From contig LUZA01000006.1 of the NCBI GenBank assembly GCA_001603455.1, positions 1 to 63,516 of the forward strand: 63,516 bases of DNA. The letters run 5' to 3'. Position 1 is the first letter of the stretch; each line of letters starts with the position of its first letter. The position numbers and the translations under genes were made by a program. The DNA is from Bacteroidales bacterium Bact_09. Its GTDB lineage: Bacteria; Bacteroidota; Bacteroidia; Bacteroidales; UBA932. Shown here one piece after another: positions 1-63,516 of the stretch. The notes under the pieces were generated by a model. That model saw only the letters and a program-made list of their open reading frames with translations, was not told the origin of the DNA and ran no database searches.

Positions 1-78
1 CGGCGCAAATAAACTCCAATATTAAACCCTTTCATCTGTATAATAATTTGTTGCTAACAAATGTAGGCTTTTTTTTAT

Positions 79-86
79 TACTTTTG
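79..86 (+). promoter_or_regulatory. Putative -7 promoter box
   Basis: TACTTTTG fits the Bacteroidetes -7 consensus TAnnTTTG and lies 21 bases before the start of the coiled-coil gene at 108. No TTTG at the usual -33 spacing is visible; the nearest is at 47-50, too far away. The rest of bases 1-107 is AT-rich with no other recognisable element. Confidence 0.35.
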
Positions 87-107
87 TGTTAATAAAATCT
101 TTCGATT

Positions 108-965
108 ATGGAAAAGAATCTGAAAACCATTATTATCATCCTCTCTGCAGTGGCAGCACTGCTGATAGGAGCACTGGTCTGGATCTGGATAGACCGCGGT
201 GGTATGATAAAAGAACTGAACCTTGAAAAAGAGGAGCTAACCCAACAGACGATACAACTGCGTTCCGAATATGACTCTTTGAGCACGACCAATGATACGC
301 TTAACCTTCGCCTTATGGAGGAACGGGAAAAGATCGATCTGCTTATTGAACGCATCAACAAGACCGAAGCCACCAACCGTACCCGTATCCGTGAATATGA
401 GAAGGAGCTGGGGACTTTGCGCAGCATCATGCGCAGCTACATCCGGCAAATCGATTCACTCAATACCCTGAACCTGGCGCTGCGGCAGGATGCGACCCAG
501 GCAAGGGAAGAGGCTTCGCGGGCATCGCAGCAATACGAAGAGCTGCGCACCACGACCGAAGAATATGCCCGGCAGGTCGAGATCGGGGCTCAGATCAAGG
601 GACGTGACTTTGTTCTTACCGGCATTACCGAAAGTGGCAAGAATTCCGAGCGCTCCAGCCGTATCACCCGGCTAAAACTGTGCGGGAGCCTTATAGAAAA
701 TGCCATTGCACAGAAAGGACCGCGCAACATTTATCTGCGCATCAAGGGTCCGGATGGTATTTTGCTTACCAATCCCGGTCAGGGCGTTTTCAACGCTGCC
801 GGAGAACAATTGGTGTACTCGGCAGTACGGGAGATCGACTACCAGGGCGCCGAAGTGGAATTCTGCATTTTCTTTGGCGGGGTTAGCTTTAGCCGCGGCA
901 TTTACACGGCAGAAGTATATACCACTGACGGACAAATTGGCATGACCGACATTCTTCTGCGTTGA
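108..965 (+). CDS. Membrane-anchored coiled-coil protein, function unknown
   Basis: A single hydrophobic segment at about residues 7-27 is followed by a charged, heptad-patterned helix from about residue 35 to 165. A compact beta-rich C-terminal part (about 170-285) follows, containing short strands such as NIYLRIKGPDG. The shape suggests an inner-membrane-anchored protein with a periplasmic coiled coil carrying a small globular domain. I cannot name the family beyond a conserved Bacteroidales hypothetical protein. The start is an ATG at 108, about 20 bases after a -7 box. Its TGA stop overlaps the TTG start of hemW by four bases, so the two are probably co-translated, although no functional link is evident. 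Confidence 0.75.
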   Translation: MEKNLKTIIIILSAVAALLIGALVWIWIDRGGMIKELNLEKEELTQQTIQLRSEYDSLSTTNDTLNLRLMEEREKIDLLIERINKTEATNRTRIREYEKELGTLRSIMRSYIRQIDSLNTLNLALRQDATQAREEASRASQQYEELRTTTEEYARQVEIGAQIKGRDFVLTGITESGKNSERSSRITRLKLCGSLIENAIAQKGPRNIYLRIKGPDGILLTNPGQGVFNAAGEQLVYSAVREIDYQGAEVEFCIFFGGVSFSRGIYTAEVYTTDGQIGMTDILLR

Positions 966-2098
966 TCTACGTTCATATTCCCTTTTGCCGGAGTTTCTGC
1001 TCCTATTGCAACTTCTATTCAAGTACCAGGATCCGGGAGATTCCCGTGATGCTGGAATCCATTCGACAGGAATGGGAACGGGAGCGTGACTCATGGATGG
1101 ACCTATGGCACAGCGGAAAGTTCCCGCTGCGTCATACCATTTATCTGGGAGGAGGAACCCCTTCAGTATGTTCCCCCCGGGAATTGCATCCTTTACTGAC
1201 AATGCTGATCCATGACATGAAAAAAGCCGGGATGGAGCCTGCGGAGGTCACGATGGAAGTAAATCCGGGAGATATTACCATCCCCTATTGCGTATCATTG
1301 CTTAATTCCGGGGTTAACAGGCTGAGCATTGGCATCCAGTCTTTTGATGATGATCATCTGAAGGCCATGAAGCGCCGGCACACGGGCAGGTCAGGAAAAG
1401 AATCATTTTACAAAGCCCGGACGGCCGGTTTCCGCAACATCAGCATAGATTTGATATTCGGGTTTCCTGGCCTTACGATATCCCTATGGGAAGACACCCT
1501 GCGTCAGGCAGTTGCCCTGGGGCCGGAACATATCTCGGCCTACCAGCTAAGCCTGGAGCCTTCTTCCCCTTGGGGCAGGAAGGGGGTCCTCCCGCCGCAG
1601 GAGGAATGTGCCCGGCAATATGCCCTTTTACAGGATTACCTGCAGCTCACAGGATATATCCAGTACGAGGTGTCCAGTTTCTCCCTGCCCGGCAGGGAAT
1701 CGCAGCACAACAGCGGGTACTGGCTCCGGATTCCCTACATAGGACTTGGGCCTGCGGCCCATTCTTTTAACGGACAAGACCGGTATGCCAACGTGGCACA
1801 CCTGGACCGTTATGTGGAAGGGATCCGCAGTGATAAACCGGCTCGGACCTATGACCGCCTGAAAGCAAGCGATGTGCATAACGAGCACATTATGTTGCAA
1901 CTCAGGACAGTGCATGGCTTATCCCTTTCTCAAATGGAAGCACGCGAAGGATCCGGTGCAATGGAAAGCCTGTTAATACAAATAGCCCCGTTACTGGAAC
2001 AGGGCTTGCTTATCAAAAAAGAGGACCGGGTATTCATACCCGCCGGCCGGTTTTTTATTTCTGACAATATCATCCGGGATTGTCTGCTGCCTCTTTGA
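962..2098 (+). CDS. hemW: Radical SAM haem chaperone HemW
   Basis: HemW-type radical SAM protein, related to coproporphyrinogen dehydrogenase but acting as a haem chaperone in characterised family members. The [4Fe-4S]/SAM motif CxxxCxxC is at residues 9-16 (FCRSFCSYCNF). The residue two places after the last cysteine is Phe, as in HemW, whereas true HemN has a fourth Cys there. GGGTPS follows as the SAM-binding glycine motif, and HNSGYW matches the HNxxYW signature separating HemW from HemN. Length (378 residues) is typical. The start is TTG at 962 inside TTGA, overlapping the preceding stop; no other start fits because the CxxxC motif begins at residue 9. Its 3' end overlaps the convergent DUF3109 gene by 29 bp. 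Confidence 0.92.
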   Translation: MIYVHIPFCRSFCSYCNFYSSTRIREIPVMLESIRQEWERERDSWMDLWHSGKFPLRHTIYLGGGTPSVCSPRELHPLLTMLIHDMKKAGMEPAEVTMEVNPGDITIPYCVSLLNSGVNRLSIGIQSFDDDHLKAMKRRHTGRSGKESFYKARTAGFRNISIDLIFGFPGLTISLWEDTLRQAVALGPEHISAYQLSLEPSSPWGRKGVLPPQEECARQYALLQDYLQLTGYIQYEVSSFSLPGRESQHNSGYWLRIPYIGLGPAAHSFNGQDRYANVAHLDRYVEGIRSDKPARTYDRLKASDVHNEHIMLQLRTVHGLSLSQMEAREGSGAMESLLIQIAPLLEQGLLIKKEDRVFIPAGRFFISDNIIRDCLLPL

Positions 2099-2639
2099 TA
2101 GCCCGGTACACCTCCCGTCCAAAACAATGGATTAGGGGTTCTTTCAGGAATTCAAACACCCTTACTTTTTTCTTTTCTCCCTGTAAGCGCGCCGTACTGC
2201 ACAAATGGCACTGGTGGTAATTGAGCCCGATTGTATCGCCTGTAAGTTTTTGTACCCGGATGGGATATAGCCAGCACGATATAGGTTTACGCAGGGAAGA
2301 GATTCCTTCATTCCAAGCCTTTTCTATGGCACACATACAATTCCCGTCACGAAAGAAAGCATAGGCGCATTCTTTCCCTTCTATCAGCGGAGTCACGGCA
2401 TCGTCTTCAAAGTCGTTGACCCAGGGGCCCTGTATCTCTACTGCACATACGCCTTTGCGTTGCATGTAGGGCATATACTGCTCCCATTCCTGTTCCAGCA
2501 ACCGGCATTCTTCAGGGGTAAGGGGTGCACCGCTGTCTCCCTCCACGCAGCAGATCCCCTTGCAAACAGGCAGGTCGCAGCAAAAATGCCCGGTCAGCAC
2601 CCCTTCACTGACAATGATCTTATCCGAAACTATGATCAC
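2070..2639 (-). CDS. DUF3109 cysteine-rich protein
   Basis: Matches the DUF3109 family common in Bacteroidota, of unknown function. The N-terminal CCDLPVCKGICC segment plus later cysteines (CAYAFF, CMCAIEKAW, CWLYPIRV, CHLC) make a cysteine-rich protein, reminiscent of the zinc- or iron-sulfur-binding YkgJ-like proteins. That binding role is inference. The start is GTG at 2639; its last bases overlap the TGA stop of the upstream lipoprotein gene (GTGA), so the two are translationally coupled. The 3' end overlaps hemW by 29 bp on the opposite strand. Length 189 residues is normal for the family. Confidence 0.85.
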   Translation of the reverse strand: MIIVSDKIIVSEGVLTGHFCCDLPVCKGICCVEGDSGAPLTPEECRLLEQEWEQYMPYMQRKGVCAVEIQGPWVNDFEDDAVTPLIEGKECAYAFFRDGNCMCAIEKAWNEGISSLRKPISCWLYPIRVQKLTGDTIGLNYHQCHLCSTARLQGEKKKVRVFEFLKEPLIHCFGREVYRAIKEAADNPG

Positions 2640-3112
2640 TGCACCGGTGCCGGATAGGGGTCAAGTTTCAGGTCCTCTCCGTATGTATCTTTCAATTCCT
2701 GAATAAAGACATTAATGGCCGCCATGGCTTTACCCAATTCTGCGATTTCTTCCTGCGGGATGGAAGTATCTTTAATATATTCCATTAACTGCACTGTCTG
2801 GGAAGTATGTTTTACATTGTAGTTATACCACATTTCAACATACTGATAGTCTATTCTGACAAGCTCTTCCTGCCGTGAGGGAGCAAGTGAATCAAAATCC
2901 ACATCTGTAAATTCCTTTGCTTTCGCATGCATTTTCACACATTCACGGGCCAGGGTGTTTGCGCTTTCCATTGCTCCCCGGACAAATTCCTTTAATTCTG
3001 TGTTATCTTTCAAGGCTTTGGACATTGTTAGGTCAAGCTGAGGGACATTGGAGGGTGTATTGCAGGAGATAAGGCCTGCCACCATCATAACAAATAAAAT
3101 AATCTTTTTCAT
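2636..3112 (-). CDS. Small lipoprotein, function unknown
   Basis: 158 residues with a classical lipoprotein signal: a short hydrophobic stretch ending LISC, with Cys17 as the lipidated residue. The mature part is mostly charged helix (for example VRGAMESANTLARECVKM) and looks like a small helical-bundle envelope lipoprotein. No family is recognised. The first gene of a two-gene unit with the DUF3109 gene, joined by a four-base overlap. A -7 box (TATCTTTG in minus sense) lies 20 bases upstream, immediately after the terminator of the preceding minus-strand operon. Confidence 0.75.
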   Translation of the reverse strand: MKKIILFVMMVAGLISCNTPSNVPQLDLTMSKALKDNTELKEFVRGAMESANTLARECVKMHAKAKEFTDVDFDSLAPSRQEELVRIDYQYVEMWYNYNVKHTSQTVQLMEYIKDTSIPQEEIAELGKAMAAINVFIQELKDTYGEDLKLDPYPAPVQ

Positions 3113-3132
3113 GGTTCAGGAAATTAACAACA

Positions 3133-3140
3133 CAAAGATA
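3133..3140 (-). promoter_or_regulatory. Putative -7 box of lipoprotein/DUF3109 unit
   Basis: Minus-strand TATCTTTG matches TAnnTTTG and lies 20 bases before the ATG at 3112. It sits between the terminator at 3145-3171 and the gene, the expected place for a new promoter. No clear -33 TTTG. Confidence 0.4.
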
Positions 3141-3144
3141 ATAA

Positions 3145-3171
3145 AAAACCGCCCCTAAAAGGAGCGGTTTT
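3145..3171 (-). terminator. Rho-independent terminator after the beta-barrel gene
   Basis: On the minus strand an 11-base arm (AAAACCGCTCC) pairs with GGGGCGGTTTT through a loop of about five bases, with one U-G wobble, followed by more T residues. On the plus strand the same position would be a C-A mismatch, so the hairpin is better formed for minus-strand RNA. It lies 21 bases after the stop of the gene ending at 3192. Confidence 0.85.
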
Positions 3172-3191
3172 GTAAGTTCATTCAATGATCA

Positions 3192-4067
3192 CTAAAAACG
3201 GAATCCTATTTTCAATTGCGGAAAGGCAAAGAATTTGAATTGCATTTCATATGCATTGTATTCTTGGCCGTCTGCGTACATACGGACTGCTGAATAGTAA
3301 TAATTGAAAGGGCGTACCTCAAGAGCTATGTTCATGCCCGGCAGGAAGTTGTATTCCACGCCGGCCGTGATCGCTCCGGATATTGCATATGCTTCGCCTG
3401 CACGTCTGTCCAGCGCATAGAGTTCAAGAGGATCTGTCTCTCCGTCTTCCACAGGTATCTCTATCCCCGTATAGGGCAGGTACGCCTGTACTCTTGCATG
3501 TTGGAAACCGCCCAGTACACCGATGTAAGGAAACAGCCTCCCGTTGCAGTTGTTGAAATAGTAGTCCGCACCGACAGTTACAAGGTATTTGTCGGTCAAC
3601 CTGCCTTCAACCCACTGAATGCCTCCCTGGTTTAAAAGTCCCCGGGAAGAACGGGTAAGACTGCTACTCTCAAGATCGATGCCTTCAATATAATCACGCT
3701 CGGGCGTAACGTCTATTTGCATGGCAAACATGGCGTTCACTGCAAAGCGGTTGGTGACGAAGAATTTTCCCTGGATCCCTGCAATGTTGGCGATCGAATT
3801 GTTATTCAGACTGCCCATCTGCAGGTAATAACCCACGCTTTTATCTGTCGGATCAATGCCCAGTTCTGAGCCCGGCATATAGCTGGGCAGCAGGGGAGTT
3901 AAATTGTCCAGATAGTCAAAGTATAATCCTCCGCCCAACACTGCCGAGACCTGAAACTGTCCCGCACGTGGAGCATATACAGCACTTCCGGAGCGTTCTG
4001 CCGGTTGCGCCTTAAGGGACGCAACCGTTAGAACAGCTATCAGAAATATGCTAAGTTTTTTTATCAT
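3192..4067 (-). CDS. Outer-membrane beta-barrel protein partnered with coiled-coil lipoprotein
   Basis: An N-terminal signal peptide (MIKKLSIFLIAVLTVASLKA, cleaved after KA) precedes about 270 residues of alternating aromatic and polar beta-strands. It ends in KIGFRF, the C-terminal Phe signature of outer-membrane barrels. Size suggests an 8- to 10-strand barrel with a long extracellular loop around residues 205-235 rich in Asp and Glu. The ATG at 4067 is preferred over an upstream TTG at 4076. The upstream gene ends only 25 bases away and shares the promoter at 7200-7229; a strong terminator follows. It resembles the barrel family I remember as 'BT1926-like' in Bacteroides, encoded beside the BT1927 S-layer protein, but I cannot verify that here. 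Confidence 0.8.
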   Translation of the reverse strand: MIKKLSIFLIAVLTVASLKAQPAERSGSAVYAPRAGQFQVSAVLGGGLYFDYLDNLTPLLPSYMPGSELGIDPTDKSVGYYLQMGSLNNNSIANIAGIQGKFFVTNRFAVNAMFAMQIDVTPERDYIEGIDLESSSLTRSSRGLLNQGGIQWVEGRLTDKYLVTVGADYYFNNCNGRLFPYIGVLGGFQHARVQAYLPYTGIEIPVEDGETDPLELYALDRRAGEAYAISGAITAGVEYNFLPGMNIALEVRPFNYYYSAVRMYADGQEYNAYEMQFKFFAFPQLKIGFRF

Positions 4068-4091
4068 TATACGCAAATCTTATCCGTATTG

Positions 4092-7000
4092 TTATTGATA
4101 GTTTTCCAGAAGTTTGGCTCTGATACCTTCCAGGATAACGAGTTTCTGCTGCAGGCTTTGAATTTCTTCCAGCCAGATATCAATCTGTGCCTGGTACCTT
4201 GCGGCTTCGTTCTCTATCAGACCCATAAAGCTGGGCATGGGCAAACCTTGTTCATAAAGAGCAATGGCTTCCTCGATCCTGCGGAGTTCATTCTGTTTTT
4301 CCATGAGGTCATGCTTTGCACGAGACCATGCTTCGAGCAATCCTTCGTTGGCAATATTGCCTCCGTTGTGTGCCCACATAGCCTGCTGGATCAGCCACTG
4401 GTATTCTTCGATCCACAATTCGTAGATTTCAATATTACCCATTACCCATTCACCCTTAACTGGATCATAGTAGCCACCGATGGCAAGCAGTTCTTCTACG
4501 ATGTCGTCCAATTCTGCCTGGAGTGCATCTCTAAGGGCTTTGGCTTCCGTATACAGTGCAAGCTGGGCATCGTACAATGCCTGGATCTTATCAATGAGAG
4601 CGGCATATTCGCCATTCTTCACGCGGTTGTAAGTATCCAGGTAAGCCTGGTAGTCGCGGGTCTGCCAAATAGCATAGAAGTAATGGCCTTCGCCGTAGTT
4701 ATTTCTTTCACTCCACAACCAGAGCGGCAGGTCACCTGCCCATTCTGACCACTGTTCGCCGCAGTATTCGCCGGCATTCAGCAGGGCGGCATATGATACG
4801 TAGAGGTCACATTTTTTGTTCAGGTAAGTAATGTCAAAATCAAGTGACGGGCTGATGGTGGTACGGCCCATTCCGTCGGGACCTTCCAGAACAAAGAAGA
4901 ACTGTGTAGCATCTACAGGTCTGGGTTGTGTTTCGTCCCAATCCTTGTCATCATCATATACAGGAGGATCGTACTTGGACGGCGTTGCATAAATTTCTTT
5001 AATTGCCGGTTTTTCAGTTACTGCAGCCAAGGCTTGCGTTCTGGACCAGTCGACAATATCAATTACTTTTCCTTTGCTGTCGTAAACGTATTTTTTGGCT
5101 TTCCACTCCCTGTCAAAAGGATCGAACATGGCTGTTTCCATGGCTCCCAGACCTTCTACGGCATTGTAGTAAGCCTTAATGGCATTTTCAATGGGTTTTG
5201 TAGAAACGCCTACCATATATGCTTGATAAGCAGCGCGGTCCAATTTGCCAAAGAAATCAAACAATACTTGTTCTGCCGCATCTTTATAATCGGCTGCGTT
5301 AATGGTTATAACCGTACCTCCGTGGGGGTTTTCGAGTCCAATTTCAACTTGTCTGTCTTCGAACAGCCAGTACAGGAACAACCATACATACCAGTCCTGT
5401 TTGGTCAGCTCTGTGATCTTTTTATTGGAATTGGCATACACTGCACGCATAATATCACCGTATACCACAGGTGTGGGTTTGTAGGTCCATGCGGTAGCAT
5501 GTTCCCAGAACGGGGGATATCCTTCGGGATGTGTTCCGTCCATCAGGCCCTTGAGCTGGGTGATGATGGCATCCATCTGGGTGGGTGCATTTATCAGACC
5601 TATGATGGTGTTCAGTGCGTTGATTACAGCACCGGCATTACCTTGAAATATGAAATTAGCCAAAGTGCCGGCGTTAAATTTAATACCGCCCAGTACTTCC
5701 GAGATGTTAGCACTTCCCGGTACGGTCAGTGTGCCTTCATCCAGCCAGCCATCCAGATATTCCATGAACAGGCTAATCAGACTATCGGCTGCAAAATACA
5801 TATCGTCATAGGTGTTCAGGTGTACCCTGTAGTTGGCCATCTGAGTATCCCATGCGGTCCAGGCATTTACCCATGCAGTGTAACGGGAACCCACATGGCT
5901 GCCGGAAATACGTGCTTCATCATAATATTTCTGCCAATTATTCCAATTGGTTTTATACTTGGTAGTAGCATCATTGGCCTGTTTTTGTTTTGCTTCGAGG
6001 TTACGTTTGATAACCCCGGAATCCTGATCTTCAAATTCGGCGCGGGTGTCTTCGATAACGCGCATATCGCGTTTCATCATATTGAACATGCTGTTGGCTC
6101 CTGTCCAGGGAGCGGTAATGGAATATGTTCCGTTAACAACATGGATGTTGGGATCGTCACCTTTGTCGCTGAATACATTAGCAATAGAAACTTTCCGGTT
6201 CTTGGTCAGCGCAGCGTTGGCGTTATCGAGTGCCTGATGGTCAAACAGCAGCCATTTTTCCTGCAGTTTAATAAAATCGATTTCCATTTCTGCGATCTCT
6301 GCACGCAGAGCGGTGATCACGTCCTGGAATCCAGCTATCAGTTCGTCAAATTCTCCGTGGTAAGCATTATAAAGGGCTTCGTAAGCCTCTACTACGCCGG
6401 TCAGGTATTCGATCTGACATTCCAGTCTCATCTTGTCACGTTGCATGTGGAGGAGGGCATGTTCAACGTCTTCCGGATAGGTAACGTTCACATACCATTC
6501 GTATGCAGTTTTGGCATAGTTCAGTTCTATTTGTGCCTCGGCCAGATCCAGGATAACGCCTTTGATCTGGAACAGGATGGCGTCCAAAGCATTCAGGAGA
6601 TCCTGAGCCAGTGTGGCGGCATTTGCGATCTTCCATTGTTCAAAAGCAAGCAGGGCAGCTTCATAAGCCTGCATAGCCTGAACCATCTGTGCCTGCATCT
6701 GGGCAATTACCAACTGGTAGGCGGCAATGGCGGCATCGGCTTCTGCGCGATAAATCTCGAGTTCAATTTCCATTTTCTCGATTTCTTTAGCCCATGCTTC
6801 TTTATGAAAATCTGTCAAAGCTTTTTCCCATTCAACTTGTGCCTGAATGAGGGCGGCTTCGGCTTCTATTCTCTTGGCCTGGGCAGCTACAACGGCTTCC
6901 TGGGCCTTGATATAACTGGCCTGGGCCTGGATCAAAGCGGCGTTGGCAGCTTCTACCTGTACCTTGGCCTGTACAAGACTGGCTTGTGCGGTCAGCAAGG

Positions 7001-7115
7001 CAGCCTTTGCATTACGCATGGCTTCAATGCCGGGGCTGGGCTCATTCTTAATACAGCCTACGGCGAGTACACCCAGTACTAAAAAGGCTGCACTCCATTT
7101 CAAAAATTTTTTCAT
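4092..7115 (-). CDS. Giant coiled-coil lipoprotein, possible surface-layer or stalk protein
   Basis: 1007 residues. The signal peptide ends AVGC with Cys21 as lipidation site. From about residue 38 come nine near-perfect Ala/Gln heptads (such as AALIQAQ, ASYIKAQ, EAVVAAQ), then further long helices to about residue 310. A mixed central region (about 320-770) is rich in Trp, Tyr and Asn. The C-terminal 150 residues are again Leu/Ala/Glu heptads. N- and C-terminal helices flanking a globular middle suggest an antiparallel helical stalk with a head, anchored in the outer membrane. It is co-transcribed with the beta-barrel gene 25 bases downstream. Function unknown; the pairing and size recall the BT1927/BT1926 surface-layer pair of Bacteroides thetaiotaomicron, which is inference from memory. 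The 718-residue open frame on the opposite strand is a shadow. Confidence 0.8.
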   Translation of the reverse strand: MKKFLKWSAAFLVLGVLAVGCIKNEPSPGIEAMRNAKAALLTAQASLVQAKVQVEAANAALIQAQASYIKAQEAVVAAQAKRIEAEAALIQAQVEWEKALTDFHKEAWAKEIEKMEIELEIYRAEADAAIAAYQLVIAQMQAQMVQAMQAYEAALLAFEQWKIANAATLAQDLLNALDAILFQIKGVILDLAEAQIELNYAKTAYEWYVNVTYPEDVEHALLHMQRDKMRLECQIEYLTGVVEAYEALYNAYHGEFDELIAGFQDVITALRAEIAEMEIDFIKLQEKWLLFDHQALDNANAALTKNRKVSIANVFSDKGDDPNIHVVNGTYSITAPWTGANSMFNMMKRDMRVIEDTRAEFEDQDSGVIKRNLEAKQKQANDATTKYKTNWNNWQKYYDEARISGSHVGSRYTAWVNAWTAWDTQMANYRVHLNTYDDMYFAADSLISLFMEYLDGWLDEGTLTVPGSANISEVLGGIKFNAGTLANFIFQGNAGAVINALNTIIGLINAPTQMDAIITQLKGLMDGTHPEGYPPFWEHATAWTYKPTPVVYGDIMRAVYANSNKKITELTKQDWYVWLFLYWLFEDRQVEIGLENPHGGTVITINAADYKDAAEQVLFDFFGKLDRAAYQAYMVGVSTKPIENAIKAYYNAVEGLGAMETAMFDPFDREWKAKKYVYDSKGKVIDIVDWSRTQALAAVTEKPAIKEIYATPSKYDPPVYDDDKDWDETQPRPVDATQFFFVLEGPDGMGRTTISPSLDFDITYLNKKCDLYVSYAALLNAGEYCGEQWSEWAGDLPLWLWSERNNYGEGHYFYAIWQTRDYQAYLDTYNRVKNGEYAALIDKIQALYDAQLALYTEAKALRDALQAELDDIVEELLAIGGYYDPVKGEWVMGNIEIYELWIEEYQWLIQQAMWAHNGGNIANEGLLEAWSRAKHDLMEKQNELRRIEEAIALYEQGLPMPSFMGLIENEAARYQAQIDIWLEEIQSLQQKLVILEGIRAKLLENYQ

Positions 7116-7199
7116 GCATCAAAAATTTTAAGTTAAACAAAAGTTTTTAGAAGTTATCTTAATCAGAATATTACTTTTCGGCTATGATATATATTAATG

Positions 7200-7229
7200 C
7201 AAAGTTAAACGATAATTTGAATTCGCAAA
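7200..7229 (-). promoter_or_regulatory. Bacteroidetes-type promoter of the coiled-coil lipoprotein operon
   Basis: On the minus strand TTTG (plus 7226-7229) is followed after 18 bases by TAACTTTG (plus 7200-7207), matching both the -33 TTTG and -7 TAnnTTTG elements of Bacteroidetes sigma-ABfr promoters. Transcription would start near 7193, giving a leader of about 80 bases before the ATG at 7115. It is one of the two best-formed promoters in the window. Confidence 0.65.
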
Positions 7230-7268
7230 ACTTTTTTTGTTGAAAACTTGTTGGAAACCCTTGGGTTT

Positions 7269-9806
7269 TCAAGGTTCGGAAGGCTCTCCGGGCAGGGAAA
7301 GCTGGTTGGTCCCTTTCTGAGGCTGCATATTCTCTTTAAAATTCCACGCTTCAAAATGTGGATGATCAAGTATTTCCCGGGGAATCATGCCGTTGAGCAG
7401 GTTGTTGCGGATAATGAACGTTGTCAGGTTCTTCAGTCCGGTGGCATATTGCGCGGGAATGTTGTATCCCAGCAGCAGGAAGTTGGTCAGGTTGCAATTT
7501 TCCAGATTAATGATTTCCAAGTTGTTCAGATCTTTCCATGAAATGGGAAGCCAGCCTGTAACACCGCTGTTGTTCGACAAGTCAATTTCTTCCAGGTACG
7601 TTAACACCGACAGCGGGTCCTTCTCCTGCCCGTCCCCTACAGATCCTTCCAGCCGGCCATTGGACAATACCAATTTTTTCACGTACCGGGCTCCGTTTCT
7701 GATGGCCGATTCCAAAGTCACTCCGGCCCAGGTATCGGCCGGGAGTTGCAGGTTCCACACATGGGTATCCCTCCAGTTGTCCCCGCGCATGTTCCTGTGG
7801 AACCGGACCAGAGCTGTGCTGTCTCTTTGGGCAATGCGGGCACCGCGCTGTGTAAGGGTGAAGGCCTTGTAAACCTGATCTGTACCTGCTTCCCGCACGT
7901 ACAGCACAGTACTGCGGGTGCTGAGGGTTGTAGCGGGCAGTACGTTAAAATTCCACGTTGTTTTCCTTCCTTCGACTATTTTTGTTGTATTGACCAGCCA
8001 TCCGGCTTCTGTCATGTATTCGGTGGCGATATTGGATTCGACCGTAAGGGTAAAGGAGTCTCCTTCGTTATGCAGGATCTCCGGTGCATTGACAGAAGCG
8101 TTGACAAAAACGGCTTCCGGCGCCTGGTTGATCACCAACGAAACACGGAGAGTACCCCCGGTGCGGGCCAGTTCTATCTTGGAGGATCGCGCTGTGGTTT
8201 GCATATTGGGCTGTACGGTAAAGGTAAGATTACCGCCATATTCCCCCCTGGGTTCCACTGCCAGTCCGGTCACCCACGAAGGATGGGAAAGGACACCCCA
8301 GGAAACGTTGGCCTGTACAGGAATGCTGTATGCCGCGCCAGTTGCAGGGACTTCCAGGGTGTCAGGATCACAAATAATGTATGGCTGTGCTCCTTCCTGG
8401 CGTATGGTCCTGGTGACCACAAGAGGTTCCTCATCGAAGGTTGTCACCGTGAGCTGCGCCTGACGCGCTTCTGTACGGGTATTGGGTTGTACCTGTAAAG
8501 AAAGTGTCTTTGTTTCCAGTGCTTTTGTCTCCACAACCGAAAGCCACTCTTCGGAAACCGAAGCCTTCCACGGCACATTGGAAAGTACGGGAATGGAGAG
8601 GGTCCCTCCCGCTGCCTGTGCCTTTGGTATGTTTTCCTGACCTGGTAGATATAATTTTCTTTCTCCGGCAAGCTGTGTTATGGAGATGGTTTTTACATAG
8701 GGTCCGTTTTCCTGAACAATATCCAGAATCGTCGACCTGGGCTCTACATCATCATTCCTGTTTATGGTTATACGCAGTCCGTTATCCAGGTGTATAACCT
8801 GCGAAATCCAACCTGCAGTTTTTGAAAGATCTTCCTTCCAGTTGAAATTGGACTGTACGGCTATGGTGTAAGTTCCTCCTGCGGCCGGAATGTCTTGCAG
8901 AACGGACGGATCCAGTATGGCATGGGGTTCGGCCCCTTCCTGGGTTACGGTCACCACGGATTGCCCCAGGTTGGGATGTCCGGGAGTCGATATGACCAGG
9001 GATCCCTGCCGGGTTTCCACACGTGGATTGGCATCCACCATGAAGACGCAATCCTGTGGCTGCATCAGGCGTGTTCCCGTAAGGTGGATCCAGGATGTTT
9101 CCGTTGCGGCTTCCCATTCAATGTTGGACAGTACCGTCACCTTGTACTGGCCTCCCTGGGCTACTGCCGTTATGGTATTTGTCTCTAATTCTATGGCGGG
9201 GCTTTCTCCGTCCTGCAGGATCGTGAAGACAGCGGAGAGTGACCCGTTCTTCTGGGTAAACTGTATGCGGCAAGACCTGCCTTCCAGGCTTGTATTCTGC
9301 TGTACCGTGAAAATATACCTCTTTGTGGTAACGGTCTTTGTTTCCTTATACGACACCCAGTCCTGTTCGGGAACAACGTTCAGTTCCACATTGGTGGTAA
9401 CACCCACCGAGACCGTATCGCCAGCGGCTTTCACCGTTCTCTGGGTATTGTCAAGTGCCAGTTCCGGCACTTCACCTTTCTGCGTAACGGTAATTTCCCT
9501 GCGTATCTGTTCCCCGACAATGAAAAAGGAAGATTGGCGGGCATCAAGACTTGTATTGGGCAAGGCCGTGACCATCATGTTCTTGTCACCATATCCTTTC
9601 ATGGGATTAATGGTTATCCAGGTATCTGATATTTCTATGGTCCATAAAAAATTAGAGGATATGGAAAATTCACGGGCTTGGCCGTCAGCTGGAAAATCGA
9701 TCTTTGTGTACGGAGTGACCAGGACTTCGTCGTTCCCGGGGCGGATGCACCCGCACAAAAACAATGCGAGGGCAGGAAGGGTCATCCGTTTTATTATACG
9801 TAACAT
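7269..9806 (-). CDS. Lipoprotein with seven BACON domains and C-terminal leucine-rich repeats
   Basis: 845 residues. The signal ends LCGC with Cys20 lipidated, followed by an acidic DE pair typical of surface-exposed Bacteroidales lipoproteins. Seven tandem BACON domains of about 90 residues fill residues 30-660. Each carries a SNxxW or similar core strand, a central Trp and a terminal TITQxG-like strand (ITVTQKGE, VTVTQEGA, IRQEGAQ). The C-terminal part (about 665-845) has the GDNW...TWAGV cap found in Bacteroidetes LRR proteins, then LRRs such as LEEIDLSNNSGVTGWLP. BACON domains often mediate carbohydrate or mucin contact or act as spacers; binding here is inference. The gene lies 39 bases after the M16-like gene and is probably in its operon. 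It is a domain-level paralogue of the protein at 40878. Confidence 0.85.
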   Translation of the reverse strand: MLRIIKRMTLPALALFLCGCIRPGNDEVLVTPYTKIDFPADGQAREFSISSNFLWTIEISDTWITINPMKGYGDKNMMVTALPNTSLDARQSSFFIVGEQIRREITVTQKGEVPELALDNTQRTVKAAGDTVSVGVTTNVELNVVPEQDWVSYKETKTVTTKRYIFTVQQNTSLEGRSCRIQFTQKNGSLSAVFTILQDGESPAIELETNTITAVAQGGQYKVTVLSNIEWEAATETSWIHLTGTRLMQPQDCVFMVDANPRVETRQGSLVISTPGHPNLGQSVVTVTQEGAEPHAILDPSVLQDIPAAGGTYTIAVQSNFNWKEDLSKTAGWISQVIHLDNGLRITINRNDDVEPRSTILDIVQENGPYVKTISITQLAGERKLYLPGQENIPKAQAAGGTLSIPVLSNVPWKASVSEEWLSVVETKALETKTLSLQVQPNTRTEARQAQLTVTTFDEEPLVVTRTIRQEGAQPYIICDPDTLEVPATGAAYSIPVQANVSWGVLSHPSWVTGLAVEPRGEYGGNLTFTVQPNMQTTARSSKIELARTGGTLRVSLVINQAPEAVFVNASVNAPEILHNEGDSFTLTVESNIATEYMTEAGWLVNTTKIVEGRKTTWNFNVLPATTLSTRSTVLYVREAGTDQVYKAFTLTQRGARIAQRDSTALVRFHRNMRGDNWRDTHVWNLQLPADTWAGVTLESAIRNGARYVKKLVLSNGRLEGSVGDGQEKDPLSVLTYLEEIDLSNNSGVTGWLPISWKDLNNLEIINLENCNLTNFLLLGYNIPAQYATGLKNLTTFIIRNNLLNGMIPREILDHPHFEAWNFKENMQPQKGTNQLSLPGEPSEP

Positions 9807-9845
9807 AATTTTTTTCTTTAGGAAAATTTACGTAAGGGGTGCAAG

Positions 9846-12317
9846 TTACGGATTTTTTGAATAAGACGTATCTTCGGGGTTATTTGTTGCACCGGAAAGC
9901 ACTACCCTGGAGGCATTCCCGTATTCCATGATCTGCCTCACGAAATCCCTGATCATGGCTGTATCTGTCTGTTTCAGCATGTTATCAAAGCCTGTGACAA
10001 AATCCCTGCCACTGCGGCTGTACAGGATAAGCATCCGGCAATGGTATTCCGGGTCGGACAGGCTGGTTTGATGTTCTACCAGCAGGGAATGACGGGACTG
10101 TTCCAGCTGATCGACAGCTGGGCCGTAAGCTGCCAGGTCGGCCAAAACCTGTTCCAGCCGGTGTTCATTGTAAGCCATATCTGTTGCCGGTGAAGAAAAT
10201 CCTATGTATAGAAAATAATGGCCCCTGGGATAATATTCCAGCGAGGATTGTACGTAAACAGAGCGGTCAGCAGCCTGAAAAATAAGCCTTTCCAGCATTC
10301 GCAGCAAAACGTACTGTTCCAGTGTATATGGGCAGGGACCGGAATAAACGCGGGCGGCTTTGCTTTCCATGGCCGGATTGGGAAAAGCTATCGTATGTTC
10401 ATGCAACCCCTTGCGGATGCCCTCGCGTGGGGGCACAGGTTCGGCAGTACGTAATTTACGATTGTTTATGCCTGCAAGGAATTCCTCGGCCAATATCACC
10501 AGGGTATCGGGACAAATATCCCCTGTGCATACGAAGTCAAATCCCCTGGGTGTTGACGGCTTTCCGGGAGAACGCCTTTCAAAAAGCATGGTGCGCAGGG
10601 TATCCAGTAAAATAGTCCGGGACAGATCCCGGGATGATTGTATGTTTTTTTCCCTTTCCTTCCACATATCCTGCATCTGGGCAGGATAGAGCAGTAACCT
10701 GTTGATCTGGGACGAGGCCTCCCGCAGGAAGGTGCGCAGGGAATCGGGCGTTGTGGCATGTTTTAACAGAAGCCCCTGGGTTGTTTGTTTCCACAACAGC
10801 GGGCCCCTGCCTTTCCGGAACTCTTCCTGGGGTACAAAAGGCATGAAAACCCGGGGCTCCCTTTCCACTGCGGCAAAATGGATTTTTCCCCTGGAAAGCG
10901 TATCGGGCCTGATGTAAAGCAGTGAACCGCCGGACAATTGCCAGACCGAAACGCCGTCATGCGCCGTGTTCATCTGCCGCACCACCCTGCCCCTTGTGGA
11001 CGTATCGGCCGGGAATGTGTCACGCTTGTTTTCCGTACCTGGGATAGGTTCTACCCAAACTTGGCGGAAAAGACGCCCGAGGCTGTCAATATTTACCTCA
11101 GGAATTACCTGGGTGCGTTCCAGGCTGTCGAGCTGCAGCCTCAGATCAATGTCCAGGATCCTTGCCGCCAATTCAAGCAGGCGGGTGTCTTCAAAGGGGA
11201 ACAGCAAGCCGGAGAGCTCCCTTGCCAGGCGAGCCCTTTCTTCCAGCAGCTCCTCAGGAATGAACCGTACAGGCTCTATCAGGCTGTCCGCCGCAGAGAC
11301 TGCCCGGTAAAGCGTAAAGCCAGGAGGAGAAGAAAGCAGAACGCCTCTAACATAACGGTTTACATGATCTGTAGTGACATAGTTTACCATCTCGTTAACA
11401 AAGCGGTAGCGCCATGTGGCAGATGGGACCGGAATTCCGTCAAAAAAATGCCGGATACATTCTTGCAAATAATGGTCGTTGGTCTGTACGTTCCTGCTCT
11501 CATAACGCCAGCGTTCCCTCAGAAGATAATCCCTGCGGGCCAGCTGGTATGTTTCCTGGGAAACACCATTACGGGCCAGACTGGCGCATTGGCCGGCAAG
11601 ATTGCAGAAAGAAGCTGTCAGGCTGTCGGGATGTCCCCGCGAGGCCCAAACCATGTTATTATCTGTATAGGCACAGGAGGGATATTCCAGGTCCAGGTCC
11701 GCCGCATACTCCATAACGTGGCGCATGAAATCCATAACATAGTACTCACTTCCGTCACGCATTTCTCTGGGAAGTACGGGCAGGGGAAAGGATATTTCTA
11801 TGCGGGGATATCCGTCCTGCAAGACAAGGGGCATCGGTTTTGCCGTGAAAGCACGGGCTGCCAGCGCCGAATCTAGGCCCTGCGGAACTTCCTGCGCCTG
11901 CATAATATCTACCGAAGCAGGCAGGGCCGATAATTCCCGGCGGACAAGCAACTCAACGGAGTCTGCCTGGAAGGGTCCCACCAGAATGACTCCCTGCAAA
12001 TGCGGCCTGTATTTACCGGGAGACGTTACGTGCTGTTCCCTCAGGGCTCTGACCAAAAGGGCAACGCCGTCCCCGGCACCGGAAGGAGAAGTAAGTACCC
12101 GGCGGAAAAACGGTGTCCTGTCGGGTTTCTGGACAATGGCAAAATGCATCTGTCCTTTGGGTAGCTCGTTTATATAAATATAGTATGTAAGCCCGTTGGG
12201 AAGCTGACCGGTACGGAACCGGCTATCCGGAGGAACAGCAGAAGCAGCCGGAGCAGAACCTATAGCCGTTACCACAACAAATAACATAATAATTAACGAC
12301 AAACCACGCAATTTCAT
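9846..12317 (-). CDS. M16 peptidase-like protein lacking the active-site segment
   Basis: The exported protein (signal peptide ending near ASA at residue 27) has M16/pitrilysin-type landmarks: LPNGLTYYIY at the start of the first domain, VILVGPFQADSVELL (the usual beta-strand before the second helix region), FDGIPVPSATWRYRF, and a second half beginning VSVWQLSGGSLLYI. The HxxEH zinc motif and downstream Glu are absent. Only about 46 residues separate QK (64) from VILVGPF (110), where active homologues have well over 100, so the catalytic stretch seems deleted rather than mutated. At 823 residues it is shorter than PqqL-type enzymes (about 930). No frameshift or stop interrupts it, so it is probably a functional pseudo-enzyme. 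ATG at 12317 is chosen over TTG at 12326. A -7 box lies at 12346-12353. Confidence 0.75.
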   Translation of the reverse strand: MKLRGLSLIIMLFVVVTAIGSAPAASAVPPDSRFRTGQLPNGLTYYIYINELPKGQMHFAIVQKPDRTPFFRRVLTSPSGAGDGVALLVRALREQHVTSPGKYRPHLQGVILVGPFQADSVELLVRRELSALPASVDIMQAQEVPQGLDSALAARAFTAKPMPLVLQDGYPRIEISFPLPVLPREMRDGSEYYVMDFMRHVMEYAADLDLEYPSCAYTDNNMVWASRGHPDSLTASFCNLAGQCASLARNGVSQETYQLARRDYLLRERWRYESRNVQTNDHYLQECIRHFFDGIPVPSATWRYRFVNEMVNYVTTDHVNRYVRGVLLSSPPGFTLYRAVSAADSLIEPVRFIPEELLEERARLARELSGLLFPFEDTRLLELAARILDIDLRLQLDSLERTQVIPEVNIDSLGRLFRQVWVEPIPGTENKRDTFPADTSTRGRVVRQMNTAHDGVSVWQLSGGSLLYIRPDTLSRGKIHFAAVEREPRVFMPFVPQEEFRKGRGPLLWKQTTQGLLLKHATTPDSLRTFLREASSQINRLLLYPAQMQDMWKEREKNIQSSRDLSRTILLDTLRTMLFERRSPGKPSTPRGFDFVCTGDICPDTLVILAEEFLAGINNRKLRTAEPVPPREGIRKGLHEHTIAFPNPAMESKAARVYSGPCPYTLEQYVLLRMLERLIFQAADRSVYVQSSLEYYPRGHYFLYIGFSSPATDMAYNEHRLEQVLADLAAYGPAVDQLEQSRHSLLVEHQTSLSDPEYHCRMLILYSRSGRDFVTGFDNMLKQTDTAMIRDFVRQIMEYGNASRVVLSGATNNPEDTSYSKNP

Positions 12318-12341
12318 ACGGCACAATTTATGTGATCAGTA

Positions 12342-12373
12342 ATTGCAAAGGTATAAAAAAAGCTTTATCTTTG
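12342..12373 (+). promoter_or_regulatory. Promoter of the TPR-holB-ricT-gldH-trmB string
   Basis: ATTG (12342-12345), 20 bases, then TATCTTTG (12366-12373), matching -33/-7 Bacteroidetes elements. It leaves a leader of about 40 bases before the ATG at 12421. It interleaves with the divergent minus-strand -7 box at 12346-12353, so the two genes may compete for polymerase. Confidence 0.5.
12346..12353 (-). promoter_or_regulatory. Putative -7 box of the M16-like gene
   Basis: Minus-strand TACCTTTG fits TAnnTTTG, 28 bases before the ATG at 12317. No clear -33 element is seen; it overlaps the divergent promoter of the TPR gene. Confidence 0.4.
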
Positions 12374-12420
12374 TCTGCTTGAGAAGTAGCATATTCTAAC
12401 TCAACATTAATATACAAACG

Positions 12421-13374
12421 ATGAAAAAATTTAAGCACTTTATTGCCACTGCAGCACTTGTTGCCGCCTGTACCGGTTTTACACAGGCACAAGATTTAAA
12501 TGCAGCCATCGAGGCATACAACCTGGGAGCCACAGCTGCACAAGAAGGCAATTATATTACCGCCATTGAACATCTAAACCGCGCCATGGAACTGGGAACT
12601 ACTTTGGGCGAAGAAGGTGCATCTGTTGTTACGGATTGCAAAAACCTGATCCCCCAGCTATATCTGCGCCATGCAAAAGAACTGGCAGCCGGCGGAGAAG
12701 GTCCGGCATCACTGCCCATTCTTGACAAAGCTGCCAAAACCGCAGCTGCCTATGGTGACCAGACAGGTATTCAGGCAGAGGTTAATGACCTTAAGTCAAA
12801 GGTATATTACATCATTGCCAATGAGGCATTTGGAAAAAAAGAATTTGCCCTTGCCATAGAAAACTACAGGAAAGTACTGGAGCTGGATCCTGCCAACGGT
12901 ATTGCATACCTGCGCCTGGGACAGGCATCTGCCAACAGCGGTCTGGAAGATGAAGCCGTCGCTGCGCTGGAAAAAGCCGCAGAATTGGGGCAGGAAGACA
13001 ATGCCCGCCGCCTGATGGGATTTATCTATCTGAAAAAAGCAGTCGGCGCCCAAAAAAACAAAGATTGGGAACAAGTGTACCAGGCGGCCGGAAAAGCTGT
13101 TGAATTTGCAGACAACGTACAATCCAACAAACTGTTGGGCTTGGCCGCCATGGAGCTAAAACGCTTTCAGGAAGCCCTGACCGCCTGGGAAAAAGTGATG
13201 AAGGCAGATCCTGATGCCAAAGACATCAATACCACATATTACCGTCTTGCCGTTGTTTACGAAGGGTTGGGAGACAAAGCCAGCGCCTGTGCCTATTACA
13301 ACAGGATTTTGAACGATCCTAATTTCAAATCCATTGCCGAATATAAGATCAAAACCGAATTAAAGTGCGAATAG
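12421..13374 (+). CDS. Secreted tetratricopeptide-repeat protein
   Basis: 317 residues with a cleavable signal peptide (to about residue 23, AQA) followed by TPR helices through the whole mature region. Clear repeats are FALAIENYRKVLELDPANGIAYLRLGQ-like units around residues 140-175 (key pattern: A at 8, Y at 11, P at 32) and near 240-300 (AYYNRILNDP). TPRs are protein-binding scaffolds, and the location is probably periplasm. The partner is unknown. It leads a five-gene plus-strand string. Its stop overlaps the GTG start of holB by ten bases, although the two functions look unrelated. Confidence 0.85.
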   Translation: MKKFKHFIATAALVAACTGFTQAQDLNAAIEAYNLGATAAQEGNYITAIEHLNRAMELGTTLGEEGASVVTDCKNLIPQLYLRHAKELAAGGEGPASLPILDKAAKTAAAYGDQTGIQAEVNDLKSKVYYIIANEAFGKKEFALAIENYRKVLELDPANGIAYLRLGQASANSGLEDEAVAALEKAAELGQEDNARRLMGFIYLKKAVGAQKNKDWEQVYQAAGKAVEFADNVQSNKLLGLAAMELKRFQEALTAWEKVMKADPDAKDINTTYYRLAVVYEGLGDKASACAYYNRILNDPNFKSIAEYKIKTELKCE

Positions 13375-14330
13375 ACAAATTGTCTCATGCCATATTATTT
13401 AGTGGAGAAGAGGGCTCAGGTGCTTTACCGCAGGCCCTCTCTCTGGCTAAATACATCCTCTGTTCAGGAAAAAAGGACGGAGGTACTGCATGCGGCATAT
13501 GCACTTCGTGCCGGAAAACGGCACAAATTACACATCCCGACCTGCACTTTGTGGTTCCCGTAAACCGCTCTGGCAGCCAATCTTCTGTGCGTTTGCCTGT
13601 TACCGATGATTTTCTGGACTTGTGGCGAGCAGCTTACCTGGAAAACCCGGACATAACTGAACAGGAATGGTATAAAAAACTGGAGATAGAGAACAAGCAG
13701 GGAGTAATCGGAGCCGCCGAGGCGGGCAATATTATAAGGAAATTACAGTTCCGCTCATTTGAAGGCGGTGCCCGGGTTATGATCATTTGGCTGCCCGAAC
13801 GCATGCATCCTTCTGCTGCCAACAAATTGCTCAAGATCCTGGAAGAACCGGCTCCCGGAACATATTTTTTGCTGGTAAGCCACCGTCCCGACCAGCTGCT
13901 GCCCACTATCAGGAGCCGCTGTATGCCCATACAAGTACCTCCAAAAGAACAAAGGCCCCTGGGCCGTGAAGCATACGAGAGCCTGGAGAATCTGTTGGAC
14001 TTTTGTCTGGCCGGCAAACCCTCCGGTGTTCTGGAATGGGCCGAGGATATGGCCTCGCAGGGAAGGGAATCGCAAAAAGCGTTCATCGTTGCCGCGCAAA
14101 GGATCTTGCGGCAATATTATATGATTTTTTTGGGTCTGCCCCGGTTGGCTTTCCTGGATCAGGCGGCAGAAACAAGCGCCAGACGGTATGCGGTCAGGAT
14201 GTCTGAGCCTTTTTTTCAAAAGATATATGAACATTTAAACACGGCTTCTGCCCGGCTGGAGCGCAATGTCAACGCCAAAGCGTTGTTCTGTTCTCTGGCT
14301 TTTGACTTTTTCCTATCTTTGCAAAGATAG
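13365..14330 (+). CDS. holB: DNA polymerase III delta-prime subunit (clamp loader)
   Basis: Delta-prime/HolB type AAA+ clamp-loader subunit. Landmarks are HAILFSGEEGSGALP (a P-loop-like segment with Ala replacing the Lys, as expected for the non-hydrolysing delta-prime), a zinc cluster CGICTSCRK with an earlier Cys, LLKILEEPAPGTYFLLVS (box VI-like) and the sensor TIRSRC. The start is GTG at 13365, within the end of the TPR gene. An in-frame stop at 13344 excludes a much longer protein. The usual N-terminal helix carrying VIGQ (about 20 residues before HA) is therefore missing, which is unusual. Otherwise length (321) is slightly short of the usual 340-380. Confidence 0.85.
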   Translation: MRIDKLSHAILFSGEEGSGALPQALSLAKYILCSGKKDGGTACGICTSCRKTAQITHPDLHFVVPVNRSGSQSSVRLPVTDDFLDLWRAAYLENPDITEQEWYKKLEIENKQGVIGAAEAGNIIRKLQFRSFEGGARVMIIWLPERMHPSAANKLLKILEEPAPGTYFLLVSHRPDQLLPTIRSRCMPIQVPPKEQRPLGREAYESLENLLDFCLAGKPSGVLEWAEDMASQGRESQKAFIVAAQRILRQYYMIFLGLPRLAFLDQAAETSARRYAVRMSEPFFQKIYEHLNTASARLERNVNAKALFCSLAFDFFLSLQR

Positions 14331-14341
14331 TCTGAAGATCA

Positions 14342-15490
14342 ATGGAAGAAAAAAACATACAACACGATTGTTCACGGGGCTGCCTGGCAGAAAGGACCCA
14401 GATGGGGGACCTTAAATGCACCATGGATTACAGTTGCTGCAAACTGGCAACGTACGACTGGATGGAAGGGATGGGGGAAAGGCAGTATGACGACATTTTT
14501 GAAGTCCGTTTCAAGAACACGCATAAAGGATTTTACCGGAATGATTCCGGCACTCCCCTTAAAGTGGGTGACATCGTTGCCGTCGAGGCGGCAACAGGAC
14601 ATGATATAGGGTTTATAAACCTGGCAGGACCGCTTGTTCTCAGGCAAATGAAACGCCGCAGGCTGAACCCGGAAAATTATGAGTTTAAGAAAATATACAG
14701 AAAAGCCAAGTTGCTTGACCTCGAAAAATGGCAGGAAGCCATTGCCCGGGAACATCACGTAATGATCCGCGCCCGGCAGATAGCTGCCAGTGAAGGTTTG
14801 CAAATGAAAATAGGTGATGTGGAATTCCAGGGAGACGGCACCAAGGCGATCTTTTATTATATTGCCGATGAAAGAGTTGATTTCAGAAAGCTGATCAAGC
14901 TTTTTGCCGCCGAATTCTGTATCCGTATAGAGATGCGACAATTTGGAGCCAGGCAGGAAGCCGGACTTATTGGAGGTCTTGGCGTCTGTGGCCAGGAACT
15001 CTGCTGCAGCCGATGGATGGCCGATTTCAATTCGGTGACCACACAGGCAGCCAGGATCCAGGACCTCTCCCTGAACCCGCAAAAACTGGCCGGACAGTGC
15101 TCCAAACTTAAATGTTGCATCGATTACGAAACACCCGTATACATGGCTGCCCAGAAAAACATCCCAACAATAACGCAACCCATAGAAACAGAAGACGGAC
15201 CTGTTTACCTGGTAAAAACAGACGTGCTGAAAGGGACCATGTGGTTCAGCTACGACCAGCACAGTATGGCCAATATGCAGCCTGTTTCTGCAGTCAGGGT
15301 GAAGGAAATGATAGAAACCAACCGTCAGGGTCAAAAAGTTCCTTCCCTGCTGGACAAGCCAAAGAACAACGAAGAGCAGAATGGCTTCAAATCTGCCGCC
15401 GGGGAAGAAAGCATCACGCGATTTGATAAAAAACCAAAAAACAAACGGCGGAAAAGCAATCGCAAAAAAAATGGACCTAAGAAATCATAA
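14342..15490 (+). CDS. ricT: RicT/YaaT-like PSP1-domain protein
   Basis: PSP1 (RicT/YaaT) family. In Bacillus, RicT with RicA and RicF forms an iron-sulfur complex affecting RNA processing and development; the Bacteroidota role is unknown. The N-terminal Cys motifs (CSRGC and later SCCKL) lie before the conserved core DIFEVRFKNTHKGFYRN. The C-terminal half carries the strongly conserved LIGGLGVCGQELCCS and QCSKLKCCIDYE cysteine clusters, likely cluster or metal ligands. The tail after about residue 345 is very basic (repeated KK/RR) and nucleic-acid-like. ATG at 14342 lies 11 bases after holB, and the 3' end overlaps gldH by 20 bp. The holB-ricT-gldH order is common in Bacteroidota. Confidence 0.92.
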   Translation: MEEKNIQHDCSRGCLAERTQMGDLKCTMDYSCCKLATYDWMEGMGERQYDDIFEVRFKNTHKGFYRNDSGTPLKVGDIVAVEAATGHDIGFINLAGPLVLRQMKRRRLNPENYEFKKIYRKAKLLDLEKWQEAIAREHHVMIRARQIAASEGLQMKIGDVEFQGDGTKAIFYYIADERVDFRKLIKLFAAEFCIRIEMRQFGARQEAGLIGGLGVCGQELCCSRWMADFNSVTTQAARIQDLSLNPQKLAGQCSKLKCCIDYETPVYMAAQKNIPTITQPIETEDGPVYLVKTDVLKGTMWFSYDQHSMANMQPVSAVRVKEMIETNRQGQKVPSLLDKPKNNEEQNGFKSAAGEESITRFDKKPKNKRRKSNRKKNGPKKS

Positions 15491-15935
15491 GTTCATTACC
15501 GCCCTCCTATACGGGTCGATATCGTTGATCATATCCTGCTCCTCCCCCGCTGCAAGCCAGATACAGCTGAACCTCCCCGATGGAGTCTGGGATAAATACA
15601 ATATGCTGGAACTGAAACTCCCGATCCCTGACACCACAGCTACATACAATTCCTACCTGGATGTTCGGATCACTGCCCAATACAGTTATTCGTACCTTTC
15701 TGTCATTGTTGCCCGTCCGGGCTACCGGGATACGCTTTGGGTTACCCTGGACCGGGACAGGGCTATTCGTTCCGGATTTTTTCTGGATTACAGATTCCCG
15801 GTGGATACAACGGGATTCTTAGCTTACGGGTCGTCTTCCAGCTGGTGTGTATCGCACAATATGCCCCAAAAGACCTTAAACGGGGTCGCCACCATAGGAT
15901 TGCTGATAAAAAAACAAAGGAATGGGCAAAGATAA
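15471..15935 (+). CDS. gldH: GldH-type gliding motility lipoprotein
   Basis: 154 residues. The lipoprotein signal ends LIISC (Cys about residue 23), then a beta-sandwich pattern DGVWDKYNMLELKLPIPD and LDVRITAQYSYSYLSVIV, matching GldH. GldH is required for gliding in Flavobacterium but is also kept in non-gliding Bacteroidales, where its job is unclear. No other gld or spr genes are present in the window. The open frame extends upstream to 15381 but that region overlaps ricT coding and lacks a signal; ATG at 15471 puts the hydrophobic signal at the N terminus. Overlaps ricT by 20 bp and trmB by 14 bp. Confidence 0.85.
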   Translation: MDLRNHKFITALLYGSISLIISCSSPAASQIQLNLPDGVWDKYNMLELKLPIPDTTATYNSYLDVRITAQYSYSYLSVIVARPGYRDTLWVTLDRDRAIRSGFFLDYRFPVDTTGFLAYGSSSSWCVSHNMPQKTLNGVATIGLLIKKQRNGQR

Positions 15936-16623
15936 ATTACGCCGTTTTAAGGAAAATAAAGGCTTCCCCAATCTGTACGAATCCTCTTTCGAGGAAGTTT
16001 ACGGAAAAGATCATCCCCTGAAAGGCAGGTGGGCCAAAGAAGTGTTTGGCAATGACAATCTGGTTATCCTGGAATTGGGCTGCGGCAAGGGTGAATATAC
16101 CCTGGCTCTTGCCAGGGGCGATAAGCAACATAACTATATAGGTATAGATATCAAAGGGGCTCGGTTATGGCGTGGAGCCAAAACGGCGTTGGAAGAAAAA
16201 ATTGAGAACGCGGCCTTTATTCGTACACGGATCGAGTTTATAGACAGTTTCTTTGCCCCCGGAGAAATATCAGAGATTTGGATTACCTTCCCTGATCCCC
16301 AGCCCAGGAAAGAGAACAGGCGGCTCACTTCGCCGCGTTTTTTGAACTGTTACTTGAAGTTTCTTACGCCCGGAGCCGTTATTCACCTGAAAACAGACAA
16401 CAGGCCTTTATACGATTATACCCGCCAGGTAGTTGAAAAATGGCAGGGTCTGCAATTACTGGATGCAGATACAGATATATATAACAGCAGGAGACCGGAC
16501 CGGGACCCTGCTGTTGCAGTAAGAACTTTTTATGAGCGTCTGTTTCTTGAAGAAGGAAAGCCCATTACTTACCTGAAATTTTCAACAGGTAATCTTTCCA
16601 CTGAGAATCGGGTAAGCCCCTAA
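15922..16623 (+). CDS. trmB: tRNA (guanine-N7)-methyltransferase
   Basis: TrmB forms 7-methylguanosine at position 46 of tRNA using SAM. The SAM-binding motif is LELGCGKGEYTLALA (about residues 50-64), followed by NYIGIDIKGARLWRGA. The family signature is WITFPDPQPRKENRRLTS, where the Asp and downstream basic residues are catalytic or tRNA-contacting in characterised members. The C-terminal FYERLFLEEGKPITYLKF is typical. 233 residues is normal. The start overlaps gldH by 14 bases. The last 59 bases overlap the convergent polyprenyl synthase gene, one of the longest tail overlaps here. Confidence 0.95.
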   Translation: MGKDKLRRFKENKGFPNLYESSFEEVYGKDHPLKGRWAKEVFGNDNLVILELGCGKGEYTLALARGDKQHNYIGIDIKGARLWRGAKTALEEKIENAAFIRTRIEFIDSFFAPGEISEIWITFPDPQPRKENRRLTSPRFLNCYLKFLTPGAVIHLKTDNRPLYDYTRQVVEKWQGLQLLDADTDIYNSRRPDRDPAVAVRTFYERLFLEEGKPITYLKFSTGNLSTENRVSP

Positions 16624-17536
16624 GCTGGTCCTGTGCCTGCAACATATGATGTTGCAGCACCCTGCTGGCATATCCCATACCGTCGTATTGATCTATAAAA
16701 CCCAAGATCCGCTCCAAGGCCGTATTGTCCCCTTTTTCCAAATTCCGTATCCAATCCACTATCCTGTACCGGAAATGCCCATCTCCGGCATGGGCCAGCG
16801 CCCCTAGCAGCGGCAGTGTGATCTTGGATTCTGTGATATCCTGGTAAGCCGGTTTTCCTGAATTTACAACTGGCTGATAATCCATCATATCGTCATGTAT
16901 CTGGAAGGCCATCCCCATGTGGTACGCTGCTTTTTCAAAAACAGGCCGGTATACAGATGACGTTTCCTTTTGGGGAACAGATAGTGCCCCCGAGATCATA
17001 GACGTCTGGAATAGTGAAACTGTTTTGTTTTCACAGATGGTATAATACTCGTCAAGGGTCAGATCCAGCGTATGGGATTTTTCCATCTGAAGCATCTCCC
17101 CTTCACTCAACGCCTCGATGGCATCGGCGTAAAGCGGAAGAAGGTGCATCCCTTCGTATTGCAGGAGGATCTGGAAGGCACGTGCAAACCAGTAATCGCC
17201 CAAAATGATGGATTCCCTTGCCCCAAACCTCTTGTGTACGCTCAAAATACCCCTTCGCATTTCGGCGTTATCGGCCACATCATCGTGAAGCAGCGATGCC
17301 GTGTGTATCATTTCTGCCACAGCTGCCACAGCATGGCTTAGCGGGCCGGGGGTCCCGCATATTCTGGCAGTACATAAAGCAAGAGCCGGCCTTAGCTGTT
17401 TCCCTGGTTTATCCAGGACGTAGGCATCTAAAGCCGATAGCAGGACATAAGGAGAATCCAGGGCTGTCTTCAGTATCTCCTCGAATGCCTTCCAGTCGGA
17501 GTCCAGAGACTGCCTGATCCGGCCCGTATCATACAT
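16565..17536 (-). CDS. Long-chain polyprenyl diphosphate synthase
   Basis: Trans-isoprenyl diphosphate synthase, condensing isopentenyl diphosphate onto an allylic primer. In Bacteroidota this type usually makes the menaquinone side chain. The first Asp-rich motif is DDVAD (in LLHDDVADNAEMRRG); the second is HDDMMD; the conserved KPGKQLRPAL and KTVSLF segments are present. Small residues (Ala, Ser) at positions -5 and -4 before the first motif are consistent with a long product (inference). It is last of a minus-strand set trxA, beta-barrel, synthase; the start lies six bases after the barrel stop. The 3' end overlaps trmB by 59 bp. Confidence 0.9.
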   Translation of the reverse strand: MYDTGRIRQSLDSDWKAFEEILKTALDSPYVLLSALDAYVLDKPGKQLRPALALCTARICGTPGPLSHAVAAVAEMIHTASLLHDDVADNAEMRRGILSVHKRFGARESIILGDYWFARAFQILLQYEGMHLLPLYADAIEALSEGEMLQMEKSHTLDLTLDEYYTICENKTVSLFQTSMISGALSVPQKETSSVYRPVFEKAAYHMGMAFQIHDDMMDYQPVVNSGKPAYQDITESKITLPLLGALAHAGDGHFRYRIVDWIRNLEKGDNTALERILGFIDQYDGMGYASRVLQHHMLQAQDQLRGLPDSQWKDYLLKISGK

Positions 17537-17542
17537 TGTTTT

Positions 17543-18157
17543 TCAGAAGAGAAATGCTACTGAAAGTTCAAACCCCCTCATATTGGCATCTTCCAGCTTC
17601 CAGTCCTTCGAGTCTATGTGAAGCGATTTCCCGTGTGCCAGTTGTCCAAAACTCCAGCTGTATTTGCCCGATATTTGCAATTTCCAGATCTCCAGTCCTG
17701 CACCCAGGCTCAACCCATAGTCAAATCGGTTCAGGTCTTCCCAGGGTACTTCTTCAAGAGCATTCCCTTTGGCCAAAGCATATCTTACATAGGGAGCGGC
17801 GAAGACATAAGGCCTCAGAAAGAGAATATTGATGCCCCACTGAATGTTCAAAGGAACTTCCAGGTAATCCAAACGGAAATTGTAGGATTTCTCGCTTACC
17901 CTTTCCATCATATCAGTACGAACCCGGCTGTAAAGAATCTCGGGCTGGAAAGACAATCCTACCAGGGGTATTCTGTACTGACCTCCTATACCGGCATGAA
18001 AACCGGTCTGGGAATTCCAGGATTGTTCCGGATTATCGATCTTTATATCCTGAAGTTTATTGAAATTCAAGCCCGCCTTAACCACGAAATTTCCCTGGGC
18101 CAGGGCTGCTGAACTTATGCAAAACATAAGTATTAGTGCGATCAGGTATTTTTTCAT
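17543..18157 (-). CDS. Porin-family outer-membrane beta-barrel protein
   Basis: 204 residues. The signal peptide (MKKYLIALILMFCISSAALA) is followed by alternating beta-strands typical of the small PorT/OmpW-like outer-membrane barrel families: FVVKAGLNFNKL, GFHAGIGGQYRIPLVGLSFQPEILYS, and a final GFELSVAFLF ending in Phe. About eight strands are likely. Function unknown; proteins of this class include immunogenic and structural barrels. The start lies one base from the trxA stop, suggesting one transcript with trxA and the polyprenyl synthase. Confidence 0.85.
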   Translation of the reverse strand: MKKYLIALILMFCISSAALAQGNFVVKAGLNFNKLQDIKIDNPEQSWNSQTGFHAGIGGQYRIPLVGLSFQPEILYSRVRTDMMERVSEKSYNFRLDYLEVPLNIQWGINILFLRPYVFAAPYVRYALAKGNALEEVPWEDLNRFDYGLSLGAGLEIWKLQISGKYSWSFGQLAHGKSLHIDSKDWKLEDANMRGFELSVAFLF

Positions 18158-18158
18158 C

Positions 18159-18482
18159 TTATTCAGTTATTAATGATTTCAATTTTTCTTCTATAGTCTG
18201 CTTATTAGTGGCACCAACAATCTTGTGGACTAATTCCCCGTTTTTAAAAAAAAGTAATGTGGGGATACTGCGGATCATATATTTGGCAGGAACTTCAGTT
18301 GCCACATCTACATCACATTTACATACCAGGACCCTGCCTTCCATTTCACGGGATACTTCATCCACGATGGGTGCAATCTGACGGCAGGGACCGCACCAGG
18401 CAGCCCAGAAATCAACCAGTACCGGAATCGTGGATTTTAATACAACCGTGTTAAAGTTGTCGTCTGTTACTATTTGACTCAT
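18159..18482 (-). CDS. trxA: Thioredoxin
   Basis: 107-residue classical thioredoxin, a cytoplasmic disulfide reductase working with thioredoxin reductase. The active site is WCGPC (Cys30 and Cys33). The conserved buried Asp (VDFWAAW, Asp24) and the cis-proline in RSIPTLLFF are present. No signal peptide. ATG at 18482 is 52 bases after the serine dehydratase stop. A perfect ten-base palindrome GTAAATTTAC (18519-18528) lies in that gap and might be regulatory. Downstream is the beta-barrel gene, one base away. Confidence 0.96.
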   Translation of the reverse strand: MSQIVTDDNFNTVVLKSTIPVLVDFWAAWCGPCRQIAPIVDEVSREMEGRVLVCKCDVDVATEVPAKYMIRSIPTLLFFKNGELVHKIVGATNKQTIEEKLKSLITE

Positions 18483-18534
18483 AGTGTTTTAATAATTAAT
18501 TACTAACGTTGTGTTGTGTAAATTTACAAAAAAT

Positions 18535-19731
18535 TCATTTATTCGACACAATGGCCAGTCCTCCTTCCGCTGTTTCTTTGTAAAGGGAGGGTAAATCGTG
18601 ACCGGTCCGTTTCATGGTTTCAATAACCGTATCAAAACTAATACGGTGTGTTCCATCCGAAAGCAATGCGTACATATTGGCATCAATGGCCCTGGTGGCA
18701 CCAAAAGCGTTCCTTTCAATACAGGGAATCTGAACCAGTCCGCAGACCGGATCGCACGTGAGTCCCAAAAAATGTTCCATCCCTATGCTGGCGGCATATT
18801 CTGCCTGGGCAATGCTACCACCGAAAAGCTGCACGGCTGCAGCGGCAGACATGGAACAAGCCGAGCCTATCTCCCCCTGGCACCCTACCTCAGCTCCCGA
18901 AATGGAAGCATTGCTTTTAATCAATGTCCCTATCAGACCGGCTGTCGCCAGTGCTCGCAGGATCCTTTTTTTTGAAAAATTGTAAGAAGTTTGATTCAGA
19001 TACAGTACCGAAGGGATCACACCGCTACTGCCACATGTGGGTGCCGTTACAATGACCGATCCCGAGGCATTTTCTTCTGCCACCGCAAGTGCATACGAAA
19101 AAGCCATTGCTCTTCGTTGCATGGACCCTTTGTATCCCTGCGCTTTTATATAATAGGAGGCAGCCCTGCGCGCCAAATGGAGCGGACCCGGAAGCACGCC
19201 TTCATTCTCGAGCCCCCGTTGTATGGCCGCCTTCATGGTCTGCCAGACACTTTCCAGGTAGTCCAGGATATCCTGGTCTTCAAACATGGCCACGTACTCC
19301 CAAAAATGCAATCCTTTTTCCTGGCAATATTTCAGGATGTCGGCCATTTTGTTCAACGGATAGATGATCTTACGCGAAGTCCTTTTTCCTGTATCGGAGA
19401 GATCTCCGCCGCCTATGCTAAAGGTCAGCCAATTGTCCAGGATTTTTCCTTCACCATCGAGGGCCCGGAACTCTATCCCGTTGGGATGTTGCTTAAGTAT
19501 TGTAGTGCGGTCCCAGACAATGTCCACGGGCCTTGGATTAAAGGCATCCTGGAGGGCTTTGTCTGTGAAATGTCCTTTACCCGTAGCGGCAAGGCTTCCG
19601 TAAAGGGTGACAGAAAAACCTGCGGCCAAAGGATTCCGGGTGGCAAAATCCAGGGCCGCCTTTCTGGGTGCCATCGTATGTGAACTCGAGGGTCCGTTAC
19701 CTATTTTGAAAATCTCCTTAATGCTCTCCAT
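18535..19731 (-). CDS. sdaA: L-serine dehydratase, iron-sulfur type
   Basis: Single-chain [4Fe-4S] L-serine ammonia-lyase converting serine to pyruvate and ammonia. The N-terminal beta domain starts KIGNGPSSSHTM, the substrate-recognition motif. The catalytic alpha domain has TAPTCGSSGVIPS, GCQGEIGSACSMSAAA and CDPVCGLVQIPC, which provide the cluster cysteines. Length 398 is typical of fused enzymes. ATG at 19731 gives the standard N terminus (MESIKEIFKIGNG). A -7 box lies only six bases upstream, implying a nearly leaderless mRNA. Divergent from the PspC-PadR module. With a dipeptidyl-peptidase elsewhere in the window it fits an amino-acid-fermenting lifestyle (inference). Confidence 0.95.
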   Translation of the reverse strand: MESIKEIFKIGNGPSSSHTMAPRKAALDFATRNPLAAGFSVTLYGSLAATGKGHFTDKALQDAFNPRPVDIVWDRTTILKQHPNGIEFRALDGEGKILDNWLTFSIGGGDLSDTGKRTSRKIIYPLNKMADILKYCQEKGLHFWEYVAMFEDQDILDYLESVWQTMKAAIQRGLENEGVLPGPLHLARRAASYYIKAQGYKGSMQRRAMAFSYALAVAEENASGSVIVTAPTCGSSGVIPSVLYLNQTSYNFSKKRILRALATAGLIGTLIKSNASISGAEVGCQGEIGSACSMSAAAAVQLFGGSIAQAEYAASIGMEHFLGLTCDPVCGLVQIPCIERNAFGATRAIDANMYALLSDGTHRISFDTVIETMKRTGHDLPSLYKETAEGGLAIVSNK

Positions 19732-19737
19732 CGGTTA

Positions 19738-19745
19738 CAAAGATA
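19738..19745 (-). promoter_or_regulatory. Putative -7 box of serine dehydratase gene
   Basis: Minus-strand TATCTTTG lies six bases before the ATG at 19731, so transcription would begin at or next to the start codon. No convincing -33 TTTG. Confidence 0.45.
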
Positions 19746-19755
19746 GCGATATCTG

Positions 19756-19770
19756 AACTTCTTTGAAGTT
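19756..19770. repeat. Inverted repeat AACTTC-TTT-GAAGTT
   Basis: Perfect six-base arms with a three-base spacer between the divergent serine dehydratase and PspC genes. It lies just upstream of the dehydratase -7 box, where a repressor or activator could bind. A T run follows on the plus strand, but no plus-strand gene lies upstream to terminate, so an operator is more likely than a terminator. Confidence 0.4.
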
Positions 19771-19786
19771 TTTTAAAAATTTTTAG

Positions 19787-19805
19787 TACCTTGCGGTGCA
19801 AGGTA
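19787..19805. repeat. Inverted repeat TACCTTGC-GGT-GCAAGGTA, candidate operator
   Basis: Perfect eight-base arms with a three-base spacer, 15 bases before the -7 box at 19820-19827 that should drive the PspC-PadR-PspC genes. The position and symmetry suit a dimeric regulator; the encoded PadR protein is the obvious candidate (inference). It does not match the ATGT-N8-ACAT half-sites known for some PadR proteins. Confidence 0.5.
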
Positions 19806-19819
19806 TCAAATATTTTATA

Positions 19820-19827
19820 TATCTTTG
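19820..19827 (+). promoter_or_regulatory. Putative -7 box of PspC-PadR-PspC module
   Basis: TATCTTTG matches TAnnTTTG, 40 bases before the ATG at 19868. The nearest -33-like CTTG (19790-19793) is 26 bases away, longer than usual, and lies inside the inverted repeat at 19787-19805. This is compatible with a promoter needing or blocked by a regulator. Confidence 0.4.
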
Positions 19828-19867
19828 CATCGTAAAATTCTGATAAAAACCGATACTGGATAAAATT

Positions 19868-20473
19868 ATGAAAAAAGTAATGAATATTGGAATTGGCAGA
19901 AGCAGCTTTGTCATTGAGGAAGATGCCTATCAAAGACTCGATCTCTATCTGGAGCGTTTCCGTAATAAAATGGACAGTCGTGACGCCGGCGAAGTCATGG
20001 AAGACGTTGAGCAACGAATCGCCGAACTCTTTTATGAGTATACCAACAGCAAAAGCGAAGTGGTCACCCTGGAGGTTGTCGAACGTGTCATCCGGCAACT
20101 GGGTTATCCCAACGATTCGGAGGATGACCCTGATTTGGAGGAAACGACACGCAAATCAAAACGCCGCAACGGATATTCTGGTTATGAACGTTATGACGGG
20201 CTTGGTGAAAGACCCCGTAAAAGACTTTTCCGTGACCCCGACAACACCATGATAGGGGGTGTTTGTAGCGGTCTTGCGGCATATATAAACTGTGATCCGG
20301 TTCTTATCCGGGTTCTAGCGGTTGTGACCTTTTTCATGGGGACTGCAAGTCTCTGGATCTATATCATTTTATGGATAGCTGTACCTATGGCCCGTACGGC
20401 ATCCGAAAAACTTGAAATGAGGGGATTGCCCGTTACAGCAGAAAATCTGCGCCGGTTCAGTGGAAGACACTGA
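19868..20473 (+). CDS. PspC-domain membrane protein (short)
   Basis: 201 residues. The N-terminal cytoplasmic part (1-95) has the pattern MKKVMNIGIGRSSFVIEEDA ... VEQRIAELFYEY, shared with the longer PspC protein at 20835. The PspC domain begins at RLFRDPDNTMIGGVCSGLAA, followed by two hydrophobic segments (about 139-175). In enterobacteria PspC helps sense envelope stress; in Bacteroidota the same domain is commonly found beside PadR regulators with unknown input. Five bases separate its stop from the extended PadR reading frame. It is first of a three-gene module. Confidence 0.9.
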   Translation: MKKVMNIGIGRSSFVIEEDAYQRLDLYLERFRNKMDSRDAGEVMEDVEQRIAELFYEYTNSKSEVVTLEVVERVIRQLGYPNDSEDDPDLEETTRKSKRRNGYSGYERYDGLGERPRKRLFRDPDNTMIGGVCSGLAAYINCDPVLIRVLAVVTFFMGTASLWIYIILWIAVPMARTASEKLEMRGLPVTAENLRRFSGRH

Positions 20474-20505
20474 ACAAGATGAATACGAATTTAAAGATCG
20501 CTGCT

Positions 20506-20838
20506 ATGAATAAAAAAAATATTGAGAACATCAAGTCACAGATGCGAAGGGGAGTGCTGGAATACTGCATTCTGTGCGTACTTGACAAAAACGATGCTTA
20601 TGCATCTGAACTTATAGGTAAGTTGAAAGATGCCCGGATCATTGTTGTGGAAGGAACTTTGTATCCATTGCTGACCCGCCAGAAAAACCAGGGACTCCTG
20701 ACATACCGGTGGGAAGAGTCCACTCAGGGACCTCCCAGAAAATACTACACGCTGACCGACAAAGGACGTGATCTCTTGCACGAAATGGACAAGGCGTGGA
20801 CCGAAATTGTTGAAACACTTGATATTCTGAGAAAATGA
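20506..20838 (+). CDS. PadR-family transcriptional regulator
   Basis: Small winged-helix repressor. Starting at the ATG at 20506 gives 110 residues and the usual N terminus MNKKNIENIKSQMRRGVLEY; an ATG at 20479 would add nine atypical residues. The helix-turn-helix is about LLDKNDAYASELIGKLKDA-like, followed by the PadR wing GTLYPLLTRQKNQGLLTYRW and TLTDKGRDLLHEM. The family normally represses neighbouring genes and responds to small ligands or phosphorylation. Lying between two PspC genes, it probably autoregulates the module, perhaps through the inverted repeat at 19787. Its TGA overlaps the ATG of the next gene. Confidence 0.9.
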   Translation: MNKKNIENIKSQMRRGVLEYCILCVLDKNDAYASELIGKLKDARIIVVEGTLYPLLTRQKNQGLLTYRWEESTQGPPRKYYTLTDKGRDLLHEMDKAWTEIVETLDILRK

Positions 20839-22352
20839 AAAAAGTAATAAAAGTAAGCATAAACAAAATGCCCTTTACGCTGGCTGAAGATGCCTACAGC
20901 GTCCTGAAAGTATATCTGGATCACCTGCGCCGGTATTATTCCGGCAGGGAGGGAGGTTTTGAAATTGTAGACGGTATTGAAGAGCGTATTGCCGAATTGT
21001 TGGCCGAACGTACCGATATGGGTGTTCGCGTTGTGTCCAAAGCCGATATTGACAACGTTCTGGAGATCATGGGACCTCCCGAGGTCATTGAAGAAGAGGA
21101 TGAAGGGGCCGGTCCGGAAGCGTACCAAAACAGCCCGAACCCACCCAAAAAACTTTACCGCGACATTGACCATAAGGTTGTAGGAGGCGTATGTTCCGGT
21201 CTGGCGGCCTATTTTAATATAGATGTGATCATTATCCGTGTGCTTTATCTGGCCTTTCTTTTCATTCCTTCTGTCATTCATGTAACGACCCATATAAAGT
21301 ACTGGGGAAATCTGGGTTTTAATTTCCCCTGGTTCTTTGTATTGCTTTATCTGATCATGTGGATCATAATTCCCGCCGCCCATACGGTAGAAGAAAAATA
21401 TGCCATGAGGGGAGAACCCCTCTCGGCACGCGGCGTGCAGCGTACACGCAGACCTGTGGCAACACCACGCTACAGCTCCGAATCAAGGCCTACTTCTGTT
21501 GAAAGGAACAAGTTTTTGGGTGTCCTGGGTCGCGTTTTTGCCGTTTTGGTGGGATTGTTTTTCCTGATCTCAAGTTCGGCGGTATTGATAGCCATCGTGG
21601 TGGCATTTTTTGCTACCGGGTTCGCACTCAATTTTTTTCCCACGGCACTGCTGGATGTTTTTGCCTTCCCTGCGAATATGATTTGGTTTAAGATATTTAC
21701 CCTGCTGATTCTGATCATACCCGTGTTGGGCTTCATTCATCTGGGATCAATTCTGGTGTTCAACATAAAAGGTCATCGGTGGATAGGGGCCACCTTGTTC
21801 TTTGTATGGCTGGCTTCTCTCATCGGACTGATCATAATAGGATCACAGGGGGCCGGGAATTTCCGCCGTCATGCCCTTTTTGAAGAAAGCATTCCGTTGG
21901 AACTAACCTCGGATACCCTCTATATAGAGATGGAATCACAGGATGATTTTATGTTTGAACGTTACTGGCTCCAAGCTGACAACTCATACTACAAACTGGG
22001 GTGGATAGCAGGAGATCGCAATAAAGTGAGCCTGGTAGCTTTCCCTCCTCTGACCATTGTCCGTCAGGCGGAAAGTGAAACACCTTCGGTACTGGTCAGA
22101 TCCCGTTCATTCGGCAGGTCGGAGCGCAGTGCCGAGATGGCGGCAGAGTCGCTTAAACCTGTTTTGGATATCAAGGGGAATGTTCTCTCTATTCACGCGT
22201 TCGAGGCCTGTCAGGAAAATCCGTGGGAAGGCAACACCGGGTCACTCCGGCTTTATGTGCCCGGGGATCAGGTGATCATTGTCCGCAAACCTGTGTATCA
22301 CGAATTTGGGGTCTCACGTTCCAGAAAAGTGAACATTATCCGTTCTGAATGA
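20835..22352 (+). CDS. PspC-domain membrane protein (long)
   Basis: 505 residues. Residues 1-95 repeat the layout of the gene at 19868 (MKKVIKVSINKMPFTLAEDA ... EERIAELLAER). The PspC domain starts at KLYRDIDHKVVGGVCSGLAA and has an inserted loop between its membrane segments (about 138-178). Further hydrophobic segments at about 235-275 (tandem), 280-310 and 318-338 follow, then an extracytoplasmic C-terminal domain of about 160 residues with beta character (DTLYIEMESQDDF). The shared N terminus suggests the two PspC genes arose by duplication with PadR between them. ATGA overlap with padR implies coupled translation. The 3' end overlaps kbl by 17 bp. Confidence 0.88.
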   Translation: MKKVIKVSINKMPFTLAEDAYSVLKVYLDHLRRYYSGREGGFEIVDGIEERIAELLAERTDMGVRVVSKADIDNVLEIMGPPEVIEEEDEGAGPEAYQNSPNPPKKLYRDIDHKVVGGVCSGLAAYFNIDVIIIRVLYLAFLFIPSVIHVTTHIKYWGNLGFNFPWFFVLLYLIMWIIIPAAHTVEEKYAMRGEPLSARGVQRTRRPVATPRYSSESRPTSVERNKFLGVLGRVFAVLVGLFFLISSSAVLIAIVVAFFATGFALNFFPTALLDVFAFPANMIWFKIFTLLILIIPVLGFIHLGSILVFNIKGHRWIGATLFFVWLASLIGLIIIGSQGAGNFRRHALFEESIPLELTSDTLYIEMESQDDFMFERYWLQADNSYYKLGWIAGDRNKVSLVAFPPLTIVRQAESETPSVLVRSRSFGRSERSAEMAAESLKPVLDIKGNVLSIHAFEACQENPWEGNTGSLRLYVPGDQVIIVRKPVYHEFGVSRSRKVNIIRSE

Positions 22353-23529
22353 CCTTCAGTTCCTTTCCGACCTTGCAGAAGGCCTGAATACAGTCGTCAA
22401 GTTGCCGGAGCTCGTGTGCCGCAGATATTTGAACGCGGATGCGGGCCTCGCCTTTTGGCACCACTGGATAGGAAAAACCGGTGACATAAATCCCTTCTTC
22501 CTGCAGTGAGGCGGCAAATTCCTGGGCAAGACGGGCATCATAGAGCATCACAGCGCAGATGGCACTTTGCGTGGGTTTGATGTCAAACCCGGCTTCCTGC
22601 ATTTTCTGAACAAAATAAGATGTGTTCCCGTGCAATTTGTCTTGCAGCAGATTATCCCTGTCCAGCAGATTGAAAGCAGCTATGCCGGCAGCGGCCACCA
22701 TAGGAGGTATAGAATTGGAAAACAGGTACGGACGTGAACGCTGGCGCAGTAACTCTACGACTTCTTTTTTACCTGTGGTGAACCCTCCGATGGCCCCTCC
22801 AAAAGCTTTTCCGAGCGTTCCGGTAAGGATCTCTACCTGGCCTTTCAGGCCGTACAACTCTGTAGTACCCCGTCCGGTGTTCCCCACAACTCCCGCCGAA
22901 TGTGATTCATCTACCATGACCATGGCATCATATTGCCGAGCCAGTGCATAGATTTTGTCAAGAGGCGCCACATTTCCGTCCATGGAAAAGACGCCGTCGG
23001 TAACGATCAGGCGGAAACGCTGTTGCTGTGCCTGCTGCAGGCATTTTTCCAGGTCTGCCATATCTGCGTTAGCATAACGGTAGCGTTGCGCTTTGCACAA
23101 ACGTACTCCGTCTATGATCGAAGCATGGTTCAAGGCATCGGAAATGATGGCATCTTCCCGGTTCAGCAAAGGTTCGAATATTCCTCCGTTTGCATCAAAG
23201 CACGATGCGTACAAGATGGTGTCTTCTGTTCCGAAAAACTTTGAAATAGTGTTTTCCAGTTCTTTATGCAAGTCCTGGGTACCACAGATAAACCGCACGC
23301 TCGACATGCCGTATCCGCGTTGCCGGAGTGCTTCCTCGGCGGCTTTGACCAGTTGGGGATGATTGGATAAGCCCAGGTAGTTGTTGGCACAAAAATTAAG
23401 GACCTGTTTGTTTTTAACGGTAATGGATGAACTCTGAGGCGAAGTAATGATCCTTTCTTCTTTATATAATCCGGCTTCGCGGATCTCTTTGAGATCTTTC
23501 TGAAGGTGTTTTTGAAAAGGTGAATACAT
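22336..23529 (-). CDS. kbl: Glycine C-acetyltransferase (2-amino-3-ketobutyrate CoA ligase)
   Basis: PLP-dependent alpha-oxoamine synthase that cleaves 2-amino-3-ketobutyrate with CoA to glycine and acetyl-CoA in threonine breakdown. The pyridoxal lysine is in GTLGKAFGGAIGG; VDESHSAGVVGNTGRGT holds the PLP-binding Asp and His; FCANNYLGLSNHPQL is the usual N-terminal motif. 397 residues is normal. No threonine dehydrogenase gene is next to it in this window. Related family members (serine palmitoyltransferase, KBL-like) cannot be fully excluded, but overall similarity to Kbl is strong. Six bases after secG in transcription order. Confidence 0.92.
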   Translation of the reverse strand: MYSPFQKHLQKDLKEIREAGLYKEERIITSPQSSSITVKNKQVLNFCANNYLGLSNHPQLVKAAEEALRQRGYGMSSVRFICGTQDLHKELENTISKFFGTEDTILYASCFDANGGIFEPLLNREDAIISDALNHASIIDGVRLCKAQRYRYANADMADLEKCLQQAQQQRFRLIVTDGVFSMDGNVAPLDKIYALARQYDAMVMVDESHSAGVVGNTGRGTTELYGLKGQVEILTGTLGKAFGGAIGGFTTGKKEVVELLRQRSRPYLFSNSIPPMVAAAGIAAFNLLDRDNLLQDKLHGNTSYFVQKMQEAGFDIKPTQSAICAVMLYDARLAQEFAASLQEEGIYVTGFSYPVVPKGEARIRVQISAAHELRQLDDCIQAFCKVGKELKVIQNG

Positions 23530-23535
23530 AACTGA

Positions 23536-23877
23536 TTATTCTGTGGGAGGCAGCGGTTTGGTATCTTCTGTCCCGGAAGGGAATTGCGGCAGCCCGGCGG
23601 GTTGCTGTGTTTGTTCCAGACGCTGTTCCAGGTTGGAGTTTTTCTTATTCCTGCCGGTGGAAATGAATGTCGTTCCCAACAGGCATAGTACCAAAATGGC
23701 TATGGCCAGGGTCCAAGTGGCTTTTTCCAGAAAATCGGCCGTCTGACGTACGCCAAAAGTTGTGTTACCCGTTGCAAAATTGGCTGCCAACCCTCCTCCT
23801 TTGGAATTCTGTACCAAAACGACTAGTGTCAGCAGTATGCTTGCAATAACAATGAGAATGGCGGTTACTGTATACAT
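23536..23877 (-). CDS. secG: Preprotein translocase subunit SecG
   Basis: 113 residues. Two membrane helices, at about residues 3-22 and 52-70 (ATWTLAIAILVLCLLG), flank the cytoplasmic loop with the SecG signature VQNSKGGGLAANF. A hydrophilic Gln/Pro-rich tail follows, usual in Bacteroidota. It is part of the SecYEG channel. It is downstream of the sigma-54 regulator, lptE and a TPR-like gene, a conserved Bacteroidales order, with two bases between the upstream stop and its start. Confidence 0.95.
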   Translation of the reverse strand: MYTVTAILIVIASILLTLVVLVQNSKGGGLAANFATGNTTFGVRQTADFLEKATWTLAIAILVLCLLGTTFISTGRNKKNSNLEQRLEQTQQPAGLPQFPSGTEDTKPLPPTE

Positions 23878-23879
23878 GT

Positions 23880-24590
23880 TTATGAATTTGTTTTTTGCTT
23901 GATTTCTTGAACAAGGGACGCAAAGTAAGCGCTTTTTTCCGGATATAGCAAAATAAGTTTGCCGTAACAGGCAATGGCCAGTTTGTGATAACCCTGTTGG
24001 GCATATATCCTTGCAAGTGTTTCCGTTACAAAATCATCGACTCCCAGTACAGGAGGCATATCCTGATTCTGTGTGTCTACATTTTCGCCTGTGCGTCTTA
24101 GCACCTGTGTAAATCGGGGATTTTCACTGATAAACCGGTCAATGGGTACGGTAACATCCAGCTCTAAAGCAGACATGTCTGCTTTCCCAAAATAATCGGC
24201 CCCCGGATAAAACGTTCTTTCCGCCGGAGATTCCAACACAAATTCAGCTGTTTTCGTACATGATGGCGGAGGGGTTTCTTCTTTTTCAATTTCCTGGGTC
24301 AGGTCCAGGGTGAAAAAATCTTCCTCTGATTGTTTTTCCTGAGCTTTTAGGCTTTCCTGTAATATAAAAAAGGGTTTGCTGCGTGAATAAACGTATGCCG
24401 CTGTCTTTTCAGATTCCGAGAGGCTGGCTTCGCCTCCCAGTCCGCACAGGGATTTGAAAAGCAGCAGGCGACCGAGTGAAAACCAGGGATAACGGCGGAG
24501 CATGTCCTGCAGGATATAACCGTACGGTGCAAGTTCCTGCGGAGATGCGTTCAGGTATTTTTTATAAAATGACGGTATATCCATCTGCAT
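23880..24590 (-). CDS. Conserved Bacteroidales protein with C-terminal TPR-like helices
   Basis: 236 residues, no signal peptide. The N-terminal part (1-70) is helical with aromatic residues (MLRRYPWFSLGRLLLFKSL). A low-complexity acidic middle follows. The C terminus has a single TPR-like pair ETLARIYAQQGYHKLAIACY followed by LYPEKSAYFASLVQEI. Homologues sit between lptE and secG in Bacteroidales; function is unknown. Position suggests an envelope-biogenesis link, but this is only context. Start ATG at 24590, four bases after the lptE stop. Confidence 0.8.
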   Translation of the reverse strand: MQMDIPSFYKKYLNASPQELAPYGYILQDMLRRYPWFSLGRLLLFKSLCGLGGEASLSESEKTAAYVYSRSKPFFILQESLKAQEKQSEEDFFTLDLTQEIEKEETPPPSCTKTAEFVLESPAERTFYPGADYFGKADMSALELDVTVPIDRFISENPRFTQVLRRTGENVDTQNQDMPPVLGVDDFVTETLARIYAQQGYHKLAIACYGKLILLYPEKSAYFASLVQEIKQKTNS

Positions 24591-24594
24591 TTTT

Positions 24595-25110
24595 TTACCA
24601 GTTGGCTACTGTGGCGTTAAATATATCCTCCACGATCTTTTCTACAATGGTGTCCACCAAATCACCTTCCGCCGCGTCAAAAGATATGGCGGAATCAAAG
24701 TCCTCGTAAGAGGAGAAGCTCTTGTCAAAATTTTCGGACGGGTCAAGTTTATTCTGAAATACGATCCTGACGGTAACGGTCAGTCGTGTCATCGAAGCAA
24801 CCTCGTCTGAGGTGACGGCCATGGGAGCAATTGCATAACCGGTGATCTCGCCCGATACCGCATAATCTCCTTCTTCTGATATAACAGAAAGGCGCGTGAG
24901 TTTAGTGTATTTATCCATCAGGGACTCGGTTAGTACATTGCTCAGGGATGGGTTGATGCGTTCTGCCCTGTTCTCAATATAGGATACGCTGATGGTTTGT
25001 GCATTGGGATGTATGGAGGTCCCTGAAAAGGAATACCACCAGCATTGGGTGAGCAGCAGCGGCAGCAGCAGCGCGATAATCCTTCCTGTGAAAAATTTGA
25101 TCTTTCTCAT
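24595..25110 (-). CDS. lptE: LptE-like LPS-assembly lipoprotein
   Basis: 171 residues. The signal peptide ends LLTQC, then WWYSFSGTSIHPNAQTISV, the LptE-family opening of Bacteroidota. In Gram-negative bacteria LptE plugs the LptD barrel that delivers LPS to the outer surface. The alternating beta/alpha layout (SVSYIENRAE, a helix, then TVTVRIVFQNK) fits the LptE fold. Start ATG at 25110 abuts the stop of the sigma-54 regulator at 25111. LptC, another part of this pathway, is at 61555. Confidence 0.88.
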   Translation of the reverse strand: MRKIKFFTGRIIALLLPLLLTQCWWYSFSGTSIHPNAQTISVSYIENRAERINPSLSNVLTESLMDKYTKLTRLSVISEEGDYAVSGEITGYAIAPMAVTSDEVASMTRLTVTVRIVFQNKLDPSENFDKSFSSYEDFDSAISFDAAEGDLVDTIVEKIVEDIFNATVANW

Positions 25111-26304
25111 TTATTCTATACCGTATTCCTTGATCTTGCGGTACAGGGTCCTTTCGGCAATGCCCAGTTCTTTGGCAGTAGATTTCCGGTGTCCCTTGTT
25201 TTTTTGCAATACTTTTATTATCAATTCTTTTTCTAATGAATCCAGGGAGAGGTCGGGGCTTTCCTCCACGACTTCCAGAGGCAGGATCTCGCCTTCGGTG
25301 ACTTCTTCTTCTCCTGTGTGATTCCCTGCCGAATGTGTGAGCATGGTCCCCTGTCCCGGTACGGGTAACGGCCTGTGTTGTTCCAGGCTTTCCAGTTTTT
25401 TCTTCATATCATCCATCTCGGACCGTAACTGGAAAAGAATTTTGTACAAAATGTCCCTTTCGGAAAGGATATCGTCTCCACCGCTTTTCTCTGCACCATA
25501 AACTACCGGAAGGTGCAACGGGCTGTCAGGGGGAAGGTACCGCTGTAAAGTCTCGGCCGTTACCTGACGTGTCTGTTCCAGTACACTCAGTTGTTCGGCT
25601 ACGTTCTTCAGCTGACGCACATTCCCCGGCCAGCGGTAATGCTCCAGCAGGTTCCTGGCGTCGTCGGTGAGGCGGATGACCGGCATTTTGTATTTTTCTG
25701 CAAAATCGGCTGCAAACTTGCGAAACAGTAAGTGAATGTCCCCTGAACGTTCCCGCAGTGCGGGAACCGTGATGGGAACGGTGTTGAGGCGGTAATAAAG
25801 ATCCTCTCTGAATTTACCCGTCTTGATGGCATGGGACAGGTTCACGTTCGTAGCAGCTATCACGCGCACATCGGTCTTCTGAACTTCGGAAGATCCTACC
25901 CTTATGAATTCTCCCGTTTCCAGGGCACGCAACAAACGTACCTGAGTGGAAAGCGGCAGTTCGGCCACTTCGTCCAGAAAAAGTGTTCCCCCGTCGGCCA
26001 CTTCGAAGTATCCCATGCGATCTTCATGCGCCCCGGTAAAAGATCCCTTACGGTGTCCGAAAAGTTCCGAATCTATGGTTCCTTCGGGGATAGCACCACA
26101 ATTCACGGCAAAATAGTTCCCGTGTTTACGTACACTGTTGGAGTGTATGATTTTGGGAATGAATTCCTTTCCCACACCTGTCTCTCCGGTAACAAGGACC
26201 GACAGATCCGTTGCGGCTACCTGGGCCGCTATGTCAAGAGCACGGTCCAACATGGGACTGTTCCCAATTATTTCAAACTTCTGTTTAATTGCTGTAACAT
26301 CCAT
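25111..26304 (-). CDS. Sigma-54-dependent transcriptional activator
   Basis: 397 residues. The AAA+ domain begins almost at the N terminus (no receiver or sensor domain): Walker A GETGVGKEF, the sigma-54 contact loop as GSFTGA instead of GAFTGA, Walker B GGTLFLDEVAELP, and the arginine-finger region REDLYYRLNTVPI. A coiled linker (about 300-330) precedes a Fis-type HTH (STAKELGIAERTLYRKIKEYG). Without a sensory domain, control must come from expression level or a partner. It is transcribed first in the lptE-secG string. A -7 box only five bases before the ATG suggests a leaderless message. Confidence 0.92.
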   Translation of the reverse strand: MDVTAIKQKFEIIGNSPMLDRALDIAAQVAATDLSVLVTGETGVGKEFIPKIIHSNSVRKHGNYFAVNCGAIPEGTIDSELFGHRKGSFTGAHEDRMGYFEVADGGTLFLDEVAELPLSTQVRLLRALETGEFIRVGSSEVQKTDVRVIAATNVNLSHAIKTGKFREDLYYRLNTVPITVPALRERSGDIHLLFRKFAADFAEKYKMPVIRLTDDARNLLEHYRWPGNVRQLKNVAEQLSVLEQTRQVTAETLQRYLPPDSPLHLPVVYGAEKSGGDDILSERDILYKILFQLRSEMDDMKKKLESLEQHRPLPVPGQGTMLTHSAGNHTGEEEVTEGEILPLEVVEESPDLSLDSLEKELIIKVLQKNKGHRKSTAKELGIAERTLYRKIKEYGIE

Positions 26305-26305
26305 C

Positions 26306-26337
26306 TTTGCAAAGATACAAATTTTGTACTATATTTG
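26306..26337 (+). promoter_or_regulatory. Promoter of the OmpA-like/TPR lipoprotein gene
   Basis: TTTG (26306-26309), exactly 20 bases, then TATATTTG (26330-26337): both Bacteroidetes elements with good spacing. Start of transcription is expected near 26344, leaving a leader of about 60 bases. The -33 box lies directly beside the divergent regulator's start codon, so the two promoters physically overlap. Confidence 0.6.
26310..26317 (-). promoter_or_regulatory. Putative -7 box of the sigma-54 activator gene
   Basis: Minus-strand TATCTTTG, five bases before the ATG at 26304, embedded in the spacer of the divergent promoter at 26306-26337. Confidence 0.45.
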
Positions 26338-26403
26338 TAAGCTAAACCAACGTGTCTTAATGATTGCTTAACACCTGAAATACGTAATATTAAACTACTT
26401 GTT

Positions 26404-28053
26404 ATGAAAAAATCTTTATTGCGCTATCTGGGCATTGCCGTTTTTGGTATTATGCTTATGGCTTGTAACAACCCCAAGGACATGGTCAAGTATGCCGATG
26501 ACGTAGAAAAATCATGTAATCCCGAGATCCTTGAGGTCGTAGCCGATAAAATTGATGTAAGTTACACGCTCAAATTCCCCGAAGGTTACTTCCATCCCAA
26601 AGCAATGCTGGAAATCACCCCCGTATTGGTTTATGAAGGCGGTGAAGTGGCTGCTCCTGCGCTAAGGCTTCAGGGAGAAAAAGTCCTGGACAATTACAAT
26701 GTAATACCTGTTGCAGGAGATGATATCCAGCACAAGATCCAGTTTGATTATGTGGAGGGCATGGCAAAGTCCCACCTGGAACTCAGGGGTGCCGTCCTTT
26801 ATAAGGATAATGTGTGGAAATTACCGGTAGCCTACAAGATTGCCGACGGAGCCAACATTACCTACAAATGGGTGGAACTACACGGAGAAACAGCCCTGAT
26901 GTCTGACAATTATCAAAAAATCATCAAGGAAGCAGAAGAAACAAATATTATGTATGCCAAGAATTCTGCACAGGTCCGCTCCCGCGAGCTGACAAAACAG
27001 GAGATCAAGGACTTTCAAAACTTCCTGAAAAATCTGCCCGCTGACGAAAGAAGAACCATCACGGGAACTGACATTGTTGCCTATGCTTCCCCTGAAGGTC
27101 CCGTCGATTTCAACGAAAAATTGTCAGAGAACCGTATGAAGAGTGCCGAAAAAGCATTCCAAACCCTTACCCGTAAAATACAGACAGAAGGTCCGCTGAA
27201 TTTGAAAACCAAAGGGGAAGACTGGGACGGATTCCAGGAGCTGGTAAGCAAAACCGACCTGGGCGACAAGGAACTCATCCTGCGTGTTTTGTCCATGTAC
27301 TCAGATCCCGTAATCCGCGAACGTGAGATCCGCAACATGTCTGCCGTTTACAAAATCCTGGAGGAAAAAGTATTGCCCGAGTTGCGCCGTGCACGTTTGA
27401 TCGCCAACATTGAATTCACCAACTATTCTGATGAGGAATTAAAAGAACTGACCGCCAGCAACATGGATGCTCTGAACGAAGAAGCCTTGCTGTACGCTGC
27501 TACCCTCACAAAGGATAATGATACAAAGATCGCTCTTTACAAGAAAGCTGCCGAAAAATACAATTCTCCAAGGGGACGGAACAACCTGGCCGTTACATAT
27601 CTCAATGGCAACAAGGTGAATGAAGCCGCCTCGGCCCTGGCTAAATGCGATGCTTCCAATCCGATCGTTGCCAATAACCTGGGTGTTATTGAAATGCGCA
27701 AAGGCAACTTTGATAAAGCCGCAAAGTTCTTTGCAAAATCCGGATGTCCGACCGCAAAAGTCAATGAAGGTGCCCTGGATATCCTCAATGGAAGGTACAA
27801 AGAAGCTCTTGCCAAGCTGGACGGCAAAAAGCATATGAATGCCGCTTTGGCTCAATTGTTCAACGGCAACCTGAACAAGGCCGAGGAAGCTTTGTCCGAA
27901 TGCACCTGCATGAAGACAAAATATATGAAAGCCGTAATCGCTGCCCGCAAGGGACAAGCCTCAAAGGTTAATGAACTGATGCAAGAGATCAACAAGGTTC
28001 CTGCATTGGCCGAAAAAGCTGGCAAAGACATTGAATTTGCAAAATATCGTTAA
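26404..28053 (+). CDS. Lipoprotein with OmpA-like domain and TPR repeats
   Basis: 549 residues. The lipoprotein signal ends LMAC (Cys21). Residues 30-165 are beta-rich with repeats of the type LELRGAVLYKDN. Residues about 178-300 look like an OmpA-type peptidoglycan-binding module (IMYAKNSAQV ... IVAYASPEGPVDFN ... KLSENRMKSAEKAF, the ASPEG and N-LS-R pattern of that family), interrupted by a short insert. The C-terminal 200 residues are TPR-like (NLAVTYLNGNKVNEAASAL, NNLGVIEMRKGNFDKAAKFF). The combination suggests an outer-membrane lipoprotein that touches peptidoglycan and scaffolds other proteins. Monocistronic: its own promoter at 26306-26337 and terminator at 28082-28117. Confidence 0.82.
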   Translation: MKKSLLRYLGIAVFGIMLMACNNPKDMVKYADDVEKSCNPEILEVVADKIDVSYTLKFPEGYFHPKAMLEITPVLVYEGGEVAAPALRLQGEKVLDNYNVIPVAGDDIQHKIQFDYVEGMAKSHLELRGAVLYKDNVWKLPVAYKIADGANITYKWVELHGETALMSDNYQKIIKEAEETNIMYAKNSAQVRSRELTKQEIKDFQNFLKNLPADERRTITGTDIVAYASPEGPVDFNEKLSENRMKSAEKAFQTLTRKIQTEGPLNLKTKGEDWDGFQELVSKTDLGDKELILRVLSMYSDPVIREREIRNMSAVYKILEEKVLPELRRARLIANIEFTNYSDEELKELTASNMDALNEEALLYAATLTKDNDTKIALYKKAAEKYNSPRGRNNLAVTYLNGNKVNEAASALAKCDASNPIVANNLGVIEMRKGNFDKAAKFFAKSGCPTAKVNEGALDILNGRYKEALAKLDGKKHMNAALAQLFNGNLNKAEEALSECTCMKTKYMKAVIAARKGQASKVNELMQEINKVPALAEKAGKDIEFAKYR

Positions 28054-28081
28054 ACCCGTTTAACCTCTCACCTTACAGAAA

Positions 28082-28117
28082 AGAAGCCGGTTAAAAATCG
28101 CTTTTTAGCCGGCTTCT
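28082..28117 (+). terminator. Rho-independent terminator
   Basis: A 16-base arm (28082-28097) pairs with 28102-28117 across a TCGC loop, with one G-U pair in the plus-strand RNA. The core is AGAAGCCGG/CCGGCTTCT, followed by TTCATTTTTT. It lies 28 bases after the stop at 28053. Confidence 0.9.
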
Positions 28118-28129
28118 TTCATTTTTTAT

Positions 28130-28212
28130 AGGCTCGAACATTGCGGTCTGTGGCAGCTCTCCTCCGGAACGGCGTTCCTCCAGGGGCTGGCTGGCCTCTC
28201 CGCTCGTAGATA
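28130..28212. other. GC-rich intergenic island, unexplained
   Basis: Between the terminator and the lepA stop is a GC-rich stretch unlike the AT-rich gaps elsewhere. It contains the inverted repeat GGAAC-GGC-GTTCC (28166-28178) and a GGCTGGCTGGCC run (28185-28196). No open frame, tRNA or known RNA is recognised. It could be a remnant of a small repeat element, or an antisense RNA or 3'-UTR structure for lepA. Confidence 0.3.
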
Positions 28213-28226
28213 CAAAATTAGTCTGC

Positions 28227-30014
28227 TTAATCCAGTTTCAGTACCGCCATGAATGCCGATTGCGGCACTTCAACGTTGCCTATCTGGCGCATACGGCGTT
28301 TTCCTTTCTTTTGCTTTTCCAGGAGTTTGCGTTTGCGGGTAATGTCGCCTCCGTAACATTTGGCCGTGACATCCTTGCGTACGGCCTTTACCGTCTCGCG
28401 AGCAATAATCTTGGCTCCAATGGCAGCCTGTATGGCTATGTCAAATTGCTGGCGTGGTATGAGTTCTTTCAGCTTCTCGCACATTTTCCGCCCAAAATTA
28501 TAGGAGTGTCCACGATGAATCAGGCTGGAAAGAGCGTCAACCGGCTCCCCGTTGAGTAAAATATCCAGCTTGACCAGATCGGCTTTACCGTAACCTGTTA
28601 TGTGATAGTCGAACGAGGCATAACCGCGGGAAATACTTTTGAGCTTGTCGTAAAAATCAAATACGATCTCGGAAAGAGGCATCTTGAAAGTAAGTTCTAC
28701 TCGGTCTGAGGTCAGATAATGCTGATTGCTCAACACGCCGCGTTTGTCCAGGCAGAGTTTCATGATGGCCCCAAAATATTCCACTTTTGAAATGACCTGT
28801 GCCCTGATGTACGGTTCTTCAATATAATCTATCAGCGTAATTGCCGGTAACCCCGAAGGATTGTGTACATCGACAATGTCACCCTGTGTGGTATGCACTT
28901 TATAAGATACGTTAGGTACGGTCGTGATCACATCACAGTCAAACTCACGGAACAACCTTTCTTGCACAATCTCCATATGCAGCAATCCCAGAAATCCGCA
29001 ACGGAACCCGAATCCCAGTGCAAGAGATGATTCTGGCTCGTATGTAAGCGAAGCATCGTTGAGCTGCAATTTTTCCAGTGCGGAACGCAAGTCCTCATAA
29101 CCATCGGTATCGACCGGATACATCCCGGCAAAAACCATAGGCTTGACTTCTTCAAATCCTGCGATCGCCATCTGGCAAGGTTTGCCCACATGGGTTATAG
29201 TGTCCCCTACTTTTACTTCGGAAACGGTTTTAATACCCGAGATGATGTATCCCACATCTCCGGTCGAAATTTTCTGGCGGGGGATCATTTTCATTTTCAG
29301 GATACCCACCTCGTCGGCATCATAAATCTTTCCCGTATTGAAAAACTTGACCTTGTCCCCCTGACTGACGGAGCCGTTCATTACTCTAAAGTAAGCGATG
29401 ATACCTCGGAATGAGTTGAAGACGGAATCAAATATGAGAGCCTGGAGCGGAGCCTGCGGATTTCCCTTGGGCGGGGGGATACGTTCTATGATAGCTCCTA
29501 GCACTTCCTGCACACCCTGACCTGTGCGGGCACTGGTGCAGAGTACTTCTTCCGGTTTGCATCCCAGGAGTTCCACCACCTGGTCCCGGACCGTTTCGAT
29601 CATGGCTGAATCCATGTCGATCTTATTCAAGATGGGAATAATTTCAAGGTTGTGCGATATGGCCAGGTACAGGTTGGAGATGGTCTGTGCCTGCACTCCC
29701 TGGGTAGCATCCACGACCAGGAGGGCTCCTTCACAGGAGGCAATGGCACGTGATACTTCATAGGAAAAATCCACGTGTCCCGGAGTGTCCAGCAGGTTCA
29801 ATACATATTGTTCTCCTTTGTACAGATAATCCAATTGTATGGCATGTGATTTTATGGTAATTCCCTTTTCCCTTTCCAGGTCCATACTGTCCAGGACCTG
29901 GGCTTCCATATCTCTTTGTTCAACGGTATGGGTAAGCTCCAGAAGACGATCGGCCAAAGTGCTTTTCCCATGATCTATGTGGGCAATTATGCAGAAATTT
30001 CTGATGTTTTTCAT
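28227..30014 (-). CDS. lepA: Elongation factor 4 (LepA), ribosomal back-translocase
   Basis: 595 residues from the ATG at 30014 ([19 protein letters not shown]); the frame extends 19 codons upstream, but only this start gives the standard N terminus. GTPase motifs are intact: AHIDHGKST (G1), DTPGHVDF (G3, with the catalytic His) and NKIDM (G4). The C-terminal LepA-specific domain ends with [23 protein letters not shown]. This membrane- or ribosome-associated translational GTPase aids initiation and elongation under stress. A -7 box lies eight bases before the start. It contrasts with the EF-G paralogue at 34921, which lacks these residues. Confidence 0.96.
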
Positions 30015-30022
30015 AGGTTGGG

Positions 30023-30030
30023 CAAAGGTA
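30023..30030 (-). promoter_or_regulatory. Putative -7 box of lepA
   Basis: Minus-strand TACCTTTG, eight bases before the lepA ATG at 30014; suggests a very short leader. It overlaps the region between the divergent transketolase elements. Confidence 0.4.
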
Positions 30031-30041
30031 AATATAATTTT

Positions 30042-30049
30042 TATCTTTG
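30042..30049 (+). promoter_or_regulatory. Putative -7 box of the transketolase-sigma operon
   Basis: TATCTTTG, 23 bases before the ATG at 30073. A GTTG at 30017-30020 (21-base spacer) could serve as a weak -33 element. Confidence 0.45.
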
Positions 30050-30072
30050 TGGGATAATCAAATACAGACAAT

Positions 30073-30918
30073 ATGAACCAGACGATTCCCTACCCTGTCG
30101 CGGATATTACTTCCCAGATCCGCCGGGATATTATCCGGATGGTAACAGCAGCCAAAAGCGGTCACCCCGGGGGATCGCTTAGCAGCACCGATTTCCTGAC
30201 AATACTTTTTGCAGAATTTTTAAAACAGAACCCCGGACAATGGAAACGTGACGGACGGGGTATGGATATGTTCTTCCTTTCCATAGGACATATCTCCCCC
30301 CTGTTTTACAGCCTTCTTGCACGGATGGGTTATTTTCCTGTACAGGAACTGGCTACTTTCCGCAAGCTCGGATCCAGATTGCAGGGACATCCCAGTGTGG
30401 AATACGAACTGCCCGGCGTTCATGTGGCCAGCGGATCACTTGGTCAGGGATTGTCAGTTGCTTGCGGCGCCGCCCTGAGTAAACGTCTTTTGGAAGATCC
30501 CCATAGGGTTTATGTACTGCTGGGTGACGGTGAAAGCGAAGAAGGTCAGGTTTGGGAAGCAGCCATGTTTGCCGCTCACCACAGGATCAGCAACCTGACC
30601 GCCATAACAGACTGGAACGGGCAACAGATAGACGGCCCGGTGAATGAGATCGCCGGCTTAGGGGACCTTGCAGCCAAATGGACCGCATTTGGATGGCGTG
30701 TTTTGGAATGCGACGGGCACAACCACAACGCCATCCGCACGGCTTTCAGCCAGTCGCAGGTGCCAGGAGGCAAACCTGTTATGATCCTGATGCATACCCA
30801 TATGGGACAAGGAGTGGATTTCATGACCGGTTCACATGCCTGGCATGGAAAAGCCCCCTCTGCCGAACAGGAAGCCCTGGCTCTGGCTCAGTTACCTGAA
30901 ACTTTGGGAGATTTTTAA
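30073..30918 (+). CDS. Transketolase, N-terminal (TPP-binding) subunit
   Basis: 281 residues corresponding to the first third of transketolase: [17 protein letters not shown] at the N terminus, [15 protein letters not shown], and the thiamine diphosphate/Mg2+ motif [14 protein letters not shown] ... DWNGQQ. Split transketolases are common in Bacteroidota and archaea. Together with the next gene it transfers two-carbon units in the non-oxidative pentose phosphate pathway. Its TAA shares one base with the ATG of the next gene (TAATG), giving tight translational coupling and equal subunits. Confidence 0.94.
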
Positions 30919-31868
30919 TGAATTCTGAAATGATTACAAATACCGGAAATAAAGATACCCGTTCCGGCTTCGGTGCCGGATTGCTTGAACTGGGAAGCCT
31001 GAATCCAGCCGTGGTGGCCTTGTGCGCCGATTTGACCGGTTCGCTGAAAATGGAAAAATTCGCCGAGACATATCCCCAACGGTTTTTCCAATGCGGGATA
31101 GCCGAGGCCAACATGATGGGCGTAGCTGCCGGCATGGCTGTTACCGGCCTGATTCCCTTTGTGGGGACCTTTGCCGAATTTGCCACCGGACGTGTTTATG
31201 ACCAAGTGAGGCAATCCATCTGTTATTCTCAGGCCAATGTAAAGATCGCTGCGTCCCATGCAGGAGTTACCCTTGGTGAGGACGGAGCCACACATCAGAC
31301 CATGGAAGACCTGTCCCTGGCAAGGGTTCTGCCACACATGACTGTTGTCAATCCCTGCGATTACAACCAGACACGGCTTGCTACCCTGGCGGCTGCAAGC
31401 TGGGATGGTCCGCTATACCTGCGTTTTGGGAGGCCTTCCGTACCTAATTTTAGCCCGGTGGACGGCCCCTTCCTGATAGGTAAAGCTTGGATGGTACATC
31501 CCGGGGAAGATGTTACAATCATTGCCACCGGACACATGGTCTGGGAAGCCCTAGAGGCTGTTAAAATCTTGGCCCAGAAAGGGATCCGGGCCGAGTTGAT
31601 CAATATCCACACCATCAAACCCCTGGATGAAAAAGCCATCGTAGATTCGGCTCGTAAAACAGGAGCAGTGGTTACAGCCGAGGAACACCTGGTTGCCGGA
31701 AGCCTGGGAGAACTTACGGCCGGCTTGCTGGCCCGCCACTACCCCGTTCCCATGCGTATGGTCGCTATGGAAGAAGGATTCGGGCAAAGCGGCACACCCC
31801 GTGAACTGATGGACTATTACGGATTGAACGCTGCCAGTATAGTAAATAAGGTATGTGAACTCAGATAA
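30918..31868 (+). CDS. Transketolase, C-terminal subunit
   Basis: 316 residues. The pyrimidine-binding domain has RFFQCGIAEANMMGVAAGMA (the conserved Glu contacts thiamine N1'), HAGVTLGEDGATHQTMEDL and YLRFGRP. The C-terminal regulatory domain has EEHLVAGSLGELTAGLL. It works as a complex with the preceding gene product. It overlaps the start of the downstream ECF sigma factor by 14 bases, so sugar metabolism and a sigma module are transcribed together, which is unusual. Confidence 0.94.
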   Translation: MNSEMITNTGNKDTRSGFGAGLLELGSLNPAVVALCADLTGSLKMEKFAETYPQRFFQCGIAEANMMGVAAGMAVTGLIPFVGTFAEFATGRVYDQVRQSICYSQANVKIAASHAGVTLGEDGATHQTMEDLSLARVLPHMTVVNPCDYNQTRLATLAAASWDGPLYLRFGRPSVPNFSPVDGPFLIGKAWMVHPGEDVTIIATGHMVWEALEAVKILAQKGIRAELINIHTIKPLDEKAIVDSARKTGAVVTAEEHLVAGSLGELTAGLLARHYPVPMRMVAMEEGFGQSGTPRELMDYYGLNAASIVNKVCELR

Positions 31869-32382
31869 GGAACTGCGGGCTTGGTGTGAAAGCGGTCAGT
31901 ATGAACGCGCTTTCGAAGAAATTGTGCGTCAGTACAGTCAGCGCTTGTATTGGCATATCCGGAAAATGGTCCTGTTGCATGACGATGCCGATGATATCTT
32001 GCAAAACACCCTCCTGAAAGCATGGACCGGACTGTCTGCTTTCAGATGGGAATCGCAGTTGTTCACCTGGCTATACCGGATTGCCACCAACGAAGTTCTT
32101 ACCTTTCTGAAAAAAAGCAAGTCCCTGAAAAAGCTGCCGCTGGAAGACCGGCTGGATGCGGACCCCCAGCTTTTCAGCGGAGACCAGCTACAAAAAGCCC
32201 TGCAGAAAGCTATTCTGCGTCTTCCCGCCAAACAACGCCTGGTGTTCAATATGCGTTATTTTGATGAGATCCGCTATGAAGATATGTCCCGTATCCTGGG
32301 AACGTCGGCAGGTGCACTTAAGGCATCATACCACCACGCCGCCGCAAAAGTGCAGGAAACCCTTAAAGAGTTGCTCCTTTAA
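31855..32382 (+). CDS. ECF-type RNA polymerase sigma factor
   Basis: 175 residues. Region 2 contains DDADDILQNTLLKAWTGL and FTWLYRIATNEVLTFLKK (core binding and -10 recognition); region 4 has LPAKQRLVFNMRYFDEIRYE and a recognition helix around TSAGALKASYHHA. The start is GTG at 31855 inside the end of the transketolase gene. The two following genes (membrane protein with a cytoplasmic N terminus, then a secreted LTXXQ-like protein) look like its anti-sigma factor and periplasmic partner. Target promoters are not identifiable; it is probably autoregulated together with the operon. Confidence 0.92.
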   Translation: MNSDKELRAWCESGQYERAFEEIVRQYSQRLYWHIRKMVLLHDDADDILQNTLLKAWTGLSAFRWESQLFTWLYRIATNEVLTFLKKSKSLKKLPLEDRLDADPQLFSGDQLQKALQKAILRLPAKQRLVFNMRYFDEIRYEDMSRILGTSAGALKASYHHAAAKVQETLKELLL

Positions 32383-32416
32383 ACCTTTTTGCCTCCGGAA
32401 CATCTAAAAATTGAGA

Positions 32417-32920
32417 ATGAGCGAAAAAACGTTACATAATCAGCATCTGAAAGACAATCCGTTCAGGGTTCCCCAGGGGTATTTTGATCAGGTTCAGACC
32501 CGCTGGGCAGTCCGGAATGACAGTCCGGAGGAAATCCGGGACGTTCCGGGGGGGTATCCCGTATCGGATGGGTATGAGTATGAAACAGGAGGCAAAGGCG
32601 GTCGCCTGGTTCGCCTGTTAAAGCCGCAGTTGCAGCTTGCCGCCGCATTCCTGTTACTTTTCGGGATTGGTTACGTCTTGCTGCTCTTTACAGGTAAAAA
32701 CAAGGATACGCAACTGGAGACCGGAGCGCTTTCGATTATGAGCGAATGGTCCTATTGGGGACTGGATCACCATACAATCTCTGACCTTGTACTGGAAGAC
32801 TTTATGGACCAGGAAGGACCCCGGGATAAGATTGATCCTGATGTTGATGACCTGATGGATTATATAAATTACCCGGGATTTGACCTGATGAATTTTGATT
32901 TAACCGCAAACAATGAATAA
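32417..32920 (+). CDS. Putative anti-sigma factor, single-pass membrane protein
   Basis: 167 residues from the ATG at 32417 (a TTG at 32411 is possible). The N-terminal cytoplasmic part contains DNPFRVPQGYFDQVQ, a motif seen in Bacteroidota proteins encoded after ECF sigma factors. One membrane helix lies at about 74-92 (LQLAAAFLLLFGIGYVLLLF). The acidic C-terminal tail is extracytoplasmic. No zinc-binding HxxxCxxC motif is present, so it is not a ZAS-type anti-sigma; assignment rests on position and topology. It overlaps the next gene by eight bases. Confidence 0.65.
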   Translation: MSEKTLHNQHLKDNPFRVPQGYFDQVQTRWAVRNDSPEEIRDVPGGYPVSDGYEYETGGKGGRLVRLLKPQLQLAAAFLLLFGIGYVLLLFTGKNKDTQLETGALSIMSEWSYWGLDHHTISDLVLEDFMDQEGPRDKIDPDVDDLMDYINYPGFDLMNFDLTANNE

Positions 32921-33530
32921 TTACACTATTGCCATGAGCCGTTCGTTTATTGTATTTCTTTTGTGTTTTATGCCAATCTGGGCCAATGCCCAGGATCAGC
33001 GGCTGCGTAAAAGCGATCAGGACCGAAAGGCAGAACGTGAAGCAATTCAGGCCCAGAAAGTTGCCTTTATTACACAGGAAGTGGGATTTACGGCTGAAGA
33101 AGCTGAAAGGTTCTGGCCCCTGTATAACGAGATGGAGCGGGAAGTAGGGGAGGTAAGACACAAACGCAGCCGTGCCAAAGTAGAAATATACCGCCTGCTG
33201 GAACCGGCAGGTGCCGGTAAAAGGGGAAAGGGGACCTCTCACCCGGGATTATCCCTTGGTCGCACAGCTGCCGGGGATCACCGCGATATGGCCATTTCCG
33301 GCATGTTGGCGACACAACCCAAGGGACCGGCTGCACCTATTGATGATATACTGGAAACGTATATCCTTACTTTCGAAGAGGAAAACCACATACGGATGGA
33401 ATACCACAGAAAATTCCTAAAGGTTTTGTCCGCAGAACAGGTAGCTCGCTTTTATTTTGCAGAAGAACATTTCAGCAATAAGCTTTTTCGTGAGTATATT
33501 GACAGGAAGCTGAACGAGAAATCCAGGTAA
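32913..33530 (+). CDS. Secreted LTXXQ/Spy-like protein of the sigma module
   Basis: 205 residues. The signal peptide (cleavage near ANA, residue 26) is followed by long charged helices. FTAEEAERFWPLYNEMEREV, near residue 55, matches the LTxxQ-like motif of Spy/CpxP-type periplasmic helical proteins. A Gly/Ser/Pro-rich linker occupies about 95-145, and a second helical part contains HRKFLKVLSAEQVARFYFAEE. By analogy with CpxP/Spy it may bind unfolded proteins or inhibit the adjacent anti-sigma factor (inference). Its stop abuts the stop of the convergent methyltransferase gene with no spacer. Confidence 0.7.
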   Translation: MNNYTIAMSRSFIVFLLCFMPIWANAQDQRLRKSDQDRKAEREAIQAQKVAFITQEVGFTAEEAERFWPLYNEMEREVGEVRHKRSRAKVEIYRLLEPAGAGKRGKGTSHPGLSLGRTAAGDHRDMAISGMLATQPKGPAAPIDDILETYILTFEEENHIRMEYHRKFLKVLSAEQVARFYFAEEHFSNKLFREYIDRKLNEKSR

Positions 33531-34250
33531 TCAGGCCCATAAATAAAAATCACGTACCAGCCGTATGTATTGTTGAGTGTATTCTTCATTCTCCGTGTAT
33601 ATTGTGATCGTGTCCTCAACCACAGGCACACGCGTTTTACCCATTTCGGACAGTACTCTGATGGCTGGTTTGTCCTTTTTTGTCCGGACCATGGTGATCC
33701 TGCCCGGAAATAATTGTTTATCCATCAGACATGCCTGGAATATAAAATTCCTGTACGATCCGGCAGGCAATATAAAGGCAAAAAACCCATTTTCAGTCAG
33801 AAGATCCGCAACACCGGAAAGAAGATCTCCGTGCGGAAGACTTTCCCTGTAACTGTGCCGTGCCCTGGTACGACGCACATTGGGACTAACGAGCGATTGA
33901 CTGAAATACGGTGGATTGCTGATAATCAGGTCATATTTTTCCGTGAAATCATGCTCCCTGAAATCTCCCTTAATAACACGTATTCTGTCTGCCCAGGGAG
34001 AGGCGGAAACATTGGCAGCCGCTTCTGCTGCGGAATTCTCATCGATCTCCAGGGCATCTATCCGGGCATATCCAAAACGCTGTGCCATCATCAGGGCCAG
34101 TATCCCACACCCGGTACCGATATCCAATATCCTGGCTGGCCCTTTTGCTGGTCCGGACGTCCAGGCGCCTAGCAATACACTGTCTGTATTGACATGCATA
34201 GCCGAACGGTCGTGTTTAACGGTAAACTGTTTAAAACGAAAAGGTTCCAC
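33531..34250 (-). CDS. trmN: tRNA1(Val) (adenine-37-N6)-methyltransferase
   Basis: YfiC/TrmN6-type SAM-dependent methyltransferase. LDIGTGCGILALMMAQ binds SAM and ISNPPYFSQS is the catalytic NPPY motif that holds the target adenine. The N-terminal FKQFTVKHDRSAMHVNTDS is family-typical. The frame extends to an ATG at 34295, which would overlap lolD by 44 bases. GTG at 34250, one base after the lolD stop, gives 239 residues and the usual start (VEPFRFKQF), so it is preferred. Last gene of the EF-G paralogue-lolD-trmN operon. Confidence 0.88.
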   Translation of the reverse strand: MEPFRFKQFTVKHDRSAMHVNTDSVLLGAWTSGPAKGPARILDIGTGCGILALMMAQRFGYARIDALEIDENSAAEAAANVSASPWADRIRVIKGDFREHDFTEKYDLIISNPPYFSQSLVSPNVRRTRARHSYRESLPHGDLLSGVADLLTENGFFAFILPAGSYRNFIFQACLMDKQLFPGRITMVRTKKDKPAIRVLSEMGKTRVPVVEDTITIYTENEEYTQQYIRLVRDFYLWA

Positions 34251-34251
34251 G

Positions 34252-34905
34252 CTACTGAACAAAAAGTCCGTCGCGCATGGTAAGACTGCGATCACTCAAA
34301 CCTGCCAGTGACTGATCGTGGGTAACCAGGATGATGGTCTGACCGTATGTGTCGCGCAACTTGAAAAACAATTTGTGAAGTTCCTGCTTGTTATGAGAAT
34401 CCAGATTCCCGGAAGGTTCGTCGGCCAGCAGGACTCTGGGGTGATTTACCAGCGCCCGGGCCACGGCTACACGTTGTTGTTCGCCTCCGCTCAGCTCTGC
34501 TGGCTTATGTTCCATCCTGTACGCCAGGCCCAGAAAATCGAGGAGTTCCTTTGCCCTGGCACGAACCTTATCTACAGCGTCTCCCGAGATAAAGCCGGGA
34601 ATGCACACATTTTCCAGGGCGGTGAATTCGGGGAGCAGGTGATGGAATTGAAAAACGAACCCGATATGCTTGTTACGGAAATCGGCCAGTTGGTCCTTTT
34701 TCAGTTCAAAGACAGGTGTATCGTCAATCCAGACCTGACCGGAATCGGGCCGTGAAAGAGTTCCCAAAACCTGTAGAAAGGTGGTTTTTCCCGCTCCGCT
34801 GGCCCCTGTAATACAAACTACTTCGGCAGGGGCAACTTCCAGAGACACGCCCTTGAGAACTTGCACACTGCCGAATGATTTGGTTATGTAGTCCGCTTTG
34901 ATCAT
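34252..34905 (-). CDS. lolD: LolD-like ABC transporter ATPase
   Basis: 217-residue ABC ATPase of the LolD/MacB class. Walker A is GASGAGKTT, the Q-loop is [18 protein letters not shown], the signature is [15 protein letters not shown] and Walker B is [12 protein letters not shown]. In the Lol system this ATPase drives lipoprotein release from the inner membrane. The cognate permease is not adjacent; the closest candidate in the window is the MacB-type permease at 53463. Fifteen bases separate it from the EF-G paralogue upstream. It could instead serve another FtsX-type exporter. Confidence 0.85.
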
Positions 34906-34920
34906 GTTGCGGAAATTGAA

Positions 34921-37074
34921 TTATTCGTCTTTTTCCTCTTCTTCGTATTCCTTCAGAAGTTTATCCTGAACATCGGCAGGCACCTGTGCGTACTCCAGAA
35001 GATTCATGGTAAAGCTGGCACGGCCGGATGTGAGGGAGCTGAGCGTTGTGGAGTATTTATTCAACTCTGCGAGGGGCACCCTCGCCTTGAGGATCTGGAA
35101 TCCTTTTTCGCTGCTCATGCCTTCAATCAGGGCACGGCGGTTTTGCAGATCGCTCATGACATCTCCCATACAATCCGAAGGGACCATCACTTCCACCATG
35201 TAAATCGGTTCCATAATTTTGGGTCCTGCCTTTTTAAAGGCATCCTTGAAGGCATTCCGCCCGGCCAGTTTGAATGAGATTTCATTGGAATCGACCGGGT
35301 GCATCTTTCCGTCGTAAACATAACATTTGATGTCACGGGCATAAGAACCGGTAAGGGGTCCTTCTTCCATTTTTTCCATGACACCTTTGAGGATGGCGGG
35401 CATAAAACGTCCGTCTATGGAACCGCCTACGATACAATTGTAATAAATAAGCTTTCCACCCCAGTCCATATCATAATCCTCGCGACCCTTGATGTTCAGT
35501 ACCAGATCCTTGCCATCTACCTTAAAGCGGTTGTTCTCTGGTGCTCCTTCAATATACGGCTCTATCAGCAGGTGAACTTCCCCGAATTGTCCGGCACCAC
35601 CAGATTGCTTTTTGTGACGGTAGCTCGAAGCGGCCATTCTGGTGATGGTTTCTCTGTAGGGAATCCTGGGCGGCAGCAGGTCGACTTCCATTTTATAGGT
35701 GTTGTTAATGTGCCATTTAAGTGTATTGATGTGGTGTTCACCTTGTCCGCTCACAATGATCTGCCTGAGTTCTTTAGAGTATTCCACCACAATGGTGGGG
35801 TCCTCCAAGGCGGCCTTATTCAGGATCTCACTTAGTTTTTCATCGTCCTTTTCCGATTTGGCCTTGATAGCCGTCCTGAATTTGGAAGGAGGAAAGACGA
35901 TGGGTTCAAATTCCCAGTCTTTACCGCTTCCGTTAAGGGTGTGATTTGATTTGGCGCTTTTTAATTTCACGGTACACCCCATATCTCCGGCTACCAGTTC
36001 AGTCACTTTTTCGCGTTTTTTCCCGGCTGCAACAAAAAGGCCCGATATTCTTTCTTTACCCCCGTTGTTTGCATTGACTAAGTCCATCGATTCAGTAATT
36101 TTTCCTGACATTACCCGGAAGTATGCAACATCCCCCAAGTGCTGCTCTTGTGTTGTTTTGTAAATGTAAAGGGAGGCCGGTCCTTTTACATCACATGGAA
36201 TTTCTGCGCCTGACACTGTTTTACCGCTTGTTAACCCCGGATGTGGTGCTATTAGGGTGATCAGTTCCATCAAACGTTTAACGCCAATATCTTTTTTCCC
36301 GGAAACAATGACCAAAGGCATGATCTCGCATTTGCGGAATCCAATGATAAGTCCCTGTATGATCTCTTCGGGTGTAAGGGCTCCGTTCTCAAAAAATTTT
36401 TCCATCAGCGGCTCATTGGCTTCTGCAGCACGTTCTGCCAGTTCTGCATGCATGACCTCGGCTTTATCCTTCAGATCGGCCGGGATGTCCAATTCTTCGC
36501 GAGTGCCGTTTTCGTCATTAAAGCGGTACATCTTCATCTTGACAACATCCACAAAGGAGTTGAACCCAATGCCTACATCAATGGGAAACTGGATGGGACA
36601 TATTTTGTTCCCGAAAGCCTCGTGAAGGGAATCCATGCAGGCATCCCAGTTGGCTTTCTCGTGGTCAAGCTGGCTGATGGCCAGGAAAAGCGGCTTGTTG
36701 TGTTTTTCGGCATAGCGGGAAAATATCTCAGTTCCCACTTCCACCCCATGCTGACCGTTAATCAGCATAACGCCTGAATCGGCAACCCTGAATGCAGAAA
36801 TAAGACCGCCAATGAAATCGTCGGACCCCGGAGTGTCTATGAAGTTCAGTTTATGGTCTTCATATTCCGTATAAAAAAGCGTGGGATAAATTGACCTCTG
36901 ATACAGTTGTTCAATTTCGGTGTTGTCGCATACGGTATTCCTGGCCTCAACGGTTCCACGGCGGTCGATCACCTTGCCTTCCATCATCATGGCTTCTGCA
37001 AGGGTGGTTTTGCCGGATTTGGTGTTCCCTGTCAGAACCACATTGCGAATTTGTTCTGTCGTATAAGTTTTCAT
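34921..37074 (-). CDS. EF-G paralogue lacking GTPase catalytic residues (EF-G2 type)
   Basis: 717 residues with full EF-G domain order, but the GTPase centre is altered. G1 is GNTKSGKTT (residues 16-24), without the usual AHVD/GHID context. The switch I RGITI is replaced by RSIYP (60-64). G3 is DTPGSDDF, with Ser84 where canonical EF-G has the catalytic His. G4 is SQLD rather than NKxD. Domains III-V are well conserved, including SSYRHKKQSGGAGQFGEV. It matches the Bacteroides EF-G2, reported to drive translation without GTP hydrolysis and to be needed for gut colonisation. ATG at 37074, with a leader of about 40 bases from the -7 box at 37119-37126. Operon with lolD and trmN. Confidence 0.88.
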   Translation of the reverse strand: MKTYTTEQIRNVVLTGNTKSGKTTLAEAMMMEGKVIDRRGTVEARNTVCDNTEIEQLYQRSIYPTLFYTEYEDHKLNFIDTPGSDDFIGGLISAFRVADSGVMLINGQHGVEVGTEIFSRYAEKHNKPLFLAISQLDHEKANWDACMDSLHEAFGNKICPIQFPIDVGIGFNSFVDVVKMKMYRFNDENGTREELDIPADLKDKAEVMHAELAERAAEANEPLMEKFFENGALTPEEIIQGLIIGFRKCEIMPLVIVSGKKDIGVKRLMELITLIAPHPGLTSGKTVSGAEIPCDVKGPASLYIYKTTQEQHLGDVAYFRVMSGKITESMDLVNANNGGKERISGLFVAAGKKREKVTELVAGDMGCTVKLKSAKSNHTLNGSGKDWEFEPIVFPPSKFRTAIKAKSEKDDEKLSEILNKAALEDPTIVVEYSKELRQIIVSGQGEHHINTLKWHINNTYKMEVDLLPPRIPYRETITRMAASSYRHKKQSGGAGQFGEVHLLIEPYIEGAPENNRFKVDGKDLVLNIKGREDYDMDWGGKLIYYNCIVGGSIDGRFMPAILKGVMEKMEEGPLTGSYARDIKCYVYDGKMHPVDSNEISFKLAGRNAFKDAFKKAGPKIMEPIYMVEVMVPSDCMGDVMSDLQNRRALIEGMSSEKGFQILKARVPLAELNKYSTTLSSLTSGRASFTMNLLEYAQVPADVQDKLLKEYEEEEKDE

Positions 37075-37118
37075 TAAGTCAATATTTTATTTATGTTTTA
37101 GGGGATAATTCAGGGCGA

Positions 37119-37126
37119 CAAAGGTA
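37119..37126 (-). promoter_or_regulatory. Putative -7 box of the EF-G paralogue operon
   Basis: Minus-strand TACCTTTG, 44 bases before the ATG at 37074. No clear -33 element; 13 bases separate it from the divergent rnhB box. Confidence 0.4.
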
Positions 37127-37139
37127 ATAATTTTTCCTT

Positions 37140-37147
37140 TACCTTTG
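37140..37147 (+). promoter_or_regulatory. Putative -7 box of rnhB, start-codon proximal
   Basis: TACCTTTG ends five bases before the rnhB ATG at 37153, implying a leaderless transcript. Confidence 0.45.
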
Positions 37148-37152
37148 TATAT

Positions 37153-37770
37153 ATGTATTTTCCTTTATTTCCGCACCTTGAGGCCGGAAGATCAGAGGCA
37201 GGATGTGACGAGGCCGGAAGGGGCTCGCTGGCAGGGCCTGTTTATGCCGCTGCTGTTATTCTTCCGCCCGATTTCCACCATCCCCTGTTACAGGATTCCA
37301 AGTTGATGAGTGAAAAACAACGGTTGGAAGTCAGGGTTGTGATTCTGGAAAAAGCCGTTTCCTGGGGTATCGCTTGGTGCTCCCCGGAAGAAATTGACCG
37401 GTGGAACATACTTCGAGCCTCGATAACGGCTATGCACAGGGCACTGGACAACCTGTCCCGAGCACCCGAATTCATCCTGGTTGACGGAAATCGTTTTTAT
37501 CCCTACCACCCCCGGGGAGGGGAACCCTTGCTCAGCCCGGTGATTCCCCATCTTTGCATTGTGAAAGGTGACAGGCGTTTTACGGCGATCGCCGCCGCCT
37601 CGGTACTGGCCAAAACATTCCGCGATGAATACATGACCGGGCTGGATCGGGAATTTCCCCAATATGGATGGAAGGAAAATAAGGGATATCCCACTAAAAA
37701 ACACAAGGCGGCGATCGGGGCTTTTGGGTTGACTGTTCACCACCGAAAATCTTTTTCTTGTCATTTATAA
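37153..37770 (+). CDS. rnhB: Ribonuclease HII
   Basis: 205 residues. Cleaves RNA in RNA-DNA hybrids and at single ribonucleotides in DNA. The catalytic core begins EAGCDEAGRGSLAGPVYAAAV (acidic Asp/Glu pair), with QDSKLMSEKQR, ILVDGNRF and KGDRRFTAIAAASVLAK providing the other acidic and basic residues. The start at 37153 gives the standard length and N-terminal spacing, which supports the start-proximal promoter. Monocistronic or followed by the S46 peptidase after 50 bases. Confidence 0.95.
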   Translation: MYFPLFPHLEAGRSEAGCDEAGRGSLAGPVYAAAVILPPDFHHPLLQDSKLMSEKQRLEVRVVILEKAVSWGIAWCSPEEIDRWNILRASITAMHRALDNLSRAPEFILVDGNRFYPYHPRGGEPLLSPVIPHLCIVKGDRRFTAIAAASVLAKTFRDEYMTGLDREFPQYGWKENKGYPTKKHKAAIGAFGLTVHHRKSFSCHL

Positions 37771-37820
37771 TTACCTTTACAAGCCATACACGAATACGAC
37801 ACTATTAATAAATATTACGC

Positions 37821-39971
37821 ATGAAAAAAATAAGCTTTATCCTGTGCGCTGTGCTGCTTCTGGGCGGTAACGTACGTGCAGACGAAGGGATGTGGTTACT
37901 ACCGCTCCTGAAACAATTTAACATTAAAGCAATGAAAGATGCCGGACTCAGGCTTGAAGCCAACGACATCTACAATATTAACCATTCGAGCCTGAAAGAT
38001 GCTATCGTCATATTTGGCGGCGGATGTACGGGAGAGGTCGTTTCGCCAGATGGTTTACTCTTGACAAACCATCATTGCGGGTACAGTGTGATCCAGGCAC
38101 TTAGCAGCGTAGAGTATAATTACCTCAGGGATGGATTCTGGGCACGAAACAGGGAAGAAGAAATACCTGCCCCGGGATTACGGGTAACGTTCATGGAGAG
38201 AATGACCGATGTGACTAAAGAAGTACATGCCATCCTGGATACGTGTACTACAGAAGAAAACCGTTCGGCTGCCGAAGTGAACCTTAACAAAGAATGGGGT
38301 GAAAAAGTTAAAGCAGAAAATCCCCATTTTACGGCCCGTCTTTACAGTATGTACGGGGGCAACCAATACTATCTGGTTGTTTACAAAATATACACCGATG
38401 TGCGTTTTGTGGGCGCTCCCCCTTCTTCCATCGGTAAATTTGGAGCGGATACCGATAACTGGATATGGCCCCGCCATACATGTGACTTTTCTATGTTCCG
38501 CATATATGCCGGGCCGGATAACGAGCCGGCCGGATATGCTCCGGAAAACCGTCCCTACCGCGCAAAATACTCTCTGCCGGTAAGCCTTAAAGGCATAGAA
38601 CAAGGTGATTTTGTAATGACATTGGGTTATCCGGGAACCACTACCCGCTATATGACATCCATAGAAGTGGACCGCCAGGAACAGCTGACCAACAATATTG
38701 GGATAGAAGTGCGGACTATCCGCCAGAATATTTTGCTGGAAGATATGCTGGCCGATCCCAAGGTGCAGCTGCAATATGCCAGCAAGTATTCGGGCAGCAC
38801 AAATGCCTGGAAAAAATGGACCGGCATGAACGAAACGTTCAAAAAACTAAATGTAAAAGCCCGCCGGGCAAAAGAAGAGGCCGCTTTTTCTGCCTGGGTC
38901 AAGGCCAATAAAAAACGTCAGGAAAAATACGGGACGGCCCTCGGTGACATCGATGAAGCCATTCGCGGACAATGGAACATGCTTTATGTAAGCCGTTATC
39001 TGAGTGAAGCTTTGCGCAATATAGAAGTGAGCGGATTTGCCTCACGGCTCTTCGCCAAGGCCAACGGGCAGGATGAGGTCAACGGGGAAAACCTGAAAAT
39101 GCAGGCAACCCGGTTTTTTGCCAATTACAACCGGCCTACCGACGTGAAAGTGGCTAAGGCCATGCTCAAGATCTTTGCCCAACGGGTAGACAAAGAGCAT
39201 TATCCCACCGTATATGGGATCATTGAAACCGATTATGCAGGCAATATAGATGCCTATGTGGAAGATCTGTTTGCCAAAACGGCATTTGCCTCCGAAGAGA
39301 AACTGCACAACCTTATTGACAGGTTGGTTACGGAAGATTCCCGTGCAGCGGCATGGGAAGAGGTCAGGAATGATCCCGCCTGGATACTGGGCCGCTCGGT
39401 GGCGGATAAAACAAGAGAATATCAAGTTGCTGTTAACCCTTTTTATGCACAATATGAAAGAGGTCACCGCAATTTCATTGCCGGCATGATGGAAATGAAA
39501 AAAGGAGAACCCCTGTATCCCGATGCCAATTTCTCTATGCGGCTGACTTATGGTAATGTGCTGAATTACAGGCCTAGGGACGGCGTGACCTATGATTATT
39601 ACACAACCCTGACCGGAGTTATGGAAAAAGAAGATCCCGGCAACTGGGAATTTGTGGTACCTGAAAAACTGAAACAACTATACAATAATAAAGACTACGG
39701 ACAGTACGCCCGGCCCGGTCAGGAAGTTGTGACCGGTTTTATTGCCAATACCGACATCACCGGCGGCAATTCCGGATCTCCTGTTTTGAACGCAAAGGGC
39801 GAACTCATAGGGCTGGCTTTTGACGGCAACTGGGAATCCATGAGCGGGGACGTGATCTTCGAACCCGAGCTGCAACGATGCATAGCCGTGGATATTCGTT
39901 ATGTTCTTTTTATCATGGATAAATACGGCGAGGCAGGATATTTGCTGGAGGAAATGGATATTAAAAAATAG
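37821..39971 (+). CDS. S46 dipeptidyl-peptidase, DPP7-like
   Basis: 716 residues. The signal peptide (to about residue 20, VRA) is followed by an S46 chymotrypsin-like double barrel. Catalytic His is in LLTNHHCGY (His85) and the Ser in ITGGNSGSPVLN (Ser651). Eighteen residues after the Ser is Gly (LAFDGNWE). From memory DPP11 has Arg there (673) to take acidic P1 residues and DPP7 has Gly to take hydrophobic ones, so DPP7 specificity is inferred. The enzyme releases dipeptides from oligopeptides in the periplasm, typical of peptide-fermenting Bacteroidales. Its end overlaps only the unused upstream extension of the mrp frame; mrp itself starts five bases after the stop. Confidence 0.93.
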   Translation: MKKISFILCAVLLLGGNVRADEGMWLLPLLKQFNIKAMKDAGLRLEANDIYNINHSSLKDAIVIFGGGCTGEVVSPDGLLLTNHHCGYSVIQALSSVEYNYLRDGFWARNREEEIPAPGLRVTFMERMTDVTKEVHAILDTCTTEENRSAAEVNLNKEWGEKVKAENPHFTARLYSMYGGNQYYLVVYKIYTDVRFVGAPPSSIGKFGADTDNWIWPRHTCDFSMFRIYAGPDNEPAGYAPENRPYRAKYSLPVSLKGIEQGDFVMTLGYPGTTTRYMTSIEVDRQEQLTNNIGIEVRTIRQNILLEDMLADPKVQLQYASKYSGSTNAWKKWTGMNETFKKLNVKARRAKEEAAFSAWVKANKKRQEKYGTALGDIDEAIRGQWNMLYVSRYLSEALRNIEVSGFASRLFAKANGQDEVNGENLKMQATRFFANYNRPTDVKVAKAMLKIFAQRVDKEHYPTVYGIIETDYAGNIDAYVEDLFAKTAFASEEKLHNLIDRLVTEDSRAAAWEEVRNDPAWILGRSVADKTREYQVAVNPFYAQYERGHRNFIAGMMEMKKGEPLYPDANFSMRLTYGNVLNYRPRDGVTYDYYTTLTGVMEKEDPGNWEFVVPEKLKQLYNNKDYGQYARPGQEVVTGFIANTDITGGNSGSPVLNAKGELIGLAFDGNWESMSGDVIFEPELQRCIAVDIRYVLFIMDKYGEAGYLLEEMDIKK

Positions 39972-39975
39972 AAGC

Positions 39976-40842
39976 ATGGAAAAGATCAATTATGCGGCCA
40001 TGAGGCCTGCTCAAGCCCCTAATGGAAATAAAAAAGAAGAAAAAAAAGCAACGATAGAGATAGACGGGATGAAAGCCGTTAAAAATGTCATTGCCATTGC
40101 CAGCGGCAAGGGTGGTGTTGGAAAATCCACGGTTGCCGTGAACCTGGCAGTCGCCCTGGCTCTGGAAGGATACAAGGTGGGATTGGCCGATGCCGATATA
40201 TATGGACCATCGGTTCCCACACTGACCGGGACACAGGACCAGCAGCCGGGCGTGGACATGATAGATGACAACGTCCAGGTGTTTGAACCTATCGAAAAAT
40301 TTGGGGTTAAATGGATCTCTATAGGGTATTTTGCCCGGCCGGAACAGGCCCTGATCTGGAGAGGCCCCCTGGCCAGCAGCGCCCTTAAGCAACTCTTGAA
40401 ACAAACAAAATGGGGTGAACTGGACTTCCTGCTTATTGACCTTCCCCCGGGAACAGGAGATATCCACCTGAGCCTGATGCAGGATATACCCCTGAGCGGT
40501 GGGATTGTGGTCACTACACCGCAACAGGTCTCGGTCACTGACGTTGAAAAATGTCTGAATATGTTTTTCCACCCGGACCTGAACAAACGTGTCCTGGGTC
40601 TGGTGGAGAATATGGCCTGGTTCACACCTGAAGAGCTGCCGGAAAATAAATACTACATATTTGGTAAAGGAGGCGCCAAGGGATTGTCCCAAAAATACAA
40701 CCTCCCTGTGCTGGCAGAAATTCCCCTGGTACAGGGAGTATGCGAACGCGGCGACGCAGGGATACCTGTTGCTAATGATAAAAATGCAGCCGGCAAAGCA
40801 TTTAAGGGCCTTGCGGAAAAATTGATATCTTTATTAGTTTAA
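39976..40842 (+). CDS. mrp: Mrp/NBP35-family iron-sulfur cluster carrier ATPase, without N-terminal MIP18 domain
   Basis: 288 residues from ATG at 39976; the frame runs back to 39901 inside the peptidase gene but that segment is unlike any Mrp. The deviant Walker A is IASGKGGVGKSTVAVNLA, Walker B-like DLPPGTGD, and NMAWFTPEELPENKYYIFGKGG is the Bacteroidota version of the region that carries CxxC elsewhere (no Cys here). Bacteroides Mrp proteins are usually about 360 residues with an N-terminal MIP18/DUF59 domain; here only about 35 variable residues precede the ATPase. Role: scaffold or carrier for Fe-S clusters. Confidence 0.88.
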   Translation: MEKINYAAMRPAQAPNGNKKEEKKATIEIDGMKAVKNVIAIASGKGGVGKSTVAVNLAVALALEGYKVGLADADIYGPSVPTLTGTQDQQPGVDMIDDNVQVFEPIEKFGVKWISIGYFARPEQALIWRGPLASSALKQLLKQTKWGELDFLLIDLPPGTGDIHLSLMQDIPLSGGIVVTTPQQVSVTDVEKCLNMFFHPDLNKRVLGLVENMAWFTPEELPENKYYIFGKGGAKGLSQKYNLPVLAEIPLVQGVCERGDAGIPVANDKNAAGKAFKGLAEKLISLLV

Positions 40843-40877
40843 AGCAGCCAATCCGGCATAATTTACGTCTTTCGGCT

Positions 40878-43800
40878 ATGAAAAAGATTGTATCACTACT
40901 ACTCACGGCAACTGCACTGATATTCGTGACATGTTGCAAACCAGAAGTTCCGTATATTGAAGTTAGTCCCACAAATGTCACCTTCCCCCAGGAAGGCGGT
41001 ACACAGACCATCAACCTTTCTACCAACAGCATGTCATGGACAGCTTCTGTATCGGGGAAAGGGTTCTCGGTATCACCCACCTCTGGTGCGGGAAATGCCA
41101 CATTGCAATTAACGGCAGCAGCCTCTGTCTCGTCAAGTGACCAGACCGGTACACTTACTATCAAGAGCGGCACCATGCAGGCTACTGTTACCATAACCCA
41201 AAGTGCACGCAATACGCTCATTGTTAACGGGAACAATACCGTAGAAGCCTCCGGCGGCACATATACGCTCACCCTGCAGTACAATACAGCCTATACGGTA
41301 GAAATAGAAGAACAGGCCAAATCGTGGATCCAGTATACAGGGACTAAGGCGCTCTCTACGGCAACCCTTCAATTCCTGATCGCTCCCAATCCAGGGTCTG
41401 AACGTTCCGGAAAAGTATCTGTCCGGGACAATGCCGGGATTGCCCAGACACAGATTTTCACTTTTAATCAGAAAGAGAATCCGCTGCGAACTGTGCTGAT
41501 GGATTTGTATAATCAGTTGGACGGGAATAACTGGGTTGCAGCGAAAAAAACCAATTGGAATACAGCAGAACCTATTGAAACATGGGGTGGGGTAACCATG
41601 GAGGAAGGTAAGATAACCCAACTGAACCTGAGCGGATTTGAACTAAACGGACAACTCCCCTCCAGTATTGGAACGCTGACCGACCTTACACGGCTGAACA
41701 TAGGTTCCAATCCAAATCTGACAGGACCGCTTCCATCCACCGTTGGAGACCTGGTGAACCTGGATGCCCTAATGGCCGTAACTACCGGACTGGAAGGGCC
41801 GCTGCCCGCCTCTATGGGAAACCTGAAAAAACTTACCAACCTGCAATTAAGCAAAAATAACATAAGTGGGAGGATCCCTGAGGAATGGGGCGGAATGGAG
41901 GCTCTGAAAAATTTTGGCATGTTTAATACTAAAATTTCCAGCCCACTGCCTAAAACGATCTTTGAAAACTGGAAACACATAGGATCATTGCTGCTGCACA
42001 GCAATCCTAATCTTACCGGTCCCCTGCCCCCCCAGCTGGGACAGATGGAAACCGACAACACTCTTTTCAGTGTACAAATGCACAATTGCAATTTTGAAGG
42101 AGGGATCCCTGAGGAATGGGGCGGAATTCCTGCCGTTTCCAAACAACTGCACCTTTATGGAAATAAGCTGACCGAACCTGTTCCCCTGTCCATTCAGAAC
42201 CATCCATCCTGGACAGAGGACAAGTGGAATAAATGGAAAGATGCCGGCATACATTTCATCCGGACCCAGCAAAACGGGGTGTTCCTGGAGCTGGAACAGG
42301 TCCCCGATGCCCAGCGTGAGCGTCTTATGGCGCTGTATAACGCCCTGGACGGGCCCAACTGGATCAAGGGAAAAAACTGGAACACAGAAGAAGATGTTGG
42401 CACCTGGGAAGGGATCACCGTTACCGATGAGGCAATAACCGGCCTTAACCTGAGCGGATTTGGGCTCAAAGGACAGTTGCCACCCGAAATCGGCGAACTG
42501 ACTGCCCTTAAATCCCTCAACCTGGGCAATAATCCCACCCTGACCGGACCATTGCCCAAGGAAATAGGGAACCTTGTAAACCTGACGATACTGATGGCCG
42601 TAACCACCGGACTGGAAGGTCCGCTGCCTAAGGAAATGGGGAACCTGAACAAACTTACCAACCTGCAATTGAACAAAAACCAGATCTCCGGTACCATTCC
42701 CAAAGAATGGGGGGGAATGACAGCTCTGATCAATTTTGGGATGTTCGACACAAAGATATCGGGCCCCATTCCCAATGAGATCTTTACCGGGTGGAAAAAT
42801 ATTGCCACTTTCCTGATGAACAACAATCCCAACCTGACCGGACCGCTGCCTGAAGGTCTGGGCAATATGACCACTACACAGACGCGTTTCAATATCCATC
42901 TGTATGAATGTAATTTCACTGGCAGCATTCCGGCCTCATGGGGAAATATTCCGGCTGTGTCGTCACAATTGCGCATATACGGCAATAAGCTGACCGAACC
43001 CGTACCGGCAGTTATCGTAAACCATCCATCGTGGGACCAGTGGAACACTTACAAGAATACAGATATCCATTACATCCGCACCCAGCAGAACGGGATTTTT
43101 CTGGACCTGGAAGGGGTACTGCCCACGATCAGCCAAGTTACAGTAAAAGAATTGTTATACAATAAAATAAGTGTCTCTGCCGAGGTGCTCAAACAAGGCA
43201 GCCATGAAGTAACGGACCGTGGATTTGTTATCAATACCACTCCCCGGAGGGTTGGTTCCGGGGCGGGGGTTTTCACAACCGATTTCACCAACAACATTGA
43301 CGAAAATACGACTTATACCATAAAGGCCTATGCCACCAGTCAGGCAGGAACGGTTTACGGACCTCAGATATCCGTCACCACCCCGGTATATAACGAGTTG
43401 AATCTTGTCTTAAGTAACAACGACGGGAATCCTGTGGATTATGCCGATGTTTACCTCAAACGCATAGGCGATCAACCTACAACAACTCCCCAGGCAGTCA
43501 GGAGTTCAACGAAAAGTGCAATCCCGTTTATCAGAGGAAGTTCCCGGGACCAGGTGCTGCTTTCTGCCGCGGCATGGCTATCGTCTTACCTGAAACCCTA
43601 CCAAAAGAGCATTCGTGAAAACCTGGAGATGCTCCGTTCGGGAACAGACCCGGTCCGTAACACCAGAGGCACCATGAGCCGGCAGAACACGAATCAGGAT
43701 TATGATTATATGGTGAAAAGCTCTGCCGAGGGTGCAGTTCAGATAAAAAACATCGTTCCCGGAACATATGCCGTCAGGGTAACGGGATACGGTTATGTAA

Positions 43801-44537
43801 AGGACTTCTATACTACCCTGATCATACCTGAAGGAATTACCGGATTAACGGTAACTGATATACCCCCGTTGTCTGTTACCTCCAAAACGTTGTCGTTATT
43901 CAATCCTAACGTGGCAATTAAACCGTTCTCATCACCTGCGGCTAACGACAATCTGATGGTATTGGTCCATATGTCGGCCGACTATGTGAAGGACTGGAAA
44001 GGCAAGATCCTAGAAAATATCATGCTCTGTCCCCTGGATACGACCTCTTCGGTTGTCATTGCTGCCAAGAATACAGACCAGCTGGAGCAGATCTACGAAA
44101 CATTCCTGTCGCTAACCGATGAGAAGGGCAATCCCAAACAACCGTCCGACCCGATGCAATTCCTCACTTTCATAGAGGAATTGTCAAAACGCATTATTTT
44201 TGTTAAGAACATCCATTCGGGACAAACAAACCTGATTTCACAAAATTCGGCCAACTTTAAAAAGATTTTGGTAGAAGCTTTGAAAAATTCGGGAAATTGG
44301 AATCTTGTTAAAAATTTCATCACAGAGACTTATAATGTACAGCTCCAGGAAGGCGATGCTGTTATCCTCAATATGATCATCCGGCAACAGGGTACAACGC
44401 CCGTTCTGATGACAGACGGGAACGGGCCTGTCCGGGAAGGAGGGAACCTTTTGATCCTGTCCTCGGACAGCAACGTGGATACGCTGAACGACCTGGGCTA
44501 TAACGGGAACTGGCACCTGGGTATTACCGTAAAATAA
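40878..44537 (+). CDS. Giant surface lipoprotein: two BACON domains, duplicated plant-like LRR modules, unknown C terminus
   Basis: 1219 residues. The lipoprotein signal ends FVTC (Cys19). Two BACON domains cover about 24-110 and 112-201. Two LRR modules (about 203-475 and 480-750) each start with a GxNW...TWxGxT cap (LDGNNWVAAKKTNW; LDGPNWIKGKNW), carry NPNLTGPLP-type repeats and close with IRTQQNGxFLxLE. A fibronectin-like domain (about 757-840) follows with EVTDRGFVINTTP, then a carboxypeptidase-regulatory-like beta-sandwich (about 843-1000) interrupted by a Ser/Arg-rich insert. The last 220 residues are not recognised. A surface adhesin or glycan-contact protein is likely (inference). Starts 35 bases after mrp; the tail overlaps the NSS transporter gene by 14 bp. 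Confidence 0.85.
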   Translation: MKKIVSLLLTATALIFVTCCKPEVPYIEVSPTNVTFPQEGGTQTINLSTNSMSWTASVSGKGFSVSPTSGAGNATLQLTAAASVSSSDQTGTLTIKSGTMQATVTITQSARNTLIVNGNNTVEASGGTYTLTLQYNTAYTVEIEEQAKSWIQYTGTKALSTATLQFLIAPNPGSERSGKVSVRDNAGIAQTQIFTFNQKENPLRTVLMDLYNQLDGNNWVAAKKTNWNTAEPIETWGGVTMEEGKITQLNLSGFELNGQLPSSIGTLTDLTRLNIGSNPNLTGPLPSTVGDLVNLDALMAVTTGLEGPLPASMGNLKKLTNLQLSKNNISGRIPEEWGGMEALKNFGMFNTKISSPLPKTIFENWKHIGSLLLHSNPNLTGPLPPQLGQMETDNTLFSVQMHNCNFEGGIPEEWGGIPAVSKQLHLYGNKLTEPVPLSIQNHPSWTEDKWNKWKDAGIHFIRTQQNGVFLELEQVPDAQRERLMALYNALDGPNWIKGKNWNTEEDVGTWEGITVTDEAITGLNLSGFGLKGQLPPEIGELTALKSLNLGNNPTLTGPLPKEIGNLVNLTILMAVTTGLEGPLPKEMGNLNKLTNLQLNKNQISGTIPKEWGGMTALINFGMFDTKISGPIPNEIFTGWKNIATFLMNNNPNLTGPLPEGLGNMTTTQTRFNIHLYECNFTGSIPASWGNIPAVSSQLRIYGNKLTEPVPAVIVNHPSWDQWNTYKNTDIHYIRTQQNGIFLDLEGVLPTISQVTVKELLYNKISVSAEVLKQGSHEVTDRGFVINTTPRRVGSGAGVFTTDFTNNIDENTTYTIKAYATSQAGTVYGPQISVTTPVYNELNLVLSNNDGNPVDYADVYLKRIGDQPTTTPQAVRSSTKSAIPFIRGSSRDQVLLSAAAWLSSYLKPYQKSIRENLEMLRSGTDPVRNTRGTMSRQNTNQDYDYMVKSSAEGAVQIKNIVPGTYAVRVTGYGYVKDFYTTLIIPEGITGLTVTDIPPLSVTSKTLSLFNPNVAIKPFSSPAANDNLMVLVHMSADYVKDWKGKILENIMLCPLDTTSSVVIAAKNTDQLEQIYETFLSLTDEKGNPKQPSDPMQFLTFIEELSKRIIFVKNIHSGQTNLISQNSANFKKILVEALKNSGNWNLVKNFITETYNVQLQEGDAVILNMIIRQQGTTPVLMTDGNGPVREGGNLLILSSDSNVDTLNDLGYNGNWHLGITVK
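41482..43122 (+). repeat. Tandem intragenic duplication of an approximately 820-bp LRR module
   Basis: The two LRR modules of the lipoprotein gene (about 41482-42300 and 42313-43122) align end to end. Near-identical DNA is visible, for example at 41780 and 42603 (ACCGGACTGGAAGG core). The amino-acid landmarks LTGPLP, TTGLEGPLP, EEWGGM/KEWGGM and YGNKLTEPVP occur in the same order in both. The high identity suggests a fairly recent duplication and a potential recombination hot spot. Confidence 0.8.
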
Positions 44538-45861
44538 GGTCCAGGAATACGGCAACAATGGCCACCGGTGCCACATAGCGTATAACAAAATAATATGCAC
44601 GGAACAGGGTACCCTTAAGGGCACCCTGATTTGTAAATTCGTCATATACCTGAGACTTCTTCATATACCAGCCTACAAACAGCACAATGAACAATCCCCC
44701 GAGGGGCAGCAAAATGTTTGCAGACAGGTAATCGAAAAAATCAAACATGGTTTTCCCGAAAATCTTCACGTCTTTCAAAACCCCCTGGGACAGCGAACTG
44801 AACGAGGCACAAGCGGTTACCAGCAGCGATATGATCGTAACTGCAATTTTTCTTTTTATTCCAAGCCTTTCGGTAATGTAGGCCGTGATCACTTCCAGCA
44901 GTGAAATGACCGATGTGACAGCCGCTATGAGCAAGATGATAAAAAACATGACGGCAAAAAAGTTCCCAAGTGGTATTTGTGCAAAGATCCTGGGCAGTAC
45001 TATGAAAACAAGCCCCGGACCTTCCTGGGGTGATATCCCAAAGGCAAAAACAGCCGGCATGATAGCTAGTCCGGCTAGTATAGCAAACAGCGTATCGGAT
45101 ATGGCCGTGAAAAAAGCCAGCTTATTCAGGTTTTCACGTGCCGGGACGTACGACCCGTAGGTAATCAAGCATCCCATCCCCAGACTGAGTGAGAAAAAAG
45201 CCTGTCCCAGAGCAGCCAGGACCACCTGAGTGTTGATTTTGGAAAAATCCGGTTTTACCAGGAATGTGACTCCTTTTTCAGCGCCTGGCAGAGAAAGCGA
45301 CCGTATCATCAGAATCACGATCATCAGAAAAAGAAAGGGCATCATGATCCTGGAATATTTTTCAATTCCCTTCTTGATGCCACACATGACAATAAAAGCA
45401 TTGAAGATTATGAACACCACGGTCCATATAATGGGCCGTACGGGAGAGGTCACCAAGCTTGTAAACTGACTTTCCATTAAGGATATATCGGGCTTCGAAA
45501 ATAAATGGATCAGGGAACGGAACAGGTAATCGAGCGTCCAGCCTCCGACTACCGTATAGAAGGCCATAATGCAAAATGCAGACAGCACCCCTATAATCCC
45601 GATGGCACTCCAGGGTGTGCGCGGTGCCAGTATCTGAAAGGCTTTCACTGCGTTGGACTTTGTCCTGCGGCCGATGATGAATTCCGATATGACTATGGGA
45701 AGGCAGATGATCAGCACAAAGGCCAGGTAAATAAGGACGAAGGCAGCCCCGCCATTTTGTCCCACAAGATAGGGAAAACGCCATAAATTGCCCAGACCCA
45801 CAGCAGAGCCTACCGTGGCCACCAGGACGCCGAAAAATCCTGAAAACTCGTCACGCTTCAT
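44524..45861 (-). CDS. Sodium-dependent transporter, NSS/SNF family
   Basis: 445 residues with about 11-12 membrane helices. Opens SGFFGVLVATVGSAVGLGNLWRFPY, the family signature around the Na+ and substrate site, followed by NGGAAFVLIYL. The family (LeuT, TnaT, MhsT) imports amino acids with sodium. The substrate cannot be read from the sequence; an amino acid would fit the serine dehydratase and dipeptidase genes nearby. A charged C terminus (KKSQVYDEF) precedes a last helix. ATG at 45861; -7 box at 45879-45886. The 3' end overlaps the BACON-LRR gene by 14 bp. Confidence 0.93.
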   Translation of the reverse strand: MKRDEFSGFFGVLVATVGSAVGLGNLWRFPYLVGQNGGAAFVLIYLAFVLIICLPIVISEFIIGRRTKSNAVKAFQILAPRTPWSAIGIIGVLSAFCIMAFYTVVGGWTLDYLFRSLIHLFSKPDISLMESQFTSLVTSPVRPIIWTVVFIIFNAFIVMCGIKKGIEKYSRIMMPFLFLMIVILMIRSLSLPGAEKGVTFLVKPDFSKINTQVVLAALGQAFFSLSLGMGCLITYGSYVPARENLNKLAFFTAISDTLFAILAGLAIMPAVFAFGISPQEGPGLVFIVLPRIFAQIPLGNFFAVMFFIILLIAAVTSVISLLEVITAYITERLGIKRKIAVTIISLLVTACASFSSLSQGVLKDVKIFGKTMFDFFDYLSANILLPLGGLFIVLFVGWYMKKSQVYDEFTNQGALKGTLFRAYYFVIRYVAPVAIVAVFLDLILR

Positions 45862-45878
45862 AAACAGATGGTTTTACG

Positions 45879-45886
45879 CAAATATA
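45879..45886 (-). promoter_or_regulatory. Putative -7 box of the NSS transporter gene
   Basis: Minus-strand TATATTTG, 17 bases before the ATG at 45861; no clear -33 element. Confidence 0.4.
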
Positions 45887-45900
45887 AGCCCTTTTTTTGT

Positions 45901-45908
45901 TACTTTTG
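45901..45908 (+). promoter_or_regulatory. Putative -7 box of the YfhO-like gene
   Basis: TACTTTTG, 16 bases before the ATG at 45925; no clear -33 TTTG. It lies within the open frame extension upstream of 45925, which argues for the downstream start. Confidence 0.4.
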
Positions 45909-45924
45909 TTTAAAATTCCAGGCT

Positions 45925-48417
45925 ATGCAAAAGATTGCTGTCAAAAAGTGGATCGCTTACCCGGTTGCCGTTTTGTCATTTCTTGTAATTTCGTATGGTT
46001 TTGTTCCGCAGGTTTTCCAGGGTAAGGTGCTCAACCAGGGCGATATAACCGCCTGGCAGGCCATGGCTAAAGAAGCCGGTGATTATAACAAAACCCACGA
46101 TGATGAAGCCCTGTGGACAAATTCCATGTTCAGCGGCATGCCCACGGTAACGATCAATAAGATTACCCGGGGTAATTATACCCAGATCATCAGCCGCATA
46201 CTGGAAGCAGGTGTGGCACCTGCCTCCTATTTGTTCCTTTCGCTTCTGGGCGGTTTCCTTTTGTTCCTGGCCCTGGGTATTAACCCCTGGGTTGCCATGC
46301 TGGGAGGGGTTGCCATGACATTTTGCTCCTACAACATGCAGATCATTCAGACCGGGCATGTTACCAAAATGATCGCCATAGCCTACATGCCCTGGGTCCT
46401 GGCTTCGATAGCCTATGCATACCGTAAAAACGCCCTTTTGGGAGCGCTGTTCTGCGCATTGACCGTAAGTCTTCATGTTGCGGCTAACCATCCGCAAATC
46501 ACGTATTATCTTGGATTTATTTTGCTATTCGTAATTGCAGGGTTGATGGCAGAGGCCATTATCCGGCGACGGTTTCCGCATTTTGCGAAAACCACCGTAC
46601 TTATCATTGCCGCCGGTCTGCTGGGGCTGGCCACCTCGGCCAACCACCTACTCCCCACTTATGAATACACCAGATATTCCATGCGCGGTGGATCGGAACT
46701 CGGGGCGGCTGAAGGAAAATCTTCCGGGACCGGTCTGGACCTTGATTATGCTACCCAGTGGAGTTATTCCAGGATGGAATCGTTCAATATGATGATCCCC
46801 GATTTTTACGGAGGAGCATCCGTGGGACCATTGGATAAGGATTCCCAAACCTACAAGAAGTTAACCCAAATGGGTTACAATGCCGATGGCGTCATTTCAA
46901 ATATGCCCCTTTACTGGGGAGAACAGCCCTTTACGGCCGGTCCCATGTATATGGGAGCCATCATGGTATTTTTGTTCGTACTGGGACTGATACTGATTAA
47001 AGGCCCGGTCAAGTGGGCACTGGCAGTTGTCTGCCTGCTTTCCCTGCTGCTGTCCTGGGGTTATCATCTGGAATGGTTTTCGCTGTTCTTTTTCCGTTAC
47101 ATTCCACTATATGACAAGTTCCGGACCGTGAGCATGATCCTGGTCATCTGGCAAATGGTGGTTCCTGCTCTGGGAATATACACATTGTGGCATCTTTTGG
47201 AAAATCAAATTCCCGTCAACAAAGCCATAAAAGCCATGTATTGGGCCTTGGGCATCACAACCGGTTTTTGCCTTGTAACTGCCTTAATACCTGCTTTGGT
47301 CGGCTCTTTCACCGGACCTGCCGACAGATCTCTTCCCGGAGAGCTTATCCCGGCTTTGACGGCCGACCGCAAAGGCTTACTGCGACAGGACGCCCTGCGT
47401 TCAGCCGCTCTGATCCTGGGTACTGCGGCCGTGATTTGGTTGAGCCTGAACAAAAAGATTAAACAGGTATGGGCCATAGGAACGCTGGGCCTGTTACTGC
47501 TTGTGGATTACCTGCCGGTCGGCAAACGCTATCTGAATGAATCTCATTTCATATCCCGGTCTGCTTATCAAAATCGTTTTGCAGAGCGGCCTGTGGACAA
47601 ATATATTAGGCAGAACAATGAACTGTATTACAGGGTGCTGGACCTGACCGGAAGTCCTTTTAACGATGCCACGGCCAGCTACCATCACAAATCCATAGGA
47701 GGGTACAATGCCGCAAAACTGCAAAGGTACCAGGATGTAATAGAAAGGCATCTGATGCCCGAGATGCAGTATTTCATTGATAAACTCAGGCAATGCCAGA
47801 CTCTGGAAGAAGCATCGGAAATATTCGCCTATCAGGGAAGCAACACCGGAACACCCGTTATGAACATGCTCAATACCAGGTATATTATCCTGACCGGCGA
47901 CGGCATGCCTGTAGTCAATCCGTACGCATTGGGCAATGCATGGGTCGTATCTTCCATACATCCTGTAACCGGACCGGCAGAAGAGATCGAATCCATTTCC
48001 CGTGTGGATCTCGGGACAACAGCCGTGATGCAGGATCCCCCGGAAAAATGGATACGGGCCGCAGCCCCGGCGGAATCAACCGTCTCATTGACTTCATATT
48101 CTCCAAACACGCTGGAATACAGCGCTTCGATGGAAAAAGACGGGATCGTTGTTTTTGGGGAAATTTTCTACCCTAAAGGGTGGAAAGCCAAGATAGACGG
48201 AAACGAAGTGCCCATTCTGCGATCCAATTACATAACACGTACTTTATACGTCCCGGAGGGAGAACACCAGATCAGGTTCACTTACCTCCCTTCATCCTAT
48301 ACCACCGGTATCATGATATCGCGCATCAGTTCTTCTGCCCTGCTTCTTTCCCTGTTGGCGGCTGTTGTTACCGGATGCGTTGGTATGTTACGAAAGAAAA
48401 GGGAAAAGGGAATGTGA
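45925..48417 (+). CDS. YfhO-family integral membrane protein
   Basis: 830 residues from ATG at 45925 (MQKIAVKKWIAYPVAVL); the frame is open to 45868 but the promoter box falls inside that extension. About 12-13 membrane helices form a GT-C-like glycosyltransferase architecture. The conserved first-loop motif is around GDITAWQAM, and a C-terminal periplasmic beta domain ends VPEGEHQIRFTYLPSSY, followed by a last helix and a basic tail. In Firmicutes YfhO proteins glycosylate lipoteichoic acids; in Bacteroidota the acceptor is unknown. The last 50 bases overlap folA on the other strand. Confidence 0.88.
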   Translation: MQKIAVKKWIAYPVAVLSFLVISYGFVPQVFQGKVLNQGDITAWQAMAKEAGDYNKTHDDEALWTNSMFSGMPTVTINKITRGNYTQIISRILEAGVAPASYLFLSLLGGFLLFLALGINPWVAMLGGVAMTFCSYNMQIIQTGHVTKMIAIAYMPWVLASIAYAYRKNALLGALFCALTVSLHVAANHPQITYYLGFILLFVIAGLMAEAIIRRRFPHFAKTTVLIIAAGLLGLATSANHLLPTYEYTRYSMRGGSELGAAEGKSSGTGLDLDYATQWSYSRMESFNMMIPDFYGGASVGPLDKDSQTYKKLTQMGYNADGVISNMPLYWGEQPFTAGPMYMGAIMVFLFVLGLILIKGPVKWALAVVCLLSLLLSWGYHLEWFSLFFFRYIPLYDKFRTVSMILVIWQMVVPALGIYTLWHLLENQIPVNKAIKAMYWALGITTGFCLVTALIPALVGSFTGPADRSLPGELIPALTADRKGLLRQDALRSAALILGTAAVIWLSLNKKIKQVWAIGTLGLLLLVDYLPVGKRYLNESHFISRSAYQNRFAERPVDKYIRQNNELYYRVLDLTGSPFNDATASYHHKSIGGYNAAKLQRYQDVIERHLMPEMQYFIDKLRQCQTLEEASEIFAYQGSNTGTPVMNMLNTRYIILTGDGMPVVNPYALGNAWVVSSIHPVTGPAEEIESISRVDLGTTAVMQDPPEKWIRAAAPAESTVSLTSYSPNTLEYSASMEKDGIVVFGEIFYPKGWKAKIDGNEVPILRSNYITRTLYVPEGEHQIRFTYLPSSYTTGIMISRISSSALLLSLLAAVVTGCVGMLRKKREKGM

Positions 48418-48862
48418 TCCCCCGGGGATGATCGGTACGCGCGACTTCCTTCCATTTGCGGGGATCGATGGGAGGGAAAAAGACATCGGCCCCTCCTTCT
48501 GGGAGAGGTGCCTTTACGTGGGTAATATAGAGCTTGTCCGCCAGATCAATGGTCTGGCGATAAATCTCGGCGCCCCCGATAATAAAGACTTCCTGACCAC
48601 CGGTGATCCCGGCAAGTACTTCTGCCAGGTTTCTGCCCGACCTGGAAACTACTATATTGTTGCGCCCCGGGAGTGGCTTTCCCAGCGATTCATAAGTCTT
48701 TCGTCCCATGATCACGGTATGGCCCATGGTCAGACCCTTGAAATGCTTCAGGTCTTCGGAAATGTGCCACAGCAGTCTGTTTGACGCTCCCAGTTCTCTG
48801 CCTGGCCCTAAAACGGCTACCAGGGAAAGTATGTGCGATTTTCCTGTTGTTTGTCCTTTCAT
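48368..48862 (-). CDS. folA: Dihydrofolate reductase
   Basis: 164 residues. Landmarks are [20 protein letters not shown] (N-terminal strand and folate-site Trp region), [20 protein letters not shown] (NADPH-binding) and [16 protein letters not shown] (glycine pair near the cofactor). Reduces dihydrofolate to tetrahydrofolate, consuming the product of thymidylate synthase, encoded immediately upstream with an ATGA overlap. The acidic substrate residue (Asp/Glu27 in E. coli) falls at the Glu of HISEDLKHF. The 3' end overlaps the YfhO-like gene by 50 bp. Confidence 0.95.
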
Positions 48863-49653
48863 ACGGCAACGGGGGCTTTGATAGCGGGATGGGGATCATA
48901 GTCTTTCAGACAGAAATCCGAATATTCAAAAGCGAAAAGATCGTTTCGTTCTGGGTTCAACATCATAACGGGCAAGGAACGTGGTGTACGGGAGAGTTGC
49001 AAACGTACTTGGTCCATATGGTTCCGGTATATGTGCACATCCCCGAACGTCTGTATGTAATCGCCCGGCTCGTATCCGCATACTTGTGCTACCATAAGCG
49101 TCAGCAAAGCATAGGAGGCAATATTGAATGGCACTCCCAGAAAGACGTCGGCACTGCGCTGATAAAGCTGGCAGGATAGTTTTCCGCCTGCTACATAGAA
49201 CTGGAATAAAGCGTGACAGGGTGGCAACGCCATACGCGGAATATCTCCCACGTTCCAGGCACTGACTATGTGACGTCGTCCGTCGGGATCCTTTTTCAGG
49301 CCTTCAATAAGGGCCCCGATCTGGTCAATGGTTTCCCCGCCTGCCGTTTCCCAGGCGCGCCATTGTTTTCCGTAAACAGGCCCCAGATCTCCGCGTTCAT
49401 CTGCCCATTCGTTCCATATGGTCACCCCATTTTGGTTAAGGTATCCGGTGTTGGTATCACCCCTGAGGAACCATAGCAATTCATGAATAATGGAGCGGAG
49501 GTGCATCTTTTTTGTAGTAAGCAGCGGAAATCCTTCCCCCAGAGAACAGCGCAACTGGTATCCGAAGATGCTGCGTGTACCGGTTCCCGTTCTGTCTTCC
49601 TTGTCAATTCCTTTATCCAGGATGTATTGTAACAGGTCCAAATAGTTTCTCAT
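48859..49653 (-). CDS. thyA: Thymidylate synthase
   Basis: 264 residues, ThyA type. Makes dTMP from dUMP with methylene-tetrahydrofolate. Landmarks are [15 protein letters not shown] (phosphate-binding Arg), [10 protein letters not shown], the catalytic Cys in [33 protein letters not shown] and HIYRNHMDQ. The usual C terminus ending in Val (IKAPVAV) is present. A -7 box lies seven bases before the ATG. Operon with folA (four-base overlap). Confidence 0.97.
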
Positions 49654-49660
49654 GGCAACA

Positions 49661-49668
49661 CAAATGTA
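49661..49668 (-). promoter_or_regulatory. Putative -7 box of thyA-folA
   Basis: Minus-strand TACATTTG, seven bases before the thyA ATG at 49653, implying a near-leaderless mRNA. Confidence 0.4.
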
Positions 49669-49681
49669 GCCATTTTCTCAT

Positions 49682-49689
49682 TACCTTTG
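49682..49689 (+). promoter_or_regulatory. Putative -7 box of aspS
   Basis: TACCTTTG, 20 bases before the aspS ATG at 49710; no clear -33 element. Confidence 0.45.
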
Positions 49690-49709
49690 TCGCTTAAAAC
49701 AGTATTGCA

Positions 49710-51470
49710 ATGTACAGGACACATACGTGCGGAGAACTTGATCTATCGTGCACCGGCCGGCAGGTTCAACTGGCCGGATGGGTGCAAAAAATTCGAAAAC
49801 TGGGGGGAATGACTTTCATAGACCTGCGTGACCGGTATGGTGTTACACAACTGGTTATCAAAGAGGATTCCCCTGCTTCAATAAGAGATGCAGCGGAATT
49901 GCTGAGCAGGGAATTTGTTGTTACCGTTCGTGGAACTGTTGTGGAGCGGAGCAGCAAGAATAGGAAGATCCCTACCGGAGAGATCGAGATAGCCCTTACG
50001 GGCATTGAAGTGCTGAACCCGTCCCAGATCCCGCCTTTCACCATAGAGGAAGAGTCTGACGGGGGGGAGGAATTGCGTGCCCGGTACCGTTACCTGGACC
50101 TGAGAAGACCTCCGCTCCAGAAAGCGTTGATGCTTCGACACAGGATGGCGCAGGAGACACGCAGTTATCTAAGCCGTTGCGGGTTTCTGGAGATTGAAAC
50201 TCCTTTTTTAATAAAATCCACCCCGGAAGGAGCACGGGATTTTGTGGTTCCTTCACGTATGAACCAGGGACAGTTTTATGCCTTACCCCAGAGCCCGCAA
50301 ACATTTAAGCAGTTGCTCATGATCGCGGGTTATGACAAATATTTTCAGATCGTCCGCTGTTTCAGAGACGAAGACCTGAGGGCAGACCGGCAACCGGAAT
50401 TCACACAAATTGACTGTGAAATGTCCTTTGTGGAAAGGGACGACGTACTCTGTCAATTCGAAGGATTGATCCTTCATCTTTTCAAAGCGGTTTTGGATAT
50501 TGACATACCTTCTCCCCTTCCGCGTATTCCGTATACAACGGCCATGGAAAGGTACGGCAGCGATAAGCCGGATATACGTTTTGATATGTTGATCCACGAT
50601 CTGACAGCTATGACAAGAGACACTGAATTTAGTGTCTTCCGGAACGCGGCCTATGTGGGAGCAATTTGTGTTAAGGGAGCCGCTTCATATACCAGAAAAC
50701 AGTTGGACGAACTTACCGAATGGGTCAAACGGCCACAGATAGGGGCCTCGGGACTGGTCTACGTACGTTGTACGGCAGAGGGTGACGGGAGTATGACATA
50801 TAAATCTTCCGTGGACAAATTTTTTGACTGCCATGCCCTGGCTGCCTGGGCACAGGCATGCGGGGCGGCGGAGGATGACCTGATGCTGGTAATGAGCGGA
50901 CCAAAAAATAAAACCCTGGAAGCACTGGGTAGTCTGCGTCTGGAGATGGGCAATCGCCTGGGTGTGAGAAATAAAGACATTTTTTCTCCGTTGTGGGTGT
51001 ATGATTTTCCATTGCTGGAGTGGGATGAGGAAACACAACGTTTCTATGCCAAACACCATCCCTTTACCGCTCCCAAACCGGAAGATCTGGGCAAATTTTA
51101 CAGTGATGATCCCCGTGACCTGGAACAGGTAAATGCCAACGCATACGATTTTGTACTCAATGGCACCGAAGTGGGAGGCGGCTCCATAAGGATACATGAT
51201 TCCCTTGTACAGGAAAGGATGTTCCGGGTGCTGGGCATGTCGGAAGAAGAGGTCAATGCCAAGTTTTCATTCATCATCAATGCCTTCCGTTACGGAGCCC
51301 CGCCGCACGGAGGGATTGCCTTTGGATTTGACCGCTTGTGTTCCCTTTTTGGCGGATCGGAAAGTATTCGCGATTTCATCGCTTTCCCTAAAAACAACTC
51401 CGGAAAGGATGTCATGCTGGACGCCCCTGCCGGAATCGATGCCCTGCAAAAAAAAGAACTGGGTCTTTAA
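49710..51470 (+). CDS. aspS: Aspartyl-tRNA synthetase
   Basis: 586 residues, bacterial class IIb enzyme. The N-terminal OB fold contains [15 protein letters not shown] and [14 protein letters not shown]. Class II motif 1 is [20 protein letters not shown]; motif 2 is [21 protein letters not shown]; motif 3 ends [20 protein letters not shown]-type insertion of about 100-120 residues lies between motifs 2 and 3, as in bacterial AspRS. The stop (51468-51470) shares the tetranucleotide TTAA with the convergent serine hydrolase gene's stop. Confidence 0.97.
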
Positions 51471-52627
51471 CGTATAAAAATATCGTATAGCGCGTTGACC
51501 ACGTCTGTTTGCACGGCCATAAAGCCGTTATCCCTCATGGGAATGGATGTGTCACACCCGTTGCACAGCACTACGAATCCGAATTTTTTCTCTTTTTGGA
51601 AAAACATGGCCGAATACAGCCCATAGGCGCTCCCGGTATGTCCGGTCATAATTTCCCCTTCTATCAGCCTGTCGGTCCTTTCCAGAGCAAATCCATACCC
51701 ACAGGTCTCATTCTCTGTGGCACGTCCTCCAGGACTTTGCGGCGTTTGCATAAGGGCAACACTTTCCCGGGATAGTATTTCCCGCCCATCCAGGAATCCT
51801 TCGTTGATCTGAACCAGTGCGTAACGGGCCAGGTTGGGGGCACTGATCTTCATTCCTCCGGTAGGCGAGAACAACGTCGTGGAATGACCTTGTACGTAAT
51901 TCTCTATTTCCTGCTTCCGGGAATTGTATGCCTGAGGAGATGGGATAAAACGCCCGTCTTCCCAGGTATAAAGGGTGGCAAAACGGGTGGAATCCAGATC
52001 GTTCACATTAAATGAAGCATAGACCCCCAGGGGGTCCAGGATATTGTTCCGGATGTACTGGTCAAATCTTTCGCAGGAATGTATTTCTACCAACGTACCC
52101 AAGGTGTTGAAACCCAGATTGCAGTACTGGTAACCTGTTCCCGGGGCATAATCGTTGAATGAGCCGGAAACGTCCGGGGTGATATCGGGTTGGATCACAT
52201 CGAGTGTAAAATATCCGCCCTTGTCGCTCAGGCTGGACGTATGGGAGAGCAGCATCCTGTAAGTTATAGGTATATCGGGATAGGAAGGATTGCGTACCGG
52301 AAATCCGAGTGCGGTGCCAATATCGTCATCCAGATCAAAGCAACCCGCTTCGTACAACTGCATAATGGCTGTTGCTGTAAAACTCTTTGATATGGAGGCA
52401 ATGCGCATCAAATCGGTTGTCTGCAGTTTCTGACCTGTTTCCAGGTCTTTCATCCCGCACGCTCCTGTATAGATCACCCGGTTGTCGCGTATGACGGCAA
52501 CCGATAATCCCACTGCATTGAGTTCCTGCCTGATCTCTTCCAGGCGGCTGTCTGCTTTTCTTTCCCTGATTGCAGAACAGGAAACAAGCATCAGCATGGC
52601 GGTCAGTATGAAGACAATTCTTTTCAT
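51467..52627 (-). CDS. Serine hydrolase lipoprotein, beta-lactamase/class C-like family
   Basis: 386 residues. The lipoprotein signal ends LVSC (Cys17). Penicillin-binding fold motifs: SISKSFTAT (SxxK, catalytic Ser and Lys), [12 protein letters not shown] (YxN-like, as YCN) and GHTGSAYG (HTG box, equivalent to KTG). This group (EstB, AmpH and D-aminopeptidase relatives) includes esterases and peptidoglycan hydrolases more often than true beta-lactamases, so resistance should not be assumed. Envelope-facing. Shares a TTAA double stop with aspS. Confidence 0.88.
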
Positions 52628-52666
52628 AGGAGTATAATATTAGATTGGCATAAAGATATAAAAAAC

Positions 52667-52674
52667 TACCTTTG
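52667..52674 (+). promoter_or_regulatory. Putative -7 box of rsmA, start-codon proximal
   Basis: TACCTTTG ends four bases before the ATG at 52679. The ATG is fixed by family alignment, so a leaderless message is likely. Confidence 0.45.
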
Positions 52675-52678
52675 TTTC

Positions 52679-53521
52679 ATGGAGATAAGACCAAAAAAAG
52701 CCCTTGGACAGCATTTTCTTCGCGACGGAGGTACCGCGCTCAGAATTGTAAAATGCTTGTTACCGGATGATAATCTGACCTTCAGAGAACGTATCCCGGT
52801 GGTGGAAGTGGGCCCGGGTACAGGTGTTCTTACCGGGATTCTCTTGGACGATCCCCGTGTTGACTACTATGCCGTAGAATTGGACAGGGAAGCGGCTGCC
52901 CTGCTACGGCAAAAATATCCCCAAATTGAAGAACGGCTGAAAGAAGGTGATTTTCTAAAACTTCCCGGGACAGTCTTTCCTCCGGAATTCCTTTTGATTG
53001 GAAATTTTCCCTACAATATATCCTCACAGATCTTTTTCAGGATTCTGGAATTGCGCAATGCGATCCCGCAGGTTGTGGGAATGGTACAGAAAGAAGTGGC
53101 TGAACGGTTTTGTGCCAGACCGGGTTCGCGCACCTACGGAATACTGAGCGTATTGCTGCAAACCTGGTATCATACAGAATATTTGTTCACGGTCCCGCCA
53201 GGTGCTTTCGTTCCTCCTCCCAAAGTGAATTCGGGGGTCATCCGGCTTTTGCGCAATGAAAGAATTTCGCTCCAATGCCCTGAAAAATTGTTCCTTAAAG
53301 TGATCAAAACCACTTTCAATCAACGGCGCAAAACGATTCGTAACAGCCTGAAACCATTGTTGGGAGATAAGAAAATATGCTCATCCGGATTCCCTGACCT
53401 GAGGCCCGAGCAGCTGGGTGTGGAAGAGTTCGTTCAACTGACCCTGGAAGTGGAGGCTGTTCTCAATGCTGGTTCATCGCTTCTACGGGATTCATACGGG
53501 CAGCTTGCAGGGAGGGGATAA
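52679..53521 (+). CDS. rsmA: 16S rRNA (A1518/A1519-N6)-dimethyltransferase
   Basis: KsgA/RsmA, 280 residues. Opens RPKKALGQHFL, the invariant family start. The SAM motif is VVEVGPGTGVLTG. The catalytic motif is IGNFPYNISSQIFFRIL (NxPY type), and VPPGAFVPPPKVNSGVIRL is also family-typical. Dimethylates two adenines in helix 45 of 16S rRNA during 30S assembly. The final 59 bases overlap the convergent permease gene. Confidence 0.96.
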   Translation: MEIRPKKALGQHFLRDGGTALRIVKCLLPDDNLTFRERIPVVEVGPGTGVLTGILLDDPRVDYYAVELDREAAALLRQKYPQIEERLKEGDFLKLPGTVFPPEFLLIGNFPYNISSQIFFRILELRNAIPQVVGMVQKEVAERFCARPGSRTYGILSVLLQTWYHTEYLFTVPPGAFVPPPKVNSGVIRLLRNERISLQCPEKLFLKVIKTTFNQRRKTIRNSLKPLLGDKKICSSGFPDLRPEQLGVEEFVQLTLEVEAVLNAGSSLLRDSYGQLAGRG

Positions 53522-54740
53522 AACCGGCAATCACCCCCACAAGTCCCGATATAAGGACACCTCGCAGTATGTTCCCTGTCGACATGGTCAGAACAAAATC
53601 GTATTGGTTGGTGACAACAATGGTCAAAACCCACACAATCAAGATCCCTATAAGTCCACCCATTATGGCCAGTAGTGCGGCTTCAAAAAGGAACTGTGTC
53701 AATACAAAGGAACTCTTGGCCCCCATGGCCTTCTCTATCCCGATGATATGGGTTCTTTCTTTGACCGAGACAAACATGATGTTGGCCACGCCAAAGGCGC
53801 CTATGAGTATGGAAAAGCCTCCGATGATCCAGCCTGCAATAGCTATAACGCTGAAAAGTTGTGAAAGGGCGTCGTCCAGGAAGGACATTTTATTAAGGGC
53901 AAAATTATCGTTTTGGATCGGTTTCAAACGCCGTACCACCCGCATGGCATTGCGCAGCTGTGCCATAAACTCTTCTTCATCTGCCCGGGGGTCCTTGTGT
54001 ACCACTATATTGGGTGAAGTACGGCGCAGATCCAGGTAATTGCGGATAAATGGCAATGGTATGATAATGGCATCGTCGTAAGTGACCGGATCGAACATGG
54101 ATTCCCCTTTTTTCTTGATCACGCCAATAACCCTGACGGTAAAGCCTCCTACTTTAAGATTATTGTTCACAGGGGTCAGTCCTTCGGGAAAAAGTTCTTC
54201 GGCCACATTCCGTCCGATCACTGCCAGCGGGATGTTCGTGGCTGCTTCTGAAGGGGTAAAATACCGGCCTTCGTCGATCTCGAAATAAGATATCTGGTTC
54301 CAGTAATAGGTTACCCCGTAAAGGGTGGTGTTGCGGAGCATATTGCGTCCGTACCGCACATTTGTGGAGGTTAGGGCAGAAAGAGCTGTCATATCGGCCA
54401 GGGTAACGTTTTTCTGCAGGAATAGAAATTCTTCGTACGTGTTGTTTGGACGCTGCCTGAATTCCCACCATTTAAAACCTTCTCCGTCTGCGAACGATTC
54501 CCAGGATATCTTGTCAACGTAGACCACATCTGTCCCCAGGGAGGAAAACATGTTCCGCACATTCTTTTCCAGTCCTTCTATGGCCGTGAAGACAGCAACG
54601 ATGGAAAATATCCCGATGGTCACTCCGAGCAGGGACAGAAATGCCCTGAATTTATCACCTTTGACCGAATCGTATGCAAATACAAAACTTTCCCCTAACA
54701 GTTTAAAGAAGATGTTGATGCTCCTAAAGATTTTTTTCAT
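53463..54740 (-). CDS. MacB-type ABC transporter permease
   Basis: 425 residues. The first membrane helix (about 33-55, VTIGIFSIVAVFTAIEGL) is followed by a MacB periplasmic core domain (about 60-270). Three FtsX-type helices (about 285-310, 340-365, 385-410) surround GVANIMFVSVKERTHIIGIEKAMGA. Such proteins move lipoproteins, peptides or antimicrobials, or act as mechanotransmitters, with a separate ATPase. No ATPase is adjacent, so the LolD-like ATPase at 34252 or one outside the window must serve. Four-base ATGA overlap with mutS upstream; the 3' end overlaps rsmA by 59 bp. Confidence 0.88.
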   Translation of the reverse strand: MKKIFRSINIFFKLLGESFVFAYDSVKGDKFRAFLSLLGVTIGIFSIVAVFTAIEGLEKNVRNMFSSLGTDVVYVDKISWESFADGEGFKWWEFRQRPNNTYEEFLFLQKNVTLADMTALSALTSTNVRYGRNMLRNTTLYGVTYYWNQISYFEIDEGRYFTPSEAATNIPLAVIGRNVAEELFPEGLTPVNNNLKVGGFTVRVIGVIKKKGESMFDPVTYDDAIIIPLPFIRNYLDLRRTSPNIVVHKDPRADEEEFMAQLRNAMRVVRRLKPIQNDNFALNKMSFLDDALSQLFSVIAIAGWIIGGFSILIGAFGVANIMFVSVKERTHIIGIEKAMGAKSSFVLTQFLFEAALLAIMGGLIGILIVWVLTIVVTNQYDFVLTMSTGNILRGVLISGLVGVIAGFIPSLQAARMNPVEAMNQH

Positions 54741-57346
54741 TCCTTTTGTCCGATTTTTCTTTTTAATTCTCGTAAGGCATCAAATGCCTCCAGGGGTGTC
54801 ATCCGGTCCAGGTCAACCAACTCGATGTCTCTTCTCAATGCCTGTAACAATGGGTCTTCCAACTGGAAGAATGACAATTGCCGGGGCCTTTCCGGGGATG
54901 GGGGCTGTTCTTTACCTGCCTCCATCCTTTTGAGCACTTCCTGTGCCGTCAGGATCACCCTACGCGGCATTCCGGCCATTCCCGCCACGTGTATCCCGAA
55001 ACTGTGCTCTACCCCGCCAGAGATCATCTTGCGCAAAAATAACACCTTTTGTCCCCGCTCCTTCACAGCAATGTGATAATTTTTTACTCTTTGATACTGC
55101 TCTGCCATCTGATTCAGTTCGTGGTAATGGGTGGCAAAAAGCGTTTTGGCACGCGCTCCCGCTTTTTCGTGCAGGTATTCCACGATAGCCCAGGCAATGG
55201 ATATGCCGTCATATGTGCTGGTGCCGCGTCCGATCTCATCAAAGAGTACAAGCGACCGGTCAGTGACATTGTTAAGGATGGCTGCCGATTCCAGCATTTC
55301 CACCATAAAAGTGGATTCCCTGCGGGCAATATTGTCCGAAGCACCCACCCGGGTGAATAGTTTATCGGTTATGCCCAGCGATGCTTCTTTTGCAGGCACA
55401 TAGGAGCCGATCTGAGCCAGCAGGACTATCAAACCCGTCTGGCGGAGTAATGCAGATTTTCCGGCCATATTAGGGCCAGTCAGGATAATGATTTGTTGTG
55501 TTGTGTTATCCAGGTAAACATCATTAGGAATATAGACTTCCCCGGGAGGCATGAGTGTCTCCAATACGGGATGACGGCCCTGCCGGATATCTATCACATC
55601 GTTTTCCTGCATAACAGGATGGGTATACTTTTGTTCTCTTGCCAAAATGGCAAAACCCAGCAAACAGTCCAAGTGGGCCAGTATGCGTGCGTTTTCCTGT
55701 ATGGGACGAATAAAACGGCCAACCGTTTCTACCAGGGTGTTAAAAAGTTCCTGTTCCAGTCGGGTTATGCGTTCTTCGGCACCCAGAATTTTTTCTTCAT
55801 ACGATTTTAACTCTTCGGTAATGTACCGTTCTGCATTGACAAGCGTTTGTTTGCGTATCCAGGACGGAGGAACCTTGTCTTTATGTGTATTACGGACTTC
55901 GATATAATATCCGAAAACGTTGTTAAAACTGATCCGTAGCGAAGATATGCCAGTCTGATCTGCCGCTTTTTGCTGCATTTCCTGCAGATATTCCTTGTTG
56001 TGAGAAACGATATGGCGCAACTGGTCCAGCTGTTGGTCAATCCCGGGTGCTATTACCGGCCCTTTTCCCAACTGAGCGGGGGGAGAGGGCACAAGCATCC
56101 TGCGAAGTGTTTCAACCAGCTGATCGCAGTCATCCAGTCTGCCGGCCCAGGCACGGACTGCTTCTGTGCCGGATGTCCCGGCTATAAGCTGCCGGATGCG
56201 GGAGGACTGTACCAGGCCCATTCCAAGCTGGGCGATCTCTCGTGGGTTGATCTTGCCGGCTGCCGCTCTTGATATCAGCCTTTCCATATCGCCTACCTGG
56301 GACAGGAGTTTGCGCAATTTCCCCGCCATGTCCCAGTTATCCAGGAATGTGCCCACCATATTGTGTCTTTCTTCAATGGCAGTCCGGTTCCGTAGGGGCA
56401 TGACCAGCCATTGACGCAACAATCTGGCTCCCATCGGGGTTTGTGTTTTATCGATGACCTCGATCAGGCTGGCCCCCTTTTGGTGGTTCTCCTGACGGGG
56501 AAAAAGCTCCAGGTTGCGAATACTGTATTTATCCAGCCACATCAGCTGCCCGGAATCTATACGCTGCAGGGTACACAGGTGCCCGTAACTGGCATACTTG
56601 TTCATCTCCAGGTAGAAAAGCATGGCCCCTACGGCCGAAATGGCCAGTGGAAGATTTTCTGCTCCGAATCCTTTGAGACTATCCACGCCAAAATGCGTTT
56701 TGACTTTCTCCTCTGCGGCAGAATGTACAAAAGCCCATTCATCAATGGTCGAAAAAAACACCGCATCGCCCGTTACGGCTTTCCATTTCTTTTCCCTACC
56801 CCGCTGTACCAGTATTTCTTTGGGTGCATATTGCGCTAAAAGGCTTTCCACATAAGTTATATCACCCTGTGCAATCTGAATGGTCCCGGTAGATATGTCT
56901 GTAAAGGCAATACCTGCGGATTCCCCGGTAGAGTCCTGATGGCAATAGAGGCTGGCCAGAAAATTATATTCCGAGGCTTCCAGCAATTGAGGATTGTAGG
57001 ATAGCCCGGGTGTAACGACTTCGGTTATCCCTCTTTTGACGATTTTTTTCGCCAATTTGGGATCTTCCAACTGGTCGCAAACGGCGACTTTATACCCGGC
57101 ACGCACAAGCTTTGGCAGGTACGTATCTATAGCATGATGCGGGAATCCGGCCAATTCTACCGAAGAGGCTGCCCCGTTTGCCCGCCGTGTAAGTACGATT
57201 CCAAGGGCTTTTGACGTTTTGATGGCATCTTCCCCGAAAGTTTCATAAAAATCTCCCACCCTGAAAAGCAACAATGCATCGGGATACTCTGCCTTAATCG
57301 CAAAGTATTGGTCCATCAGGGGTGTCTTAACGGGTTGTAACGCCAT
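54737..57346 (-). CDS. mutS: DNA mismatch repair protein MutS
   Basis: 869 residues from ATG at 57346 (MALQPVKTPLMDQYFAIK), which best fits the family; an ATG at 57355 adds three residues. Mismatch-binding FYETFGEDA near residue 35 contains the Phe-x-Glu wedge. Walker A is ILTGPNMAGKSALLRQTG; Walker B/signature is LVLFDEIGRGTSTYDG. The C-terminal helix (LRELKRKIGQKE) is short. Starts inside the upstream nuclease-like gene by about 20 bp and overlaps the permease by four. Recognises mispairs with MutL; no mutL in the window. Confidence 0.96.
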   Translation of the reverse strand: MALQPVKTPLMDQYFAIKAEYPDALLLFRVGDFYETFGEDAIKTSKALGIVLTRRANGAASSVELAGFPHHAIDTYLPKLVRAGYKVAVCDQLEDPKLAKKIVKRGITEVVTPGLSYNPQLLEASEYNFLASLYCHQDSTGESAGIAFTDISTGTIQIAQGDITYVESLLAQYAPKEILVQRGREKKWKAVTGDAVFFSTIDEWAFVHSAAEEKVKTHFGVDSLKGFGAENLPLAISAVGAMLFYLEMNKYASYGHLCTLQRIDSGQLMWLDKYSIRNLELFPRQENHQKGASLIEVIDKTQTPMGARLLRQWLVMPLRNRTAIEERHNMVGTFLDNWDMAGKLRKLLSQVGDMERLISRAAAGKINPREIAQLGMGLVQSSRIRQLIAGTSGTEAVRAWAGRLDDCDQLVETLRRMLVPSPPAQLGKGPVIAPGIDQQLDQLRHIVSHNKEYLQEMQQKAADQTGISSLRISFNNVFGYYIEVRNTHKDKVPPSWIRKQTLVNAERYITEELKSYEEKILGAEERITRLEQELFNTLVETVGRFIRPIQENARILAHLDCLLGFAILAREQKYTHPVMQENDVIDIRQGRHPVLETLMPPGEVYIPNDVYLDNTTQQIIILTGPNMAGKSALLRQTGLIVLLAQIGSYVPAKEASLGITDKLFTRVGASDNIARRESTFMVEMLESAAILNNVTDRSLVLFDEIGRGTSTYDGISIAWAIVEYLHEKAGARAKTLFATHYHELNQMAEQYQRVKNYHIAVKERGQKVLFLRKMISGGVEHSFGIHVAGMAGMPRRVILTAQEVLKRMEAGKEQPPSPERPRQLSFFQLEDPLLQALRRDIELVDLDRMTPLEAFDALRELKRKIGQKE

Positions 57347-58262
57347 ACGTAACAAAGGTAATAAATTTTAAGGTTATCGGCAGGTGGTCGCTGATTCCGC
57401 CTTTATAAACAGGACCTTGGTAGGTCCGCCTGGGTTTGTCCCCCATATGGGTCCGGTCCTGTTCAAGCAGATGCGGCAGGCGCGCAACTTTCACGTATTC
57501 CAATCCCTGCCGGATGGAAGAGCTGACAAGGAACTGGTCTACACATTCCCAGGCACCCCTGTATTTATACGTGTTCCCCGGAGAAACATTCGTCAGGCCT
57601 CCCGATATCAACCGGCGCAACGGCGGTGAATTGGGCGGATCATTGAAATCTCCCATCACCAGTATCCGCGCCCCACAAGAAGAGCCGGCAATACTGTCGG
57701 TAACCCGGAGTAGAATTGCCGAGGCGGCCATCCGGTGTTTTTGGGCCATGGCCCCGCCGCGTTTGGAAGGCCAGTGGGTTACTATGAAATGTATGGTATC
57801 GCGCTGGTCCATAATGCCTTTTACGTAAAGGATCGTGCGCGTTTCCACCACTATGCCACCATCACCGTAAATGGGATAAAATCTGGTTTTTAAGGGCTTG
57901 AAACGCTCCTTTCTGTAGAGAAGGGCAACATCTATGCCCCGGGGATCAGGGGAATCGCTGTGAACGATTCCATAGTTAAGGGGAGCCAGCGGGGAATCAT
58001 TGACCAATTGATACAGGACAAAAAAATTTTCGATTTCGCACAAACCTATGATGCAAGGGGCTTCCCATTCTCCATCCACGCGATTACCACATGCTATCAA
58101 CGTTTTGGCAATATCGTTGCGTTTCTTCACAAATCTTTGCCATGTCCATGAGTAACTTCCCCCGGGTGTAAAATCATCGTCATGTGTAAGGAGATCGTCA
58201 AAAGGATCGAAAAAATTTTCTACATTCCAAAAAATTACCAGGCATAAGACCAAACGTATCAT
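57327..58262 (-). CDS. Endonuclease/exonuclease/phosphatase-family protein
   Basis: 311 residues with the EEP fold. The motifs are FWNVENFFDPFDD (metal-site Asn and Glu), GLCEIENFFVL (Glu), THWPSKRGG (His), VMGDFNDPP (Asp/Asn pair) and GGISDHLPITL (catalytic Asp-His). These match Mg2+-dependent DNases, phosphatases and sphingomyelinase-like enzymes; the substrate is unknown. Bacteroidota homologues usually have a signal peptide, but here the first conserved strand begins at about residue 9 and an in-frame stop lies just upstream. Export is therefore doubtful. Overlaps mutS by about 20 bp on the same strand. Confidence 0.88.
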   Translation of the reverse strand: MIRLVLCLVIFWNVENFFDPFDDLLTHDDDFTPGGSYSWTWQRFVKKRNDIAKTLIACGNRVDGEWEAPCIIGLCEIENFFVLYQLVNDSPLAPLNYGIVHSDSPDPRGIDVALLYRKERFKPLKTRFYPIYGDGGIVVETRTILYVKGIMDQRDTIHFIVTHWPSKRGGAMAQKHRMAASAILLRVTDSIAGSSCGARILVMGDFNDPPNSPPLRRLISGGLTNVSPGNTYKYRGAWECVDQFLVSSSIRQGLEYVKVARLPHLLEQDRTHMGDKPRRTYQGPVYKGGISDHLPITLKFITFVTYGVTTR

Positions 58263-58318
58263 GAGGGCAAGTTAAACTCCATGGTGCGCATAAAAGGGAC
58301 AATTCGTAAAAAAGTTGT

Positions 58319-58326
58319 TAGTTTTG
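58319..58326 (+). promoter_or_regulatory. Putative -7 box of ychF
   Basis: TAGTTTTG matches TAnnTTTG, 27 bases before the ATG at 58354. No -33 TTTG seen. Confidence 0.4.
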
Positions 58327-58353
58327 TGCCTCCGGAATATTAAAACAAATTTC

Positions 58354-59457
58354 ATGGCTCTAAGATGTGGTATTGTCGGACTTCCCAACGTTGGCAAATC
58401 GACGCTGTTCAATTGTGTTTCTTCTGGAAAAGCACAAGCTGCCAATTTTCCTTTCTGTACCATAGAACCCAATCTGGGGTCCACCCAGGTGCCCGATTCA
58501 AGACTGGAACAGCTGGCCTCGTTGGTCCATCCCGGACGTATTGTTCCGGCAACGGTGGATTTTGTGGATATTGCCGGTCTGGTCAAGGGGGCCAGTAAGG
58601 GCGAAGGATTGGGCAACCAGTTCCTAGCCAATATCAGGGAAACTGATGCCATCCTCCATGTTTTAAGGTGTTTTGACGATCCCGACGTGTCCCATGTGGA
58701 CGGATCGGTTGACCCGGTCAGGGATAAGGAAATCATAGATACCGAGCTGCAACTTAAAGACTTGGAAACGGTGGAAAGCCGGTTGGCAAAAGTACAAAAA
58801 CAAGCCGTAACGGGAGGAGACAAACAGGCTGTCCGGCTGGCCGGTTTGCTGGCCCGTTACCGGGATGCGCTGGGTCAGGGCAAAAATGCCCGGACAGTTG
58901 TTCTTTCGGGACAGGAGGAAGAACGGATGGCCCGTGAATTATTTCTGTTGACCAATAAACCGGTTCTGTACGTCTGCAATGTGGACGAAAACTCGGCCCG
59001 GAACGGAAATGAACACACCCGTAAGGTAGCTGAAGTCCTGCAAAAAGAAGGTCAGTTTCATTTGATGGTCGCCGGACGCATAGAGGCCGAGATTGCCGAA
59101 CTGGAAACCTGGGAAGAAAGGCAACTGTTCCTCGAGGCCATGGGTTTGGAAGAATCGGGGGTTTCACGCCTGGTCAGGGCTGCCTTTCAATTGCTGAACC
59201 TGGAAACGTATTTTACGGCAGGTCCTCTGGAAGTAAAAGCATGGACATACCGTAAAGGAACAAAAGCCCCGCAGGCTGCAGGGCTTATTCATTCCGACTT
59301 TGAACACGGTTTTATTCGTGCAGAAGTGATCAGGTTCGATGATTTTATGCATTATGGGTCCGAAGCGGCTTGCCGTGAAGCCGGAAAAATGGCTGTGGAA
59401 GGTAAAAATTACATTGTGCGGGACGGAGATATTATGCACTTTCTTTTCAGCCGTTAA
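58354..59457 (+). CDS. ychF: Redox-regulated ATPase YchF (Obg-like)
   Basis: 367 residues from ATG at 58354 (MALRCGIVGLPNVGKSTLF); an upstream in-frame ATG at 58315 adds 13 atypical residues. G1 is GLPNVGKST, G3 is DFVDIAGLVKGASKGEG. The G4 position reads NVDE, the YchF change that favours ATP over GTP. The coiled-coil domain and C-terminal TGS domain (AWTYRKGTKAPQAAGLIHSDFE) are present. Ribosome-associated and linked to stress responses. Its stop shares a TTAA palindrome with the convergent isomerase gene. Confidence 0.97.
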   Translation: MALRCGIVGLPNVGKSTLFNCVSSGKAQAANFPFCTIEPNLGSTQVPDSRLEQLASLVHPGRIVPATVDFVDIAGLVKGASKGEGLGNQFLANIRETDAILHVLRCFDDPDVSHVDGSVDPVRDKEIIDTELQLKDLETVESRLAKVQKQAVTGGDKQAVRLAGLLARYRDALGQGKNARTVVLSGQEEERMARELFLLTNKPVLYVCNVDENSARNGNEHTRKVAEVLQKEGQFHLMVAGRIEAEIAELETWEERQLFLEAMGLEESGVSRLVRAAFQLLNLETYFTAGPLEVKAWTYRKGTKAPQAAGLIHSDFEHGFIRAEVIRFDDFMHYGSEAACREAGKMAVEGKNYIVRDGDIMHFLFSR

Positions 59458-61544
59458 AAGAACTTCGCACGGTAGTCTTCTACTTTTGTACCTTCCTGCA
59501 ATACCATAGGGATCATCTGTATTTGGATATTGGAAAGATAGGAAGCATATTGAAATGCATCGTTCTCTGTATAATAGGCTCCGTCCAGGCGTTCATCGAC
59601 CTGGAAAACATATATACCGATTTCGCCTTTGACCGGTCCGCACATAACCTGTTCAGCCGCTACCGAAACGGCTCCGATAAATTTTGGATCCGTCTGCTGT
59701 GAAGATCCAAACGCCAGTCCGGCCTGAGTAGAGATGGTTCTGCCTGTGGCTTCGGCCCATGATTCGAGTGTGGTGTATCCTTCTAATTCTTCTTTGATCT
59801 GATCGTATATGCGCTCCCTCTTTTTTTCCAGGGTGAGAACAGACTCTATTTCGGCCTGTTTTTCCTGGAGCGTAGCAATACCTTTGTCGTGAACACCCGT
59901 AACAGCAGCTACAAAGAAGTACTTGTTGTCAACCGATATGACGGGCGATATTTCACCGTGTTTAGCATCAAAAGCCCAGCGAACCAGCTCACGCATATGT
60001 TCATAACCAGAAACGGTCTTGGCATCTTCTGTTATACCCATGGCCGGGACGGGGTAAAGATTTTTCTGCATCGCGACCCTGTTGAATGCTTCTATGTTGC
60101 CGCTTTCCGTAGATAAATTGTTTGCGCTGGAATAAATGGTCTGGTACGTTTCCTTACCGGCAATTGCTTCCTTTATAAGGACGGCAAGTTGCACCTTTTT
60201 ATGTAAACGTGTTCGTTCGGTAACCTTGACAAGGTGCAGGCCGTATTGTGTTTCCAGAATGAACGGTTTATTAAGCGGAGCCTCAAATACAGATTCCATT
60301 CCGGGAATATAGGCGTTTTGATTGAACCAGCCAATCACTCCCGGGTCTACATTAGGGTTTTTGTCGGCCGAAAATTCCAGGGCAAGTTCGGCAAAGCGAC
60401 CCGGAGTAAGGTTTAGGATTGTGATCAGACTGTCGGCTATCTTTTTGGATTCTCCGGCCGTGTTTTGCAGCAATATATGATGTACAAACACCGAATCGGG
60501 CAATTGCTTGATGTCGGCTATCCTGGCCGCACGGAAAAAATTTCCGTCTTTATAAACCGGTAAAACATCGCGCATAGTGGCTTTAAAGGCAAAACTGTCC
60601 AGGGCTGCAGATATGGAGGTTAATTCTCCTTCTTTGTAATAACGCGTATCATATGGTTTGTCCGAATTGCGGGCCAGGAATTGTCTCAGGTTCCCGGCAG
60701 AGACAAACTCGTCATAAACTTTCTCTATATCCGCCCGGGCATCGGCTATGTCTTTGGCCGATGGAATTATGGGAAAAACTACATATTCTATGTCCCGCGT
60801 AGCCATCTGTTTGTACAAGTGCTTGTGGGTATCGTAATACGCACGAATTTCCTGAGGTGTGACCGTTATGGTGGTATCTTTGGCAAACGACACGGGTGTG
60901 AGAGAAAAACTCACATTGGAGGTGATGTTGTTGTCCTCCATATTCCGGCGTAATTCAACAGGCGTGATGATGTTGCTCTTGGACAGCAGGGAACTGTATT
61001 TTGTAAAAAGCCGGTCGGTTTCCATGTTATCCTGTATGAATTGCCAGTACATGGCGGCGATTCCATCCGGATCAGATGTTGCATTCTGTACGAACATCGT
61101 TAGCCTGGAACGGTCAAAAGTCCCGTCTTCTGCCAGGAAAAGGGCATCCTTCAGGATGACAGGCGAAATATCCCGTCCTTGTACCATATCAAACATTTCC
61201 TCGTCTCCAAGCCTGATCCCTGCTTTTTCAATGGCAGGAACATATACCAAATCCTTGAGGAATGCCTGCCAGGTACCCTGTTCAACAACTTCCTGGCTTT
61301 GTTCGTCCAGGGAAGCGGCCCCGGTCAGGGCTTGCTGCAGGTTTTGATAATACTCACGCTTCTTATTGTATTCAATGTATGTAATGCTTTGTCCGTTCAT
61401 CTCTCCCACATCGTTTTTGGAAGAGAACATGGATATGGCGGATTGTAAGGTGCCCGGGTCTATAATGAAAGATATTAAGGCAATAGCTATGAGCACGGTA
61501 ATGAAAATACCCATTTGTACTCGAATCTTCTCCAGAACTGCCAT
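59454..61544 (-). CDS. Periplasmic peptidyl-prolyl isomerase, PpiD/SurA-like
   Basis: 696 residues. A membrane anchor near the N terminus (about 11-29, MGIFITVLIAIALISFI) is followed by a SurA_N-like region with GEMNGQSITYIEYNKKREYY. At least one parvulin domain around residues 345-450 is recognised by VHHILLQN, FAELALEFSADKN and GDLGWF-like PGVIGWFNQ. A second partial parvulin-like region and a C-terminal domain follow. It acts as a chaperone for newly secreted envelope proteins. The lptC stop lies ten bases upstream. In Bacteroides I recall a CNNM/HlyC-type gene between these two; it is missing here. Confidence 0.9.
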   Translation of the reverse strand: MAVLEKIRVQMGIFITVLIAIALISFIIDPGTLQSAISMFSSKNDVGEMNGQSITYIEYNKKREYYQNLQQALTGAASLDEQSQEVVEQGTWQAFLKDLVYVPAIEKAGIRLGDEEMFDMVQGRDISPVILKDALFLAEDGTFDRSRLTMFVQNATSDPDGIAAMYWQFIQDNMETDRLFTKYSSLLSKSNIITPVELRRNMEDNNITSNVSFSLTPVSFAKDTTITVTPQEIRAYYDTHKHLYKQMATRDIEYVVFPIIPSAKDIADARADIEKVYDEFVSAGNLRQFLARNSDKPYDTRYYKEGELTSISAALDSFAFKATMRDVLPVYKDGNFFRAARIADIKQLPDSVFVHHILLQNTAGESKKIADSLITILNLTPGRFAELALEFSADKNPNVDPGVIGWFNQNAYIPGMESVFEAPLNKPFILETQYGLHLVKVTERTRLHKKVQLAVLIKEAIAGKETYQTIYSSANNLSTESGNIEAFNRVAMQKNLYPVPAMGITEDAKTVSGYEHMRELVRWAFDAKHGEISPVISVDNKYFFVAAVTGVHDKGIATLQEKQAEIESVLTLEKKRERIYDQIKEELEGYTTLESWAEATGRTISTQAGLAFGSSQQTDPKFIGAVSVAAEQVMCGPVKGEIGIYVFQVDERLDGAYYTENDAFQYASYLSNIQIQMIPMVLQEGTKVEDYRAKFF

Positions 61545-61554
61545 CTTATAAGTT

Positions 61555-62193
61555 TTATGGTTGTGGTTGTGTTTCTATATCAGGGCGCGAAGATAATTCT
61601 TTTTCTTCATTGGACAAAGTATCCTGTTTAATGTATCCGTAAGAATCAAACGGTCTTAGTATTTTGGCATTGGTCGCTCTTTCGTCTGATTTCATGCCGT
61701 AACCCTGGGCAAAAAAATCGGGCGATGTCAGCCGGACGTAACAATGTGTATAAATGGTCTTTTTCTGCTGGTCCCAGTACAAGGTGTCAGTTTCCATGGT
61801 TTCTTCCTTCAGTATATTCCGTATTACTACATTTCCTGTGGCTATCCATATTTGCTCCTGCCCGGTACGATGTAATGCCTTTTCAGCAGTGATGACAGTT
61901 TCCAGTTGCCCGTCGGAGGTGAAAGCTTCTACGCGGAAGGCGTGGGGAAATGTCTCATATGGATCGGACCCGCGTGAATACTTTTCCATATACGGAGCGG
62001 TCAGACGTCCCCGGACTATACCGCCTTCAACTTGCCATCCCTCCATGTTCTCAATAGTTTGAGTGGGAATACTGTCCAGGTTTTCGAGCGATTCTACGGT
62101 TGTAACCCTGTTTTTACAGGAGATAAATATGGTAGCAAGAGACAGGCCCATGGCTATCATAATTCCAGTCGTTGTCCGGGAAATAAATCCCAT
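61555..62193 (-). CDS. lptC: LptC-like LPS export lipoprotein
   Basis: 212 residues from ATG at 62193, which shares bases with the stop of the upstream TPR gene (TAATG). The signal ends IFISC (about Cys26). A beta-jellyroll pattern follows: MEGWQVEGGIVRGRLTAPYM, TVITAEKALHRTGQEQIWIATGNVVI and FAQGYGMKSDERATN, matching the LptC/OstA family. LptC bridges the inner-membrane LptBFG pump to LptA in LPS transport; most LptC proteins keep an uncleaved helix, whereas here a lipobox is present. A 27-codon extension to 62274 lies inside the upstream gene and is rejected. Confidence 0.85.
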   Translation of the reverse strand: MGFISRTTTGIMIAMGLSLATIFISCKNRVTTVESLENLDSIPTQTIENMEGWQVEGGIVRGRLTAPYMEKYSRGSDPYETFPHAFRVEAFTSDGQLETVITAEKALHRTGQEQIWIATGNVVIRNILKEETMETDTLYWDQQKKTIYTHCYVRLTSPDFFAQGYGMKSDERATNAKILRPFDSYGYIKQDTLSNEEKELSSRPDIETQPQP

Positions 62194-63516
62194 TACTTGT
62201 TTGTTCTGACAGTTGTTGTTGCTGTCAGGCCGTTGGCTTTTACTGTATAACCCGATCCTTCTGCCAGGTCGCACATAAAGGCTTCTTCCACTGTGGGGAA
62301 GTACTGCCTGTAGGTGGCTATCAGGCGGTCACATTCTTCTGTAAGAGAAGGATCGGCCTGTTTTGCCTTTACAAAATAATCTACGGAAACCCAGAAATTG
62401 GCACGGGCATCAATATCGGGCATATCTCCGTCCCTGACTTTGGCCATGGCCCAGATATGACCTATCAACAGATAGGCACGTCCCTTGGTTTCTTCATTGA
62501 ACTCAAAGGACTGAAGGGCATATTGTGCTGCCGTTGAACTTTTATTCATCTTCTTGAAATAAAAAGTACCCAGTTCCAGTAAATAATCTGCCTTGGTCTT
62601 GTTGTCAATGGAATCTGAATTGATGGCACGCTCCAGGAACATGGCTGCATTCTCATTATTATCTCTGGAGGAATACAAACGATACAGATAATAAGCCGAG
62701 TTGTAGGAGGGTTCCATTTCATAGAGGCGCTCTACCGCTTTCAGGAATAGGTCGGAACTTTCGCATCCGGCGTTGGAGAGCAGCTGAACTACGCGTCTTA
62801 CATAGGTAATATCCGATGCATTGTGATCAAAACGAGGTCCGAAAAGAGCCAACAGGTTGTCGCAATCTGCCACCCCGCTTATGGCAAATACCGTTTCAAA
62901 ATTATTACGTGCTTCTTCCAAAGCATCATTCGTACCGGACCGTATCTTCTTATCAAAGATCTCACTGAGTTGCTGATATACATTGATCACATCTTCTGCC
63001 CCAAGTTTATTGTCCTTGAAGAGATTGGATGCATACTGCATATTTAAAAGAAGAATGTTCTGATCTGTGTTTTCCTTCCCAAATTTAACTACATCCTGCA
63101 AGGCAGAGAAAACTTTCGTTTCATCTTCCTTGTAATAGGTAGCCATATCATAGGCTTTGAAAGTATAGGCACTCAGCCGGGCTTTGGGCGAGGGGAACTT
63201 GTCTATCCTGATATTGTACATCAGAATAAGTGAGTCTACCAATTCTTTTCTACGGTCAGGATCTTTTGTCTGATTGATCAGGAATTTGATAATGTTCTGT
63301 CCGTCCTGGTATAAGGATTGCGTGACCCCTACGGGGCATACCTTTAATGCTCCCCTCCAGGATGGCAGGGCTTCCCTTATGTTTCCGTTCTTGTAATACT
63401 CTTTGTAGAAATTCAAATATCTCACGCATTCCACGCTGTCTTCCGGTGTCGCCCCAAATCTGCCTGCCTGTGCATAGCTTTTAGCTACGAAAACGAACAT
63501 AACCAAAGAGATAAGG
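62193..63516 (-). CDS. TPR-like protein, 5' end outside the window
   Basis: At least 440 codons. The frame is open to the right edge: the last codons read LISLVMFVFVAKSYAQAG, the end of a signal peptide, so the real start is beyond 63516. The mature part is helical with TPR-like repeats (YYLYRLYSSRDNNENAAMFL, AQYALQSFEFNEETKGRAYLLIGHIWAMA). Cys28-equivalent residues (SVECVRYLNFYKEYYKN) are conserved-looking. In Bacteroidales a gene of this type precedes lptC, so an envelope role is likely but not shown. Confidence 0.8.
   Translation of the reverse strand, partial: LISLVMFVFVAKSYAQAGRFGATPEDSVECVRYLNFYKEYYKNGNIREALPSWRGALKVCPVGVTQSLYQDGQNIIKFLINQTKDPDRRKELVDSLILMYNIRIDKFPSPKARLSAYTFKAYDMATYYKEDETKVFSALQDVVKFGKENTDQNILLLNMQYASNLFKDNKLGAEDVINVYQQLSEIFDKKIRSGTNDALEEARNNFETVFAISGVADCDNLLALFGPRFDHNASDITYVRRVVQLLSNAGCESSDLFLKAVERLYEMEPSYNSAYYLYRLYSSRDNNENAAMFLERAINSDSIDNKTKADYLLELGTFYFKKMNKSSTAAQYALQSFEFNEETKGRAYLLIGHIWAMAKVRDGDMPDIDARANFWVSVDYFVKAKQADPSLTEECDRLIATYRQYFPTVEEAFMCDLAEGSGYTVKANGLTATTTVRTNK

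Follow-up and report, generated by a model that had tools for sequence, protein, structure and literature searches.

The window, the whole stretch of 63,516 nucleotides analyzed here, probably carries a pair of genes for an outer-membrane coat of the BT1927/BT1926 kind, transcribed from a promoter that does not invert. The best reading of the pair, a lipoprotein gene followed by a gene for an outer-membrane barrel, is a barrel-anchored, S-layer-like, non-switching surface coat. BT1927 assembles as an S-layer lattice at the cell surface and confers resistance to phage and complement (PMC12548429); for BT1926, a role as its anchor or as a partner in its secretion has been put forward (PMC12578637). 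Given the homology, the pair in the window would most likely build a coat of this kind too, held by both the lipid and the barrel. The features of the locus are as follows.

3145–3171, minus strand: intrinsic terminator (12 pairs and a T run), seen in the sequence
3192–4067, minus strand: BT1926-type eight-stranded outer-membrane barrel, 291 aa, assigned from identity to BT1926, PF16961 and eight strands in the model
3786–3935, minus strand: barrel loop 1, 50 residues long (45–94), between strands 38–44 and 95–103 of the model
4092–7115, minus strand: S-layer-type lipoprotein gene, 1007 aa, assigned from the open reading frame and from BT1927 homology by profile comparison with controls
6822–7010, minus strand: nine Ala-led heptads, lipoprotein residues 36–98, in a register common to the family
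7005–7055, minus strand: lipid Cys21 and conserved mature N-terminal motif CIKNEPSPGIEAMRNAK, gapless family-wide (proposed barrel-docking segment)
7056–7115, minus strand: lipoprotein signal peptide, residues 1–20, with lipobox LAVGC
7116–7144, minus strand: AT-rich leader immediately upstream of the start codon, almost invariant in a nine-species alignment
7200–7229, minus strand: -33/-7 promoter TTTG-N18-TAACTTTG in fixed orientation, aligned in nine species

The gene pair and its relationship to BT1927/BT1926

The open reading frame and its residues 36–98 bear out the initial annotation of a 1007-residue lipoprotein with nine Ala/Gln heptads behind its lipid anchor. The signal peptide is near identical across the genus, the lipid Cys of the lipobox being Cys21, and the heptads read AKAALLT AQASLVQ AKVQVEA ANAALIQ AQASYIK AQEAVVA AQAKRIE AEAALIQ AQVEWEK. 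Their register is not a one-off, as Ala occupies 66% of the positions +16+7n from the lipid Cys among 39 distinct relatives, compared with 3% and 5% in two other phases. The mature protein has a computed mass of about 112 kDa and a pI of 4.6. An aromatic-rich central region had also been described, and W/Y content is indeed higher there than in the N-terminus. Of the proposed C-terminal helical return, the helices were recovered by prediction (residues 836–878, 893–918, 926–955, and 970–1006); since the structure model has low confidence (pLDDT 55.5, pTM 0.32) and is informative only about the long helices at both ends, the return itself stands as secondary structure only. The Pfam search of the lipoprotein gave nothing above cut-off. 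Matches to TscT (Pfam) and a type III rod protein (NCBIfam) lay below cut-off and were taken as chance, as were the coiled-coil matches that alone came from the PDB sequence search. In codon usage the gene ranks 70th of 223 and shows no hint of exceptionally strong expression, a comparison of little power because ribosomal genes are barely separable from the background.

The barrel gene lies just downstream on the same strand, as initially noted, at a measured distance of 24 nt rather than 25. That it encodes a 291-residue outer-membrane barrel is supported by the open reading frame, by a Pfam match to PF16961 (OmpA_like) above cut-off (E 2.2e-13), and by eight strands in an AlphaFold2 model of moderate confidence (pLDDT 64, pTM 0.61). 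A fold search with this model returned OmpA/OmpW-like structures as the best matches, and a PDB sequence search with the barrel found no match.

The reference BT1927 locus was taken from Bacteroides faecis MAJ27, where it was found via the published inverted repeat (PMC12118408) and then via a BT1927 qPCR primer (primers published in PMC12548429). A primer pattern search of 393 Bacteroidales genomes gave no match. The B. faecis open reading frame shows 0 and 2 mismatches to the two primers, scores 1518.8 against NCBIfam NF053619 ('BT1927 family outer membrane S-layer protein'; cut-off 1300), and has a gene for a 288-residue barrel 26 nt downstream; judged by these matches, it is a true BT1927 locus. 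Aligned over 279 aa, the window barrel and BT1926 of B. faecis share 36% identity (E 2e-56); BT1926 likewise exceeds the PF16961 cut-off, and both proteins have LLP and GSLNNNS in the loop-1 region.

For the lipoprotein, pairwise BLASTP against the BT1927 orthologue was significant only over the first 49 residues. Comparison of profiles, a test set beforehand, gave a probability of 98.3% and a score of 128 over 471 columns, versus scores of 12–27 for reversed or permuted templates. When the first 60 residues were omitted, the values were 89.6% and 62.5, versus 15–25 for the controls, and the mature N-terminus alone matched the BT1927 profile at 97.3%. The C-terminal 200 residues had no similarity to BT1927 in the profile comparison, and the lipoprotein gave no match to the NF053619 equivalog (cut-off 1300 bits) at E up to 1. 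Thus, by profile comparison, the lipoprotein is a remote homologue of BT1927 outside the NCBI equivalog, and the link to BT1927/BT1926, which the initial annotation had proposed, holds for both proteins.

Distribution and variability of the pair

The barrel was searched for in 200 genomes of the window family, 388 of the order, and 385 of the phylum. A barrel match was found in 60 of the 200 family genomes and in 12 of the 13 genomes of the window genus, there mostly in single copy; outside Bacteroidales, the 385 phylum genomes gave only marginal matches. Strong barrels (E below 1e-20) numbered 64 distinct sequences, and for the 58 with a complete upstream gene, a motif-bearing lipoprotein lay directly upstream in 54. 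The four exceptions comprise two short lipoproteins, one split frame, and one orphan barrel. Upstream of the weak barrel matches, no motif-bearing lipoprotein was found (0/7). The lipoprotein consensus is C-[IVL]-x4-E-x2-[GS]-[IV]-x2-[LMI]-R-x-A-K-A followed by the Ala heptads, and the N-terminal motif aligns without gaps in about 40 lipoproteins, each with a BT1926-type barrel directly downstream. From this near-obligate pairing in the genomes, lipoprotein and barrel appear as one module across Bacteroidales.

Within the genus, the first 60 residues of the lipoprotein have a mean pairwise identity of 90%, compared with 30–65% for most of the later 50-residue blocks. Median identity to the window proteins is 86% for the barrel, 60% for the lipoprotein, and 54% for the neighboring small lipoprotein; as the last is more variable still, the idea of very rapid lipoprotein evolution was toned down. 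A conserved anchor combined with a variable outer part would fit an anchored coat, although neighboring genes also vary.

The close relatives that bear names are metagenome-assembled Bacteroidales (UBA1374, WOFB08, DTU002, and ADurb bins), several of which we take to be from anaerobic digesters. The host is probably an uncultured, biogas-digester relative of gut Bacteroides.

The presence of one barrel per lipoprotein in the same operon, together with a short motif next to the lipid, would also be expected if the barrel served to export its cognate lipoprotein, by flipping it or delivering it to the surface, rather than as a structural anchor, the conserved N-terminus then being an export tag. 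The wording 'anchor or secretion partner' for BT1926 allows both roles (PMC12578637). However, the closed eight-stranded barrel of the model is too narrow to admit a folded passenger, and most other surface lipoproteins, to our knowledge, have no private barrel. General lipoprotein flipping in B. thetaiotaomicron is moreover independent of the BAM dome (PMC12578637), and models of BT1926 show an oligomer with loop 1 at its center (PMC12228718). We therefore regard an export role as unlikely.

The mature lengths of the relatives, which range from about 320 to 1456 residues, and the mostly helical sequence would suit a fibre as well as a lattice, so that the lipoprotein might form a surface fibre, adhesin, or stalk on the barrel with no continuous lattice. 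This we consider quite unlikely, because BT1927, the only characterized homologue, forms a lattice (PMC12548429; PMC12578637), and because Pfam and NCBIfam searches of the lipoprotein gave no adhesin or carbohydrate-binding domain. Nothing in the analysis points specifically to the stalk system suggested initially.

The published surface-export signals of Bacteroidota lipoproteins are C-X-K-(D/E)2 or CS(D/E)2, and the residues IKNEP behind the lipid Cys of the window protein (C-I-K-N-E) fall one acidic residue short of them. This non-canonical signal and the lipid anchor with its long Ala-heptad helices could suggest a periplasm-facing coiled-coil tether from the outer membrane to the cell wall, which is highly improbable given that BT1927 is surface-located (PMC12548429), that the relatives have acidic residues at +3 to +6 (e.g., CIDTDE and CVKNEE), that the anchor is conserved but the distal part highly variable, and that Pfam found no peptidoglycan-binding domain in the lipoprotein. 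Surface exposure of the window lipoprotein is likely.

Promoter architecture and the origin of switching

The pair has its own -33/-7 promoter and hairpin terminator, both as first annotated. The promoter consists of TTTG at 7229–7226, a spacer of 18 nt, and TAACTTTG at 7207–7200, and it is conserved in a single orientation in nine species of the window genus. In the Bacteroides orthologues, perfect inverted repeats of 22–23 bp, 256 bp apart, lie upstream of the lipoprotein, and an integrase adjoins in most. Among the 56 loci with enough upstream DNA, a perfect inverted repeat longer than 14 bp occurs upstream in four, all from Bacteroides; the others have 14 bp or less, and shuffled sequences 10 bp or less. 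At the window promoter, no long inverted repeat was found (9 bp at most versus 22–23 bp in Bacteroides). The Bacteroides repeat motif is absent from the window genome, the tyrosine recombinases of which are on other contigs only, with none beside the locus, and the nine species gave one promoter orientation and not both. These results speak against the promoter inversion around 7116–7268 that had been raised, and the promoter, from its sequence context, looks non-inverting, with no sign of switching. The cells may consequently wear the coat all the time, that is, the module would be expressed constitutively. Two shorter pairs flank the promoter, an inverted pair of 26 nt that is 73% AT-rich and a conserved 9-bp pair, AAAAGTTTT/AAAACTTTT. 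As shuffled repeats reach 10 bp and the orientation is constant, both were rejected as a promoter switch for now.

In the barrel tree, which is rooted at the midpoint only and has some long branches, the four invertible Bacteroides loci form one clade (100/100) nested among fixed loci, with one state change. Since the recombinase and the 22–23-bp repeats were found only in this nested Bacteroides branch and the window genus has neither, with one orientation, phase variation looks derived and the fixed form widespread; the direction would then be from fixed to invertible.

The proposed coat and known systems

In the barrel-anchored coat that we favor, the lipoprotein would be exported by Sec, receive its lipid at Cys21, and, once at the outer membrane, be flipped to the cell surface. 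The 20–80 conserved residues at its N-terminus (lipid, motif, and Ala-heptad helix) would dock on the small barrel, an oligomer of which may act in the membrane as both anchor and spacer. The rest of the protein, long and variable, with helices at either end and a middle rich in aromatic residues, may then pack with its neighbors into a surface layer that would screen the cell from phage and other attack. For the window module, we infer the docking, the barrel oligomer, the lattice, and the protective role from its kinship with BT1927/BT1926.

A wider reading, tentative though plausible, is that the non-switching coat is the older, widespread Bacteroidales form and BT1927 a late branch with an invertible promoter; a shared lipidated Ala-heptad helix would dock on a small barrel oligomer whatever the size or outer sequence of the coat, which in the window genus would be constitutive. 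What was a single-species curiosity would become an order-wide module with a defined gene pair and a short shared anchor motif, and phase variation would have been added to an existing coat system. The attachment of the Bacteroides S-layer (anchor versus secretion partner) becomes testable by mutating the motif of about 17 residues and by swapping N-termini between species. A further prediction is that Bacteroidales of anaerobic digesters bear coats, which would affect their sensitivity to phage.

The S-layer of Tannerella forsythia (PMC4175972) is likewise a protein coat of a Bacteroidales member. Its proteins are type IX secretion substrates, whereas the window protein is a lipoprotein and had no match to a type IX sorting-domain model in Pfam or NCBIfam. 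For the barrel, PF16961 covers the window protein from about residue 85 on, and Pfam names no function or partner for this family. The PopA-type oligomer-forming barrels (BT1926, CHU_0007, Tanf_04855, and HMPREF9455_00941; PMC12228718) are closer in kind: the window barrel, known as a single-chain model, is likewise closed and eight-stranded with a long loop 1, and it is directly homologous to BT1926, for which a radial pentamer has been modeled, with loop 1 at its core and a hydrophobic chamber in the center (PMC12228718).

From the BT1927/BT1926 locus itself, the window locus differs in having no adjacent tyrosine recombinase, no long inverted repeats, and a fixed promoter, and in a lipoprotein whose C-terminal part is dissimilar and which falls below the NF053619 equivalog. 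The two loci agree in gene order and in the gap between the genes (24 nt in the window and 26 nt in B. faecis), in barrels of the same Pfam family with 36% identity, in lipoproteins that are similar over the first roughly 470 residues and have the same N-terminal motif, and in the size and acidity of these lipoproteins (112 kDa in the window versus 100; pI 4.6 in the window versus 4.7). Relative to the known BT1927 kind, the points of interest are the absent switch and the shared anchor motif.

Leader and promoter surroundings

Across the nine species of the genus compared here, the leader immediately ahead of the lipoprotein start codon (7116-7144) is near-invariant and better conserved than the promoter itself, and perhaps serves as an mRNA stability or translation element. 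The promoter is flanked by an AT-rich, degenerate inverted pair (7136-7161 and 7213-7238), the 9-bp core of which (AAAAGTTTT/AAAACTTTT) is present in several species; no sign of recombination of this inverted pair around the promoter was found.

Genes around the lipoprotein–barrel pair

2636-3112 (-), small lipoprotein, encoded downstream of the barrel gene
7269-9806 (-), BACON-repeat lipoprotein with six BACON stretches, directly upstream of the pair
9846-12326 (-), protein of 826 residues, kept upstream of the pair within the genus

Synteny of the BACON-repeat lipoprotein with the pair is kept across the whole genus, and its leucine-rich-repeat match is weak, falling under the Pfam cut-off. 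Elsewhere in the window, another large ORF (40878-44537, +) appears BACON/LRR-like by eye. The 826-residue protein matched nothing but the M16 peptidase inactive domain, and that at a sub-threshold E of 0.0012. The small lipoprotein, for which no family scored above the cut-off, is more variable than every neighbour (median identity, 54%), and comparable small lipoproteins likewise lie downstream in the more distant loci L060 and L061.

Unusual loci in relatives

L099:5247-6053 (-), orphan BT1926-type barrel, the second in its genome
L065:37-2104, lipoprotein of a Tannerellaceae pair, broken into two frames

The L099 genome also carries a complete pair; the gene upstream of its orphan barrel encodes a non-lipoprotein that, judged by eye, resembles pyruvate-ferredoxin oxidoreductase. 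The two-frame split of the L065 lipoprotein reflects either a frameshift or a sequencing error.
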